Assembly (NCBI GenBank): GCA_025782395.1
Contig: JALGZD010000056.1
Location: 1 to 54,117, forward strand
DNA: 54,117 nt
Source: a bacterium
Lineage (GTDB): Bacteria > Joyebacterota > Joyebacteria > Joyebacterales > Joyebacteraceae
Direction of reading: 5' to 3'
Positions 1 to 54,117 of this stretch are shown here, one piece after another. A model generated the notes under the pieces. The model was given only the letters and a program-made list of their open reading frames with translations, searched no databases and was not told the origin of the DNA. Both the position numbers and the translations under genes were made by a program. The stretch's first letter is position 1. Each line of letters starts with the position of its first letter.

Positions 1-1
1 C

Positions 2-382
2 GAAGTGATCTGGGCTGGTTTCAGACGCGACGTGCCGGCGATACTTGCCTCCGTCGACCTTCTGATCCTTCCCTCTGAAAACGAGTGTCTACCGTTCGTG
101 ATTCTGGAAGCGATGGGTTCGAGGCTGCCGGTTGTGGCTGCGGACGTAGGAGGCATCAGCGAACAGATCGAAGACGGAGTCACCGGTCGTTTGATACGCC
201 CGCGTGACGCCGCCGGGCTGGCAGAGGCCGTCATCGATGTGCTGGGCCGGCCGGACAGGGGAAAGTCGCTCGGAGAGGCGGGACGACGGAAGCTCGAAGC
301 GGAGTTCTCGATCGAAGCAAGCGTCGGACGAGTTCTGGAGATCTACCGCGAGATCTACGCGAGACACGGACGTCGCCGATGA
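2..382 (+). CDS. Glycosyltransferase family 4 (GT-B), C-terminal fragment
   Basis: The gene enters from outside the window, so only the last 126 or so codons are visible. They form the second Rossmann half of a GT-B retaining glycosyltransferase. The donor-binding signature is clear: LPSENECLPFVILEAMG contains the E-x7-E motif that binds the nucleotide-sugar ribose and phosphate. It is followed by the usual PVVAADVGGISEQI and GVTGRL segments. The stop overlaps the ATG of the next glycosyltransferase (ATGA), so the two are almost certainly co-transcribed and translationally coupled. The sugar donor and acceptor cannot be told from this fragment. The family is secure; a role in exopolysaccharide or lipopolysaccharide assembly comes from context. 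Confidence 0.85.
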   Translation, partial: EVIWAGFRRDVPAILASVDLLILPSENECLPFVILEAMGSRLPVVAADVGGISEQIEDGVTGRLIRPRDAAGLAEAVIDVLGRPDRGKSLGEAGRRKLEAEFSIEASVGRVLEIYREIYARHGRRR

Positions 383-1620
383 AGCGCAGACTCAACATCC
401 TTTCGATCAATCAGTTTTTCTTCCCGGACAGTCAGGGTGGCGTAGAGCGTGTCGCGCACGAGACGGCGAAGCGACTCGCAGAGCGCGGACACATTGTCCA
501 CCTTGTTGGGCAAAGGATGGAGCCCGGTACTCCCGACACGGAAGAGCTGTATGGCCTTACGGTCCATCGCTACGGCAATGCCGAGAGCCGTGGGCGAATG
601 GGAGGCAGAACAAGGGACGCACTCTACGCTTCGCGGCGGGTTCTGAGCGAACTCGTGGCAAAGCAGAGATTCGACGTCGTGCTACCGCATCACTACTTCC
701 CATACTACTCGTACATCGGGAACACGGGAAGGAAGACGATACCGGAGCTCATGACTTTCCACGCCTCATACTGGCAGGAGCTTCGTCTTGAGGGGGCTGA
801 GCGCCGGACGCCGAAGCTCCTCGAGCAAGTGATCTTCGGCAGGATGGCGCGGCGAACCGAGGTCGCCTGCCTCAAGCGTGCCGACCGCATCGCCGTCCTC
901 AGCGACTTCTCCGCCGAGCAGCTGTCGAGCTACTACTCCTTCGCCACGGGGAAGGTCGTCAAGATTCCGGGGGGTGTTGACCTCGAACGCTTCACACCAG
1001 CATCCGATCGCAATGCGGTGAGAAAGAGACTGAACCTGCCGGTTGACCGGCAGATCCTCTTGACAGTCAGGCGGTTGGTGCCGCGCATGGGTTTGTCGAA
1101 CCTCGTGACGGCGTTCGGCGAGGTACTCGCCCGACATCCGGAGGCGATGCTTGTCATCGCCGGTCGCGGAAGGTTGGAGCAGGAGCTCAAACGCCAGGTT
1201 GTCGAAGGGGAGCTCTCGAATTCGGTTCGCTTCACCGGGTTCGTGGACGATGACAGGCTCGTGGACTACTACCGCGCGGCCGATCTCTTCGTGCTTCCGT
1301 CCGTCGCCTTCGAGGGCTTCGGAATGGTGACCCTGGAAGCACTTGCGTGCGGGACGCCGGCTCTCGGAACACCGATAGGAGCGACTCCCGAGATTCTCAA
1401 GCCGCTTGCGCCACAGCTGGTGCTTCGCGGAACGCGGCCGGCCGCGCTTCGGAGAGGGATAGGTATGATGCTCGAATGGCTCTCGGATGCGCGGGCCGCG
1501 GAAGAGCTCCGCAAGCGGTGTCGCGAGTACGTCGAGTCGAGCTTCGGCTGGGACGCGGCCGTGGATGCGCTGGAGCGGCTCATCTTCGAATTGACGGATG
1601 CCGGGAGACGCGATGGCTAG
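379..1620 (+). CDS. Glycosyltransferase family 4
   Basis: This is a complete 413-residue GT-B glycosyltransferase, a typical length. The N-terminal acceptor domain starts with a core beta strand and the loop FFPDSQGGVERV near residues 14-25, usual in GT4 enzymes. The donor domain carries VIAGRGRLEQEL near residue 257 and the E-x7-E signature EGFGMVTLE near residue 310. It probably transfers a sugar from a nucleotide donor to a lipid-linked or growing glycan on the cytoplasmic face of the membrane. It begins inside the stop of the preceding glycosyltransferase and overlaps the lyase gene downstream, so it sits inside a tight polysaccharide operon. Substrate unknown. Confidence 0.9.
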   Translation: MKRRLNILSINQFFFPDSQGGVERVAHETAKRLAERGHIVHLVGQRMEPGTPDTEELYGLTVHRYGNAESRGRMGGRTRDALYASRRVLSELVAKQRFDVVLPHHYFPYYSYIGNTGRKTIPELMTFHASYWQELRLEGAERRTPKLLEQVIFGRMARRTEVACLKRADRIAVLSDFSAEQLSSYYSFATGKVVKIPGGVDLERFTPASDRNAVRKRLNLPVDRQILLTVRRLVPRMGLSNLVTAFGEVLARHPEAMLVIAGRGRLEQELKRQVVEGELSNSVRFTGFVDDDRLVDYYRAADLFVLPSVAFEGFGMVTLEALACGTPALGTPIGATPEILKPLAPQLVLRGTRPAALRRGIGMMLEWLSDARAAEELRKRCREYVESSFGWDAAVDALERLIFELTDAGRRDG

Positions 1621-3961
1621 CGCGGAGAGACTCATCTGGGCGGCCCGTCGGGCATCCGCCATGAGCCCGGCGGAGCTGGCTGTCAGGCTCCGGCGTGGGG
1701 TCCGGAATCGGCTCCTGCGCCCTGGGCGACCACGCCCACAGCATGAGATAGCATCGCTTGAACAAGTCGCCGCGCGACCGCCGGACGTCCTGGCGAAGGA
1801 GACCGGGAGGCTCTTGCCCGGTGCGCTGGATGGGGCGGCCCTGAAGGAAGCCCTGGTCAGCATTGGGGTTTCACCCGACGGGATTGTGACGGAGGCAGAG
1901 AGCATTCTGGACGGCCGGATCCGTGCATTCGGCTGGACTCGATTCGAGCTCAAGTACCCACCGGATTGGCTCGGCGATCCTGTGACGGGCGGGACGTGGC
2001 CGCTCAACTACTGGGCCGCACTCGATTTCCGTTTCCAGGAAGGACTGGACGATCCGCGCTACGTCTGGGAACTCAACCGGCAGCACGAGCTGGTGTCGCT
2101 TGCCCGCGCATACGTGCTGACTTCGGAGGTTCGCTACGCGGAGGCGGTCTGGGCAGGCATAAGGACGTGGGTGGAGCAGAATCCCCCGTTCCACGGGATA
2201 AACTGGACGAGCGGGCTCGAAATCGCTATCCGGCTCATCTCATGGGCTCTCGCCGTGGATCTCGTAGGCCTTGCGGGGGCCCAGAATGACGACGCAGAGA
2301 TCCTGGCGCTGAGTGTCGCGTTGCAGGCGCGCCACTTGCATGATAATCTATCTGTTTACGCTTCATCAAAGAACAACCACCTGATCGGCGAGGCCTGCGG
2401 TCTTCTTGTCGCAGGGGCGAAATTCACCTTTCTTGGCGAGGCCGAACGCTGGGCAGTTCGTGGGCGGCGCGTTCTGGAACGTGAATTGCCACTACAGGTG
2501 TGCGGTGATGGAGTGAGCCGCGAACTGTCCGTTCAGTACCAGAGTTTCGTAATGGAGTTCGGCCTGACCGCTCTGGCCGCAGCGAAATCGATCGATCGGC
2601 CGATGAGCCGCCGTTTCCGTGAGGTGATCGGGCAGATGGCGTTCTTCCTGGCTTCGATTTGCGGGGAGGCTGAGACGCCTCCTTCAACTGGAGATGAGGA
2701 CGGCGGACGGGTCTACGATCTTGGCGGTGAACAGCACCGTCAGGCGCTTCGAGCGGCCTGGTGTGGAGCACTCGCCGCGGGACTCGGGAGTCTGAAAACC
2801 GGAGAGCCTCGCGATCTGGAGCCGGCGGTCTGGATGATGGGTCCGGAGGTCACTGCCGAAAGACCTCCGTCCGCGCAGGCGGCAGGTGAAAGTCTTCGGG
2901 ATTCGCGGAGCGTGGCGTTCCCCGAAGGCGGCTACTACGTTCTTGAGAGGGGCGGGCAGCACGCGGTCATGGATTGTGGCGAACTCGGGTATCTCTCGAT
3001 CGCCGCACACGGCCACGCCGACTGTCTGTCTGTGTCGATGGCAGTAGACGGGCGGTGGCTCGTGGTCGATCCGGGGACCTACTGCTACCACCGCGCGCGC
3101 GAGTGGCGAGATCATTTCAGGTCCACACGCGCGCACAACACGGTGACCGTGGACGGCCTGAGCCAATCGGAGATACGCGGTCCGTTCATGTGGGGAAAAA
3201 GAGCCGGACCGCAACCGCGCGTCTGGATATCTTCCAGACTCTTCGATCTTTTCGAAGGGGCTCATGATGGATACGTCCGGAGCTGCGGGGTGATGCACCA
3301 TCGCACGATCGTGCTCACGCGGGGCGGGGGCTGGATCATCGTAGATCGGCTCGAGGGTTCCGGCGAGCACCATGTGGCTGCGTCGTTTCAGCTCGATACC
3401 GGCGTGCGCATCACGGTGAAGGACAGAGGTGAGTCGGAGGAGAGAGGCGGGGGCGCGGCCGATGAGGCCGAGCCCATGTGGAGTGCGGACGAGCGTCTCG
3501 ATCTCAGTTTCGCGGACAGCACGGGGCTCGGGTTGAGCGCCTGGTTGCCTGAGGGTCTGAAGTGCTCGGTGCTGACCGGCTCGGACGAGCCGAAGAGGGG
3601 ATGGGTTTCGCACGGCTTCGGCCGGATGGATGCGGCGCCGCAGGTTTCGTTCGAGGGCATGCTCGAACTGCCCGGAATTCTCGTGTTCGCATTTGTTCCT
3701 CTCGGGTACGACAGGTGCGTCGAGGTCGAACGGGAGAGAGGTCTCTCGGAACGGGGAATTGCAATCCGATTCACGGACGGCGACTGTGTTGAGCGATGTC
3801 TCTTCGGAGAAGCCGAGCTCGCCGGGGAGTCGTTCAGAGGGACCTTCGGAATCGAGATATCCAGGGGTGGTAGTGTCGAGGCCTCGGGTTTCGAGATAGA
3901 GAAATGGAATCGCAACGGACAACCGGCAGGTTTTACAGAGGTCTCTAACCAGCTCGGGTAG
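1613..3961 (+). CDS. Heparinase II/III-family (alginate-lyase-like) protein
   Basis: A 782-residue protein with the two-part layout of polysaccharide lyases of the heparinase II/III type. An all-helical toroid occupies about residues 30-400, with KNNHLIGEACGL near residue 252 holding the Asn/His expected at the active site. A beta-sandwich follows, with HGHADCLSVS near residue 466, VDPGTYCY, and RSTRAHNTVTVDG near residue 505. Family members cleave uronate-containing polysaccharides by beta-elimination. I chose ATG 1613 because GGGAG lies 6 bases upstream; an in-frame ATG at 1598 lacks this. No signal peptide is obvious, unlike secreted lyases. Such proteins are common in exopolysaccharide operons, where they are thought to trim or turn over the polymer. 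Family firm, substrate inferred. Confidence 0.85.
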   Translation: MASAERLIWAARRASAMSPAELAVRLRRGVRNRLLRPGRPRPQHEIASLEQVAARPPDVLAKETGRLLPGALDGAALKEALVSIGVSPDGIVTEAESILDGRIRAFGWTRFELKYPPDWLGDPVTGGTWPLNYWAALDFRFQEGLDDPRYVWELNRQHELVSLARAYVLTSEVRYAEAVWAGIRTWVEQNPPFHGINWTSGLEIAIRLISWALAVDLVGLAGAQNDDAEILALSVALQARHLHDNLSVYASSKNNHLIGEACGLLVAGAKFTFLGEAERWAVRGRRVLERELPLQVCGDGVSRELSVQYQSFVMEFGLTALAAAKSIDRPMSRRFREVIGQMAFFLASICGEAETPPSTGDEDGGRVYDLGGEQHRQALRAAWCGALAAGLGSLKTGEPRDLEPAVWMMGPEVTAERPPSAQAAGESLRDSRSVAFPEGGYYVLERGGQHAVMDCGELGYLSIAAHGHADCLSVSMAVDGRWLVVDPGTYCYHRAREWRDHFRSTRAHNTVTVDGLSQSEIRGPFMWGKRAGPQPRVWISSRLFDLFEGAHDGYVRSCGVMHHRTIVLTRGGGWIIVDRLEGSGEHHVAASFQLDTGVRITVKDRGESEERGGGAADEAEPMWSADERLDLSFADSTGLGLSAWLPEGLKCSVLTGSDEPKRGWVSHGFGRMDAAPQVSFEGMLELPGILVFAFVPLGYDRCVEVERERGLSERGIAIRFTDGDCVERCLFGEAELAGESFRGTFGIEISRGGSVEASGFEIEKWNRNGQPAGFTEVSNQLG

Positions 3962-3994
3962 CAGGGTGCTGACGAAAGGAGAGGCTCCAGGAAT

Positions 3995-5320
3995 ATGAGA
4001 ATCAGCGTTCTCGGACTTGGATATGTTGGTTGCGTATCGGCAGCCTGTTTCACAGACATGGGTCACCGCGTGATAGGCCTCGACGTGGACCCGAGGAAGC
4101 TCGAACCGATTCGAAAAGGTTTGAGCCCCATTGTCGAGCCGGGCCTGGGCGAACTGATCAAGAGCGCAGTTGCCAAGGGGCTACTGACGGTGACCGACGA
4201 TTACGACGAGGCGATCAGCGGGACGGAGATCTCGCTTGTATGTGTCGGTACTCCATCGATGGAGAGCGGCAGCCCGAACCTCGAGTACACCAAGCGCGTG
4301 TGTGAGCAGATGGGGAAGGTCTTTTCGCGGAAGAACGAGTTCCACACGGTGATCTTCAGAAGCACGATACCTCCTGGTACCGTCGAGAAGGAGCTCATTC
4401 CGATTCTGGAGAGTTCGTCGGGGAAGACGGAAGGGAAAGACTTCGGAGTCTGCTTCAATCCGGAGTTCCTTCGTGAGGCCTCTGCCATCAAGGACTTCTA
4501 CCACCCACCGAAGATAGTGATAGGCGAGTGTGCGCCCGGAAGTCGCGCAGGCGATGTCCTCCAGGAGCTTTACGCGCCAATCGATGCCCCGCTTGTGAGA
4601 ACCGAGCTCTCCGTATCGGAGATGGTGAAGTACGCCGACAACTGCTTCCACGCCATCAAGGTCTGCTTTGCCAATGAGATCGGGAACGTGGCAAAAGGGC
4701 TCGGCGTCTCGGACAGCCACAAGGTAATGGAGATCTTCTGTCTGGATACGCAGCTCAATCTGTCTCCCTACTATCTCAAGCCCGGCTTTGCCTTTGGCGG
4801 GTCGTGCCTTCCGAAGGACCTCAGGGCCATTGTGCGAATGAGCCAGAGGCTCGATATCGAGTGCCCGGTTCTGAGCGCAGCGACGCCGTCGAACGATCTG
4901 CAGATCCAGCGCGCCATCAACTACATCAGGGAGAGCGGCAAGAAGAAGATCGGCGTTCTTGGAATGAGTTTCAAAGCTGAGACAGACGATCTAAGGGAGA
5001 GCCCCATCGTCCAGGTCGTGAGCACTCTGATCGGGAAGGGATACGATCTCTGCATCTACGACGAGAACATATCGTGGGAAGAGCTCTTCGGTGCAAACCT
5101 GGGATTCCTGGAGAGTGAACTACCGTACGCGCAGAGCCTCAAGGCTGCCAGCATCGATGAACTGCTGGAGAGATCCGAGGTCATCGTTGTGGCCAATACC
5201 GCCGAGGAATTCAGGAGCGTGCCCGCCAGGATGCGCGAGGACCAGATAATGATCGACCTCGTGAGGATCGTGGAAGACACCTCAACGGCGCGCGGAACCT
5301 ACATCGGCATCGCCTGGTAG
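3995..5320 (+). CDS. algD: AlgD-like GDP-mannose (or UDP-glucose) 6-dehydrogenase
   Basis: A 441-residue NAD-dependent nucleotide-sugar dehydrogenase that oxidises the C6 hydroxyl twice to give a sugar uronate. The NAD site GLGYVG is at residues 6-11, SPIVEPGL follows near residue 46, and the catalytic cysteine is C271 in GFAFGGSCLPKD. As I recall Pseudomonas AlgD, segments such as NPEFLRE, FANEIGN, LNLSPYYLKPGFAFGGSC and SFKAETDDLRESP resemble GDP-mannose dehydrogenases more than UDP-glucose dehydrogenases, and the C-terminus ends in the same GI-x-W style. A mannose-1-phosphate guanylyltransferase 7 kb downstream would supply GDP-mannose. A 33-base gap with AAGGAG separates it from the lyase gene. 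The donor sugar remains an inference; UDP-glucose is the main alternative. Confidence 0.8.
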   Translation: MRISVLGLGYVGCVSAACFTDMGHRVIGLDVDPRKLEPIRKGLSPIVEPGLGELIKSAVAKGLLTVTDDYDEAISGTEISLVCVGTPSMESGSPNLEYTKRVCEQMGKVFSRKNEFHTVIFRSTIPPGTVEKELIPILESSSGKTEGKDFGVCFNPEFLREASAIKDFYHPPKIVIGECAPGSRAGDVLQELYAPIDAPLVRTELSVSEMVKYADNCFHAIKVCFANEIGNVAKGLGVSDSHKVMEIFCLDTQLNLSPYYLKPGFAFGGSCLPKDLRAIVRMSQRLDIECPVLSAATPSNDLQIQRAINYIRESGKKKIGVLGMSFKAETDDLRESPIVQVVSTLIGKGYDLCIYDENISWEELFGANLGFLESELPYAQSLKAASIDELLERSEVIVVANTAEEFRSVPARMREDQIMIDLVRIVEDTSTARGTYIGIAW

Positions 5321-5367
5321 GAGAACCCGGGGCACGTTGCTGCTCCCATGTCCCGACGGAGACGAGC

Positions 5368-6585
5368 GTGGAGAAAAACAAGCGAATCCTCATAATCGTC
5401 GAGAACCTGCCGGTCCCGTTCGACCGGCGTGTCTGGCTTGAGTCCACTACGCTCAAGGCTGCCGGATACGACGTCAGCGTCATCTGTCCGCAGGGGAAAG
5501 GCTATGGGGAGTCGTTCGAGGTCTTGGATGGGGTTTCGATCTACCGTTATCCGCCGCCTCCGCCGACGATGAACAAGCTCTCGTACGCGTGGGAGTTTCC
5601 GTACTGCTGGTTTTCGTCTCTCAAGCTCGCTTTCAGGGTGGCACGCAGAGAGGGATTCGACGCGATCCATGCGTGCAACCCGCCCGACACGTTCTTTCTG
5701 ATCGGGTTGATATTCAAGCTCTTCAGACGTTCGAAGTTCGTGTTCGATCAGCATGATCTCTGTCCGGAACTCTACCTTTCCAGATTCGGGGGACGCCGAG
5801 CGATCAACTTCAGGCTGCTTCGCGTTCTCGAGTGGCTCACGTATCGCACCGCGAACATGGTGATAGCGACGAACCTGTCCTACAAGAAGCATGCTTGCAC
5901 AGTCGGACGGTTTCCAGAGAGCAAGATCCACGTTGTCCGGAGCGGGCCGAGGATCTCTCGATTCACGCGCGTTGAGCCGGACGAAGAACTCAAGAGAGGG
6001 AAGAAATACCTGGTCTGCTATCTCGGAGTCATGGCTCCTCAGGACGGGCTCGACTACCTGATCCGCTCGATCAGGCACGTGGTCGACGTTGTCAGCCGGA
6101 CGGATGTTCACTTCGTGCTGATCGGTTCGGGGGATTCCTTCACCGACGTGAAGCTCCTCCGGGACGACCTCGGTCTGACCGACTACGTCGAGATGACGGG
6201 TCGCGTCCCGGACGAGGATGTGAGGCGGTATCTGTCGACCGCCGACGTCTGCGTCTGTCCTGACCCGAAGAACCAGCTGAACGATGTCTCCACGATGAAC
6301 AAGGTCCTGGAGTACATGACTTTCGGCAAACCGATGGTTTCCTTCGATCTCAAGGAGAGCCACTACTCTGCGCAGGGCGGCGCACTGTACGCGGTGCCCA
6401 ACGACGAGATCGAGTTCGGTGAGCGGATCATACAGCTTCTCGATGACCCTGAGCTTCGGGAGAATCTGGGCAAGCAGAACCGCAAGCGCATCGAGGATTT
6501 TCTCTGCTGGGAGCACACTGGGAAGGAGATCGTCAAAGCCTACGATGCTCTGTTCGGTTTCGATACGGCTTCGGAGGAAGCGTGA
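5368..6585 (+). CDS. Glycosyltransferase family 4
   Basis: A 405-residue GT-B glycosyltransferase starting at GTG, with GGAG about 7 bases upstream. The N-terminal part contains NLPVPFDRRVW and AIHACNPPDTFFL, typical of the GT4 subgroup whose acceptor domain belongs to the GT4-like Glyco_trans_4_4 class. FVFDQHDLCPEL follows. The donor half includes YLGVMAPQDGLDYLI near residue 215 and CPDPKNQLNDVSTMNKVLEYM near residue 295, where the usual E-x7-E is relaxed. It lies between the AlgD-like dehydrogenase and the radical SAM gene, in the same direction. A role in repeat-unit assembly is likely; the linkage formed is unknown. Confidence 0.85.
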   Translation: MEKNKRILIIVENLPVPFDRRVWLESTTLKAAGYDVSVICPQGKGYGESFEVLDGVSIYRYPPPPPTMNKLSYAWEFPYCWFSSLKLAFRVARREGFDAIHACNPPDTFFLIGLIFKLFRRSKFVFDQHDLCPELYLSRFGGRRAINFRLLRVLEWLTYRTANMVIATNLSYKKHACTVGRFPESKIHVVRSGPRISRFTRVEPDEELKRGKKYLVCYLGVMAPQDGLDYLIRSIRHVVDVVSRTDVHFVLIGSGDSFTDVKLLRDDLGLTDYVEMTGRVPDEDVRRYLSTADVCVCPDPKNQLNDVSTMNKVLEYMTFGKPMVSFDLKESHYSAQGGALYAVPNDEIEFGERIIQLLDDPELRENLGKQNRKRIEDFLCWEHTGKEIVKAYDALFGFDTASEEA

Positions 6586-7598
6586 TGGGTGGTCCCGTCG
6601 GTTGCGTTGCCGCGGTCACATACAGATGCAACTCCAGGTGCGTCATGTGCGACATCTGGAAGCAAAATGCGGACGCTGCACGCGAACTCACTCCGGACGA
6701 GTATCGCTGGTTGCCGCGGAATCTCAAGTCGATCAACGTGAGCGGCGGGGAACCGTTCCTTCGCGACGACCTGCCCGAGATCGTTTCCGTCATGTCGGAG
6801 ACCTGTCGGGGCGCCCGCGTTGTGATCTCGACCAACGGTCTCCTGCCGGAGCGCATTGAGACAGCCGTTGCCAGGATCAGTGAGACGTCTCCAAGAGGAT
6901 CCGATCCGGCCGGGGCGGTGGCTGTGAGGGTGTCCGTCGACGGCATAGGAGAGGCACACGACCGGATGCGCGGCATTCCGGGCGCCTACGAGAAAGCGAT
7001 GGAGACGATCGGTAGACTTCAGGGATTGGGAGTACCGGACCTCGGGCTTGCGGCGACCCTGACTCGGGACAACATCGGCGAGATCACCAGGGTGAAGAAG
7101 AAGGCGGACGAACTAGGCATCCGCTTCATAATGAGCGCCGCGCACAGCTCCCCGATCTTCTTCGGTGAGCACGAAGTGGAGCGTCCTGACTCGAGGCAGT
7201 CGGTGCGTGAGGTGCTCGAGCTCATGAGGGAACACCTCCGTTCGTGGCGCCCTTATGACTGGGCCAGGGCGTATTACCTGAGAGGTGTCGTCGAGTACAT
7301 TCGGGGCAGGCCAAGGCGGTTGCCGTGCCGCGCCGGGCTCGACTTCTTTTTTCTGGACCCTTGGGGAGACGTCTATCCCTGTAACATCGGTGGAACGAAG
7401 ATGGGGAGCGTGCGGGAGAGCAGCTTCAAAAGCATGCAGAAAAGGACAGCACGCGTCGTGCGCGAATCAGTGGCATCGTGTGATGTTCAGTGCTGGATGG
7501 TCTGCACGGTAGCACCACCCATGAGCAAGCGGCCTCTGATGCCGCTTGCCTGGATGCTTGGAGCCAAGTTCCTCGGGCTTGACACCAGGGTGGACTAG
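6585..7598 (+). CDS. Radical SAM protein with SPASM-like C-terminal region
   Basis: A 337-residue radical S-adenosylmethionine enzyme. The [4Fe-4S] cluster motif CX3CX2C is C15, C19 and C22 (CNSRCVMC), and NVSGGEPFLR supplies the SAM-binding GGE. The C-terminal third has further cysteines in PCRAG, YPCNIGG and SCDVQCWMVC, the layout of a SPASM auxiliary-cluster domain. ATG 6585 is preferred over GTG 6582 because GGAGGA at 6573-6578 is then 6 bases away. It sits among glycosyltransferases with almost no spacing, and no candidate precursor peptide lies next to it, so it may modify a sugar, lipid or protein in the polysaccharide pathway. The reaction cannot be assigned. Confidence 0.85.
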   Translation: MGGPVGCVAAVTYRCNSRCVMCDIWKQNADAARELTPDEYRWLPRNLKSINVSGGEPFLRDDLPEIVSVMSETCRGARVVISTNGLLPERIETAVARISETSPRGSDPAGAVAVRVSVDGIGEAHDRMRGIPGAYEKAMETIGRLQGLGVPDLGLAATLTRDNIGEITRVKKKADELGIRFIMSAAHSSPIFFGEHEVERPDSRQSVREVLELMREHLRSWRPYDWARAYYLRGVVEYIRGRPRRLPCRAGLDFFFLDPWGDVYPCNIGGTKMGSVRESSFKSMQKRTARVVRESVASCDVQCWMVCTVAPPMSKRPLMPLAWMLGAKFLGLDTRVD

Positions 7599-7638
7599 TG
7601 AAAACCCCTGGCGCCATCGGGAGGTACGTTATCCTGCA

Positions 7639-8859
7639 ATGAAAATACTCGCGGCAAACAAGTTCTATTTTGTCAGAGGGGGCGCCGAACGATATCTCTT
7701 CGAACTGGCCGGCATTCTCGAAGAACGCGGTCACAGCGTAGTGCCGTTCGCGATGGAGCATCCGCTGAACGAAGAGAGTGAGCACGCCGACCTGTTTGTA
7801 TCACACGTCGGGTTCGATGCCCGGCGCGGTCTCCTGGACCGCTTCAGGACTGCTGCGCGGGTGGTCCATTCCGTGGAGGCCAGGAGAAAGATCGGGGCGC
7901 TGGTGAGACGCACGCGGCCCGATGTGGCCCATCTTCACAATATAGCGCACCAGCTTTCTCCTTCGATCATATATGGGCTGAGAGCAGAAGGCGTGCCGAT
8001 CGTGCAGACGCTTCACGACCACAAGCTCATCTGTCCGAACTACCAGATGTTCGTTCACGGGCAGCCGTGTGAACGTTGCGCGAAGTGGCGCTACTACAAT
8101 GCGTGTGTTCACAGATGCATGCACGGCGCGATCGCGTGGAGCGCCGTGGTTGCCTTTGAGGCTTATGCGCGCAAGCTGTTGGGAACGTACAGCAGACACG
8201 TCGGCATGTTCATTGCTCCGAGTCGATCGCTCATGGAGCGCATGATAGCCCACGGCGTTGAGCCGGAGAAGATAGTCCATCTGCCATACGCGATTGCGCT
8301 GGACCGCTATGAGCCTCGCTTCGAATCGGACGGATACGCAGTCTACGTGGGTCGCCTTTCGGTTGGAAAGGGACTCGAGACACTGCTGGAAGCTCTCGCG
8401 CTCTCTCCGGGCGTCGTGTTCAAGGTGATAGGAAACGGTCCTCGCGCAGACGATCTCAGGACGACAGCGGAGCATCGCGGGCTCAGAAATGTGGAATTCG
8501 TGGGCTACAGAACCGGGACGGAGCTCAGAACGCTGTTGCGCGGAGCTCAGTTCGTTGTTATGCCATCGGAGTGCTTCGAGAACTCCCCACTTGCCGTGTA
8601 TGAGGCGTGTGCGTACGGGAAGGCCGTGATCGGCTCGAAGATGGGTGGAATCCCTGAGCTGATTGAGGACGGCGAGACAGGTCTTCTCTGTGCGCCAGGT
8701 GATGTGAGCGAACTCGCATCGGCGCTCGCCGCGCTGTGGGATGATCCAGAGAGATCGATCCGGATGGGCAAGGAGGCTCGCCGGCGCGCTGAAAGGGAGT
8801 ACGGTCCTGATCACCACTACGAGCGGATAATGTCGATCTACGAGAGGGTCATGCAGTGA
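7639..8859 (+). CDS. Glycosyltransferase family 4
   Basis: A 406-residue GT-B enzyme. ATG 7639 gives the classic start MKILAANKFYFVRGGAERY; in-frame upstream codons reach back into the radical SAM gene and are not needed, although the ribosome site (GGGAGG, 14 bases away) is poor. A cysteine-rich insert, CPNYQMFVHGQPCERCAKW plus nearby Cys-His pairs around residues 130-155, may bind a metal; it recurs in some GT4 enzymes of exopolysaccharide clusters. The donor half has VYVGRLSVGKGLETLLEAL near residue 235 and the E-x7-E motif ECFENSPLAVYEA near residue 313. Its stop overlaps the next gene's GTG. Donor and acceptor unknown. Confidence 0.88.
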   Translation: MKILAANKFYFVRGGAERYLFELAGILEERGHSVVPFAMEHPLNEESEHADLFVSHVGFDARRGLLDRFRTAARVVHSVEARRKIGALVRRTRPDVAHLHNIAHQLSPSIIYGLRAEGVPIVQTLHDHKLICPNYQMFVHGQPCERCAKWRYYNACVHRCMHGAIAWSAVVAFEAYARKLLGTYSRHVGMFIAPSRSLMERMIAHGVEPEKIVHLPYAIALDRYEPRFESDGYAVYVGRLSVGKGLETLLEALALSPGVVFKVIGNGPRADDLRTTAEHRGLRNVEFVGYRTGTELRTLLRGAQFVVMPSECFENSPLAVYEACAYGKAVIGSKMGGIPELIEDGETGLLCAPGDVSELASALAALWDDPERSIRMGKEARRRAEREYGPDHHYERIMSIYERVMQ

Positions 8860-9953
8860 AAATCGCAATGCTGGGACAGAAGGGGATACCGGCTACATAC
8901 GGTGGTATCGAACGCCACGTCGAAGAGCTGTGCACGAGACTCGTGGACAGGGGGCACGATGTGACTGTCTACTGCCGACCGTACTATGCGAAGAGCAAGG
9001 GTGAGTACCGGGGCATGCATATGGTGAATATCCCGAGCGTAAGAACGAAGCACCTCGACACAGCGACACACTGCGCCCTGGCTATTCCGCATATCCTGGC
9101 CAAGGGCTACGACATCGTCCACTTCCACGCGCTGGGGCCGTCGCTTTTCGCGAATCTCCCACGATTGAGGCGCACGAAGACCATCGTCACGGTGCACGGC
9201 CTTGACTGGCAGCGCGAGAAATGGGGAGCTTTCGCCAGCTGGATCCTCCGAAGGTGCGAGTACACATCGATCTTCTATCCGGACAAAACGATTGTGGTTT
9301 CCAAGGCTCTGAGGGATTATTTCTGGGAACACTACGGGAAGATAGTCACCTACATCCCGAACGGTACGGTCCTGCCGCACGTGCGTCAGGCAGAGAAGAT
9401 AAGGGCGATGGGGATAGAACCGGGGAAGTACGTGCTTTTCGTGGGCCGTCTCGTTCCCGAAAAGGGCTGCCACTACCTCCTGGACGCATACCGGGAGCTC
9501 GATACCGACATGGAACTCGTGGTGGCGGGGGGCACCAGTTTTTCAACGGAGTATGTGGACGAACTCCACGCGATGGGAGGGGATCGAGTGCGTTTCCTCG
9601 GGTACGTCTACGGTGATCTACTCGATGAGTTGTACTCCAACGCGAGGATCTTTGTCCTTCCGTCTGATCTCGAGGGGCTCCCGATCGCGCTCCTAGAGGC
9701 GATGAGCTTCGGGAACTGCTGTCTGACGAGCGATATCCCGGAGAACCTGGAGGTCGTCGGTGACTGCGGTGAGACGTTCAAGAGGGGCGACGCAAAGGAC
9801 CTTGCCGGCAAGCTTACGACCCTGCTCAAGAACCCGGGCCGATGCGAAGCAATGGGGACGCGTGCTCGCCGGCACGTTCTCGAGACCTACGACTGGGACG
9901 GCGTGGCGCTTCACACCGAGGCCATTTACTACTCAGTGCTGCGGGGCTTCTGA
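8856..9953 (+). CDS. Glycosyltransferase family 4, DUF1972/Cps2F-like N-terminus
   Basis: A 365-residue GT-B enzyme starting at GTG inside the preceding stop (GTGA), so translationally coupled. The start MKIAMLGQKGIPATYGGIE matches the DUF1972-type N-terminal domain of rhamnosyltransferase-like capsule enzymes such as Cps2F. FHALGPSLFANLPRL, TVHGLDWQREKW and YIPNGT follow, then VLFVGRLVPEKGCHYLLDAY near residue 192 and the E-x7-E donor motif DLEGLPIALLEAM near residue 270. It is the last of four complete glycosyltransferases in the cluster. The family is clear; a deoxyhexose or hexose transfer is a reasonable guess but not shown. Confidence 0.88.
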   Translation: MKIAMLGQKGIPATYGGIERHVEELCTRLVDRGHDVTVYCRPYYAKSKGEYRGMHMVNIPSVRTKHLDTATHCALAIPHILAKGYDIVHFHALGPSLFANLPRLRRTKTIVTVHGLDWQREKWGAFASWILRRCEYTSIFYPDKTIVVSKALRDYFWEHYGKIVTYIPNGTVLPHVRQAEKIRAMGIEPGKYVLFVGRLVPEKGCHYLLDAYRELDTDMELVVAGGTSFSTEYVDELHAMGGDRVRFLGYVYGDLLDELYSNARIFVLPSDLEGLPIALLEAMSFGNCCLTSDIPENLEVVGDCGETFKRGDAKDLAGKLTTLLKNPGRCEAMGTRARRHVLETYDWDGVALHTEAIYYSVLRGF

Positions 9954-10008
9954 CGCGGGAGTATTCCTGCGCATGATCCTGAAACCAGCCGACCGAGGAG
10001 TTCAGGGA

Positions 10009-10896
10009 GTGGATATCGCGTGCCTGTTGGCGACAGAGCGTGAGACAATCGGAAGAGCGCTCGATGAGTGGCTCCCGGCCGATGGAGAGTACCCTGCTCT
10101 GATCCACGAGGCGATAAGGTACTCCGTGCTCGGCGGCGGGAAGCGTCTCCGCCCGATTCTGGCACTGGCTGCGGCACGTTCGCTGGGATTCGATCCTGAT
10201 CTCATCGTCAGGTCGGCGTGCGCGATCGAGTACGTGCACTGCTGTTCGCTCGTTCTCGACGATCTGCCTTCGATGGACGATGCCTCGATGCGTCGTGGTC
10301 GACCGACGGCCCACAGGGCCTTCGGTGTCGCGACGGCCATTCTTGCGGCCAATGCGCTTCTCATGCACGCCTTCAGACTCATCGCCGACAACGGCAAGGC
10401 CATCGGTGCGTCCGGGAGTTCTGTGGCGGCAGGCGTGAGAGACCTGGCGATGGCTGTCGGCTCGTACGGCATGGTCGGCGGTCAGCACGTGGATCTCGAG
10501 TCCGCAAGCGAGGGCCGCGTTGATCCCGGAACCATAGAGTATATTCAGAGCCGCAAGACGGGCGCGCTGTTCGTTGCGGCCGCCACGACCGGCGGCACGC
10601 TGCTCGGAGCGGAGCAGAGCCGCATCGATGGAATCGCGCGCTATGCGCGCAATCTTGGGCTCGTCTATCAGATCGTCGACGACATCCTCGACGTGGAGGG
10701 GGACGAGGATGTTGTCGGCAAGGATCTCCACAAGGATCAGGGAAAGCTGACCTTCGTCGCTCTGTATGGAGTCGTTGGTGCGCGCAGGATGGCGGAGAAG
10801 CTTGCGGATGAGGCGTGTTCCTCGCTCGCTTCCGTGGGAGATGATGTAGAGGTCTTGAGTGAGATCGTGGGCTATTGTCTCGAGAGAGTGTCGTGA
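10009..10896 (+). CDS. Short-chain (farnesyl/geranylgeranyl-type) polyprenyl diphosphate synthase
   Basis: A 295-residue trans-prenyltransferase condensing isopentenyl diphosphate with allylic diphosphates. The first aspartate-rich motif is DDLPSMDD from residue 84, followed by RRGRPT; the second is DDILD from residue 224. GGGKRLRP near residue 44 and SRKTGALF are also present. GTG 10009 is preceded by GAGGAG at suitable distance and gives an IspA-like N-terminus; an upstream ATG at 9973 is less likely. The motif DDX4D indicates a bacterial farnesyl/geranylgeranyl class enzyme. A second enzyme of this family lies at 36057-36944 in the usual xseB-dxs context, so this copy, embedded in a polysaccharide locus, may feed lipid-carrier synthesis. 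Chain length is unknown. Confidence 0.85.
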   Translation: MDIACLLATERETIGRALDEWLPADGEYPALIHEAIRYSVLGGGKRLRPILALAAARSLGFDPDLIVRSACAIEYVHCCSLVLDDLPSMDDASMRRGRPTAHRAFGVATAILAANALLMHAFRLIADNGKAIGASGSSVAAGVRDLAMAVGSYGMVGGQHVDLESASEGRVDPGTIEYIQSRKTGALFVAAATTGGTLLGAEQSRIDGIARYARNLGLVYQIVDDILDVEGDEDVVGKDLHKDQGKLTFVALYGVVGARRMAEKLADEACSSLASVGDDVEVLSEIVGYCLERVS

Positions 10897-10918
10897 CCGC
10901 TGTTGCCACGGAGGGATT

Positions 10919-11974
10919 GTGACCCACATAGTGATACTGGCAGGAGGATGGGGTGTGAGGTTGTGGCCGATGAGCACACGCTCGCGGCCGAAACAGCTTC
11001 TATCTCTCGGTGGCGATGCATCGCTGCTCGCGCGCACCCTCGCGCGCGTCGCTCCCCTCGCGTCTCCTGAGAGAGTGCTTGCAGTTACCAGCGCGTTTCT
11101 CCGCGACCTGATGGCAGCGGAACTTGCCGGCGTTCCGGACGCGCGCATCATCGGCGAACCGGTGGGGAAGAACACGGCGCCTGCGATCGCTCTCGCCGCG
11201 CACATTCTGGTGCGCGAGGATCCGGACGCGGTCATGATCGTGCTCCCGGCTGACCATATCATTGGTGACGATGAGGCGTTTCGTCTCGCGCTCGGACGCG
11301 CGGTCGAAGCAGCGAGCGTGGAAAGCGCGCTGGTTACGCTCGGCATCGTGCCCACGCGACCAGAGACCGAATACGGCTATATCGAGGCCGGGAATGCCGC
11401 CGCCACGGAAGGGGCTCTGCTCGTTCGGAGGTTCACCGAGAAACCGGATGCCGAAACGGCGCGACGTTTTCTCGACAAGGGCGGTTACTACTGGAACAGC
11501 GGGATGTTCGTATGGCGAGCCGAGCGATTCCTTGAGGCTGTGACAAGTCTCCTTCCGGATGTGGCGGAAGCTTTGGGCGTCGTGACGGCAGATCCGGGAG
11601 ATGCGGCTTTCGAACCCCAGATCGAGGAGTACTACGATTCGGTACCGGCCATTTCGGTCGACTATGGAATCCTGGAACGCTCGGAGAATGTGATAGTGAT
11701 TCCGTCGGATTTCGGCTGGGACGATGTGGGCGCCTGGTCCGCGCTCGGACGCGTATGGGAGGTGGGTGAAGACGGCTCCTCGGTTTCAGGCGACGCGATA
11801 CTCGTCGAGACGGCTGACTGCATCGTTCACGCGGAGGGCGGAGTTGTAGCCGCGATCGGCGTGAGTGATCTTATTGTCGTCCATACGCCGGAGGCGACGC
11901 TCGTCTGTCCGCGCGATCGCGCGCGCGACGTGAGACGGATCGTCGATGAACTGAAGAGGCGAGGCAAGTGGTAG
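10919..11974 (+). CDS. manC: Mannose-1-phosphate guanylyltransferase
   Basis: A 351-residue nucleotidyltransferase that makes GDP-mannose from mannose-1-phosphate and GTP. The signature GGWGVRLWPMSTRSRPKQ is at residues 8-25, close to the family GxGxRLWPxS-x-PKQ. GKNTAPAIALAA, LPADHII, TEYGYIEAG, RFTEKPD and YYWNSGMFVW follow in family order. The length matches the single-domain guanylyltransferase; the fused isomerase domain of long ManC/AlgA proteins is absent. It starts at GTG with CGGAGGG 6 bases upstream. Together with the AlgD-like dehydrogenase it suggests a GDP-mannose to GDP-mannuronate route. It closes the polysaccharide region; a new promoter follows. Confidence 0.92.
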   Translation: MTHIVILAGGWGVRLWPMSTRSRPKQLLSLGGDASLLARTLARVAPLASPERVLAVTSAFLRDLMAAELAGVPDARIIGEPVGKNTAPAIALAAHILVREDPDAVMIVLPADHIIGDDEAFRLALGRAVEAASVESALVTLGIVPTRPETEYGYIEAGNAAATEGALLVRRFTEKPDAETARRFLDKGGYYWNSGMFVWRAERFLEAVTSLLPDVAEALGVVTADPGDAAFEPQIEEYYDSVPAISVDYGILERSENVIVIPSDFGWDDVGAWSALGRVWEVGEDGSSVSGDAILVETADCIVHAEGGVVAAIGVSDLIVVHTPEATLVCPRDRARDVRRIVDELKRRGKW

Positions 11975-12006
11975 TCTCTGTAAGGAAATGACGTATCTCC
12001 GGCAGC

Positions 12007-12035
12007 TTGACTGACACGACGGAGCCGGGTATGCT
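12007..12035 (+). promoter_or_regulatory. Sigma70-type promoter for galT-glgA
   Basis: TTGACT at 12007-12012, a 17-base spacer and TATGCT at 12030-12035 match the vegetative consensus with near-ideal spacing. It lies in the 123-base gap after manC and about 60 bases before galT, marking the start of a new transcription unit. No other feature is evident in this gap. Confidence 0.65.
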
Positions 12036-12097
12036 TCTCAGCTTCAGGGCCGCGAGCGAGCCGGCCCGCTTCCATTGGGTCAAGAGCGAGGAAACCG

Positions 12098-13096
12098 ATG
12101 CCGCAGCTCAGAAAAGACCCCGTACTGGGACGTTGGGTCATCATCGCCACCGAACGGGGAAAACGACCGACTGATTTCGTCCACATTCCAGAAGAGCGCC
12201 GCGGAGGTTTCTGTCCGTTCTGCTACGGGAATGAGGACAAGACCCCTCCGGAAGTGCTCTCATACAGGGATCCGGGAACCAAGCCGGACACACCCGGCTG
12301 GCAGGTGCGCGTGGTTCCGAACAAGTTCCCCGCGCTCACCATTGAGGGAGAAATCAACCGCGCCGGCGAAGGGATGTACGACAAGATGAGCGGCGTGGGG
12401 GCGCACGAGGTGATCATCGAGACGCCGGATCATGATGCGGAGCTTTCGCGGATGCCGGTCGAGCATGTCGCTCTCATTCTCAAGGCAGCCGAGCAGCGGA
12501 TCGTGGATCTTCAGGGCGACACGCGGTTTCGATACATCCAGTTTTTCAGAAATCGCGGGTACGCCGCCGGTGCGTCTCTCGAGCATCCTCACTCCCAGCT
12601 CATTGCGCTCCCGGTGATTCCGAAGCGTCTGACCGAGGAGCTGGCGGGGAGCAAGAAGTACTACGGCTACAAGGAACGCTGCGTATTCTGTGACATCATC
12701 GCGCAGGAGCTGTGGACAAGCGAACGCGTTGTGGTGGAGGGCGATGCCTTCATTTCGATAGCACCGTTCGCGGCGCGTTTTCCGTTCGAGACCTGGGTCC
12801 TTCCCAAGAAGCACGACCCGTCATTCGAGGACATTGATGCAGACTCGAGATTTGCGCTCGCCGCCGTTCTCAAGGAGACGCTGTCACGAATGAACGTGGC
12901 GCTCTCCGATCCTCCATACAATCTGATCCTCCACACGTCTCCCGTGGGAGAGAGGGATCTCAAGTACTATCACTGGCACATCGAGATCATGCCCAAGCTC
13001 ACAAAGGTTGCTGGTTTCGAGTGGGGCTCCGGTTTCTACATCAATCCGACGCCTCCTGAAGAGGCGGCGAGGTACATGAGAGAAGTCGAGCTCTAG
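12098..13096 (+). CDS. galT: Galactose-1-phosphate uridylyltransferase
   Basis: A 332-residue HIT-superfamily enzyme that exchanges UMP between UDP-glucose and galactose-1-phosphate in the Leloir pathway. The active-site His-Pro-His is H163-P164-H165 in ASLEHPHSQ, the second His being the nucleophile. A CPFC pair at C39 and C42 and a later CVFCD provide zinc-type ligands, and HWHIEIMP near residue 289 is the C-terminal histidine motif. ATG 12098 follows GAGG. Paired with glycogen synthase downstream (17-base gap), it may feed hexose-1-phosphates into storage or surface glycans. Related ADP-glucose phosphorylases share this fold, so the exact substrate is slightly open. Confidence 0.9.
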   Translation: MPQLRKDPVLGRWVIIATERGKRPTDFVHIPEERRGGFCPFCYGNEDKTPPEVLSYRDPGTKPDTPGWQVRVVPNKFPALTIEGEINRAGEGMYDKMSGVGAHEVIIETPDHDAELSRMPVEHVALILKAAEQRIVDLQGDTRFRYIQFFRNRGYAAGASLEHPHSQLIALPVIPKRLTEELAGSKKYYGYKERCVFCDIIAQELWTSERVVVEGDAFISIAPFAARFPFETWVLPKKHDPSFEDIDADSRFALAAVLKETLSRMNVALSDPPYNLILHTSPVGERDLKYYHWHIEIMPKLTKVAGFEWGSGFYINPTPPEEAARYMREVEL

Positions 13097-13113
13097 AGAG
13101 GAGTATCCGGCTC

Positions 13114-14610
13114 TTGAAGGTCATCATGGCGTCGGCTGAGGTTGCGCCGTTCGCTCGTGTCGGCGGGCTGTCCGATGTCGTCGGATCCTTGCCGAAGGAG
13201 ATAGCGGAGGCGGGACACGATGTCTCCGTCTTTCTGCCGAAGTATGCGAGCATAGATGACGGTAGCTTCAGTGTTGAGCCTGTGCATGGGGCAGGAGATC
13301 TGGCGGTTCCGCGGAGCGGGAAGGATCCCGTGGCCCTGTACCGCTGTCCCATGCCGGGAACTCCTGCCGTCACGGTTTACATGGTCCGATACGACCCCTT
13401 CTTCGATCGCGACGGAATCTATGTCGATCCGAAGACGAGGAACGGCTATCCGGATGAGGTTGAACGCTACGCCCTTTTCGGCCGCGCGTTGCTGGAGGCG
13501 GCGCGCGTGCTGAGGCTCGAACCGGACGTGCTGCATCTGAACGATCATCACACGGCGCTGGCCGCTGTCTACCTCCGGGAGCTGTACGGAGACGACCCGG
13601 TCCTCTCCCGCGCGGGCATCGTCTTCAGCATTCACAATCTGGGTTATCTGGGTACTTTTGACAGCGCGCTGCTTCCAAAGCTGGGGTTCGAGAGCAAGCG
13701 ATGCAGCTACGGCAGCGCCTTCGAGTACAGGGGGGGTGTGAGTACCCTCAAGCTCGGGATCGAGTACTCCGACTACGTGAACACCGTGAGCGAGCGCTAC
13801 GCGGAGGAGATCGCCGGTTCGCCCGAGTTCGGTCATGGTCTGGAGGGCGTCCTCGCTGAGAAGCGGGATGCCGGGAGGCTGACGGGCATCCTGAACGGGG
13901 TCGATTACTCTGTCTGGGACCCGACTGTCGACGAGCTTATCCCGACGCGGTACTCAGCGGCCGACGTGTCCGGAAAAAGGCGCTGCCGTTCTGAGCTCAG
14001 GGCCCGCTGTGGTCTTCGGGATGACGCGGAGGTGCCGCTGATCGGAATGGTCTCACGCTTGGTCGACCAGAAGGGCTTCGACCTGTTGAGCGAGGTCGCT
14101 TCCGACATCATCGCTCTCGGAGTGCAGCTGGTAGTTCTGGGCACGGGCCAGGAAGAGCACCACGAGTTCCTGAAGGCTCTGGAGTCGAAGCACGCCGGTA
14201 GGGTATCGGCCAATCTCCTGTTCGACAACAAGCTTGCTCACTGGATAGAGGCCGGCTCGGACATGTTCCTGATGCCGTCGCGCTACGAACCGTGCGGATT
14301 GAACCAGATGTACAGTCTGCGCTACGGGACCGTTCCCATCGTTCGGGCCACAGGCGGGCTTGTTGATACCGTTGAGGACTACGATGCGACCGTTGACGCC
14401 GGAGTAGGCTTCGTCTTCGGTGAGTATAATTCGACCGAGATGCTGAGAGCGATCCGACGGGCTGTCGAGACGTACGGCGACCACGACGCTTGGATTCGGC
14501 TCATGAAACGTGGGATGGCGCTCGACTTCAGCTGGGGGACTTCAGCCGGGCGATATGTTGAGTTGTATGCAAAGGCGGTCGCGACGCGGGGCCTGAAGCG
14601 CCGGGATTGA
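13114..14610 (+). CDS. glgA: Glycogen synthase (ADP-glucose-type)
   Basis: A 498-residue GT5 enzyme elongating alpha-1,4-glucan from ADP-glucose (UDP-glucose is possible). The N-terminal glucan-site motif reads RVGGLSDVVGSLPKEI from residue 15, where K-x-G-G is more common, so the usual lysine is an arginine here. LHLNDHHTAL, VFSIHNLGYLG, GILNGVDYSVWDP and VSRLVDQKGFDLL follow in family order. The E-x7-E donor motif lies in RYEPCGLNQMYSLRYGTVPIV near residue 392. TTG is the start; the nearest AGGAG is about 12 bases upstream. The N-terminus MKVIMASAEVAPFARVGG confirms the frame. It is cytoplasmic and co-transcribed with galT. Confidence 0.92.
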   Translation: MKVIMASAEVAPFARVGGLSDVVGSLPKEIAEAGHDVSVFLPKYASIDDGSFSVEPVHGAGDLAVPRSGKDPVALYRCPMPGTPAVTVYMVRYDPFFDRDGIYVDPKTRNGYPDEVERYALFGRALLEAARVLRLEPDVLHLNDHHTALAAVYLRELYGDDPVLSRAGIVFSIHNLGYLGTFDSALLPKLGFESKRCSYGSAFEYRGGVSTLKLGIEYSDYVNTVSERYAEEIAGSPEFGHGLEGVLAEKRDAGRLTGILNGVDYSVWDPTVDELIPTRYSAADVSGKRRCRSELRARCGLRDDAEVPLIGMVSRLVDQKGFDLLSEVASDIIALGVQLVVLGTGQEEHHEFLKALESKHAGRVSANLLFDNKLAHWIEAGSDMFLMPSRYEPCGLNQMYSLRYGTVPIVRATGGLVDTVEDYDATVDAGVGFVFGEYNSTEMLRAIRRAVETYGDHDAWIRLMKRGMALDFSWGTSAGRYVELYAKAVATRGLKRRD

Positions 14611-14616
14611 TCGGTC

Positions 14617-14645
14617 TTGACAGTCCGAACGGTGCAGGCTATACT
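14617..14645 (+). promoter_or_regulatory. Sigma70-type promoter for the tRNA cluster
   Basis: TTGACA at 14617-14622, a 17-base spacer and TATACT at 14640-14645 give an almost perfect vegetative promoter. It ends 21 bases before the 5' end of tRNA-Gly, as expected for a strong stable-RNA promoter. Confidence 0.8.
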
Positions 14646-14666
14646 GCTTTTCTGACCGAACACAGC

Positions 14667-14741
14667 GCGGGAATAGCTCAGTGGTAGAGCGCCACCTTGC
14701 CAAGGTGGATGTCGCGGGTTCGAGCCCCGTTTCCCGCTCCA
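14667..14741 (+). tRNA. tRNA-Gly (GCC)
   Basis: The 75-base gene folds as a cloverleaf: acceptor GCGGGAA pairs with TTCCCGC, the D arm is GCTC/GAGC, the anticodon stem is CCACC/GGTGG with anticodon GCC, and the T arm contains GTTCGAGCC. The CCA end is encoded. Confidence 0.97.
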
Positions 14742-14748
14742 GCTACAT

Positions 14749-14784
14749 CAGGCAGGGGCCTCTCGATCTCCGAGCCCCTGCCTG
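14749..14784 (+). terminator. Inter-tRNA hairpin
   Basis: CAGGCAGGGGC (14749-14759) pairs perfectly with GCCCCTGCCTG (14774-14784) across a 14-base loop. It sits between tRNA-Gly and tRNA-Cys and lacks a T tract, so it may be a processing or transcript-spacing element rather than a true terminator. Confidence 0.4.
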
Positions 14785-14793
14785 TCCAAGTCA

Positions 14794-14869
14794 GGCGGCG
14801 TAGCCAAGTGGCTAAGGCAGAGGATTGCAAATCCTCGATTCCCCGGTTCGAATCCGGGCGCCGCCTCCA
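14794..14869 (+). tRNA. tRNA-Cys (GCA)
   Basis: The 76-base cloverleaf has acceptor GGCGGCG pairing with CGCCGCC, anticodon stem AGGAT/ATCCT with anticodon GCA, T arm CCCCGGTTCGAATCCGGGC and an encoded CCA. It is second in the Gly-Cys-Leu cluster. The 87-base gap to the next tRNA contains only a weak GACAGG/CCTGTC inverted repeat. Confidence 0.96.
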
Positions 14870-14956
14870 GCTGCAGCATCGGCCGGTGGCCTTGGTCTCG
14901 CGAGGAGCCCGACAGGCTGCGCCGCCATCCTGTCGAGAGGCTCTCTTGCATCCCGT

Positions 14957-15047
14957 GCCGGGGTGGCGAAACTGGTAGACGCATCGGACTTAAAATCCGC
15001 TGGGGCGTTCTCGCCCCGTGCCGGTTCGATTCCGGCCCCCGGCACCA
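14957..15047 (+). tRNA. tRNA-Leu (TAA)
   Basis: The 91-base class II tRNA has acceptor GCCGGGG pairing with CCCCGGC, the leucine-type D arm GGCGAAACTGGTAGACGC, anticodon TAA in the loop CTTAAAA and a long GC-rich variable arm (GGGGCG...CGCCCC). The T arm is GCCGGTTCGATTCCGGC and CCA is encoded. It ends the three-tRNA cluster; no strong terminator follows. Confidence 0.96.
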
Positions 15048-15122
15048 TCCTCCGACATTCATGCCTCAAGAGATCCAACGCAGATTCACCTTCGTTCGAT
15101 TGCTACGGTACAACCATCACTG

Positions 15123-15140
15123 TGTGAACGTCTGCTCACA
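15123..15140 (+). promoter_or_regulatory. Inverted repeat upstream of a sigma54-type promoter
   Basis: TGTGA (15123-15127) and TCACA (15136-15140) form a perfect inverted repeat with an 8-base spacer, ending 7 bases before the -24 element. Bacterial enhancer-binding proteins usually bind 80-150 bases upstream, so this could equally serve a repressor. The spacer is 8 and not the 6 of CRP sites. Confidence 0.35.
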
Positions 15141-15146
15141 GCAACA

Positions 15147-15162
15147 CGGCACAGCTTATGCA
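15147..15162 (+). promoter_or_regulatory. Putative sigma54 (-24/-12) promoter
   Basis: CGGCACAGCTTATGCA has the invariant GG (15148-15149) and GC (15160-15161) separated by exactly 10 bases. It matches the consensus TGGCAC-N5-TTGCA at all but two positions. The expected transcript start near 15173 leaves a 5' leader of about 65 bases before the secreted-protein gene. A closer match lies before its paralogue at 17509. Confidence 0.55.
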
Positions 15163-15236
15163 GCTTGGCATGAGCTGTGTCACGGATGGTACGGTCCGGG
15201 CTTCTGGCCGGGACAAAGGGTAAGGAGCAGCCGATT

Positions 15237-17360
15237 ATGTTGCGCTCGTGCATCATGGAGGGGGAGCAGTGGTGGAGTCTGCCGGGTTGGGTGAGTGCCG
15301 TTGCTGCAGTGTTGGTGGTGCTTGTTCTGACGATGCCGGCGCCCTGCGAAACTGCCTGCTACCCGCGGCTGGGCAACATTTACTTCCCGGATCTGGGCTC
15401 GGCGGATCTGGAGCTTCTAGCACGGTGGGACCTCCTGGTCTTGCCCAAGCGAGCAAACGATGAGTGTCTTGATGAGCTCGCGATGCTGAGAGCCCTGAAT
15501 CCGGATATCCAGTTGATCGCTCACATGCCTGTGGGCTACCACGGCGAGTGGCTCTCGCCGCCGATCAACGGTGATCTTGTCGGCGAGCTCTACGCGAACG
15601 ACTGGTGGCTGAAGGACGTGACGGGCGCGAGGGTGTTCCTGCCGTGCGGAGCCAGCCTTCTGAACGAGAGCATCTGGGCGCCGACCAACGGAGAAGGGAA
15701 GATGCTCTGCGAATGGATGGCCGAGTACATCCACGAGCGACTCGGTCCGGGCGGGCCGTGGGACGGTGTCTTCCTGGACTACTGCATGGATAATATCCAC
15801 TGGGCCGGCAATGTCCACGGGAGTCCGGTGGACGCCGACGGCGACGGGATAGCGGATGACGCATCCGAACTGAACGCAGCGTGGAGAGCGGGCACGGAAC
15901 TCCTTGTCTCTCGATTGAGGGAACTCGTCGGGGACGACTTCACTGTGACTACCAACGGGAACAACACATTCTATGCCGATTGCAACGGGTCCACACGCGA
16001 GAACTTCCCGCAGATGCACGGCGATTGGTATGAGAACATCAGGAACCCTGAATGGGGATACATCACGATCTCATCTCTCTACCAGGGTCCGATTGTCTCT
16101 ACTGTCAACGTGATGTGGGGAGGAGCCGTCGTTGAAGGTGAACTCGTGCGCGACGATGCGTTCGAGAGGAAATTCGGTTTCACCTACGCCAGCACGTTGG
16201 TCTTCGGAGACGGTTACTTTTCCTTTGATGGTGGCGAAGGGTTGCCGGAGCATTCGCAGGCATGGTGGCACGAGCTCTACGACCTGGAGCTGGGGGAAGC
16301 ACGAGGGGGACGGGAGCGGGCGGACGTCAGTATCGAAGGCGTCGAACGCTGGGAGATGGTAAGCCTCCGGCGCTTTGAGAACGGCGTCGCCGTTGTCAAT
16401 CCCACAACCGTGACTGAGACCGTGGCTCTTGGAGGAACTTACTTCCCCAGGAAGTCGTTCAATGGCGACTTCTACCCGCACGCCGGTGCGACCACGAGCA
16501 TCGATCTTGAACAATGGTCCGGGGACGTCATCGTCGGGAGTGGAAAGGTGCTCTCGTGGGCGCCGGACGTACAGACTGCGGTGAACGAATCAGGCAATGT
16601 CGAGCTGATCTGGCGCGCGGTCGGAGGCGCCACCGGATACTCGGTCTACCGTTCACACAGACCGGACGGTTTCAGCAGCCCTGCAGCTCTCATCGCTGTG
16701 ACGGGCGGATCCGGATATGTGGACACTACTGCAACTCCGGGTCGAACGTATTTCTACAGGATTGCGCCGATCGACGAATGGAACTGCGAAGGGCTGCCGT
16801 CGAGGAATGTCTCCATCGTTACGCCTCCGAGGCGAGGCGGTGGGGAGCATTCTGAGAGCGGTGGTGCTGACAGCGTGCCGGACATGTCGGACGGGATGGA
16901 TGGATCGCTGGAGAGTCACCAGGACGTCTGTGCTGTGACTGTCGACGGGACGGCGGAGCCGTTCCGGGGACCGCCGAGGGAAGCGGGCGGGCGAGTGGAG
17001 AGCGTGTTGAGCCTCCATGGCAGCCACCCGAACCCCACGAGCCGGATGACGTCCATCTCGTTCGACATCACAAGCTCCGGGAGTGCCGGGTTCCGTGGAG
17101 CGAGCGTTGCCGGCTCCGGCGAGAACGGGCCGGAATCGTCGAGAGATGTCTCTGGTGGCGCAGTCACTCTGACCGTCTACGACATCACCGGGCGAGTGGT
17201 GAAACGGCTTCTGGACAGCACACTGACGCCGGGCAGCCACGTTGTCACCTGGGACACTCGAAGCGATAGCGGGGAGCGGGTTGCCTCGGGATGCTACCTC
17301 TATGTCTTGACCTGCAAGGAAGAGAGGCTGACCGGCAAGATCGTCGTACTCGCATCGTGA
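15237..17360 (+). CDS. Secreted putative glycoside hydrolase with Fn3-like and FlgD-like C-terminal modules
   Basis: A 707-residue exported protein. ATG 15237 follows AAGGAG by 9 bases and gives a hydrophobic signal segment near residues 20-40. The large N-terminal domain has [48 protein letters not shown] and TNGNNTFY, then HGDWYENI. This pattern resembles hypothetical TIM-barrel hydrolases such as GHL15, with acidic residues on strand ends. An Fn3-like domain ([10 protein letters not shown]...[10 protein letters not shown]) precedes a low-complexity linker and a FlgD-like or sorting-type end ([24 protein letters not shown]). A close paralogue follows at 17589. Substrate unknown. The family assignment is from memory and needs a profile search; secretion is well supported. 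Confidence 0.7.
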
Positions 17361-17508
17361 CGGGAAAACGCCTCGCACACCGATCCGGATGACCGGGTCT
17401 CCTCGAATGCCGGCGTCGATGTCTCAACCTGCAGATCTCTGCCTGGCGACAGGCCGCTCCACGCCCCGGTGGAAACGGTGCGGACTCCGCCTAAACGTGC
17501 TTGACATA

Positions 17509-17524
17509 TGGCACAGCTCTTGCA
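17509..17524 (+). promoter_or_regulatory. Putative sigma54 (-24/-12) promoter
   Basis: TGGCACAGCTCTTGCA matches the sigma54 consensus (TGGCAC-R-N4-TTGCW) at every defined position, with GG at 17510-17511 and GC at 17522-17523 ten bases apart. It lies in the 228-base gap before the second secreted paralogue, with about 55 bases of leader. An overlapping TTGACA at 17501 has no good -10 partner. The rest of the gap holds no gene. Confidence 0.7.
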
Positions 17525-17588
17525 GTTCAGCACGTTGGTGCAATGGGGTGAGATGCTTGATGAGATCGAGGCGGAGGCAGGTCGATAA

Positions 17589-19670
17589 ATGACGAGCTCG
17601 GCGATGAGATGCGAGACGCACGGGGGAGCGCAGCGGCTGCTCATGTTGTGGGGCGTGGGTGTAGTGGTCGCAGTGCTGGTATTGGGATGGGCGCAGACTG
17701 CGGTGGGTGACGTGTCATATCCACGGCTGGCGAACATCTACTTCCCGACTCTGATCGGCGCGGATCTGGAGAAGCTGGCTCGCTACGACGTGCTGGTTCT
17801 GGCGAAGCGTGGTGAGGAATGGTACAGAGATGAGCTTGCTGAACTGAGGGAACTGAACCCCGAGATCATTCTGCTGGTTCATATGCCGGTGGGGTACGCC
17901 GGGGATTGGGAAACGCCTTCGATAAACGGGGATATGCGGGACAAGCTCTTTGAGGACGACTGGTGGCTGAGGGATCAGGGCGGGGATCGCGTGCTGCTCC
18001 CTTTCAGCAACTGCGGTGACTATCTGTTGAATGTGTCAAGGATGTGTCCTGAGAACTCGCGCGGACAGATGCTGTGCGACTGGCTGCCGAAATTCATCGC
18101 GGACCGGCTCGGCCCGGGGGGGTTGTGGGATGGTGTCTACCTCGACTACTGCCTGGACAATATCAGCTGGGTGAACGGATCGCTCGTGAGACCGATCGAT
18201 GCGGACAGGAACGGCGCTGGTGATGTCCCATCGGAGCTGGACGCAGCGTGGAGAGCCGGGATGGAACGCGTGGTGTCGCGACTGCGCGGGTTCGTAGGGC
18301 CGGACTACATCATCATGACGAACGGCAACAACACGTTGTACGAAAGCTGCGATGGATCGACGCGTGAGGACTTCCCAAATATGCACGGTGACTGGTACGA
18401 GAACATCACCAACACTGAGCACGGCTACCAGGCGATTCAGTCGAACTACCGTCGCCCATCCATCAACGTAATTAATGCGATCTATCATGGCCCGGCCGAC
18501 CCCGAGGGGGAGATGCCGGGTGATCCCTCGGCGGAGCAAAAGCTACGCTTTACGCTCGCCAGCACACTGGTGTACGGCAACGGGTACTTCTCGTTTGACG
18601 GAGGAGCGGGACTCCCGGATCATTGCCAGATGTGGTGGAGTGAACTGTATGAACTTGATCTTGGCGAATCATTGGGGAGGGCGGAGGATGTGGCCGTCTA
18701 TCCCGGCGCGGTGGCATGGGTCGAACATCCAGAGATGATCCGGCTGAGAAGGTTCTCGAGGGGGCTCGCGGTCGTCAACCCCACCATCTGCTCCCAGAGC
18801 GTACAGCTTGGTGGCATCTACTACCCGGCCGATGGATTCAACGGGCGCTTCTACCCGTTCGAGACGAGCGAGGCGCAGGCCGATCTGAAGTACTACTCCG
18901 GGGAGATCTACATAGGGAACGGTCGTGTGCTCGCGGGCGTGCCGTTGATCGAGTGCGAACTTCTCGAAGACGGCGGTGTGCGTCTCGTCTGGGACGAGGT
19001 TCACGGCGCCATGGAGTATAGTGTCTACCGGTCGATCGCGCGAGGCGGTAGCCCCGGGGCAGAAGAGCTCATTGCCGTGGTCAATGATCCAACGTACTAC
19101 CAGAGCGTGGATGGGAGTCGCGGTGACTGCACGTATCGCGTGGCACCGATAGACGAATTCGGATGTGAAGGTCGGCTGTCCGCTCGGGTCGCGGCAACAG
19201 CAGACTCTTTTGGCGACCTGTCTGTGTTGACAATGGCTGATTGGCCGGACGGGCAGCCTGATCTTCCGTGGCACGAACCGGGCAAGCTGGTCGTCCAGGC
19301 AACGGCGATGGGTGGTAGCCGCGCGCCTGAGCAGAGGAATCCCGGAATCCCGGGGTCAGTCGGTGCTGATGCAATCGTATCGACGCTTCGCGGCTGCACG
19401 CCGAATCCGGTGCGCGACGAGGCGATGATCTCGTTTGTCGTCGGCGACCATAACCGCTGCAAGAGGCCGCAGCACGTAATGCTTAGCATCTACACGGCAG
19501 CTGGACGGCGCGTCTCACAAGTTCTGGACGCCGAACTGCGTCCGGGGGAACACTCAGTTGTGTGGAACAGGCGGACCAGCTCTGGGGCGCGGGCTCCGGC
19601 GGGGTGCTACCTCTACGCGTTGACGGTCGCCGGCAGCGTGATGAACGGCAAAATGGTGCTGCTGCACTGA
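17589..19670 (+). CDS. Secreted putative glycoside hydrolase, paralogue of the preceding gene
   Basis: A 693-residue exported protein with a signal segment near residues 16-36 and the same modules as its upstream neighbour. It shares YPRLANIYFP, LLVHMPVGYAGDW, DDWWLRDQ, LGPGGLWDGVYLDYCLDN, TNGNNTLY and MHGDWYENI. It then has an Fn3-like segment (AMEYSVYRSI...CTYRVAPIDEFGCEG) and a FlgD-like end (SIYTAAGRRV, GARAPAGCYLYALTV, NGKMVLL). The conserved DYC-x-DN and DWYEN motifs are the best catalytic candidates. ATG follows GGAGG by about 11 bases. Each copy has its own sigma54-type promoter, so separate control of a duplicated activity is likely. Function unproven. Confidence 0.7.
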   Translation: MTSSAMRCETHGGAQRLLMLWGVGVVVAVLVLGWAQTAVGDVSYPRLANIYFPTLIGADLEKLARYDVLVLAKRGEEWYRDELAELRELNPEIILLVHMPVGYAGDWETPSINGDMRDKLFEDDWWLRDQGGDRVLLPFSNCGDYLLNVSRMCPENSRGQMLCDWLPKFIADRLGPGGLWDGVYLDYCLDNISWVNGSLVRPIDADRNGAGDVPSELDAAWRAGMERVVSRLRGFVGPDYIIMTNGNNTLYESCDGSTREDFPNMHGDWYENITNTEHGYQAIQSNYRRPSINVINAIYHGPADPEGEMPGDPSAEQKLRFTLASTLVYGNGYFSFDGGAGLPDHCQMWWSELYELDLGESLGRAEDVAVYPGAVAWVEHPEMIRLRRFSRGLAVVNPTICSQSVQLGGIYYPADGFNGRFYPFETSEAQADLKYYSGEIYIGNGRVLAGVPLIECELLEDGGVRLVWDEVHGAMEYSVYRSIARGGSPGAEELIAVVNDPTYYQSVDGSRGDCTYRVAPIDEFGCEGRLSARVAATADSFGDLSVLTMADWPDGQPDLPWHEPGKLVVQATAMGGSRAPEQRNPGIPGSVGADAIVSTLRGCTPNPVRDEAMISFVVGDHNRCKRPQHVMLSIYTAAGRRVSQVLDAELRPGEHSVVWNRRTSSGARAPAGCYLYALTVAGSVMNGKMVLLH

Positions 19671-19725
19671 CTCGTTGGGTACCGACCAGGAGGGCCGGTA
19701 GAAGTGTGCCCCAATCACGATGCGT

Positions 19726-19759
19726 GACCCGGCTGACCGGCCGGGTCGCTTCGTTTCTT
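19726..19759 (+). terminator. Rho-independent terminator after the secreted pair
   Basis: GACCCGGC (19726-19733) and GCCGGGTC (19740-19747) form a perfect 8-base stem with a 6-base loop, followed by the T-rich tract CTTCGTTTCTT. It lies 56 bases past the stop and just before a new promoter. Confidence 0.7.
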
Positions 19760-19766
19760 GAGCATG

Positions 19767-19795
19767 TTGACAGCCGCTGCCTCTGGTGCTAGCGT
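19767..19795 (+). promoter_or_regulatory. Sigma70-type promoter for cvpA
   Basis: TTGACA at 19767-19772, a 17-base spacer and TAGCGT at 19790-19795. The -35 is perfect and the -10 keeps the outer TA...T. It directly follows a terminator and precedes the CvpA gene by 47 bases. Confidence 0.5.
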
Positions 19796-19842
19796 GTCGC
19801 GCGGGGGAATGGACTGTCTGATTCCTCGAATGAGGGGGAACC

Positions 19843-20448
19843 ATGAATGTCGTTGATATCGTCATAGGAGTGATTCTCCTTATTGGGTTGGTGTCGGGGC
19901 TCGCCCGCGGATTCACCCGAACACTCTTCGGACTGGCGGCGCTTGTTCTTGGCATCGTCGCTGCCGGGAGAGCCTTCGCGTACGTGGCGAAGAACGTGCT
20001 CTTCTTCCTTCCCGGCGAGCGGGTATCTGAGGTAGCAGGTTTCGTCCTGATCTTTCTGATCGTCTTCTTCGCGATTGTTCTTATCGGTCGCCTGATTGCC
20101 AAGGCGCTGAAACTGGCCTTGCTCGGAGGGCTGGATCGACTGGCCGGGGGTCTGCTCGGTCTCATCATGGCGTCTGTGTGGACGGGGGTATTTCTTCTTC
20201 TCGCCGTCATGGGCGGATTCCACGAGGGACGAGCGCTCGTGAGTTCGAAGCTTGCACCGCAGGTCTTCGGCATTACTGATGCGATAGTAACGGTGATTCC
20301 AGAAGACGTCCGGAGCAGCTTCGACGAGAACTACAAGCGTCTGAGGGACGACTGGGAGAAGGCGAAGGTGCGGAAGAGGACGCGTCTCGCATTGATGGAA
20401 GCAGCACCCGGCAATCTGAGCTGCGGCAGTGAGATCGTCGCGACGTAG
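19843..20448 (+). CDS. CvpA-family inner-membrane protein
   Basis: A 201-residue protein with four hydrophobic segments near residues 4-22, 26-45, 62-83 and 100-122, and a charged cytoplasmic tail, as in the CvpA/colicin V production family. The opening NVVDIVIGVILLIGLVSGLARGF and later GLDRLAGGLLGLIMA are family hallmarks. CvpA proteins are needed for colicin V export in E. coli, and homologues elsewhere are linked to envelope stress; a molecular activity is not established. Its promoter and an upstream terminator make it the first gene of a unit with the Clp-like gene 28 bases downstream. Confidence 0.88.
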   Translation: MNVVDIVIGVILLIGLVSGLARGFTRTLFGLAALVLGIVAAGRAFAYVAKNVLFFLPGERVSEVAGFVLIFLIVFFAIVLIGRLIAKALKLALLGGLDRLAGGLLGLIMASVWTGVFLLLAVMGGFHEGRALVSSKLAPQVFGITDAIVTVIPEDVRSSFDENYKRLRDDWEKAKVRKRTRLALMEAAPGNLSCGSEIVAT

Positions 20449-20476
20449 CCCGGCAAGCAGCACCGGAGGTGATAGT

Positions 20477-22408
20477 ATGGCGGACGAGTCCGAGCGGAAT
20501 CCCGTGCGAGACGGCACCGGCGAGCCGACTGGTGAAGCTGCAGTTCTGAATGCGGAGCCGGAGAACACGTCGTCCGCGCCTTCGGACGACGGCGATCGTG
20601 CAGAGCCCGGTGCCGGGGCTGAGGCTGATGTTCTTGGCCGGCTGGGCGTGGACATCACGGAGATAGCTCTGGTTCAGGGCGCCCCGGACCTTGACCTGTG
20701 GACTGACGAGATATCGCGTGTCAAGGCGGTGCTCGAGAAACGTGAGCGCCATGCGGCAATGCTCGTGGGTCCCCACGGTGTCGGGAAGCGCGGACTGGTG
20801 TTTTCCCTGGCGCTGCAGATAATCGCCGGCGACGCTCCGCCGCATGTCGCAGGCCGCCGGATCATCGAGCTTCCGTTCCACCGCATCCTGGCGAACGTAC
20901 GTCAGCCCGGCGATTTCGAGCGGTTGGTGTTCACGGCGATGCGACAGGCGGCCTCGCGCGAGAACATCATCCTTCTCATGAACAACTTCCCGGCCTTCTT
21001 GGGCGTGAGCGGCGGCTCGAAAGCACTCTTCGACGCATCCTATGCTGTGGAGATGGCATGCCAGCAGCCGGGGCTCTATCTGCTCGGTGCGGCGACACCC
21101 GTTCTCTACAAGGCGGCTCTGAACAAGCTGCCGTGGCTGGAGCACGCATTTTCAACTGTTTCGATCTCTGAACGAAAGCGCGGTGCCGTCCTTGCGCTCC
21201 TGAGTAAGGTGGCCGAGATCCTGGCTGAGTACCACGGCATCACGATCGGTGATGAAGCTATCGCGTCGGCCGTGGACCTCTCCGGGTACTACGTCAAAGA
21301 AAGAGTCCTCCCCGGCAAAGCCATGGAACTGCTCGATGAAGCGGCAGCCGAGGCGGTCTCTTCTGCTCCGCGAGATGCGGAACGCCCATGTCTGGAAGCT
21401 TCGCATGTTGCCGCCGCGCTTTCACACTGGATCGGCATCCCGCCCGACAAGCTGGCCGGAGCAGTGAACCACGAGCTCCTGGAGCTCGGAGATTCGTTGA
21501 TGAAGCGAGTCAAGGGGCAAGACTACTGCATCAGGAAGCTCGCCGACGTCATCCGCGTTTCAAGGCTCGGCCTGAACGCGAATCCTCAGAGACCGGACGG
21601 TGTTTTTCTGTTCGTGGGGCCGTCCGGGGTCGGCAAGAGTGAACTCGCGCGGGCGTTAGCGGAGGAGCTCTACGGTTCGTCGACGCGGCTTTTCGAGTTC
21701 AATATGACGAGCTACAGCGACGATGACGGTCTGGCGCGGCTGGTTGGCCTGCAGCTTGGTGAGCTGAACCACCCCGGCGATCTCACGACTGCCATCGAGC
21801 GCTATCCGCACTCCGTAATCGTGTTTGAGCAGATCGAGCGTGCGCACCGCGACGTTGCCGTGATGCTGATGCGGGCATTCCGGGATGGGTGTATCATCGA
21901 CAGCAGTGGCGAAGAGGTCTGTTTCTCGAACACTGTCATGATCATGACGTCGAATTCGGAGAACCTGATACCGGAGATAGAGGAGAACGGGGCAGTTGGA
22001 TTCGGGACGGCACCTCGCGGACGCAGCGATGAGCGGTATTCCAGAGAGGTTCGAGAGGCCATAGAGGAGTTCTTCCCGGCCGAGTTCATGGACGGCGTAG
22101 ACGAAGTTCTGATCTTCGATCCATTGAGCGATGCCGCGCTGCGCGATATCGTTCAGATTCATCTTGATGACATCGCCGCGCGGCTTGCCGAGCGATCGGT
22201 AGCACTCGAGGTGACCGACGAAGCGGTCGCCATGATTGTGGAGAAGGGGCACAGCAGGGAATACGGTGCGAGAAACCTCGGCCGAACCGTTGAGGGTCTG
22301 GTCCTGAGGCCCGTAGCTCGGTTTCTGCTGGGTAACCCCGACGCCGCGATCGTGAGACTCCACGTTGTCGAAGGCGACATCGAAGTGAGCGTGGGCGCCG
22401 ACGCGTAG
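20477..22408 (+). CDS. Catalytically degenerate ClpA/ClpB-like AAA+ protein
   Basis: A 643-residue protein with two tandem Clp-type AAA+ modules and no N-terminal Clp-N or coiled middle domain. Module 1 has a Walker A-like GPHGVGKR (K104) ending in Arg, and IILLMNNF (N169-N170) where Walker B Asp-Glu should be. Module 2 keeps Walker A GPSGVGKS (K387), sensor 1 TSNS and sensor 2 YGARNLGR, but Walker B reads FEQIERAH (E451-Q452 in place of D-E). The arginine-finger segment reads EFMDGVDE, with G540 in place of Arg. Both aromatic pore loops are also lost. ATG follows GGAGGT by 6 bases. It may bind nucleotide without turning it over, perhaps as a scaffold or regulator; partners are unknown. Confidence 0.85.
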   Translation: MADESERNPVRDGTGEPTGEAAVLNAEPENTSSAPSDDGDRAEPGAGAEADVLGRLGVDITEIALVQGAPDLDLWTDEISRVKAVLEKRERHAAMLVGPHGVGKRGLVFSLALQIIAGDAPPHVAGRRIIELPFHRILANVRQPGDFERLVFTAMRQAASRENIILLMNNFPAFLGVSGGSKALFDASYAVEMACQQPGLYLLGAATPVLYKAALNKLPWLEHAFSTVSISERKRGAVLALLSKVAEILAEYHGITIGDEAIASAVDLSGYYVKERVLPGKAMELLDEAAAEAVSSAPRDAERPCLEASHVAAALSHWIGIPPDKLAGAVNHELLELGDSLMKRVKGQDYCIRKLADVIRVSRLGLNANPQRPDGVFLFVGPSGVGKSELARALAEELYGSSTRLFEFNMTSYSDDDGLARLVGLQLGELNHPGDLTTAIERYPHSVIVFEQIERAHRDVAVMLMRAFRDGCIIDSSGEEVCFSNTVMIMTSNSENLIPEIEENGAVGFGTAPRGRSDERYSREVREAIEEFFPAEFMDGVDEVLIFDPLSDAALRDIVQIHLDDIAARLAERSVALEVTDEAVAMIVEKGHSREYGARNLGRTVEGLVLRPVARFLLGNPDAAIVRLHVVEGDIEVSVGADA

Positions 22409-22432
22409 CAACTCAGCGGGAGGTCGCGAGCT

Positions 22433-23872
22433 TTGAAGATGCTGATAGGCGGCCGGAGTGTGACGTGCGACCTGCCTACCGAGGTGGTGAATCCCTACGA
22501 CGGTTCGGTGATCGACACCGTTCCCTCGGCGGGAGAGGAAGAAGTGCGGCAGGCGATCACTGTGGCCGAGGCGGGCGCCGAGACAATGAGACTGCTTCCG
22601 CGCGTGGAGCGCTCCGCCATCCTCAATCGGACGGCTGGTGGTCTCGAGTCCGACTGCGATGATCTCGCGCAGCTCCTTGCGGCGGAAGTCGGAAAAACAC
22701 TGCGTGAAGCGCGCGGCGAGGTGGCCCGGGCTGTTCAGACATTCACCCTTGCGGCTGAAGAGGCGCGGAGGCTTGCCGGCGAGATCGTTCCCTTTGACGG
22801 AGCCCCGACCGGCGTCGGCCGCTTCGGGTTCTACCTGCGTGTACCACTGGGAATCGTCGTTGCCATTACCCCGTTCAACTTCCCGCTCAATCTGGCCGCT
22901 CATAAGGTGGCGCCGGCGATAGCCGGTGGGAACGCCGTCATCCTCAAGCCGGCGTCTGCGACCCCGCTGACTGATATCAGGCTGGGGGAGATTCTCCTTG
23001 AAGCGGGTCTGCCTCCGGAGGCACTGAGCGTCGTGACTGGGTCCGGCTCCGTCGTGGGAGACCTCCTCGTGAGGGACCCCCGTCCGCGGATGGTGACCTT
23101 CACCGGGAGCGCCGAGGTCGGCAGGCGGATCATGTCGAGTGCGGGACTCAAGAAAACGGCAATGGAACTCGGCTCCAACTCGGCCGTCATTGTGGCTGCA
23201 GATGCCGATGTGGAAGAGGCTGCGGAGCGGTCAATGCTGGGAGCGTTCGCGCTCGCCGGCCAGGTCTGCATCTCGGTACAGAGAGTTATCGTGGCCCGGA
23301 ATGTGTTCGACAGATTCATGGAGCGAGCCGTGGAGGTCGCCGCGGATCTGAAGGTCGGGGACCAGCTGGCTGAGGGCACTGACATCGGTCCCATGATCAA
23401 TGAGGCTGAGGCCCAGCGCGCGGAGACCTGGATCAAGGCAGCGGTTGCGGACGGAGCCGATCTCGTTACCGGTGGCGAACGTACCGGCACGCTCATGACT
23501 CCGGCCGTGCTCACTGGGGTGGCCGAGGAGGCAAGAATCTGGAAGGACGAGGCCTTCGCGCCGGTGGTCTCGGTGCGGGCCTACCGTGACCTGGATGAAG
23601 CGATAGGGCTTGTCAACCGCTCCCAGTACGGGTTGCAGGCCGGCATCTACACGCACGACCTGGATGAAGCGCTGAGGGCGGCTCACGAGATCAGGTGCGG
23701 TGGTGTGATGATCAACGATGTGCCCACATTCAGAGTGGATCTCATGCCGTATGGGGGGGAGAAGGGGAGCGGTACGGGTCGAGAGGGCCCGAAGTATGCC
23801 ATCGAGGAGATGACGGAGATCCGGACGATCGGTATCAGGCGCGGGCTGCGGCCCCGGAGTGAGCAGAGCTAG
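22433..23872 (+). CDS. NAD(P)-dependent aldehyde dehydrogenase
   Basis: A 479-residue member of the aldehyde dehydrogenase superfamily oxidising an aldehyde to an acid. The catalytic cysteine is C279 in AGQVCISVQR, the general base is E245 in AMELGSN, and the cofactor fold carries ITPFNFPLNLAAHKVAPA and ILKPASATPL. The pattern is closest, from memory, to lactaldehyde or non-phosphorylating glyceraldehyde-3-phosphate dehydrogenases. It starts at TTG with GGGAGGT upstream, 24 bases after the Clp-like gene, so it is probably in the same transcript. The substrate cannot be read from sequence. Confidence 0.9.
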   Translation: MKMLIGGRSVTCDLPTEVVNPYDGSVIDTVPSAGEEEVRQAITVAEAGAETMRLLPRVERSAILNRTAGGLESDCDDLAQLLAAEVGKTLREARGEVARAVQTFTLAAEEARRLAGEIVPFDGAPTGVGRFGFYLRVPLGIVVAITPFNFPLNLAAHKVAPAIAGGNAVILKPASATPLTDIRLGEILLEAGLPPEALSVVTGSGSVVGDLLVRDPRPRMVTFTGSAEVGRRIMSSAGLKKTAMELGSNSAVIVAADADVEEAAERSMLGAFALAGQVCISVQRVIVARNVFDRFMERAVEVAADLKVGDQLAEGTDIGPMINEAEAQRAETWIKAAVADGADLVTGGERTGTLMTPAVLTGVAEEARIWKDEAFAPVVSVRAYRDLDEAIGLVNRSQYGLQAGIYTHDLDEALRAAHEIRCGGVMINDVPTFRVDLMPYGGEKGSGTGREGPKYAIEEMTEIRTIGIRRGLRPRSEQS

Positions 23873-23963
23873 CGTCAGCGCGGGCTGCAGCGGCGCAGGC
23901 TCTGGGCCAAGGGACGCGCCAGCGCAGCCTGTGGCGGCCGGACGCCGGTCGGTGGGTTTACGC

Positions 23964-23992
23964 TTGACAGAGCGGCTTGAGTATCATAGGTT
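23964..23992 (+). promoter_or_regulatory. Sigma70-type promoter for tRNA-Val
   Basis: A perfect TTGACA at 23964-23969 and, after 17 bases, the weak -10 TAGGTT at 23987-23992; a TATCAT at 23982 is too close. It lies 48 bases before tRNA-Val. The interval 23873-23963 holds only loosely paired GC-rich sequence after the aldehyde dehydrogenase. Confidence 0.45.
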
Positions 23993-24039
23993 GAAAGGTC
24001 GGAAACGGGCCGGTGTTCCGCGAAGTCGGCTTGGCGGAT

Positions 24040-24117
<78 letters not shown>

Positions 24118-24227
24118 CAGCTCATATAGAAGAAGAAGCATCTCGCTTCTCACCTTGAGGGCTTGACGGAAGACCCGAAGAGGTTGTGAAGGTACGGTCG
24201 GGGAAAAGGTGTTCTCGATTGTGTGGT

Positions 24228-24258
24228 ACGGGGTGCATTTACATGCACCCCGTTTTCT
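24228..24258 (+). terminator. Hairpin in the infC leader (terminator or attenuator)
   Basis: ACGGGGTGCAT (24228-24238) pairs perfectly over 11 bases with ATGCACCCCGT (24243-24253) around a 4-base loop, followed by TTTTCT. This is a good intrinsic terminator located 43 bases before the infC start. It either ends the tRNA-Val transcript or acts as an attenuator controlling infC-rpmI-rplT, operons that are often autoregulated through their leaders. The flanking bases 24118-24227 contain TTGACG at 24163 without a clear -10. Confidence 0.7.
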
Positions 24259-24300
24259 GTACCTGTCTGTCGGCTGAGCCGGCACTGGGGAGGAGGCAAG

Positions 24301-24858
24301 TTGGCGACACAGGCTGCGCGTATCAACCGGAGGATTCGTGTTCCCCAGGTTCGCGTCGTTGATGGAGACGGTACGCAGCTGGGAATCCTGTCTACATCTG
24401 AGGCGCTGTCATTTGCCGAGGAGCGCGGGTTGGACCTTGTCGAAGTATCACCCAAGGCGAGACCCCCAGTCTGCAAGATAATGGACTATGGCAAGTACAT
24501 GTACGAGCAGAGCAAGAGGGCGAAGGAAGCGAAGAAGCGGCAGCACGTCACGCACGTCAAAGAGGTAAAGATGCGGCCGAAGATCGAGCCGCACGACTAC
24601 GACTTCAAGATGCGTCACGCGCGGCAGTTCCTCGAGGCTGGGGACAAGGTGAAGTGCACGGTCATCTTCAGAGGACGCGAGTTGGCACACAAGGATCGCG
24701 GTGTAGCGCTGATGAAGCGGCTGGCAGATGACCTGGACGACATCGCGAACGTCGAGGTTTCGCTTCGTTCGGAGGGGAGAAGCATGGTGATGGTGGTAAG
24801 TCCCAAGCCGGGTAGCAAGAAACAGGAGCGTGGGAGCAAAGATAATGCCGAAGATTAG
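24301..24858 (+). CDS. infC: Translation initiation factor IF-3
   Basis: A 185-residue factor that binds the 30S subunit, blocks premature 50S joining and checks start-codon selection. The N-terminal domain begins INRRIRVPQVRVVDGDG and includes LDLVEVSPKARPPVCKIMDYGKY; the C-terminal domain has KEVKMRPKIEPHDYDFK and VIFRGRELAHKDRG. I chose TTG 24301, with GGAGG just upstream; codons further upstream in frame cross the leader hairpin. IF-3 genes often use rare starts for autoregulation; E. coli uses AUU. It overlaps rpmI by 14 bases. thrS, the usual upstream neighbour, is absent here. Confidence 0.96.
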   Translation: MATQAARINRRIRVPQVRVVDGDGTQLGILSTSEALSFAEERGLDLVEVSPKARPPVCKIMDYGKYMYEQSKRAKEAKKRQHVTHVKEVKMRPKIEPHDYDFKMRHARQFLEAGDKVKCTVIFRGRELAHKDRGVALMKRLADDLDDIANVEVSLRSEGRSMVMVVSPKPGSKKQERGSKDNAED

Positions 24859-25039
24859 GACTCACAGGGGCGCGGCGAAGCGATTCAAGCGCACAGCCAA
24901 TGGAAAGATCAGACGCAACAGAGCGTACACGGGGCACTTTTTCATCCGCAAGGGCAGTTCGCAAAAGCGGAATCTGCGGAAGGCCGCGTACGTGAGTGGT
25001 GCTGATCAGGGTCGCGTTGACAGAATGCTGCCGAAGTAG
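24845..25039 (+). CDS. rpmI: 50S ribosomal protein L35
   Basis: A 64-residue basic protein starting MPKIRTHRGAAKRFKRT, the L35 signature, and continuing GKIRRNRAYTGHFFIRK. It belongs to the large ribosomal subunit. ATG 24845 lies inside the end of infC, so translation is coupled. The order infC-rpmI-rplT is the conserved bacterial arrangement. Confidence 0.97.
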   Translation: MPKIRTHRGAAKRFKRTANGKIRRNRAYTGHFFIRKGSSQKRNLRKAAYVSGADQGRVDRMLPK

Positions 25040-25080
25040 ACGATACGTTCGGGTAACGCGCAGGAAAGGAATTGGGGCCG

Positions 25081-25443
25081 ATGTCAAGGTCTAGAGGAGC
25101 GCCTGCATCACGCCGGCGCAGAAAGAAAGTACTGAAGGCCGCGAGAGGTTATCGCGGTGGAAGAAGCAAACTCCTACGCACCGCCACGGAGACGATCCAC
25201 AGGGCCGGTCAGTACGCCTACAGGGACAGGCGGAGGCGCAAGGGGGATATGCGCAGGCTGTGGATCATTCGCATCAATGCCGGCGCACGCATGCACGGTC
25301 TCTCATACAGCAAGTTCATGTACGGGCTCAAAGAGGCCAGCGTAGAGGTCGACAGGAAGATGCTCGCGGAGATGGCCGTCAACGATGCGGCCGGTTTTGC
25401 GAGACTTGCCGAAATCGCGAAGGGAAGCCAGGGACACGTGTAG
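25081..25443 (+). CDS. rplT: 50S ribosomal protein L20
   Basis: A 120-residue rRNA-binding protein needed early in 50S assembly. The arginine-rich tail [17 protein letters not shown] is followed by the globular part with [18 protein letters not shown] and [18 protein letters not shown] 25081 is chosen over TTG 25072 because the AGGAAAGGA ribosome site would be too close to the latter. In several bacteria L20 represses the infC-rpmI-rplT operon by binding its leader; the hairpin before infC makes similar control possible here. Confidence 0.96.
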
Positions 25444-25466
25444 CGATTGCAGGCGGAGGTAGATTC

Positions 25467-26471
25467 GTGATCGACCGGCTGGAAAAGTTGAGAAGTGAGG
25501 GCAGAGAACAGATCGAGTCAGCCGCGAGTGAGAAGGAACTCGAGGACGTGCGAGTGGCTTTCCTCGGACGCAAGAGCGAGCTGAACCTGGTCGCACGTGG
25601 TCTGGGCAAGCTGCCGCCTGATGAGCGGCGGCTCGTCGGCAAGGCCGTCAACCGGATCAAGGAGGAGCTGACGACACTCCTCGGCGAGGCCAGGGAACGT
25701 CTTGGCGGGAAGACCGGAGGACCCGGGCTCGATCTGACGTTGCCGGGAAGGGTTCCGTGGGTCGGTCGCAAGCACCCGCTCACAAGGACGCTCGAGCGGC
25801 TCGAGGGCATTTTCAAGGGGCTCGGTTTCGAGGTCGCGCTCGGTCCGCACGTGGAGGACGATTTCCACAATTTTGAGGCTCTCAACTTCCCGAAGGATCA
25901 CCCGGCGCGCGACGCGCACGATACGTTCTACGTCGAGGGTGGCGGGCTTCTGAGAACACATACGTCACCCGTGCAGATACGCGTCATGCAGACGAGGAAG
26001 CCGCCGATCCGGATCATCGCCCCCGGACGCGTTTTCAGAAATGAGACGCCCGATGCATCACACGGCTCAGAGTTCTTCCAGCTGGAGGGGCTCTACGTGG
26101 ACAAGGATGTCCGCTTCGGTGAGCTCAAGGGAGTTCTCATCAAGTTCCTGAGAGAGCTCTACGGAGACGATGTCGGCGTTCGTTTGCGACCGGGCTTCTT
26201 CCCGTTTACGGAGCCGTCGGCCGAAGTGGACGTTGAGTGCCGGATCTGCCGCGGCAAGGGATGCAGCGTCTGCAAGCAGACCGGGTGGGTAGAGCTACTG
26301 GGAGCCGGAATGGTGGATCCGCGGGTCTTCAGGGCGGTCGGCTACGATCCTGATGAAGTGAGCGGGTACGCCTTCGGTCTTGGAGTCGACAGGATCTGCA
26401 TGATGATGACGGGTGTTGACGACATCCGGCTTTTCCTGCAGAACGATCTCAGATTCCTGAGACAGCTGTAG
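25467..26471 (+). CDS. pheS: Phenylalanyl-tRNA synthetase alpha subunit
   Basis: A 334-residue class II synthetase subunit that activates phenylalanine and charges tRNA-Phe as an alpha2-beta2 tetramer. The N-terminal coiled coil (residues 1-85) precedes the catalytic core with HPLTRTLERLEGIFKGLGF, FNFPKDHPARDAHDTFY, LLRTHTSPVQIR and RVFRNETPDASH (motif 2). FFPFTEPSAEVDVEC and GLGVDRICMM (motif 3) follow. A CRICRGKGCSVCK cluster of cysteines near residue 255 resembles a small metal site; many PheS proteins have fewer cysteines there. GTG 25467 has GGAGGT 6 bases upstream. It is followed by pheT after 17 bases. Confidence 0.97.
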   Translation: MIDRLEKLRSEGREQIESAASEKELEDVRVAFLGRKSELNLVARGLGKLPPDERRLVGKAVNRIKEELTTLLGEARERLGGKTGGPGLDLTLPGRVPWVGRKHPLTRTLERLEGIFKGLGFEVALGPHVEDDFHNFEALNFPKDHPARDAHDTFYVEGGGLLRTHTSPVQIRVMQTRKPPIRIIAPGRVFRNETPDASHGSEFFQLEGLYVDKDVRFGELKGVLIKFLRELYGDDVGVRLRPGFFPFTEPSAEVDVECRICRGKGCSVCKQTGWVELLGAGMVDPRVFRAVGYDPDEVSGYAFGLGVDRICMMMTGVDDIRLFLQNDLRFLRQL

Positions 26472-26488
26472 GAGGCAGGGCGGAATCA

Positions 26489-28912
26489 ATGAAGGCTAGC
26501 CTGAAGTGGCTCAGGGACTACGTCGAAATCGAGTTCTGCGCATTTGAACTGGCGGGCAGGTTGACGGAGATCCTTACGGAAACCGAGGCAGCGAACCTCC
26601 GGACCGGGGATGTGCGTGGTGTTGTCGCTGCGAGGGTCGTGACCGTTGAGAAGCACCCGGACGCCGACAAACTCACGGTCTGTGTAATGGACTGGGGCGA
26701 CGGTTCGGACACGGTCGTTTGCGGTGCACCGAATGTGAAGGCCGGAATGATCTGTGCGCTGGCGCTGCCTGGCTCCACGATCGCCGGAGGTCGGCGCATA
26801 TCCGAAGCGACGCTCCGAGGGCGTCGGTCGTACGGAATGCTGGTTTCCGAAGCGGAGCTTGGTGTCGGCGATGGTGTCGGTGGGATCATGGATCTTGGTC
26901 CGCACGTCGAGCCGGGCACCGATGTCATTGAGTTCCTCGGCATGGATGAGGAGATCATCGACGTCGACGTCCAGGCGAACAGGCCGGACTGCATGGGTAT
27001 GCTGGGGATAGCCAGAGAGATAGCTGCAGCCACAGGGGGCGAATTCCGACGCCCGTCGTTCGATCTTGCCGAATCCGATCCGACTGCCGACAGCATGATC
27101 GACGTGACAATCGAGGACGATCTCGGTTGCCCTCGCTACATCGCAAGAGCGATATCCGGAGTCACGGTCGGCGAGTCGCCCGTCTGGCTCAAGGAACGTT
27201 TGGACAGCGTGGGGGTGCGTTCTATCAACAACATCGTCGATATCACGAATTTCGTGATGCTCGAATACGGTCATCCCGTGCACGCTTTCGACTATGACAA
27301 GCTTCACGATCACGCCGTCTGTATCAGAAAGGCACGTTCCGGGGAGAAGCTGGTGACCCTGGATGGTGAGGAAAGAACCCTCGCAGGTTCGCACCTTGTG
27401 ATCTGTGACGCGGCCGGGCCGGTCGCGCTGGCCGGAATAATGGGCGGGCAAGCGAGCGAGGTCACGGAAAAGACGAGCAACGTGCTTCTCGAGTGCGCCT
27501 GGTTCGATCCATCCATCGTGCGCAAGGGTGCCGCCAGTCTGGCACTTCGGTCAGACGCTTCGCAGCGCTTTGAGCGGGGCGTCGACCCGCTTGTCATGGA
27601 TGAGGTTGCCGCCAGAGCGTGCGCTCTCATGTCCGACCTGGCCGGAGGAACGGTCGCTCGGGGGAGCGTCTCGGTCGGTCGCGGCTCGTATGAGCCCGTG
27701 AGCATTCGGCTTTCCGTGGACAAAGTGCGGCGGATGCTGGAGCCGGCGGAGGCGAGCACCGGGCAGACCGGGCCAATGCTCGACGCCGGGATCATCAAAC
27801 GACACCTTGAGGCCCTCGGCTTCCGGACGGAGGCGGATCGCAGCGACCGCGATGCGCTTCTCGTGACGGTCCCTTCCTGGAGACCTGATGTGACGGAGCC
27901 CGCCGACCTCATCGAGGAGGTCGTGCGGCTGAATGGTTACGATCTCGTGAAGCCGGAGGTTCCGTTTCAATCTCTCGTACCAATGAGAAACGAGGCGAGG
28001 GAGGCGCGCGAGCAGATCCGTGAGATCATGGTGAGACTCGGCCTCTTCGAGGTCATCAACAGTTCCTTCATGGCGGAGGGAGCGGGTGAACGCGCAGGCG
28101 TCGACGCATCCGTCGAGGCGGTTGTCCTGGCGAATCCGGTGAACAAGGAAACGCCGCTTCTCAGGATATCGCTCGTGCCGGGAATCCTGGAAGTGGTGCG
28201 CGTGAACGCGAACGCGAAGCAGGGCGCGTTACGGATATTCGAGATCGGAAAGACATTTCGCCGCGAGGGTGGGGCGGTCGACGAACGATGGGTTCTGGCA
28301 GGCGCCTTGTGGGGGCCTGCGGAGCGCCCATCCTGGGGCAGTAGCGCAAGAAGTGTCGATTTCTACGACGCCAAGGGGCTTATCGAGGCGCTGGGGGAAG
28401 CGCTCGAGGTTGACACCCTTGAGACCTCTTGCTACGATGGCCCGATACTGGATGAAGGTGCCTCAGCGGGACTCTCGATAGGTGGACGACCGCTCGGGTG
28501 CGTGGGAACCGTCTCACACAGATCGGCGAAGAGCTGGGGGATTCCCGACGGCGTCGTGGTTTTTGAACTGGATGTGAGCACGCTCTCCGAGCGACATGCG
28601 ACCGGGGGCAGCTACGAGGAGTTGCCGCGCTATCCTGCCAGCGGCCGTGATGTTGCCTTGGTCGTGGATGCCGGCGTGGCGGCCGGTGAGATTCTGAACG
28701 AGATTCGAAAGCGTGGCGGCGAGCTTCTGGTTGACACGAGCATATTCGATGTCTACGCAGGAAAGCAACTTCCCGCCGGCAAGAAGAGCATCGGGATATC
28801 GATGACGTACAGGTCGCGTGAACGCACGTTGACCGACGCGGAAGTGGACGTGTCTCACGAGTTGATCGTGAAGCACCTGATAGAGAAGTTTAGCGCAACC
28901 CTGCGCGAGTAG
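26489..28912 (+). CDS. pheT: Phenylalanyl-tRNA synthetase beta subunit
   Basis: An 807-residue subunit of the alpha2-beta2 enzyme. Domains in order: an N-terminal MKASLKWLRDYVEIE segment; an EMAP-type tRNA-binding domain around residues 40-150 (HPDADKLTVC, VVCGAPNVKAG); and the B3/4 editing domain with NNIVDITNFVMLEYGHPVHAFD near residue 250. It continues with the B5 region, a catalytic-like core with RYPASGRDVALVV, and the C-terminal FDX-ACB anticodon-binding domain ending KSIGISMTYRSRERTLTD. The length is normal. It lies directly after pheS in a conserved operon and is followed closely by the small coiled-coil gene. Confidence 0.97.
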   Translation: MKASLKWLRDYVEIEFCAFELAGRLTEILTETEAANLRTGDVRGVVAARVVTVEKHPDADKLTVCVMDWGDGSDTVVCGAPNVKAGMICALALPGSTIAGGRRISEATLRGRRSYGMLVSEAELGVGDGVGGIMDLGPHVEPGTDVIEFLGMDEEIIDVDVQANRPDCMGMLGIAREIAAATGGEFRRPSFDLAESDPTADSMIDVTIEDDLGCPRYIARAISGVTVGESPVWLKERLDSVGVRSINNIVDITNFVMLEYGHPVHAFDYDKLHDHAVCIRKARSGEKLVTLDGEERTLAGSHLVICDAAGPVALAGIMGGQASEVTEKTSNVLLECAWFDPSIVRKGAASLALRSDASQRFERGVDPLVMDEVAARACALMSDLAGGTVARGSVSVGRGSYEPVSIRLSVDKVRRMLEPAEASTGQTGPMLDAGIIKRHLEALGFRTEADRSDRDALLVTVPSWRPDVTEPADLIEEVVRLNGYDLVKPEVPFQSLVPMRNEAREAREQIREIMVRLGLFEVINSSFMAEGAGERAGVDASVEAVVLANPVNKETPLLRISLVPGILEVVRVNANAKQGALRIFEIGKTFRREGGAVDERWVLAGALWGPAERPSWGSSARSVDFYDAKGLIEALGEALEVDTLETSCYDGPILDEGASAGLSIGGRPLGCVGTVSHRSAKSWGIPDGVVVFELDVSTLSERHATGGSYEELPRYPASGRDVALVVDAGVAAGEILNEIRKRGGELLVDTSIFDVYAGKQLPAGKKSIGISMTYRSRERTLTDAEVDVSHELIVKHLIEKFSATLRE

Positions 28913-28928
28913 GGTGTTACGGAGTATC

Positions 28929-29168
28929 ATGGCGATGCAGTTACCCGGACTTGACGAACTCGAAGCGCTCATCACCAGGGCCGTCGATGAGATCGGACGA
29001 CTCAAGGGTGAGAACGCCGAGCTTGATGCCAGGCTTCGGGGTTTGGGAAAGGAGATAGATGACCTTGCGGCGCAGATCCAGGGCGTCGTGTCGGGTCAGA
29101 AGACCGATTCCAGGAAGAGGAAGAGGATCGAGAAGAGGCTCGAGTCCATTGTTGAGAAGCTGGGCTGA
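28929..29168 (+). CDS. Small coiled-coil protein, possible ZapB-like division factor
   Basis: A 79-residue protein that is almost wholly predicted coiled coil: LDELEALITRAVDEIGRLKGENAELDARLRGL carries regular leucine heptads, and the tail RKRKRIEKRLESIVEKLG is basic. ATG 28929 has GGAG 4 bases upstream. It stands between pheT and zapA, where many Gram-negative genomes carry a short coiled-coil protein associated with ZapA. By position it may act at the FtsZ ring. The sequence is too short and repetitive to prove homology, so the name is an inference. Confidence 0.6.
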   Translation: MAMQLPGLDELEALITRAVDEIGRLKGENAELDARLRGLGKEIDDLAAQIQGVVSGQKTDSRKRKRIEKRLESIVEKLG

Positions 29169-29288
29169 GATTCAGTGCCCTGCCATTTGCACCGGTGGTA
29201 CTGATTGCGTGTGGAGGCTATCTGGTGGGAAGGAGTCTGTGACCAACAGGCTGACGAAAGCCCACCGGGATGCGAGGGCGGGCAGGAT

Positions 29289-29579
29289 ATGAGCGATATG
29301 AGCAGCGTCAAAGTTGAAATCTACGGCTCGGAGTACAGGATCAGGGGCGACGCCGACCCCGAGCACATTCAGGAGATCGCGCACTACGTCGACAGCAAGA
29401 TGCGCGAGGTGACCCACGAGACGGCTCTGGGGTCGTCACTCAAGGTTGCGATCCTGGCCGCCCTGAACATCGCCGGGGAGCTCTTCGGCGAGCGTGACGA
29501 CAGGAATGAGTTGCTCGCACGCGTCGAGGAGCGTGCCGAGAAAATGGCGCACTCCCTGCTATCCGAGCTGGAGAACTGA
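29289..29579 (+). CDS. zapA: Cell division protein ZapA
   Basis: A 96-residue protein with the ZapA layout: a short beta-rich N-terminal head (VKVEIYGSEYRIRGDADPEHI), then AHYVDSKMREV, and a long helical coiled coil (AILAALNIAGELFGERDDRNELLARVEE) that mediates dimer and tetramer formation. ZapA crosslinks FtsZ filaments at the division site. ATG 29289 follows the weak site GGCAGG; an ATG 9 bases further on is an alternative. A structured gap and rarA follow, an arrangement seen around 6S RNA genes in many bacteria. Confidence 0.9.
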   Translation: MSDMSSVKVEIYGSEYRIRGDADPEHIQEIAHYVDSKMREVTHETALGSSLKVAILAALNIAGELFGERDDRNELLARVEERAEKMAHSLLSELEN

Positions 29580-29581
29580 GC

Positions 29582-29815
29582 CCTTCGACCGCCTCCTTTC
29601 ACCTCTTTGAAAGGTGAAAGATGCCGCCCCGTTGAGGGACGGCGGACGCCGCCGGTGAGATATGCCGGCGGTCCCCTTCCTCTTCCGGAGCCCCAGCGCT
29701 CCGGGCACACGTTTCCCCATCCTGGCCCGGAGTACGCCGGGACTTCGATGATCTCGGCCGCCTCTGTCCGGAGGTCGGGAAGGCCCTGCCGCACAGGTTC
29801 AGTGCCGAGGAGCAG
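29582..29815 (+). ncRNA. Candidate structured RNA between zapA and rarA (possibly 6S RNA)
   Basis: This 239-base gap codes for no convincing protein but is dense in hairpins. CTTTCACCT/AGGTGAAAG lies at 29596-29620, CCGCCGG/CCGGCGG at 29649-29671, and CTCCGGGC/GCCCGGAG at 29699-29732, the last extended by GCG/CGC. From established knowledge, 6S RNA, the regulator of RNA polymerase, is often encoded next to zapA or rarA. I could not reproduce the full 6S long-hairpin with central bubble by eye, and no promoter is evident, so the call rests mainly on synteny and structure. The ribosome site of rarA (GAGGAG) lies in the last bases. Confidence 0.35.
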
Positions 29816-29818
29816 TGT

Positions 29819-31168
29819 GTGGGAACATCCGACACCATCAGCGGCAGTCTCTTCGCCACGTCGGGAGCCAGGGCGGCTTCCGTAGGGCTGCCCCGAAGGC
29901 TCAGGCCCACGTGCCTGGACGAGTACGTGGGTCAGAAGCACATCCTCGGTCCCGGAAAGCTCCTGAGGAGAGCCGTCGAGTCAGATCGGCTCTTTTCGAT
30001 GATTCTCTACGGACCGCCGGGGATAGGGAAGACGTCGCTGGGGAATGTGATTGCGAATGCGACCGGTTCGATCATCGTGTCGATGAACGCGGTCGAGGCG
30101 GGTGTGGCCGACCTGCGGCGCGAGGTGGCGCAAGCAGGACTGCGCGAGCGCCGGCGGACGATTCTGTTCATAGATGAAATCCACAGATTCAACAAGGCGC
30201 AGCAGGACGTTCTCCTCGCTCCACTCGAGAACGATCTGGTTGTGATGATAGGAGCAACGGTTGAGAACCCGTTCTTCTATCTGAACCAGGCTCTGCTGTC
30301 ACGGGTTCAGGTGTTCGAGCTCGTGCCGCTATCCGAGGACGAGCTCCGGGAAGTCCTCGAGCGAGCACTGATGGATCGTGAGAAGGGTCTCGGCGAATAT
30401 GTGGTGGAGATGGCCGGGGACGCACTGGAGCATTTCGTCGTGAACTCGCTGGGCGACGCCCGGAAGGCCCTGGGGGCGCTGGAACTGGCTGTGCTGAGCA
30501 CAGCGCCGGACAGAAACGGTGTCATCAAGATAACTGCAGACGTGGCTTTCGAGTGCCTGAGAACGCGCGTGGCGAGATACGACCGCGGCGGCGACTCGCA
30601 CTATGACATCGCATCGGCTTTCATCAAGAGCATAAGGGGCTCACAACCTGACGCGGCGCTGCACTGGATGGCGAGAATGATCGCCGGAGGTGAGGACCCT
30701 CGCTTTATCGCGAGGCGGCTGGTCATCTCAGCGGCGGAGGATGTAGGTCTGGCGGATCCAGCGGCTCTGGGGATCGCCGTCTCAGCTGCGAGAGCCGCCG
30801 AGATGCTGGGTTCACCGGAATCGGCATACCCTCTGGCAGAAGCGGTCGTCTACCTGGCGACCGCGCCGAAGAGCAGGGCGTGCGCCGATGCGATAGCAGC
30901 GGCAAGCGGAGACGTAGAGGAGGGCCACGTCTCCGCCGTCCCGGAGCATCTCAAGAGTGCAGGCTACCGGGGCGCAGGAAGGCTCAGGCCGGGAGAGGGA
31001 TATGCGATGCCTGTGTCTGAGGCGGAGGGCAGGAAGCAAGTATACGTGAACATAGACCGGGTCTACTACCGGCCCGGAGAGACGGGGTATGAGAGGGAGG
31101 TCCGGGAGCGTCTCGCATCGTGGGACGGGGTTCGGCCGGAGAGTCCGCCCGACGGCGGGCAGGAGTGA
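29819..31168 (+). CDS. rarA: Replication-associated recombination protein A (RarA/MgsA AAA+ ATPase)
   Basis: A 449-residue AAA+ ATPase related to clamp loaders and acting at stalled replication forks. Walker A is GPPGIGKTS from residue 65, Walker B ILFIDEIHRFNKAQQD near residue 118, and sensor 1 GATVENPFFYLNQALLSR includes the arginine finger. The C-terminal half has RGSQPDAALHWMARMIAGGEDPRFIARRLV, diagnostic for the RarA/WHIP/MgsA tetramerisation region. The GTG start has GAGGAG 6 bases upstream. ATPase residues look intact. It follows the structured gap after zapA. Confidence 0.95.
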   Translation: MGTSDTISGSLFATSGARAASVGLPRRLRPTCLDEYVGQKHILGPGKLLRRAVESDRLFSMILYGPPGIGKTSLGNVIANATGSIIVSMNAVEAGVADLRREVAQAGLRERRRTILFIDEIHRFNKAQQDVLLAPLENDLVVMIGATVENPFFYLNQALLSRVQVFELVPLSEDELREVLERALMDREKGLGEYVVEMAGDALEHFVVNSLGDARKALGALELAVLSTAPDRNGVIKITADVAFECLRTRVARYDRGGDSHYDIASAFIKSIRGSQPDAALHWMARMIAGGEDPRFIARRLVISAAEDVGLADPAALGIAVSAARAAEMLGSPESAYPLAEAVVYLATAPKSRACADAIAAASGDVEEGHVSAVPEHLKSAGYRGAGRLRPGEGYAMPVSEAEGRKQVYVNIDRVYYRPGETGYEREVRERLASWDGVRPESPPDGGQE

Positions 31169-31227
31169 ACCTGGCGGGATCCACTTCCTAGGACCGCAAT
31201 TACGATAGAGCGGAGGGGGAGCACACA

Positions 31228-32790
31228 ATGAATCCAGTGTTGACAGCGATCACCACGTTTGTGGGAGGAGCCGTTGTTTTCCTGACCGGTTGGTTCGCGC
31301 GCAAGCTTGTGGACCGTGGGAAGGTCGTGAGCGCGGAGGAACTGGCCGAGAAGATCGTCCGCGAGGCACAGCGCGAGGCCGAGACTCAGAAGAAGGCCGC
31401 GATCCTCGAGGCGAAGGACGAGTGGTACAAGGCCAAAGCGAAGTTCGAAGAGGAGACGGCCCAGACCAAAGCCGAGCAGGAAAGGCTTCAGCACCAGATG
31501 GAGAAGCGCGAGGGTAATCTCAGCAGGAAGGTCGAATTTGTAGAGAAAAAGGAGAAGGAAGTCGACCTGAAGGAAAAGGAGATCTCCGGGAAGGAACGTG
31601 TTGTTGAGGAGCGCTCCGAAAAACTATCGGGACTGATAGAGGAACAGAATGAGCGGCTCGAGCGAATCGCGGGGATGAACCGTGACGATGCGAAGAGACT
31701 CCTGATAAAGAACATGGAGAGCGACGCGCGGCTCGAGGCGGCTCGGCTGATCAAGGACATAAAGGACGATGCCAGACGTCAGGGCGACAAGGTTGCGAAG
31801 GAGATCCTGACGTCGGCCATACAGCGCTGTGCGGCCGACCACGTTGTGGAGTCGACGGTTTCCGTCGTCAATCTTCCGAGCGATGAAATGAAGGGCCGGA
31901 TCATCGGCCGTGAGGGGCGCAACATCAGGGCCTTCGAGACCGCTACCGGCATAGATGTCATTGTCGACGACACTCCGGAGGCTGTGATCCTGTCGGGCTT
32001 CGACCCTGTTCGTCGCGAGGTTGCCCGCATTGCTCTTGAGAAACTGATCACGGATGGGCGCATCCATCCCGGCAGGATCGAGGAGGTCGTTGAGAAGGTC
32101 ACCAAGGAACTCGATGCGCAGATCGTGGAGTTCGGTGAGGAGGCGGCGCTCGACGTCGGCATTCACGACCTCAAGCCGGAGATGGTGAAGCTCCTCGGTC
32201 GACTGAGGTATCGCACAAGCTACGGACAGAACGTGCTGCAGCACTCGAAGGAGGTCGCCTATCTCTGTAGCCTGATGGCGGGCGAACTCGGCCTCGATGT
32301 GACCATGGCAAAGAGAGCAGGGCTTCTTCACGATATCGGCAAGGCGGTCGATCAGTCCATGGAAGGAACGCACGCTGCGCTGGGGGCGGAGCTCGCTCAT
32401 CGCTACGGGGAGGATGATATCGTTGTGAACGCGATCGAGTCGCATCACGAAGATGTCGAGCCTACCTCGACCATAGCTGTTCTGGTTCAGGCCGGCGATG
32501 CCGTATCCGGCGCGCGGCCGGGAGCGAGGCGAGAGACCCTGGAGACCTACATCAAGAGGCTGGAGAAACTCGAGCAGATCGCGGATTCCTTCCAGGGTGT
32601 CGAGAAGTCGTTTGCCATTCAGGCGGGTCGCGAAATCAGGATCATGGTGCAGCACAGGAAGATCGATGATGCACGCGCTGAGGTTCTTGCCTCGGCGGTG
32701 GCCAGGAAAATCGAGGCTGAGCTCAAGTATCCCGGGCAGATCAAAGTTGTTGTCCTGAGGGAGATGCGAGCGGTCGACTACGCCAAGTAG
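31228..32790 (+). CDS. rny: Ribonuclease Y
   Basis: A 520-residue membrane-anchored endoribonuclease that starts mRNA decay. A single N-terminal transmembrane helix (about residues 5-23, [19 protein letters not shown]) precedes a long charged coiled coil (residues 30-200). A KH RNA-binding domain with [15 protein letters not shown] follows near residue 225. The HD phosphohydrolase domain has H339 and the metal-binding H368-D369 in [10 protein letters not shown], then SHHEDVEP. The length and layout are standard. ymdB follows after 21 bases, a conserved pairing. Confidence 0.97.
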
Positions 32791-32811
32791 CTTCGGAAAG
32801 GGGATTCCTGC

Positions 32812-33591
32812 TTGCGGATTCTTTTCATCGGGGACATCGTCGGAAAGCCCGGTCGTGGTGCTTTGACAACGCTTTTGTCCGAGCTCGTGCGGACGCACGG
32901 CGTGGATTTCACGATCGTGAACGGCGAGAACGCGGCTGGAGGCATAGGGATTACCGAGAAGACAGCTGCCGATATCTTCAGGGCGGGTGTCGATGTCATC
33001 ACCGGTGGGAACCACACGTGGCACAAGCGTGACGTCATTCCGTTCCTGGAGGCCGAGGAGCGGATTCTCAGGCCCGCCAACTACCCACCGGGACTGCCCG
33101 GGAGAGGACACGGTCTGTTCGAGACGCGGGGAGGAATCCCGGTGGGCGTCGTGAACCTGCAGGGGCGCATCTTCATGCAGGGCATCGACTGCCCATTTCG
33201 TGTCGGGGCCGAGCTTGTGGACAGGCTCAGACGCGAGGCGCCCATTGTCATAGTCGATATGCATGCTGAAGCAACGGCGGAGAAACTGGCGCTCGGATGG
33301 CATCTGGCCGGGCGGGCCACGGCCGTACTCGGTACGCACACCCACATACAGACAGCAGACGAGCGGATTCTCGAAGGGTACACCGCCTACATCACGGATG
33401 TGGGAATGACCGGTCCCGCTGATTCCGTCATAGGTGTGAGGAAGGAACTCTCAATTGCCCGGTTCCTGACTCAGATTCCACAGCGGTTCGAGGTCGCCGG
33501 CGGGGACGTGGAACTCAACGCGGTGCTGATCGATGCCGACGAGGCGAGCGGGGCCGCACGCGAGATCAAGCGTATCGTCGCGCGGTGCTAG
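32812..33591 (+). CDS. ymdB: YmdB-family metallophosphoesterase
   Basis: A 259-residue calcineurin-like phosphodiesterase of the TIGR00282/YmdB family; the Bacillus protein hydrolyses 2',3'-cyclic nucleotides and affects biofilm genes. Metal-site motifs run in order: FIGDIVGKPGR (residues 4-14), VNGENAAGG near residue 37, GGNHTWHK near residue 63, VDMHAEATAEK near residue 147 and GTHTHIQTAD near residue 172. It starts at TTG with AAGGGG upstream and follows rny, its usual partner. The last codons and stop fall in the first unit of a 21-base tandem repeat. Confidence 0.93.
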   Translation: MRILFIGDIVGKPGRGALTTLLSELVRTHGVDFTIVNGENAAGGIGITEKTAADIFRAGVDVITGGNHTWHKRDVIPFLEAEERILRPANYPPGLPGRGHGLFETRGGIPVGVVNLQGRIFMQGIDCPFRVGAELVDRLRREAPIVIVDMHAEATAEKLALGWHLAGRATAVLGTHTHIQTADERILEGYTAYITDVGMTGPADSVIGVRKELSIARFLTQIPQRFEVAGGDVELNAVLIDADEASGAAREIKRIVARC

Positions 33592-33666
33592 GGCGCGTTC
33601 GGGCAGTACTGGACCGCATTCGCGCGGTGCCGGACCCCGTTCTGGCAGTACTGGACTGCGTTCGCA
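33575..33666 (+). repeat. Imperfect 21-base tandem repeat between ymdB and folD
   Basis: Units begin at 33596 (CGTTCGGGCAGTACTGGAC), 33617 (CATTCGCGCGGTGCCGGAC) and 33638 (CGTTCTGGCAGTACTGGAC), with a partial unit at 33659. A degenerate unit at 33575-33595 covers the end of ymdB. Units one and three differ at three of 21 positions. The repeat stops at the AAGGAGGGG ribosome site of folD. No function is evident; replication slippage is the simplest origin. Confidence 0.75.
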
Positions 33667-33678
33667 AGGAGGGGTTGA

Positions 33679-34566
33679 TTGGAGACGAGGATCCTCAAGG
33701 GAAGGCCGGTTGCCGCTGAGATACGTGAAGAAGTGAGCATGCGGTCAAAGGCATTGAGAAATCGTGGTGTTGTTCCCACGCTCTCCATCGTCCAGGTCGG
33801 GGACGATTCAGCCTCGGAGATCTATTCGTCCAGCATTCGCAAGGCCGGAGACAAACATGGAGTGAACGTCGTTCTGTCCGCGCTCTCGAAGGAGAGTTCG
33901 GCCATGGATGTGGCCGAGCGGATCGCGGCGCTGGGGGCCGATCCGTCCGTTCACGGCATCATCGTCCTCGAGCCTCTTCCACACGGGATCCCGAGCGACG
34001 TTCTGGAGGGAATACCGCCCGCGAAGGATGTCGACGGGGCCACCGTGAGGAATCTGGGACTCCTCGTCGCAGGACGTTCGTCCTACGCTCCATGTACGGC
34101 ACAAGCGGTTGTCGAGATGCTCGTTCGATCAGGGATCGAGATCAGCGGTCGGCATGTCGTCATCGTCGGCAGGAGTCCCGTCGTCGGTCGTCCCCTCGCG
34201 AACATGCTTCTGAGGAAGGCCGACAACGCGAATGCGACCGTCACGGTCTGTCACACGGGAACGCGTGATCTTTCGGCCCACACGAGAGCAGCGGACATCC
34301 TTGTCGCAGCGATGGGCGTCCCCGAGGCCATCCGCGGGGATATGCTGGCAGATGGAGTTGTCATCGTGGACGTGGGAGTGAACCGCATCGACGATCCGTC
34401 GTCGGAGCGAGGATACAGAGTGGTCGGAGATGTGGCGTTCGATGAGGCACTCAGCGTCGCCGCCGCCATTACCCCCGTTCCCGGAGGCGTAGGAACACTG
34501 ACTACATCCCTTCTCCTGCTCAACACCGTTGATGCCGCGATGAGAGACGATATCAAGGCCCCTTGA
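33679..34566 (+). CDS. folD: FolD-family methylenetetrahydrofolate dehydrogenase, cyclohydrolase residues altered
   Basis: A 295-residue FolD homologue. FolD normally oxidises 5,10-methylene-THF with NADP and then hydrolyses methenyl-THF to 10-formyl-THF. The dehydrogenase features are present: PPAKDVDGATVRN, SYAPCTAQAVVEML, HVVIVGRSPVVGRPLANMLL and PVPGGVGTLTT. The cyclohydrolase triad is not: the E. coli YVASK segment reads YSSSI, so K54 is I53 here, and VQLPLP reads VLEPLP, so Q98 is L97; only the aspartate (D119) remains. The TTG start has AAGGAGGGG upstream. It may act as dehydrogenase only, with a separate cyclohydrolase such as FchA elsewhere. The stop overlaps the xseA region. Confidence 0.9.
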   Translation: METRILKGRPVAAEIREEVSMRSKALRNRGVVPTLSIVQVGDDSASEIYSSSIRKAGDKHGVNVVLSALSKESSAMDVAERIAALGADPSVHGIIVLEPLPHGIPSDVLEGIPPAKDVDGATVRNLGLLVAGRSSYAPCTAQAVVEMLVRSGIEISGRHVVIVGRSPVVGRPLANMLLRKADNANATVTVCHTGTRDLSAHTRAADILVAAMGVPEAIRGDMLADGVVIVDVGVNRIDDPSSERGYRVVGDVAFDEALSVAAAITPVPGGVGTLTTSLLLLNTVDAAMRDDIKAP

Positions 34567-34574
34567 GGTTCCCC

Positions 34575-35819
34575 GTGGTGGAGATGGATTTGGAACGCGA
34601 ACAGAAGAACAGAGTCCTCACGGTGAGCCAGGTGACGGCGATGGTAAAGTCGGTGCTCGAGTCGTCGCTCTCCCTCTTCTGGGTGGAAGGTGAGATCTCC
34701 AATTTCGTTCACCACAGCTCCGGACACATGTACTTCACTCTGAAAGACGAGGGCAGTCGGCTCTCGTCCATCATGTTCAGGCACAAGAACACCGGATTGC
34801 CCTTCGTTCCGGAAGACGGAATGAAAGTCGTTGCCTGGGGCGGCATCAAGGTCTACGAGCCCGCCGGGAAATACCAGTTGTATGTCGAAGAGATGAGGCC
34901 GGCGGGCGTGGGTGCGCTCGCGGCCGCCTACGAGAAGCTCAAACGTACACTTCAGGAAGAGGGGCTCTTCCATAGCGCAGCCAAGAAGCCTCTGCCGGAG
35001 TTCCCGAAGACTGTGGCCATCGTCACGTCTCCGACCGGCGCTGCCGTGCGTGATGTGATCCGCGTTGTAGCGGCGCGGTATCCGCTGACGAGTCTGGTCG
35101 TTGTGCCGACTCGCGTTCAAGGCGGCGGCGCGGCCCCTGAGATCGTTGCGGCCGTTGAAGCCGTTGATGCGTGGGGTAAAGCGGACGTCATCATCGTCGG
35201 AAGGGGAGGGGGGTCGCTGGAAGACCTCTGGGCCTTCAATGATGAATCGGTCGCGCGCGCCATCTTCGCCTGCAGAACGCCGATCATATCGGCCGTCGGT
35301 CATGAGGTTGATTTTACGATAAGCGACTTCGTGGCGGACGTGCGTGCGGCGACGCCCTCCAACGCTGGAGAGATCGCAGTCCGCGATCGCGCCGACCTGG
35401 CGCGCGAGCTCGAACGCTTCGGCGTCAGGCTGGAGGGCGCTGTCAAGTCCGTAACGGACAGATTGTCGGAAAGGGTGAGGATCCTGGAGACCGCCTACGG
35501 GTTCAGACTCCCCAGAGCGCTCGTGGAGCGGCTGTCGCAGAGCGTGGACGATCTGGTGAGGCGGTCGGGAGTGGCTGCCGGTGTCTGCCTGGAGCGGGCG
35601 ACAGGGGTGCTTGAGCGTCTGCGGACTGGTTTGCGATTGTCGGATCCCGCGGGTATCATGGCGCGCGGCTACGCTGCCGTCGGGGTGCTGCCGTCGCTCA
35701 AGCCCGTACGCTCCGTGGACGATGTGAGCGTGGGCGCTGGGGTCAGGGTAACGGTTGCCGATGGCTGCTTTGACGGCACCGTGGGTGAGGTGGCACGGAA
35801 GCCGGGGAGGGAGCATTGA
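34575..35819 (+). CDS. xseA: Exodeoxyribonuclease VII large subunit
   Basis: A 414-residue nuclease subunit that degrades single-stranded DNA as a complex with XseB. The OB-fold N-terminus has LTVSQVTAMVKSVLE, LFWVEGEISNF and SGHMYFTLKDE. The catalytic core carries PLPEFPKTVAIVTSPTGAAVRDV, VQGGGAAPEI, VIIVGRGGGSLEDLWAFNDE, and SAVGHEVDFTISDFVADVRAATP, and a coiled coil and short C-terminal beta region follow. GTG 34575 has GAGG 6 bases upstream; TTG 34563, overlapping the folD stop, is the alternative. It heads the conserved order xseA-xseB-ispA-dxs. Confidence 0.95.
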   Translation: MVEMDLEREQKNRVLTVSQVTAMVKSVLESSLSLFWVEGEISNFVHHSSGHMYFTLKDEGSRLSSIMFRHKNTGLPFVPEDGMKVVAWGGIKVYEPAGKYQLYVEEMRPAGVGALAAAYEKLKRTLQEEGLFHSAAKKPLPEFPKTVAIVTSPTGAAVRDVIRVVAARYPLTSLVVVPTRVQGGGAAPEIVAAVEAVDAWGKADVIIVGRGGGSLEDLWAFNDESVARAIFACRTPIISAVGHEVDFTISDFVADVRAATPSNAGEIAVRDRADLARELERFGVRLEGAVKSVTDRLSERVRILETAYGFRLPRALVERLSQSVDDLVRRSGVAAGVCLERATGVLERLRTGLRLSDPAGIMARGYAAVGVLPSLKPVRSVDDVSVGAGVRVTVADGCFDGTVGEVARKPGREH

Positions 35820-36055
35820 GCAAGACGAAGCCGACCTTTGAAAGCGAGCTCGAGAGGCTTGAGAGACTCGTAGACAAGCTGGAGAACGGAGAACTCGGAC
35901 TTGAGAAGTCCCTGGCTGCGTTTGAAGAAGGGACGAAGCTCGCGAAATCGCTGACGCAGATCCTGGACAAGGCACAGATGAGAGTGTTGAAGCTGACCAC
36001 CGATGAACAGGGCGAGTTCCTGCTGGATGAGTTCGGAGGTGACGCGGAGGAATAG
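35816..36055 (+). CDS. xseB: Exodeoxyribonuclease VII small subunit
   Basis: A 79-residue helical protein with the family signature FESELERLERLVDKLENGEL followed by GLEKSLAAFEEG. Several copies wrap around XseA to form the active exonuclease. Its TTG start overlaps the xseA stop (TTGA), so the two subunits are translationally coupled. A short acidic tail follows the core domain. Confidence 0.95.
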   Translation: MSKTKPTFESELERLERLVDKLENGELGLEKSLAAFEEGTKLAKSLTQILDKAQMRVLKLTTDEQGEFLLDEFGGDAEE

Positions 36056-36056
36056 C

Positions 36057-36944
36057 GTGTCGAGATCTCTCAGTTTATACATGGACGAGAGGCGTAAGAT
36101 CGTGGAGGACGCCCTCGATCGCTTTCTCCCGGAACCCGGGGGGCAGTACTCGCGTTTGACCCAGGCGATGCGCTACAGCGTCTTCTCCGGAGGGAAAAGG
36201 CTAAGGCCGATCCTTGCGATCGCTGCCTTTGAGGTCGTGGGCGGAGAGGGAAACACGGTGCTTGCCCCGGCGTGCGCAACGGAGCTCATTCACACATATT
36301 CCCTTATCCACGATGACCTGCCGGCGATGGACGATGACGATCTCAGGCGCGGTCGCCCGACTTGTCACAAGGAGTTCGACGAGGCGCTGGCCATTCTCGC
36401 GGGAGACGCCCTCCTGACGCTGGCATTCGAGATAGTGACTGAGAAAAGCGTTCTTCCTCCGGAGTGCGCCGCAGCCGTCGTCAGGGAACTGGCGGGCGCC
36501 AACGGGTACAGCGGGATGCTGGGTGGGCAGGCGGCCGACATAGCGATGGAGGGAGAGCCTCCGGACATCGGGGCCATCGAGTACATCCACGGGCACAAGA
36601 CAGGCGCGCCTCTTGCGGCAGCGGTAAGGATAGGCGCTATCGCTGCCGGAGCAGAGAGCATTGATCTGGAGCGTCTGACGGCGTACGGGGAGCGGATAGG
36701 CCTTGCTTTCCAGATCGCCGATGATCTGCTCGACGAAACAGGCACGGCCGAGGAGATGGGCAAGGCCGTCGGCAAGGACCGGGATCGTGGCAAGATGACG
36801 TATCCCGTGGTCGTTGGAGCGGAATCAGCAGTGATCCGCGCCCAGGACCTTGTGGACGACGCGATCAGGTCGCTCGATGCGTACGGGGAGCGCGTGTGGG
36901 CGCTCGCCGGGATCGCTCAATTCATGGTTGACCGTCGCAACTGA
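36057..36944 (+). CDS. ispA: Farnesyl (geranyl) diphosphate synthase
   Basis: A 295-residue trans-prenyl diphosphate synthase. The first aspartate-rich motif DDLPAMDDDDLRRGRPT lies near residue 90, the second is DDLLDETG near residue 222, and FSGGKRLRP precedes them. The enzyme condenses dimethylallyl or geranyl diphosphate with isopentenyl diphosphate. GTG 36057, with GGAGG 6 bases upstream, is preferred over ATG 36081. Its position between xseB and dxs is the standard isoprenoid operon, marking this as the housekeeping copy; another enzyme of the family is at 10009-10896. Confidence 0.94.
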   Translation: MSRSLSLYMDERRKIVEDALDRFLPEPGGQYSRLTQAMRYSVFSGGKRLRPILAIAAFEVVGGEGNTVLAPACATELIHTYSLIHDDLPAMDDDDLRRGRPTCHKEFDEALAILAGDALLTLAFEIVTEKSVLPPECAAAVVRELAGANGYSGMLGGQAADIAMEGEPPDIGAIEYIHGHKTGAPLAAAVRIGAIAAGAESIDLERLTAYGERIGLAFQIADDLLDETGTAEEMGKAVGKDRDRGKMTYPVVVGAESAVIRAQDLVDDAIRSLDAYGERVWALAGIAQFMVDRRN

Positions 36945-36958
36945 CCGTTGGAGCGCTG

Positions 36959-38872
36959 ATGAAGACGAGACTTCTGGACGCTATCGACTCACCGCAGGAT
37001 CTCCGGAAGCTGGATGTCGCGGAGCTGGAGACGCTCGCAGAGGAGCTACGCGACGAGATCATCCGGGTTGTCTCGCGTACGGGCGGGCACCTTGCTCCGA
37101 GTCTCGGTGTCGTTGAACTGACGTTGGCCCTTCACTACGTGTTCGAATCCCCGCGCGACAGGATTGTGTGGGATGTGGGGCATCAGAGCTACGCACACAA
37201 GCTCCTGACGGGCAGGCGCGAGCGTTTCGAGACCCTTCGCCAGTACGGTGGCATTTCAGGCTTCCCCCGCAGAGAAGAGAGCCTGCACGACAGCTTCGGC
37301 ACCGGCCACGCGAGCACATCAATCTCCGCCGCGCTCGGCATGGCGTGCTCACCCGAGTTCGCCGAGAAGGCCAGGCGGGCGATCGCCGTCATTGGAGACG
37401 GTTCGCTGACTGCAGGTCTTGCGTTTGAAGGACTGAATCAGGCGGGGCACCTCAAGCGCGATCTCATCGTGGTGGTCAACGACAACCGGATGTCGATCTC
37501 GAAGAACGTCGGGGCACTGTCGCAGTACCTGACAAGGCTGAGAACAGCTCCCACCTACCATCGTCTCGAATCCGAGGTCTGGGAAATGGTGGGGAAGATC
37601 CCGGCGGTCGGCGAGAGGGCCCGCGATCTGGCGAGCCGGGCGCTTGAGGGGATTCGTGGCGTCTTCGTGCCGGGTGTCCTGTTCGAGGAACTCGGTCTGA
37701 AGTACTACGGGCCGCTCGACGGGCACAATGTGGGGCTTCTGATCAACGCTTTCGAGCGTGTGAAACATATCGACGGGCCGCTGCTGCTCCATGTCATAAC
37801 GACGAAGGGCAAGGGCTATCAACCCGCTGAGGAAGACGCTTCGCGTTTTCATGGACTTGGTTCGTTCGACAAGGCCACCGGGAGTCTCAAGGCCAGGCCG
37901 AAAGCCATTTCATATACGGAGGCGTTCGGGCGGACCCTGGCATCGCTGGCGGACGAGGACGAAAGAATCGTCGCGATCACAGCGGCGATGCCGGCGGGGA
38001 CCGGACTCACCCATTTCGCGAAGAGGTACCCGGAGAGATTCTTCGACGTCGGTATCGCGGAACAGCACGCTGTGACCTTTGCCGCCGGTCTGGCCACGGA
38101 GGGAATGAAACCTGTGGTGGCGCTCTACTCGTCATTCCTGCAGCGCGCCTACGATCAGGTCATCCACGACGTCTGTCTGCAGAACCTTCCCGTGCGATTC
38201 ATGATCGACAGGGGAGGGATCGTGGGTGATGACGGTCCAACGCATCACGGTGTTTTCGACCTCAGCTTCCTGCGGACAGTCCCCAACCTCGTGCTTGCGT
38301 CTCCGAAGGATGAGAACGAGCTTGCGGCGATGGTCTGTACCGCCCTCAACTACGACGACGGGCCGTTCGCCGTGAGATACCCCCGGGGCGCAGGTCTGGG
38401 CGTCAGAATGGACTTCAAACCCGCAGCGCTTCCGATAGGCAAGGCCGAGCGTCTGAGAAGCGGTACGGACCTGTGTCTTCTGGCCATCGGCTCCATGGTT
38501 GCCAGGACTATGGAGGCGGCCGATCGACTTGCTGATATGGGCATACAGGCGTCAGTTGTGAACGCGCGGTTTGTCAAGCCGCTGGACCGGGATCTCATCC
38601 TTGAAGAAGCTGTCCGCACTGGGCACATCGTGACTATCGAAGAGAACGTCGTAGCAGGTGGGTTCGGAGCCGCTGTGATGGAGTTTCTTCAGGCCGCCGG
38701 CGTCTACGGAGTGCGCGTTCGGGTTCTTGGTCTTCCGGACGAGTTCCTGGAGCACGGCTCGCGCGCCCGCCTTCTTGCGAACTGTCACCTGACGCCGGAC
38801 GAGATAGCCGAGAGTGCAAGAGAGCTTCTGCGGTCGAGTCGGGACGTGCTGAAAGAGGAGGCCGAGAGATGA
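36959..38872 (+). CDS. dxs: 1-Deoxy-D-xylulose-5-phosphate synthase
   Basis: A 637-residue thiamine-diphosphate enzyme that joins pyruvate and glyceraldehyde-3-phosphate in the first step of the MEP isoprenoid pathway. Motifs in order: SRTGGHLAPSLGVVELTLAL near residue 40, DVGHQSYAHKLLTGR near residue 66, VIGDGSLTAGLAFEGLNQAG (thiamine motif) near residue 143, and FFDVGIAEQHAVTFAAGLA near residue 360. DRGGIVGDDGPTHHG follows near residue 417. The length is typical. ATG follows TTGGAG. It shares an operon with ispA upstream and overlaps nadK downstream. Confidence 0.97.
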   Translation: MKTRLLDAIDSPQDLRKLDVAELETLAEELRDEIIRVVSRTGGHLAPSLGVVELTLALHYVFESPRDRIVWDVGHQSYAHKLLTGRRERFETLRQYGGISGFPRREESLHDSFGTGHASTSISAALGMACSPEFAEKARRAIAVIGDGSLTAGLAFEGLNQAGHLKRDLIVVVNDNRMSISKNVGALSQYLTRLRTAPTYHRLESEVWEMVGKIPAVGERARDLASRALEGIRGVFVPGVLFEELGLKYYGPLDGHNVGLLINAFERVKHIDGPLLLHVITTKGKGYQPAEEDASRFHGLGSFDKATGSLKARPKAISYTEAFGRTLASLADEDERIVAITAAMPAGTGLTHFAKRYPERFFDVGIAEQHAVTFAAGLATEGMKPVVALYSSFLQRAYDQVIHDVCLQNLPVRFMIDRGGIVGDDGPTHHGVFDLSFLRTVPNLVLASPKDENELAAMVCTALNYDDGPFAVRYPRGAGLGVRMDFKPAALPIGKAERLRSGTDLCLLAIGSMVARTMEAADRLADMGIQASVVNARFVKPLDRDLILEEAVRTGHIVTIEENVVAGGFGAAVMEFLQAAGVYGVRVRVLGLPDEFLEHGSRARLLANCHLTPDEIAESARELLRSSRDVLKEEAER

Positions 38873-39735
38873 AGACGGTCGGTATCATCGCGAACACGTC
38901 CAAGAGCGGCGTGGGTGCTGCCGCAGCTCACGCGCTCGAGTGGACCTCAGTTCACGATCTCGCGTTGGTTGCTGACGAGTCCTTTCGGGAATTCGCACCG
39001 CCGGCAGTCACCTGCCTGACCGGGACCCAGCTCATCGAGACCGCCGAGCTCATCTTCGCGTTCGGCGGCGACGGTACGCTGCTTACGGCCGCGAAGCGGG
39101 TTGCCATTGCCGGGCGTGAGACCCCGATCATCGGAGTGAACATGGGGAGTCTCGGTTTTCTCACCCAGATTGCCGAAGATGAGTTTGTCGACGTTCTGAA
39201 ACGGCTCAACCCGGATCGACTCCCGATCAGCTCGCGGATGATGCTGTCTGTTGAAATCGCAGGCAAGGGTGAAAAGGTGCCTGCGCTGAATGACGTTGTT
39301 ATCGCCAGGGGGGGCGATTCAAGAATGCTCTCGTTTGAGGCACGAGTGGACGGCGAGATCGTCACGCGGTACGCCGCCGACGGCCTGATTCTGTCGACGC
39401 CCACGGGTTCGACGGCGCACTCCGTATCAGCCGGCGGCCCGGTCGTAGTGCCCGATCTGAACGCCATGATAGCGACACCCATCTGCCCACACTCGTTAAG
39501 CATGCGCCCGCTGGTGATTCCGCCGTCAGCGGTGATAGAGGTCGAGATGCTGTCGTGCGACGACGAGACGATCGTGGCGGCGGATGGACACAGGGTTTTC
39601 CGGGTATCTGTGGGTGAGACAGTGGTTGTCAGACGGGCTGCGATAGATGCGCACCTGGTCGAGATTGCAGAGAGATCCTACTACGAGATTCTCCGGATCA
39701 AGATGCGCTGGGCCGGCGGCGTGCGGGAGCGGTAG
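38869..39735 (+). CDS. nadK: NAD kinase
   Basis: A 288-residue enzyme that phosphorylates NAD to NADP. The family signature FAFGGDGTLLTAAKRVA is near residue 63, NMGSLGFLTQIAEDE near residue 91, and NDVVIARG near residue 141. The nucleotide-binding TPTGSTAHSVSAGGPVV lies near residue 178. Its ATG overlaps the dxs stop (ATGA), so translation is coupled; NADPH demand of the MEP pathway may explain the pairing. No unusual residue is visible. Confidence 0.95.
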   Translation: MKTVGIIANTSKSGVGAAAAHALEWTSVHDLALVADESFREFAPPAVTCLTGTQLIETAELIFAFGGDGTLLTAAKRVAIAGRETPIIGVNMGSLGFLTQIAEDEFVDVLKRLNPDRLPISSRMMLSVEIAGKGEKVPALNDVVIARGGDSRMLSFEARVDGEIVTRYAADGLILSTPTGSTAHSVSAGGPVVVPDLNAMIATPICPHSLSMRPLVIPPSAVIEVEMLSCDDETIVAADGHRVFRVSVGETVVVRRAAIDAHLVEIAERSYYEILRIKMRWAGGVRER

Positions 39736-39738
39736 ATC

Positions 39739-40350
39739 ATGACACCGTTTCCGCGTCCGGCTCTCCGGGATCTGACGAAGCTACCGAACATCGTGACGCT
39801 CCTTCGGCTGGCGCTGGTCCCGGTGGCGCTTGCACTCCTTGTCGGCGACAGACGGGAAGCTGCACTGGCCGTTGTTGCTCTGCTTGTTGCGACGGACTGG
39901 GCGGACGGGTTTCTGGCGAGACGTTTGGGGCAAGTCACGACGCTCGGCAAGATCCTTGATCCTGTAGCCGACAAGGTCGCGGTTGCCGCACTCATGATCT
40001 TTCTTGCCGTAAGAGGTGAGGTGCCCGTCTGGGGTGCGGCCGTTGTGCTGGCGCGAGACATAGGGATACTCATCGGCGCGGTCGCCATGGCGCGGACTGC
40101 GGCGGATGTGCCACAGGCCGGCAGGGTCGGCAAAGCGACTGCTCTGGCGCTTGCCGTGATGGTACTCGTGCACGTTGCCGACTGGCAGGTTGCTGAACCG
40201 ATTGCGTTCTGGTGCGCAATGACGCTGGTCGTTCTCTCAGGGTTATTGTACGCACGGACGATGATGGCGGCGCGAATGCGTGAGCAGGGAAGAGGTGTGT
40301 ACGCTCAAGTCGGGCGCAAGACACACCGGAATCCGGATGGTGGAGAATGA
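39739..40350 (+). CDS. pgsA: CDP-alcohol phosphatidyltransferase (PgsA-type)
   Basis: A 203-residue integral membrane enzyme that probably makes phosphatidylglycerol phosphate from CDP-diacylglycerol and glycerol-3-phosphate. The CDP-alcohol motif D-x2-DG-x2-AR-x8-G-x3-D-x3-D appears as DWADGFLARRLGQVTTLGKI followed by LDPVADK near residues 54-81. KLPNIVTLLRLALVP at the N-terminus and about five to six hydrophobic helices agree with PgsA. It follows nadK by three bases and overlaps the next gene (ATGA). Phosphatidylserine synthase is the main alternative but is less likely from the N-terminal pattern. Confidence 0.88.
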   Translation: MTPFPRPALRDLTKLPNIVTLLRLALVPVALALLVGDRREAALAVVALLVATDWADGFLARRLGQVTTLGKILDPVADKVAVAALMIFLAVRGEVPVWGAAVVLARDIGILIGAVAMARTAADVPQAGRVGKATALALAVMVLVHVADWQVAEPIAFWCAMTLVVLSGLLYARTMMAARMREQGRGVYAQVGRKTHRNPDGGE

Positions 40351-41492
40351 ACGCGGGAGCTCTCGACAGGAGCAAGGTCTATCTGCTCAGGCTTTACGAC
40401 GGGAACGTCGATGATATTGCCGCCCGGATCGATGTGCTGCTCGACAGGAGCGGTCTGGGCAGCATTGCAAGCAGGGGCGAGACCGTTGCAGTCAAGATGC
40501 ATTTCGGAGAGAGCAAGGAGACCGGACATGTGAAGGCGCGCTTCGTTCGCCGCATCATCTCCTGGCTCCAGCACGAGGGGATGCGGCCGTTCCTGACCGA
40601 CACGAACACGCTCTACAAGGGAACCAGGGGTGATTCGGTTGCGCACCTGAGAGCTGCCGCGGAGCATGGGTTCACGTTCGCGGCGGTCGGAGCGCCCATC
40701 ATCATCGCAGACGGACTCAGGGGGACGAGCGAGTACCGCGTCAGGATAGGCAGGAAGCACGTCGATGAGGCCTGGCTCGGCATCGAGCTCGTGAAGGCCG
40801 ACAGCATCCTGAGCCTCGCGCATTTCAAGGGGCATGAGCTCTCCGGATTCGGAGGGGCCATCAAGAACCTTGGGATGGGGGGAGCGTCGAGAAAAGGGAA
40901 ACTCGAGCAGCACTCTACCACCGGTCCATATGTGCGCGCCACCTGCATCGCCTGCGGAACATGCGCGTCATGGTGTCCGGCGGATGCGATAGCCGTCGGA
41001 GAGAGAGCTGTCATAGATGAAGAGAAGTGTATCGGCTGCGCCGAGTGTGTTGTCGTCTGTCCGGAGCACGCTATGAGCATTCGCTGGGATGAATCCACTG
41101 ACATTTTCCAGATGAAAATGGTAGAATACCTGAGCGCGTTTGCAGCGCTCAAACGGGGGCGGATCGGGTACATCAATTTCATCACCGACGTCCATCCGCT
41201 TTGCGACTGCTACGGTTCCAGGAAGGTCCCGATAACTCCGGATATCGGGGTTGTCGCTTCCCTCGATCCAGTGGCGATCGACCAGGCATCGTACGATCTT
41301 GTCAACGAGGCGCCCGTGCCGAGAGATGCCGGTCTTAGCGAGAGCTACAGACAGGGCAGCGACAAGTTCCGTGATCTGCATCCGGATGTGGATCCGGCCA
41401 TTCAGCTGAGATACGCCGAGGAGCTGGGTTTGGGAACACGGGATTATCAACTGATAGAGATTGCTGAGAGCGCCCGTAGCTCAGCTGGATAG
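40347..41492 (+). CDS. DUF362 protein with two 4Fe-4S ferredoxin motifs
   Basis: A 381-residue protein with a DUF362 domain (KMHFGESKETGHVKARFVRR, DTNTLYKGTRG, SLAHFKGHELSGFGGAIKNLGMG) and two CX2CX2CX3C clusters, CIACGTCASWC and CIGCAECVVVC, near residues 194-240. It should carry two [4Fe-4S] clusters and pass electrons to an unknown partner; no enzymatic role is established. Its last eight codons and stop lie inside the tRNA-Arg gene. The start overlaps the pgsA stop. The length is normal for the family, so the tail is probably a minor extension. Confidence 0.88.
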   Translation: MNAGALDRSKVYLLRLYDGNVDDIAARIDVLLDRSGLGSIASRGETVAVKMHFGESKETGHVKARFVRRIISWLQHEGMRPFLTDTNTLYKGTRGDSVAHLRAAAEHGFTFAAVGAPIIIADGLRGTSEYRVRIGRKHVDEAWLGIELVKADSILSLAHFKGHELSGFGGAIKNLGMGGASRKGKLEQHSTTGPYVRATCIACGTCASWCPADAIAVGERAVIDEEKCIGCAECVVVCPEHAMSIRWDESTDIFQMKMVEYLSAFAALKRGRIGYINFITDVHPLCDCYGSRKVPITPDIGVVASLDPVAIDQASYDLVNEAPVPRDAGLSESYRQGSDKFRDLHPDVDPAIQLRYAEELGLGTRDYQLIEIAESARSSAG

Positions 41493-41546
41493 AGCACTGG
41501 ATTCCGGTTCCAGGGGTCGGAGGTTCGAATCCTCTCGGGCGTACCA
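41470..41546 (+). tRNA. tRNA-Arg (CCG)
   Basis: The 77-base cloverleaf has acceptor GCGCCCG pairing with CGGGCGT (G1-U72 wobble), D arm GCTC...GAGC, anticodon stem CTGGA/TCCAG with anticodon CCG, T arm GGAGGTTCGAATCCTCT... and encoded CCA. Its first 23 bases overlap the end of the DUF362 coding region. No separate promoter is visible. Confidence 0.95.
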
Positions 41547-41551
41547 TACAT

Positions 41552-41584
41552 GGCCACGGTTGGTGACAGTTGCCGGCCGTGGCC
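41552..41584 (+). terminator. Hairpin after tRNA-Arg
   Basis: GGCCACGG (41552-41559) pairs perfectly with CCGTGGCC (41577-41584) across a 17-base loop just past the tRNA end. There is no T tract, so it may be a weak terminator or an operator for the peptidase gene downstream. Confidence 0.35.
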
Positions 41585-41654
41585 GCGCGGATTGAGTTTG
41601 AGCGCACCATCGGGAGTCTGTCGGAGTCTTGAGCACAAGCTGACGGAGGTTCAC

Positions 41655-43772
41655 ATGAGAAGGCTGGTTATGATGGCGCTTGTCGCGCTGATGGCGCTGA
41701 GTGCCGTCGTTGCGCACGCCGAGACGGTCTACTCGATCGCTCTCGATGGTAGAGCAGCTGTGTTGGAATCCGTATCAAGAGGGGGAACGGTCAGATTCAT
41801 CGGTGCCTCCGAGGCGCTCGTTGCGGGTGATGCCGGACTCGGCGTTGATCTCAGACGTTCCGGGCTCGATGCCGAGATCGTCTGCGACACCGGTGACTGG
41901 GAGAACTTCTACATCTGCTACCCCGGGCGCGTCAAGAGCGACGTCGGTCGCTACGGTGAGATTCTCTGGGAAGAGCCGAACGGGGCGATGCTCGTGGGGC
42001 TGTCGACCGTGGATGTGGAAGCACTGAGAGCCGTTTCATTCATGATCTATTCCCTTCCCGTATCAGTAGACGCCGTCGAGTGGTTCGACAACTGTCCGGC
42101 TCCCCTTGTCGATGCGTCGCAGGACGAGCGTGCTGTGCGGGGATTTGTGGGGGATGTGATCGATGCCATCTCTGCGGATTCGCTGATGGCCCACGTCGAG
42201 CGGCTTTCCATGTATCCGGACGGCGAGCTCAGGACACGCTATGTCCGGCGTGAGGAGTGTCTGGACGAGGCGCGTACCTACATCGTCAGCTGCCTTGAAC
42301 GATATGGGGCCGTCGTGGACACGCATCACTTCGGAGTTGCCGGATACACCTGCGAAGGGGGAGTAGGCGGTCCCGTAGTCATCTATCCCGCCGAGAACAT
42401 CGTTGCAACCCTGCCGGGTTCGGGGCGTCTCCAGGGCTCATACGTCGTCTGCGCGCACTACGATGCGATCGCCAGCAACTCATTCCCGGACACGGCGTAT
42501 TTCTGGTGGTGTGACAACCCGGCACCCGGAGCGGACGACAATGCGACCGGCGTCGCGACGGTTCTCGAGATGGCGCGTGTCCTGATCGAATCCGAGGCGT
42601 CGTTCCCGTTCGATATTCGTTTCATCCTCTTTTCGGGAGAGGAACTCGGGCTCCTGGGAAGCCGTGCGTACGCGGACTCGGTCGCCGCGGTGGGAGACAC
42701 GATCTACGCGGCTCTCAATGTCGACATGATCGGGTACAAATTGAGCCCGGACCACCCTGACACGTGCCACTTGGTTACTAATGCCGGCTCGCGCTGGTTT
42801 GCGGACTGGATACTGGACACGGCGGAGACGGTCTATCCATCGCACTTCGATGATCTCGAGGTCCTGAGAATCGACCAGGCGCTGATGTACAGCGACCACG
42901 GTAGCTTCTGGATGAACGGCTACGACGCTCTCATTGCTATCGAACACTGGAATCCGCGTGAACGGAACCCCTACTATCACACGCTCCAGGACACATTCGG
43001 CTCGATCCAGTCAAGCCAGTTTGCGGCGATCACGAAGATGTGCACGGGAGCATTGGCGCGGCTCAACGATCCCGATAGCCGGATCAACCTGGTCGTCTAT
43101 GAAGGCGATGTCACCTTCACGCCCGATGAGCCGGGTTGCGGCACGACGGTCACAATCGGTACCGAGGTGCATGTGTATGGGCCCGAGGAGTACGTAGACG
43201 CGACTCTTGAACTCTGGGACGGAGACGTTGATTCAGGCGAGCTTGTCTCCTCCTTCAACTTCGCCCGGACGATGGGTGGGGGCGAGTATGTGGAGCACGA
43301 CTTCATCTGGCTCTTGGGTGAGGATGATGTAGGAGAGCACGAGCTGAGTCTGCGGGTCACAACGACCGGCACGGATGAGCTCACGATGAGCGACAACGTG
43401 GCGGTGGTGACCGTTGCGGTAACGTCAGCGGATCTTCGTATTCTCAGCCACTATGCCTATCCGAATCCTGCACCGGACGCCGGCGAAGTGGCGTTCCGGT
43501 ACGAGCTCTCCAGCCTCGCGAAGCACGTCGTGCTCGAAGTGTTCGATCTCACCGGACAGAAGCTGGGCGGCTTTGAGAAATACAACGAGGAACACGGAGA
43601 CGAAGCTGCCAACGCCGGTACGCTGGCGGGATGGAACACGGTTGCGTGGGGTGCTCTGGACGGGGTGGGGGATCCGGCGAGCGGCGTTTACATCTACAGG
43701 GTCTCGGCTCGCGAGGCGGGAGCGGTCGACCCGGCCGATATCGTCACCGGCAAGTTCGCGATCGTGCGCTAG
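41655..43772 (+). CDS. Secreted M28-family zinc aminopeptidase with C-terminal FlgD-like module
   Basis: A 705-residue exported metallopeptidase. ATG 41655 has GGAGGT 4 bases upstream and a clean signal peptide (MRRLVMMALVALMALSAVVAHA, cleavage near residue 22). The M28 dizinc site is complete in order: H in VVCAHYDAIAS, D in PGADDNATG, the catalytic Glu pair in FSGEELGLLG, D in LNVDMIGYK, and H in MYSDHGSFW. Downstream are CARDB/Ig-like beta repeats around residues 480-590. A final domain (YPNPAPDAGEVAF, VFDLTGQKLGG, PASGVYIYRVSA, TGKFAIV) resembles FlgD or type IX sorting tails. It should remove N-terminal amino acids outside the cell. Confidence 0.9.
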   Translation: MRRLVMMALVALMALSAVVAHAETVYSIALDGRAAVLESVSRGGTVRFIGASEALVAGDAGLGVDLRRSGLDAEIVCDTGDWENFYICYPGRVKSDVGRYGEILWEEPNGAMLVGLSTVDVEALRAVSFMIYSLPVSVDAVEWFDNCPAPLVDASQDERAVRGFVGDVIDAISADSLMAHVERLSMYPDGELRTRYVRREECLDEARTYIVSCLERYGAVVDTHHFGVAGYTCEGGVGGPVVIYPAENIVATLPGSGRLQGSYVVCAHYDAIASNSFPDTAYFWWCDNPAPGADDNATGVATVLEMARVLIESEASFPFDIRFILFSGEELGLLGSRAYADSVAAVGDTIYAALNVDMIGYKLSPDHPDTCHLVTNAGSRWFADWILDTAETVYPSHFDDLEVLRIDQALMYSDHGSFWMNGYDALIAIEHWNPRERNPYYHTLQDTFGSIQSSQFAAITKMCTGALARLNDPDSRINLVVYEGDVTFTPDEPGCGTTVTIGTEVHVYGPEEYVDATLELWDGDVDSGELVSSFNFARTMGGGEYVEHDFIWLLGEDDVGEHELSLRVTTTGTDELTMSDNVAVVTVAVTSADLRILSHYAYPNPAPDAGEVAFRYELSSLAKHVVLEVFDLTGQKLGGFEKYNEEHGDEAANAGTLAGWNTVAWGALDGVGDPASGVYIYRVSAREAGAVDPADIVTGKFAIVR

Positions 43773-43790
43773 CGGTCGGTATGGACGAAT

Positions 43791-44072
43791 GTGGTGACGA
43801 TCCCGATGATTCGCCCGAAGACAGCGGAGGAGCGCGTGGGAACACCGGGCCTGAGGCCGTGTGGCGAGCTGAGGATCAGGCGGATCGCTGTCGGCTTGGC
43901 CAACCTTGCGCTGGCAGCGATGCTTTTCTATGGGGTCTATCGGTTCAGTCGCGACGTGATGCCGGTCTATGGAAATCGATTCGCGTACGTTCCGATAGCG
44001 ATGGCCGGCCTCGCGTGCTGGCGAGGTGCCATAGGCGTCATCCTTCTGTCGGGGAGGCGGAGTGGACGGTAG
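43791..44072 (+). CDS. Small two-helix membrane protein of unknown function
   Basis: A 93-residue protein with two hydrophobic segments, IAVGLANLALAAMLFYGVYRF and AYVPIAMAGLACWRGAIGVILL, joined by a short loop, and basic ends. The start is uncertain: GTG 43791 gives 93 residues and ATG 43806 gives 88, both with weak ribosome sites. It overlaps the next gene by 11 bases, which suggests co-translation with the phosphatase-kinase fusion. No family is recognised. Confidence 0.6.
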   Translation: MVTIPMIRPKTAEERVGTPGLRPCGELRIRRIAVGLANLALAAMLFYGVYRFSRDVMPVYGNRFAYVPIAMAGLACWRGAIGVILLSGRRSGR

Positions 44073-45327
44073 TCGGGAGGGTGGGCGCAGGGGAGTCGTT
44101 GTTTTCGACTCCGACGGTGTGCTTCTCAGGCACCTGTTCCTGCTCCGCGCTGCTCAGCAGGCCGGTCCACTGACCTGGCTGAGAGCATTCGGGCTTGGGT
44201 TGCTTCTCAAGCTTGGGCGCATGGACATCGGGACGGTGGTGGAGCGGGCGTACGCACTCCTGGCAGGTTGCACGCTCGAGGAGTTGCTTGCAGTTGGGGA
44301 GAGGCTGCGTCTCGCGAAGGGGGCCACTGAGGTCTGCCGCGATCTCAGGCGGGCCGGCTATCTCGTTGTTCTTGTGAGCGCGGGTGTGCCTCAGGAGGTG
44401 CTGGAGCTGGTGGCGACCCGGGTCGGGGCCCAAGCGGTACACGGCGTGCTGCTCGAGACCGAGAGCGGTCGGCTGACCGGGCGCCTGCTTGAATGTCGTC
44501 ACACCGCCCGGGGAAAGCGCGACGGGCTTGAGAAAATCCTGCGACGCTGGGGGTTCAGCTGGCGCGAGGTGACGGTCGTGGTCGATGATGCCAGCAATTG
44601 GCAGATAGTCGACGCGGCGTGGCGCAGCGTTGCGGTGAACCCGGAGTGGTCGATCACGAAGACGGCCAGCTTCGTGCTGTACACCCGGAATCTGAGGGAG
44701 ATCCTCGGGTTCTTCCCGGAAGGCTACGAGACCGGGATCACTCCCGCGTGGCTGGCTGTGCGGCACGAGCTCTTCAGGAAATCGATCCACCTGTGTGCCG
44801 TCGCAGTTCCGCTGCTGGCCATGTGGTCACCTGCATTCACGCTGTGGCTGGTCGGCATTGTGACTCTATGCTATGCGGCGTCGGAGCTGTTGAGGGTGGT
44901 GGGGGTTGCGCTCCCGCTGTTTTCAGCGGTAACCTGGCGGGCAATGCGTTCGGCTGAGTCCCGGGGGCTTGTGCTGGGGCCCTTTCTTTTCGGGGTAGGT
45001 ATCTGGTTGACGCTTGAGCTGTTTCCACTATCGGCGGCGACCGTTGGTATACTGGTACTTGCGATCGGTGATGGCGCGGCGAGTCTCACAGGACGGTTGT
45101 TCGGCCGGACTGCCCTGGTCTACAACCGGCAGAAAACGCTCGTCGGATCACTCACGGTCTTTGTCGTGGGTGCGGTTGTTGCTATGAGCTATCTACCGTT
45201 GGGCTGGTCACTTGCCGTAGGGATTGTTGCCAGTCTTCTGGAATCCCTGCCCCTCGGGGCATATGATAACCTATTGCTTCCCTTGGCGTCTGCCGGCATG
45301 GTATCTGTTGCCGTGACGCTGGTGTAG
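44062..45327 (+). CDS. Fusion of HAD phosphatase and polyprenol-kinase-like membrane domain
   Basis: A 421-residue two-part protein. Residues 1-215 are a HAD-superfamily phosphatase: motif I VVFDSDGVLL near residue 13, motif II VLVSAG near residue 107, and motifs III/IV KRDGLEKIL with VTVVVDDASN near residue 172. Residues 230-421 contain about seven hydrophobic helices and FRKSIHLCAV, LAIGDGAASLTGRLFGRT, QKTLVGSLTVFVVG and ESLPLGAYDNLLLPL. These match the CTP-dependent dolichol/phytol kinase (SEC59/VTE5) family. The combination could phosphorylate a prenol and dephosphorylate a prenyl or sugar phosphate, perhaps in lipid-carrier recycling. GTG follows GGAGGCGGA. Each half is recognisable; the joint role is inferred. 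Confidence 0.8.
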   Translation: MDGSREGGRRGVVVFDSDGVLLRHLFLLRAAQQAGPLTWLRAFGLGLLLKLGRMDIGTVVERAYALLAGCTLEELLAVGERLRLAKGATEVCRDLRRAGYLVVLVSAGVPQEVLELVATRVGAQAVHGVLLETESGRLTGRLLECRHTARGKRDGLEKILRRWGFSWREVTVVVDDASNWQIVDAAWRSVAVNPEWSITKTASFVLYTRNLREILGFFPEGYETGITPAWLAVRHELFRKSIHLCAVAVPLLAMWSPAFTLWLVGIVTLCYAASELLRVVGVALPLFSAVTWRAMRSAESRGLVLGPFLFGVGIWLTLELFPLSAATVGILVLAIGDGAASLTGRLFGRTALVYNRQKTLVGSLTVFVVGAVVAMSYLPLGWSLAVGIVASLLESLPLGAYDNLLLPLASAGMVSVAVTLV

Positions 45328-45381
45328 GAATGTTACTGGCTGGAGGAGATCCGGGCTTCCCCGGTTGCTGAGAAGGAGGGT

Positions 45382-46677
45382 GTGTTGCTCAAGGACAAGC
45401 TCCTGGCGAAGGAGGCGAGGCTTGGTGTGATCGGCCTCGGGTACGTTGGTCTCCCGCTTTCGATGGAATTCGTGCGGGCGGGCTTCAGGGTGGTCGGGAT
45501 AGACACGAACGAAGAGAAGGTCAGCACTCTCATGTCCGGCGAGTCGTATGTTCCGGACGTGCCTGGTGAGTTGGTGAGGAACGCGGTCGAAAGCGGTGCG
45601 TTTGTGGCGACGACGGATTTCTCAAAGCTCGCCGACGTGGACACGGTGGACATATGTGTTCCGACGCCTCTGAGGAAAACCAAAGACCCCGACATTTCGT
45701 TCGTCAGTGCGGCCGTCGAGGAGATCGTGAAGTACCTGCACCCGGGCATGATGATAATCCTCGACAGCACAACGTATCCCGGGACCACGGATGAGGTAAT
45801 TCTCCCGCGACTGGAGGAGACTGGTCTCGTCGTGGGGAAGGACTTCTATCTGGCGTTTTCACCGGAGCGTGTGGATCCTGGAAACGAGGAGTGGACGACA
45901 AAGAACATCCCGAAGGTGGTGGGTGGGGTGACTCCCGCATGTACGGAGCATGCCGCGCTGATCTACAAGCAGACGCTCGGGCCGGTTGTGCCCGTCTCTT
46001 CCACGAAGGTTGCGGAGACGGTGAAGCTTCTCGAGAATACCTTCAGAAGTGTCAACATCGGTCTTGTGAACGAGATGGCTCTGATGTGCGACCGCATGGG
46101 AATAGACGTGTGGGAGGTGATAGACGCGGCCGCCACGAAGCCGTTCGGCTTCATGCCATTCTATCCGGGTCCGGGGTTGGGTGGCCACTGCATCCCGATC
46201 GATCCGTTCTATCTTTCCTGGAAGGCCAGGGAGAGCGGATTCGAGGCACGGTTCATCGAGCTGGCAGGGGTGGTGAACAGCAGCATGCCCTTCTACGTTG
46301 TCGGCAAGGTAGTTGATTGCCTCAACGAGCGTGGTATGCCCGTGAAGGGATCCAGGGTGCTGGTTCTCGGTGTGGCATACAAGGAGGACATCGACGATCT
46401 CAGGGAATCGCCCGCCCTCGATATCATCAAGCTCCTTAGTGAGAAGGGGGCGGATCTTGCGTATTCCGATCCATTCGTGCCGGGTTTCAAAGTCGCCTCT
46501 TTGGAGCTGACCGGTATCGAATTGACTGCCGAATCACTCGCTGAATTCGACTGTGCAGTGATTGCGACAGCTCACAGTGCATTCGACTACGAGATGATCG
46601 TGGCCGCCGGAGTCCCGATAGTGGACGCGCGTAATGCGCTCAAGGGAATCAAGGCGGATCACATTACGAGGATATAG
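45382..46677 (+). CDS. wbpA: UDP-N-acetylglucosamine 6-dehydrogenase (WbpA/TviB type)
   Basis: A 431-residue NAD-dependent nucleotide-sugar dehydrogenase that converts UDP-GlcNAc to its uronate. The NAD motif GLGYVGLPLSMEF is near residue 18. CVPTPLRKTKDPDISFV, LDSTTYPGTTDE, FSPERVDPGN and KLLENTFRSVNIGLVNEM match the WbpA/TviB branch and not UDP-glucose dehydrogenases. The catalytic cysteine is C270 in GPGLGGHCIPIDP. GTG 45382 follows AAGGAGG. It is paired with an epimerase 22 bases downstream, a WbpA/WbpP or TviB/TviC arrangement, which suggests UDP-GalNAcA production. It differs clearly from the AlgD-like enzyme at 3995. Confidence 0.9.
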   Translation: MLLKDKLLAKEARLGVIGLGYVGLPLSMEFVRAGFRVVGIDTNEEKVSTLMSGESYVPDVPGELVRNAVESGAFVATTDFSKLADVDTVDICVPTPLRKTKDPDISFVSAAVEEIVKYLHPGMMIILDSTTYPGTTDEVILPRLEETGLVVGKDFYLAFSPERVDPGNEEWTTKNIPKVVGGVTPACTEHAALIYKQTLGPVVPVSSTKVAETVKLLENTFRSVNIGLVNEMALMCDRMGIDVWEVIDAAATKPFGFMPFYPGPGLGGHCIPIDPFYLSWKARESGFEARFIELAGVVNSSMPFYVVGKVVDCLNERGMPVKGSRVLVLGVAYKEDIDDLRESPALDIIKLLSEKGADLAYSDPFVPGFKVASLELTGIELTAESLAEFDCAVIATAHSAFDYEMIVAAGVPIVDARNALKGIKADHITRI

Positions 46678-46698
46678 CCGCTCGGTCTGGAGAATAAG

Positions 46699-47643
46699 AT
46701 GTCCATAGCACTTGTAACAGGGGGAGCAGGGTTCATAGGGTCTCACCTCGTGGAACGGTTGCTGGAGCAGGGACGTGATGTTCGGGTCGTGGACAATTTC
46801 TCGACCGGGCGCAGGGCCAACATAGAGCATCTGCTTGAGAAAATCGATCTCAGGGAAGCCGACATCAGAGATCTGGATGCGATGCGTGAAGCTATGAAGG
46901 ATATCGATGTCGTGTTTCACGAGGCGGCACTGGCGTCCGTTCCCAGATCCGTTGACGATCCCGTGACCAGCAACGAAGTGAATGTCGTCGGCACCCTGAA
47001 CGTCCTCATGGCGGCTCGAGACGCCGGTGTGCGCAGGGTCGTCTACGCGAGTTCCTCTTCCGTCTACGGTGAGGCGCCGGAACTTCCGAAGACGGAGGTG
47101 ATGCGGCCACTGCCCATGTCACCTTATGCTGTCGGCAAGCTGGCAGGTGAGCACTACTGCGTAAGCTTCAACGGTCTCTATGATATTGAAACTGTCTGTC
47201 TCAGATACTTCAACGTATTCGGGCCTCGGCAGGACCCAACGTCGCAGTATGCCGCGGCCGTGCCCATCTTCACAAGCGCATTGCTCAGAGGCGATCTTCC
47301 CACCATCTACGGAGACGGTGAGCAGTCTCGCGACTTCACGTACGTCTCGAGCGTAGTAGAGGCGAACGTTCTGGCGGGTGAGAGCAAGCGCGCGCCCGGC
47401 GGGGTCTTCAATGTAGCGAGAGGTGACACCGTGACCGTGAACGAGCTGTTCGCGTCGCTCACACGCCTTATCGGTGTTGACATTGAGGCCACGTTTGCGG
47501 ATGCGCGACCCGGCGATATCAAGCACTCGTACGCCGACATCACGCAAGCGCGAGAGGTGCTGGGATACGTACCGCTGCTTGGTTTCGAGGATGGACTTCG
47601 GCTGACGATTAGCTGGTTCAGAGAGCACAGCGCCGACGCCTGA
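46699..47643 (+). CDS. NAD-dependent sugar epimerase (UDP-GlcNAc/GlcNAcA 4-epimerase type)
   Basis: A 314-residue extended short-chain dehydrogenase. The NAD-binding GGAGFIGSHLVERLL is at residues 8-22. The catalytic set is present: the serine of YASSSSVYGE and Y143/K147 in SPYAVGK. RYFNVFGPRQDP and GDGEQSRDFTYVSSVVEANV are characteristic of WbpP/TviC-like 4-epimerases. It likely inverts C4 of UDP-GlcNAc or of the uronate made by the preceding dehydrogenase. ATG follows GGAG. The pair could feed a surface polysaccharide, though no glycosyltransferase lies beside it. Other UDP-hexose 4-epimerases remain possible. Confidence 0.88.
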   Translation: MSIALVTGGAGFIGSHLVERLLEQGRDVRVVDNFSTGRRANIEHLLEKIDLREADIRDLDAMREAMKDIDVVFHEAALASVPRSVDDPVTSNEVNVVGTLNVLMAARDAGVRRVVYASSSSVYGEAPELPKTEVMRPLPMSPYAVGKLAGEHYCVSFNGLYDIETVCLRYFNVFGPRQDPTSQYAAAVPIFTSALLRGDLPTIYGDGEQSRDFTYVSSVVEANVLAGESKRAPGGVFNVARGDTVTVNELFASLTRLIGVDIEATFADARPGDIKHSYADITQAREVLGYVPLLGFEDGLRLTISWFREHSADA

Positions 47644-47676
47644 CAGTGTTTGAGCAGTGAAAGGTGAGGTGTGCGA

Positions 47677-47703
47677 CCCGCGGGTGAGAAACCCCCTCGC
47701 GGG
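47677..47703 (+). terminator. Hairpin between the epimerase and the regulator
   Basis: CCCGCGGGT (47677-47685) pairs with ACCC and GCGGG (47691-47694 and 47699-47703) around loop GAGAA, with a 4-base bulge. It has no T tract. It lies in the 85-base gap before the regulator and could be a weak terminator or leader structure. Confidence 0.3.
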
Positions 47704-47728
47704 ATGTGTCCATTTCCGGAGGGCAAGT

Positions 47729-49120
47729 TTGAAGCGAGTATGGGTTCTGGACCGCAGTGAGTCACAGGCCAAGGAAGTCCTGGCTGGGCTGCCGTCTCTC
47801 ATGTACGACTCCGTTGTGTGGGTGGACGCAGCCGGCATGCTCGATGCGGCCCAAGCGGATCCTCCCGATCTCATTGTTGTCGAACACGGAATCGACGTAA
47901 TGCCGCTGGTGGACGTCCTGCGGGCCATCAAACGGCTCGACAATCGCGTACCCCTCATCGTCGTGGCCGAGCATACGAGCAGTCAGGGAGCCATCGAGTC
48001 GATGCGTGAGGGAGCGTACGACTATCTTCCACGAGAGACGCTGCCGGGTGGTCTTGAGGATGCGGCGCGGCGCGCGCTCTCGAACGACGGCGGGATGATA
48101 CAGACAATAGGATCTCCTGGACCCGGTGATGTCGCAGAACTGGGTAACATGATCGGCAAGACGCCGGAGATGATCGAGATCCACAAACTGATCGGTCAGG
48201 TCGCCGACACCGATGCTCCCGTGCTGATTCAGGGTGAGTCCGGCACCGGCAAGGAACTGGTGGCCAGAGCTCTCCACTACAACAGCAGCCGTAGAGACGC
48301 TCCGTTCGTTGCCGTGAACTGCTCAGCTCTGTCGCCGCAATCCTTGGAGATAGACTTGTTCGGGTGGGGAGGGGAGGGGAAAGAGCGCGGACCAAGCCGC
48401 ACGGAGCTAGCCGATGGGGGCACGATCTTCATAGATGAGATCGACGCGATGGAACTTGAGAACCAGGGCAGGCTCCTCACTGTTCTCGAGGACGGCTATT
48501 TTGAGCGGCCGCGATCAAGGAGGCGAATCAGGACCGACGTCAGAGTGATCGCAGCTACGAGCGCAAGCATCGTGGGTTGCATGAAGAGCGGGGAGTTCCG
48601 GGTAGATCTGTTCTACCGTCTGAAGGTGGTCTCTGTGTTCATGCCGCCACTCAGGGATCGGCGGGACGATATCCCCTGTCTGGCCGAGCATTTCCTGAAC
48701 CGTGCAGCAGCCAAGATGCGTCGCAGCATCGATGGTATCTCTCCGGCGGCCGTTGAGCTCCTGCAGGAGTATCCCTGGCCGGGCAACGTGCGCGAACTTG
48801 AGCAGGCTACTCAGCGCGCCGTGGCGCTGAACCGTACCGGAGTCATGATGCCTGAGGATTTCGAGACGCTGCGTGACGAGCAGGAGTCCTGGCCCGGTCT
48901 ACGGCTCGGGCAGGCATCGGGGCTTGAGAACGCCGTCAGATATGAATTCGAGAAACGCCTCGCTGCGCAGGAAAGGGATATCAGCAGGATCGTGGTCTCG
49001 GACGTTGAGCGGGTGCTCGCGGATGCGGCGGTCGCGGCCGTGGATGGAAACCAGGTCAAGGCCGCACGGCTCCTGGGCATCAGCAGAAACACGCTGAGAA
49101 AGCGAGTAGAAAAGGCTTGA
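47729..49120 (+). CDS. NtrC-family AAA+ transcription regulator lacking GAFTGA, with pseudo-receiver
   Basis: A 463-residue protein with a receiver-like domain, a sigma54-type AAA+ domain and a Fis-type helix-turn-helix. In the receiver (residues 1-115) the phospho-acceptor Asp is Glu (LIVVEHG, E52) and the conserved Lys is Arg (DYLPRE). The ATPase has Walker A GESGTGKELVARALH (K175), Walker B GGTIFIDEID and the DLFYRLKV arginine. Where GAFTGA should contact sigma54 (about residues 213-226) the sequence reads WGGEGKERGPSR. The C-terminus NQVKAARLLGISRNTLRKRV is the DNA-binding helix-turn-helix. TTG 47729 has GGAGGG upstream. It probably controls sigma70 promoters, or does not activate at all, independent of phosphorylation. 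Confidence 0.85.
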   Translation: MKRVWVLDRSESQAKEVLAGLPSLMYDSVVWVDAAGMLDAAQADPPDLIVVEHGIDVMPLVDVLRAIKRLDNRVPLIVVAEHTSSQGAIESMREGAYDYLPRETLPGGLEDAARRALSNDGGMIQTIGSPGPGDVAELGNMIGKTPEMIEIHKLIGQVADTDAPVLIQGESGTGKELVARALHYNSSRRDAPFVAVNCSALSPQSLEIDLFGWGGEGKERGPSRTELADGGTIFIDEIDAMELENQGRLLTVLEDGYFERPRSRRRIRTDVRVIAATSASIVGCMKSGEFRVDLFYRLKVVSVFMPPLRDRRDDIPCLAEHFLNRAAAKMRRSIDGISPAAVELLQEYPWPGNVRELEQATQRAVALNRTGVMMPEDFETLRDEQESWPGLRLGQASGLENAVRYEFEKRLAAQERDISRIVVSDVERVLADAAVAAVDGNQVKAARLLGISRNTLRKRVEKA

Positions 49121-49653
49121 AACGATTGAAGCGGCGACACGGATTGCAGCATGCCTGTGAACTGTTCGCTGGGGCCACTCTGCTCTTGGCGGCGCTGACT
49201 GGATGCTCCCACTACGGCTTCTCCGCTTCCGTGAGAACGCACATATCGAGTGTGGCCATCCCTGTCCTGGCGAACGAGACGGTAGAGTTCGCCGTTGATC
49301 AGGGGCTGACGGACGCACTGATTGAGGAGTTCTCAGATGACAACAGCCTCAGAATCGTAGGCGAGGATGAGGCCGAGTCCATTCTGCGTGGCACGATCGT
49401 GGGCTACTCGCGCCCAGTTCTGTCATACGATGCCGGCGGAAACCCGCGGGAGTACAAGGTGAGCATTGTGGCGAGGCTGTCGTACGAGGATCTCACAAAC
49501 GGTACCATCGTGTGGGAAGATGAAATCACGGGGTGGGCCGTCTACTCCGTCACCGGGGACGACGGCGAACTGACTACAGAGGAAGAGGCACAGGAGCGAG
49601 CCTTCAAGAAGCTCGCGCAGGATGTTGTCTCGCGAACGGTGCAGGGTTGGTAG
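49117..49653 (+). CDS. lptE: LptE-like LPS-assembly lipoprotein
   Basis: A 178-residue outer-membrane lipoprotein. The signal peptide ends in the lipobox LTGC near residue 29, after a hydrophobic stretch. SVAIPVLANETVEFAVDQGLTDALIEEF, ESILRGTIVGYSRPVLSYDAGGNP and a C-terminal helix EEEAQERAFKKLAQDVV match the LptE/LPS-assembly family that plugs the LptD barrel. Its TTG start overlaps the preceding stop (TTGA). holA follows, an lptE-holA order common in Gram-negative genomes. The short length is typical. This is good evidence for a lipopolysaccharide outer membrane. Confidence 0.82.
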   Translation: MKRLKRRHGLQHACELFAGATLLLAALTGCSHYGFSASVRTHISSVAIPVLANETVEFAVDQGLTDALIEEFSDDNSLRIVGEDEAESILRGTIVGYSRPVLSYDAGGNPREYKVSIVARLSYEDLTNGTIVWEDEITGWAVYSVTGDDGELTTEEEAQERAFKKLAQDVVSRTVQGW

Positions 49654-49687
49654 GGGAGATCGGGGCCGGAACCCACAGGACAACAGG

Positions 49688-50680
49688 GTGACATTCTCAG
49701 CATTCCAGGAAGCCGTCGAGCGCCGGGAACTTGCGCCGGTCTATCTCTTTCATGGTGAGGAGCCGTACATCGCGCGGCTCGGCGTGGCCGTTCTCAAGCG
49801 AACGGTGCTTACGCCCGGGAGCGAGGCGTTCGACTTTGTGAGTCTGATCGGGCGGGAGACAACGGCTGAGGGGATTATGGCGCAGGCAAGCACGGTCCCC
49901 ATGCTGTCCGAGAAACGTTTGACTGTTGTCTACGAGTTTGATGAACTCGGCGTCGCTCACAGGACGAAGCTTCTCGACTACATGAGGAACCCGGTCGAAG
50001 GTTCGTGTCTGGCGCTCGTAAGCTTCAAGCGACTGAGCACCAAGAACAAGTTCGAGCGAAGCGCACTCGAGAATGCGACGATCGTGGAGTGCAACCGTCC
50101 CGGCGGTGAAATGCTTGCGGCTCTCGTCGAGCGTATGGCGTCGGAACGAGGGATTTCCCTGAAGCCCAAGGCCATGCTCGTTCTCCTCGACTGGACCGAT
50201 GGACGACTCAACAGAATAGACAATGAGCTCAACAAGCTATCCGCATACGCGGAAGGCAGACAGGTTGTGACTCTGGATGACGTTGAGCAGGTCGTGGGAG
50301 CAAAGGCGTCAGGTCTCAGGGATCTGGCTCTGTCGGTGGCGGAGCGGAGACGGGGTGACGCGCTCGTGCGGCTTGCTGAGCTGATCGAGGGTGGCGTGGA
50401 TGCGGCTCAGCTTGTTTCGCAGCTCTACGGCTGCTGGATGGGTCTCTGGCTGGCTCGGACACAGCCGGCGCCGAGACGTGGGGGAGGATGGAGGCCACAC
50501 CACGTGCTTCTCGGCGCACCGGACCTCCGTGAGAAGGCGCTTCTCAGAACCTCCCGAGAATACGCGCGTGGGGTAGATCTCTTCTACAAAGCCGACCTCG
50601 ACATACGCAAGGGTATGCCACCCGAGCCCACAGTTGGTCTCCTGATCTGCGGGCTTGCCGGAGACGCCGACGGTGCGTGA
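49688..50680 (+). CDS. holA: DNA polymerase III delta subunit
   Basis: A 330-residue clamp-loader subunit that opens the sliding clamp. FSAFQEAVERRELAPVYLFHGEEPYIARLGVAVLKR at the start and LDWTDGRLNRIDNELNKLSAYA, VTLDDVEQVVG and ALSVAERRRGDALVRLAELI are typical of HolA, with the usual AAA-like fold but no functional Walker motif. The GTG start has a short AGGA ribosome site. It follows lptE by 34 bases. A hairpin-like AAGCCC/GGGCTT at 50723-50742 lies after the stop. rpsT, often next, is absent. Confidence 0.9.
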   Translation: MTFSAFQEAVERRELAPVYLFHGEEPYIARLGVAVLKRTVLTPGSEAFDFVSLIGRETTAEGIMAQASTVPMLSEKRLTVVYEFDELGVAHRTKLLDYMRNPVEGSCLALVSFKRLSTKNKFERSALENATIVECNRPGGEMLAALVERMASERGISLKPKAMLVLLDWTDGRLNRIDNELNKLSAYAEGRQVVTLDDVEQVVGAKASGLRDLALSVAERRRGDALVRLAELIEGGVDAAQLVSQLYGCWMGLWLARTQPAPRRGGGWRPHHVLLGAPDLREKALLRTSREYARGVDLFYKADLDIRKGMPPEPTVGLLICGLAGDADGA

Positions 50681-50740
50681 GGGCGCTCGTGGGCGACGGC
50701 TCGGAACCGGTTGCGACGCGGGAAGCCCCACAGAAAGGGC

Positions 50741-50770
50741 TTGACGGAGCTCATTCCGCTGTGCTATCTA
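50741..50770 (+). promoter_or_regulatory. Sigma70-type promoter for the outer-membrane protein gene
   Basis: TTGACG at 50741-50746 and TATCTA at 50765-50770 with an 18-base spacer, about 100 bases before the start of the FadL-like gene. The interval 50681-50740 otherwise shows only a short inverted repeat. Confidence 0.45.
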
Positions 50771-50870
50771 AGATGAAACCGCTTCTTTCGGTGTGCCCCC
50801 CGGCGCTCCTATCGGATAGATATGATCGGGAAGGGGAGTGTGTCGTCCGACGCCCAGGAGGAATAATCGT

Positions 50871-52256
50871 ATGCGCCTGAACCACAGTGTACTGGCATGG
50901 TCTCTCGTGATGGTCATCATCAGTCCGATACTGGCGCTGGCCGGTGGCCTCTACATACCCGGTGTCGGTGTCAGAAGCAGTGCCATGGGCGGTGCGTTTG
51001 TCGGTATGGCCGACGATTACAGCGCCGTTCACTGGAACCCGGCCGGGATCAGTCAGATCCGGGGATTTGAGGTCACGGTCACGGGTCACGACGGCATCTC
51101 GCTGGCGTCGCGTGCCGAGGGAATGATGAGGTTTGATGGCGCTGAAATCGGCTGGTTGCGGCCCGTCGTCATAGAAGCCACCTCGGACGCCACGCACTAC
51201 TTCGCTCCAGGCGTCTACCTGTACATGGATACCGGACCTCTCTCCGCTGTGTCCGACAAATTCGGTATCTGCGCGTACACGCTCGCCGATTTCGGGGCGA
51301 TCTGGGATGGGGAGAAGCTGTACGATGATTTTATCGATACATACACTACGCTCCCGGGTGATCCCAACGGCTACCGACAGATCTTCGGGGATCCACCGGA
51401 CTTCGAGAGCCGGATCACCGGATACGTTGTATCTCCGGTCCTGGCGAAGAGACTCACAGACAATATCTCAGTCGGGGTCTCCGCCCACGCGGTCTACGGA
51501 AGTTTCCATCTCCTTGATGGAGGATGGTACGAGGAATCATTCGAGGACTCATCGCATCTGTTCTCGTTCCAATCGAAGGAGGATCTCACAGGTTGGGGCT
51601 ACGGCGCGACGATAGGAATGCTCTATGACGTCGATTCACAGATCTCGATCGGCGTGGCGGTGAGAACGCCTGTCACGGTGAGCCTTGATGGTGACATCGA
51701 GTTCTCGTCCGTGCTGGACACGCTGGCACTCGGGAAACACGGCGAGGAAATGGAGTTCACATTCCCGATGTGGGCAGGGGTAGGTCTGGCGTACCGTGGA
51801 TTTCTGTTCGATAACCTCACGATGACCGCAGACATCCACTGGACACAGTGGTCCGAGGTCTCCGAGTTCACGCGAGTGATGGCAACTGAGATCCCGGAGG
51901 ATCTGGAGATCCTTGTCCCGCTGACGACGCTCAATTGGGACGATACGATCGGATTCCACCTCGGTTTCGAGACGAAGCTGTCGCAGGCGGCGGCGCTGAG
52001 ATTCGGGTATGCGAGCGTTCCTGAGACGGTTGCGTCAGAGGACTACTCATTCGTTCTGCCGCAGGGCGGGCACAACATCGTCTCACTCGGCTTCGGCTAC
52101 CGTCAGGATCGCTGGAACGCCGACGTGACGTTGGCGTACATGATGGGCACGACGATGACGAAGGCGGCGATGGCAGGAGCAGTGGGTGATTCGTCGCAGG
52201 GCAAGAATCTTCATGATGAGATGGTGCCGAGCCTTTCGCTCACCTATCTCTTCTAG
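50871..52256 (+). CDS. OmpP1/FadL-family outer-membrane protein
   Basis: A 461-residue outer-membrane beta-barrel. A signal peptide (about residues 1-24, ending LALA) is followed by GGLYIPGVGVRSSAMGGAFVGMADDYSAVHWNPAGIS, the FadL/OmpP1 plug signature with the NPAG motif. Alternating hydrophobic strands follow, and the protein ends in a strand finishing LSLTYLF with the terminal phenylalanine expected for BAM recognition. Family members carry hydrophobic compounds such as fatty acids or aromatics across the outer membrane. ATG follows AGGAGGA. It is a single-gene unit between a promoter and a strong terminator. The substrate is unknown. Confidence 0.88.
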   Translation: MRLNHSVLAWSLVMVIISPILALAGGLYIPGVGVRSSAMGGAFVGMADDYSAVHWNPAGISQIRGFEVTVTGHDGISLASRAEGMMRFDGAEIGWLRPVVIEATSDATHYFAPGVYLYMDTGPLSAVSDKFGICAYTLADFGAIWDGEKLYDDFIDTYTTLPGDPNGYRQIFGDPPDFESRITGYVVSPVLAKRLTDNISVGVSAHAVYGSFHLLDGGWYEESFEDSSHLFSFQSKEDLTGWGYGATIGMLYDVDSQISIGVAVRTPVTVSLDGDIEFSSVLDTLALGKHGEEMEFTFPMWAGVGLAYRGFLFDNLTMTADIHWTQWSEVSEFTRVMATEIPEDLEILVPLTTLNWDDTIGFHLGFETKLSQAAALRFGYASVPETVASEDYSFVLPQGGHNIVSLGFGYRQDRWNADVTLAYMMGTTMTKAAMAGAVGDSSQGKNLHDEMVPSLSLTYLF

Positions 52257-52282
52257 CAGTACAGTCGAGCACCAGTGAGCGC

Positions 52283-52320
52283 ACGGCCGGCACCGAGACC
52301 CGGTGCCGGCCGTCTTGTTG
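52283..52320 (+). terminator. Strong hairpin terminator after the FadL-like gene
   Basis: ACGGCCGGCACCG (52283-52295) pairs perfectly with CGGTGCCGGCCGT (52301-52313) around a 5-base loop and is followed by CTTGTTG. It lies 27 bases past the stop and separates the gene from leuS. No T-box or other leader element is visible in 52321-52378. Confidence 0.75.
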
Positions 52321-52378
52321 AAGGCCCCCGTCAATTGGAGTCGTTCACGGGGCGCTCCGTCGAGAGAGGTCGTAGCTG

Positions 52379-54067
52379 ATGAGTCACTATCCGTTTGCGA
52401 AGATAGAGTCCAAGTGGCAGGACAGGTGGGAGGAGACAGGGCTCTTCCGCTGCCCGACAGTTGCGGACGACACCTTCTTCTGCCTGGTTATGTATCCGTA
52501 TCCGTCGGGTGATCTCCACGTCGGACATGGGCGGAACTACATCATCGGTGATGCGCTCGCGCGCTACATGATGATGCGAGGGAGGGCGGTTCTGACGCCA
52601 ATGGGCTGGGACGCATTCGGGCTGCCGGCTGAGAACGCTGCGATCGAGCGTGGCATCCACCCGCCGGTCTGGACAGATGCCAACATCATCAAGATGAAGC
52701 AGCAGTTCAAACGGTGGGGGATAGGCTACGACTGGGACAGGGAGATATCGTCTCACACTCCCGAATTCTACAAGTGGACCCAGTGGATCTTCGTGCGGAT
52801 GCTCAAGGAGGGGCTCGCGTTCAGAAAGACCGCGCCCGTCAACTGGTGCCCCTCGTGCGCGACCGTTCTTGCCAACGAGCAGGTCGTCGAGGGGAAGTGC
52901 GAGCGCTGTGATTCGATCGTGGGCGTGAGGGATCTCGAGCAGTGGTTCTTCCGGATCACCGACTACGCGGACAGGCTGCTCGACGGACTCGACGAACTTC
53001 CCGGCTGGCCCGACCGCGTAAGGACGATGCAGCGGAACTGGATCGGGCGAAGCGAGGGGGTGGAGATCGATTTCACGATCGCTGAAACCGGCGATCCACT
53101 GCCTTGCTTCACGACGCGCGTGGACACCGTGTTTGGTGTGACCTACATGGTTATGGCCGCTGAACATCCGATGGTGCGCCGACTGGTTGTGGGCACAGGA
53201 CGCGAGCAGGAAGTGCTGGCATTTGTCGAGCGAGTGAAAGCTCAGGGGAACTTCGAACGATCCGCCGCTGATGTGAAGAAAGAGGGCATCCGAACAGGGT
53301 TCCACGTGATCAACCCCGTCAACGGCGAGAGGATCCCGCTCTGGGTTGCGAACTACGTGTTGATGGAGTATGGAACAGGTGCAGTCATGGCGGTACCGGC
53401 TCACGACGAGCGGGACTTCGAGTTTGCGCGGGAATATGAACTTCCCGTTCGCGTCGTTATCGACAAGCCGGGCGAGGGCCTGGACGGCGCTTCGATGAGA
53501 GAAGCGTATACTGAGAACGGAGTTCAGGTGAACTCCGCGCAGTTCGACGGTCTTCCGAATACAGATGCCATAGAGCGCATCACTGACTGGATGGATGAGA
53601 AGGGGATGGGCCGACGGGCCATCAGCTACCGCCTGAGGGACTGGCTCGTCTCGAGGCAGCGGTACTGGGGCACGCCGATCCCGGTCATATACTGTGATGA
53701 TTGCGGCCCGCAGCCGGTGCCGGAAGAGGATCTTCCTGTGTCGCTCCCGACAGACGTCGAGTTCACCGGCAAGGGGGAGTCACCGCTGACTACGTCCAGC
53801 ACGTTCCTCGACGCCCCATGTCCGAAGTGCGGAAAGCCGGGGAAACGGGAGACGGACACGCTCGACACATTCGTCGATTCAAGCTGGTACCTCTTCAGGT
53901 ATATCAATCCACGTGAGAACACGCTCCCGTTCATCAAGGAGGACGTCAACCGGTGGTTCCCTGTGGATCAGTACATCGGTGGCGTCGAGCACGCCTGCGG
54001 GCACCTCATCTTCGTGAGGTTTATGACGAAGGTGCTTCATGATATGGGGCTCATAGATGTGGAGTAA
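52379..54067 (+). CDS. leuS: Leucyl-tRNA synthetase, interrupted by in-frame TAA before KMSKS
   Basis: The first 562 residues of a class I leucyl-tRNA synthetase. The HIGH motif is HVGH (47-50) in [29 protein letters not shown] zinc pair follows near residue 160. The CP1 editing domain has [20 protein letters not shown] and [16 protein letters not shown]. The catalytic domain resumes with [15 protein letters not shown], a second CPKCGKP pair, [12 protein letters not shown] and [22 protein letters not shown]. After GLIDVE a TAA appears, yet the same frame continues with LeuS-like residues to the window edge. A full enzyme should exceed 800 residues and include KMSKS. This is a split subunit, a decoded stop, a lesion or an assembly error; the family is certain. 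Confidence 0.92.
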
Positions 54068-54117
54068 CGGATCGAGCGGCTGTTCTCACAGGGAATGATC
54101 TTCAAAGATGGCCTGAA
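54068..54117 (+). other. Continuation of the leuS frame after TAA
   Basis: Reading on in the same frame gives RIERLFSQGMIFKDGL, matching the conserved segment that precedes KMSKS in leucyl-tRNA synthetases, with no frame change. A possible restart ATG at 54095 has AGGGA directly against it, which is too close for a good ribosome site. The window ends here. Confidence 0.7.

Follow-up and report, generated by a model that had tools for sequence, protein, structure and literature searches.

Clp proteins and their relation to ClpP

ClpP is normally under the control of active AAA+ rings. In rings of the ClpC/ClpA type, class I unfoldases that supply ClpP with substrates, each polypeptide contains two AAA+ modules in a fixed order, a small D2 domain, P-loops, and a Phi-G-F loop that lies between sensor 1 and the arginine finger of module 2. 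Through such loops, ClpA, ClpC, and ClpX attach to ClpP. An LGF-type loop marks ClpP partners and distinguishes ClpC from ClpB, which has none (PMC10149685). The docking loop of Staphylococcus aureus ClpC is likewise of the Phi-GF type (AGF), and its mutation abolishes ClpP binding (PMC12521514), while VGF occurs frequently among natural docking tripeptides (PMC8745299).

Proteins that resemble Clp unfoldases in part have been described in several settings. The SMXL/D53 proteins of plants are Clp-derived and reused for regulation; these proteins still have their N- and M-domains as well as an EAR motif, but no IGF/L motif (PMC9133912). ClpI of the Actinomycetota is a newly recognized, sequence-defined extra Clp class, of which subclass Ia carries an LGF loop, but it retains the features of ATP hydrolysis (PMC10149685). 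In the torsin activators LAP1 and LULL1, a degenerate AAA+ domain acts on another Clp-like system; LAP1 has no nucleotide-binding motifs and supplies a strictly conserved Arg (PMC4358337). ClpR proteins, which are catalytically inactive ClpP paralogs, exemplify an inactive paralog inside a Clp system, on its protease side.

The window considered here, a stretch of 54,117 nucleotides, encodes a Clp homolog that differs from each of these proteins and that is referred to below as pseudo-Clp. It shares with ClpC/ClpA the order of the modules, the small D2 domain, the P-loops, and the Phi-G-F loop, but is without the N- and M-domains, the Walker B residues, the arginine fingers, and the pore aromatics, and neither hydrolysis nor threading would be expected from its sequence. 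Two Clp AAA+ modules are also common to ClpB/Hsp104, but pseudo-Clp has no M-domain and bears a ClpP loop, and a separate, intact ClpB is encoded in the genome. Compared with LAP1, its situation is reversed, with P-loops kept and fingers lost, and unlike ClpR it belongs to the unfoldase side. No described counterpart of a dead Clp partner of ClpP was found in the literature searched. As far as that literature shows, the combination of a dead motor with a retained docking loop is new, because the atypical Clp proteins known so far, the SMXLs of plants, have no corresponding motif.

Domain architecture and classification

The pseudo-Clp gene (20477..22408, + strand) is a stop-free ORF of 643 amino acids with an ATG start; an in-frame GTG at 20429 is a possible alternative start. 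Homology to the Clp family is certain from profile, full-length, and fold comparisons. Pfam matches consisted of AAA_2 (7.9e-29), ClpB_D2-small (5.4e-18), and AAA_lid_9 (1.4e-14), and the Clp N-domain (Clp_N) was absent among the 25 Pfam families listed. Full-length matches to ClpB/ClpC were obtained with phmmer at 1e-90 to 1e-95. The NCBIfam models for ClpB, ClpA, and TssH also matched over the full length, all far under their cut-offs, the highest score being that of ClpB (355.8 bits vs. a cut-off of 1232). A Foldseek search with the predicted structure returned ClpC chains as top matches, many of them from ClpC-ClpP complexes; the match was good for each domain, but the domains are placed differently relative to one another (TM of ~0.4 over the whole chain). 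Pfam, phmmer, and Foldseek thus agree on class I Clp/Hsp100 homology, i.e., two Clp-type AAA+ modules and a D2-small domain, and the two-module architecture proposed in the original prediction is borne out by Pfam and by alignment with the ClpC and ClpB of the same genome.

The label “ClpB-like” given at that time proved inexact. Although pseudo-Clp is a Clp relative with ClpB as its top NCBIfam score, it has no M-domain insertion in comparison with its own genome’s ClpB and carries a ClpP-docking loop (VGF, see below) that is missing from ClpB; because of this loop, it is by sequence a pseudo-ClpC-type rather than a ClpB-like protein. It is also no ordinary ClpC. In place of a Clp_N domain there is an acidic, variable N-terminus of 50 residues (aa 1–50; 20477..20626, +) that is predicted to be disordered (pLDDT <50 for aa 1–48), and the scores stay under the equivalog-level NCBIfam cut-offs. 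Identity to the genome’s own ClpC and ClpB amounts to 37–39% in module 2 and ~30% in module 1.

Loss of hydrolysis and threading motifs

Motifs were assigned by residue-by-residue alignment of pseudo-Clp with the intact ClpC (contig C67) and ClpB (contig C50) encoded elsewhere in the same genome. The P-loop of module 1, GPHGVGKR (20768..20791, +), keeps Lys104. Its next residue, at the Mg-coordinating Thr site (residue 105, 20789–20791), is Arg, or Gln in three cases, in every homolog of both phyla discussed below; such a fixed change is unusual and may mean Mg-independent binding or none. The pore-loop region of this module (20894..20926, +) has lost its aromatic residue, with RQPG for KYRG, and the Walker B region (20969..20998, +) reads LLMNNF, with MNN where ClpC and ClpB have IDE. 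In the arginine-finger region (21128..21160, +), LEHAF replaces LERRF. Sister species retain one Arg (LERAF), which refines the proposed absence of fingers from module 1; the RR pair is broken in all orthologs.

Module 2 has an intact P-loop, GPSGVGKS (21617..21640, +), with an invariant Lys387, and the P-loop lysine is invariant across orthologs in both modules. Sensor 1 (Asn493) is retained, and the sensor 2 GAR with Arg599 (22265..22273, +) is kept in phylum A, the phylum of the genome under study, and partly lost in a second phylum, B. The pore-loop region (21746..21784, +) contains GELN instead of GYVG. Within the Walker B sequence SVIVFEQIE (21812..21838, +), FEQIER stands against FDEIEK in the genome’s own intact Clps, and the catalytic Glu is replaced by Gln, His, Ala, Asn, or Gly across homologs. 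Gly540 (22094..22096, +) occupies the site of the finger Arg of FLNR; this residue is Gly throughout phylum A and Ser or Ala in phylum B. An alternative register, arising from a frame or alignment shift, in which Glu451 would be the catalytic residue was rejected, because members carrying FDHIER or FDAIER establish the correct one.

The features of an active unfoldase are accordingly missing: the catalytic Walker B Glu from module 2 of all orthologs and from module 1, the fingers from module 2 (Gly, Ser, or Ala in all) and, as a pair, from module 1 of all, and the aromatic pore loops (KYRG and GYVG) from pseudo-Clp. The remaining motif readings of the original prediction, which comprised a Walker A ending in Arg and NN for DE in module 1, an intact Walker A, E-Q for D-E, and Gly540 in module 2, and the loss of both pore-loop aromatics, all agree with this alignment. 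Its analogy with the Glu-to-Gln substrate trap does not generalize: Gln is typical only of the genus under study and one neighboring genus, and the site is occupied by His, Ala, or Asn in the remaining members and by Gly in those of phylum B.

Conservation and single origin

Phylum A is represented by 20 genomes of one family and eight genera. Pseudo-Clp was found at the same locus in all 20, as a strong match in 19 and, in the last (57% complete), as a fragment running to the contig edge. In every phylum A ortholog that covers module 2, Q, H, A, or N replaces the catalytic Glu, and the finger position is occupied by Gly. Within the genus, dN/dS of pseudo-Clp was 0.09–0.13, and purifying selection acting on a Clp that was already dead is well supported by these sequence comparisons.

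A profile search over 386 genomes identified orthologs of 610–630 amino acids and 35–37% identity in six of the seven genomes of phylum B (family code f99), the seventh of which is 82% complete. All six are dead at the same sites, with Gly at the catalytic position and Ser or Ala at the finger, and phylum B is further eroded, with Asn or Ser at the Walker B Asp position in some members and the sensor 2 Arg gone in most. A second profile search, centered on phylum B, revealed no further dead group. The nearest outside relatives (G043, G072, and others) were rejected as additional dead members, the motifs being intact in all that were inspected; a TAG seen in the G043 locus is merely the end of its ORF. 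In the tree, the pseudo-Clp clade has as its nearest neighbor (95/85) an intact Clp-like protein of unusual length (~1080 aa) that comes from a different phylum (G072:C4:217818-219560, L085).

When all motif columns were removed, the 20 pseudo-Clps still grouped as a single clade to the exclusion of 23 intact Clps (support 100/100), which leaves convergent independent losses unsupported. The sequence data show a single origin of pseudo-Clp, and the best explanation places it no later than the split of the two phyla. A decaying copy, an outcome that would have overturned the original prediction, is excluded because of the presence in 20/20 genomes, the dN/dS of ~0.1, and the ortholog in a second phylum. 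The substitutions are conserved among homologs, and the view of pseudo-Clp as a naturally fixed protein that would not hydrolyze ATP is well supported by the ortholog alignment, dN/dS, second phylum, and clade.

The putative ClpP-docking loop and the Clp complement

In module 2, sensor 1 and the finger are separated by a variable, flexible loop predicted to be disordered (aa 499–520; 21971..22036, +; pLDDT <50), which corresponds in position to the loop with which ClpC docks on ClpP and aligns with GGIGF of the genome’s own ClpC. This loop contains the Phi-G-F docking tripeptide of ClpP partners as Val507-Gly508-Phe509 (21995..22003, +), a feature absent from the original description. VGF is invariant in 19/19 aligned sequences from both phyla and constitutes the sole invariant run in residues 479–532; the other positions of 497–520 average 40% identity in the same sequences. 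At the position of VGF, the genome’s own ClpC has IGF and its ClpB a short loop without such a motif. The invariant tripeptide points to ClpP as the partner of pseudo-Clp, whichever of the originally suggested roles (scaffold, sensor, or poison subunit) the protein may have.

A single bona fide ClpP gene is present in the genome (G000:C128:31684-32292; L124 4684-5292), with apparently intact Ser/His/Asp motifs and the gene order tig-clpP-lon, lacking clpX, vs. the usual tig-clpP-clpX-lon. ClpX was not found in the 20 phylum A genomes by a ClpX model that did match controls; phylum B retains it. All 20 genomes encode an intact double-AAA Clp in addition to pseudo-Clp, and complete sets consist of exactly ClpB, ClpC, and pseudo-Clp. 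Because ClpX is missing, ClpP of phylum A seems to have only ClpC and pseudo-Clp as Clp-type candidate partners. Compensation for the loss of ClpX by pseudo-Clp is unsupported, given that phylum B has both.

Proposed regulation of ClpP and competing explanations

The sequences establish that pseudo-Clp has no means of canonical hydrolysis and no threading aromatics, that its P-loops and ClpP tripeptide are retained, and that it has been under long-term selection. Beyond this, we infer that it binds nucleotide, forms rings, and docks on ClpP; the direction of its effect on the protease is equally a matter of inference. An ancestral ClpA/ClpC-type double AAA+ protein would have lost ATP hydrolysis and substrate threading and kept its nucleotide-binding loops. 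Its descendant most likely assembles, probably in a nucleotide-bound state, and its VGF would dock into the hydrophobic pockets of ClpP. Once docked, it might cap the barrel, open the gate for peptides, or compete with or dilute ClpC, in a role that would be regulatory rather than motor because the protein is unable to unfold or thread. The chances appear evenly balanced that pseudo-Clp is such a “pseudo-ClpC,” which lost hydrolysis and threading, kept the docking tripeptide, assembles, and regulates ClpP through VGF. The more general proposal of a “pseudo-unfoldase” arm, in which a natural, ATPase-dead Clp paralog fixed in two phyla docks on ClpP by VGF and regulates it without unfolding, is offered somewhat tentatively. 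Several considerations weigh against docking on ClpP: the tripeptide could persist for a different partner, established partners of ClpP form AAA+ rings that need ATP cycling, so that a dead ring may dock poorly, the loss of ClpX in phylum A and its retention in phylum B provide no simple replacement logic, and the genes next to pseudo-clp, at the phylum A loci and three phylum B loci, show no link to ClpP.

If another protein binds the VGF loop, pseudo-Clp could be a nucleotide-switched scaffold independent of ClpP. The invariant P-loop lysines of both modules are consistent with such a function, and SMXLs provide a precedent for atypical Clp proteins reused in signaling (PMC9133912); SMAX1 was among the PDB sequence matches of pseudo-Clp. 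The IGF/L motif that SMXLs lack (PMC9133912) is, however, the best-conserved part of the variable loop here, and the scaffold seems rather unlikely. The main rival to regulation by docking is incorporation of pseudo-Clp into hetero-hexamers with active ClpC, which it would tune or poison in the manner of dominant-negative Walker B mutants; plastid ClpC1 with both Walker B glutamates mutated forms mixed, jammed complexes (PMC7966870). An intact double-AAA partner is available in 20/20 phylum A genomes, but the low identity noted above and the missing N- and M-domains make the fit of the interface doubtful, and Gly at the finger would silence the site of the neighboring subunit as well. Mixed rings are considered unlikely.

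A partnership with an adjoining gene product, in an envelope or metabolic role, is far less probable. As originally stated, a cvpA-like membrane protein gene (19843..20448, +) ends 28 nt upstream of the pseudo-Clp ATG, and an aldehyde dehydrogenase-like gene, identified by eye from sequence (22433..23872, +), follows 24 nt downstream. These short gaps and the preservation of the arrangement in phylum A wherever contigs reach favor such a connection. The order in phylum A is galT, glgA, tRNAs, glycoside-hydrolase-like gene(s), cvpA, pseudo-clp, aldehyde dehydrogenase, infC, rplT, pheS, pheT, zapA, and rarA (several names were assigned by eye from sequence), and because this whole block is conserved, the adjacency of cvpA carries little information. 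At the three loci examined in phylum B, neither gene adjoins pseudo-clp, and the suggested functional tie to CvpA is accordingly weak. The glycoside-hydrolase-like genes (15177–17360 and 17589–19670) encode tandem, related secreted proteins with a C-terminal sorting-type domain, present in two copies in the same genus and in G008 and apparently in one in other phylum A genera. An ORF at 14748–15062 (−), antisense to the tRNA cluster (tRNA-Cys, tRNA-Leu), is probably no gene and is of a type often misannotated as protein.

Residual ATPase activity through substitute catalytic residues is barely credible. Module 2 of phylum A does keep the P-loop, both sensors, and an acidic residue (E/D) in Walker B, but no member has the Glu or the finger Arg, nothing has become fixed in their place, and phylum B has lost still more.

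Implications

If regulation of ClpP by pseudo-Clp is correct, evolution can separate the regulatory from the motor functions of Clp unfoldases, and a dedicated dead ring has persisted over the lifetime of two phyla without losing its docking loop. Pseudo-Clp would then also be a natural tool for the effect of docking alone on ClpP, including gate opening, competition, and mixed rings.
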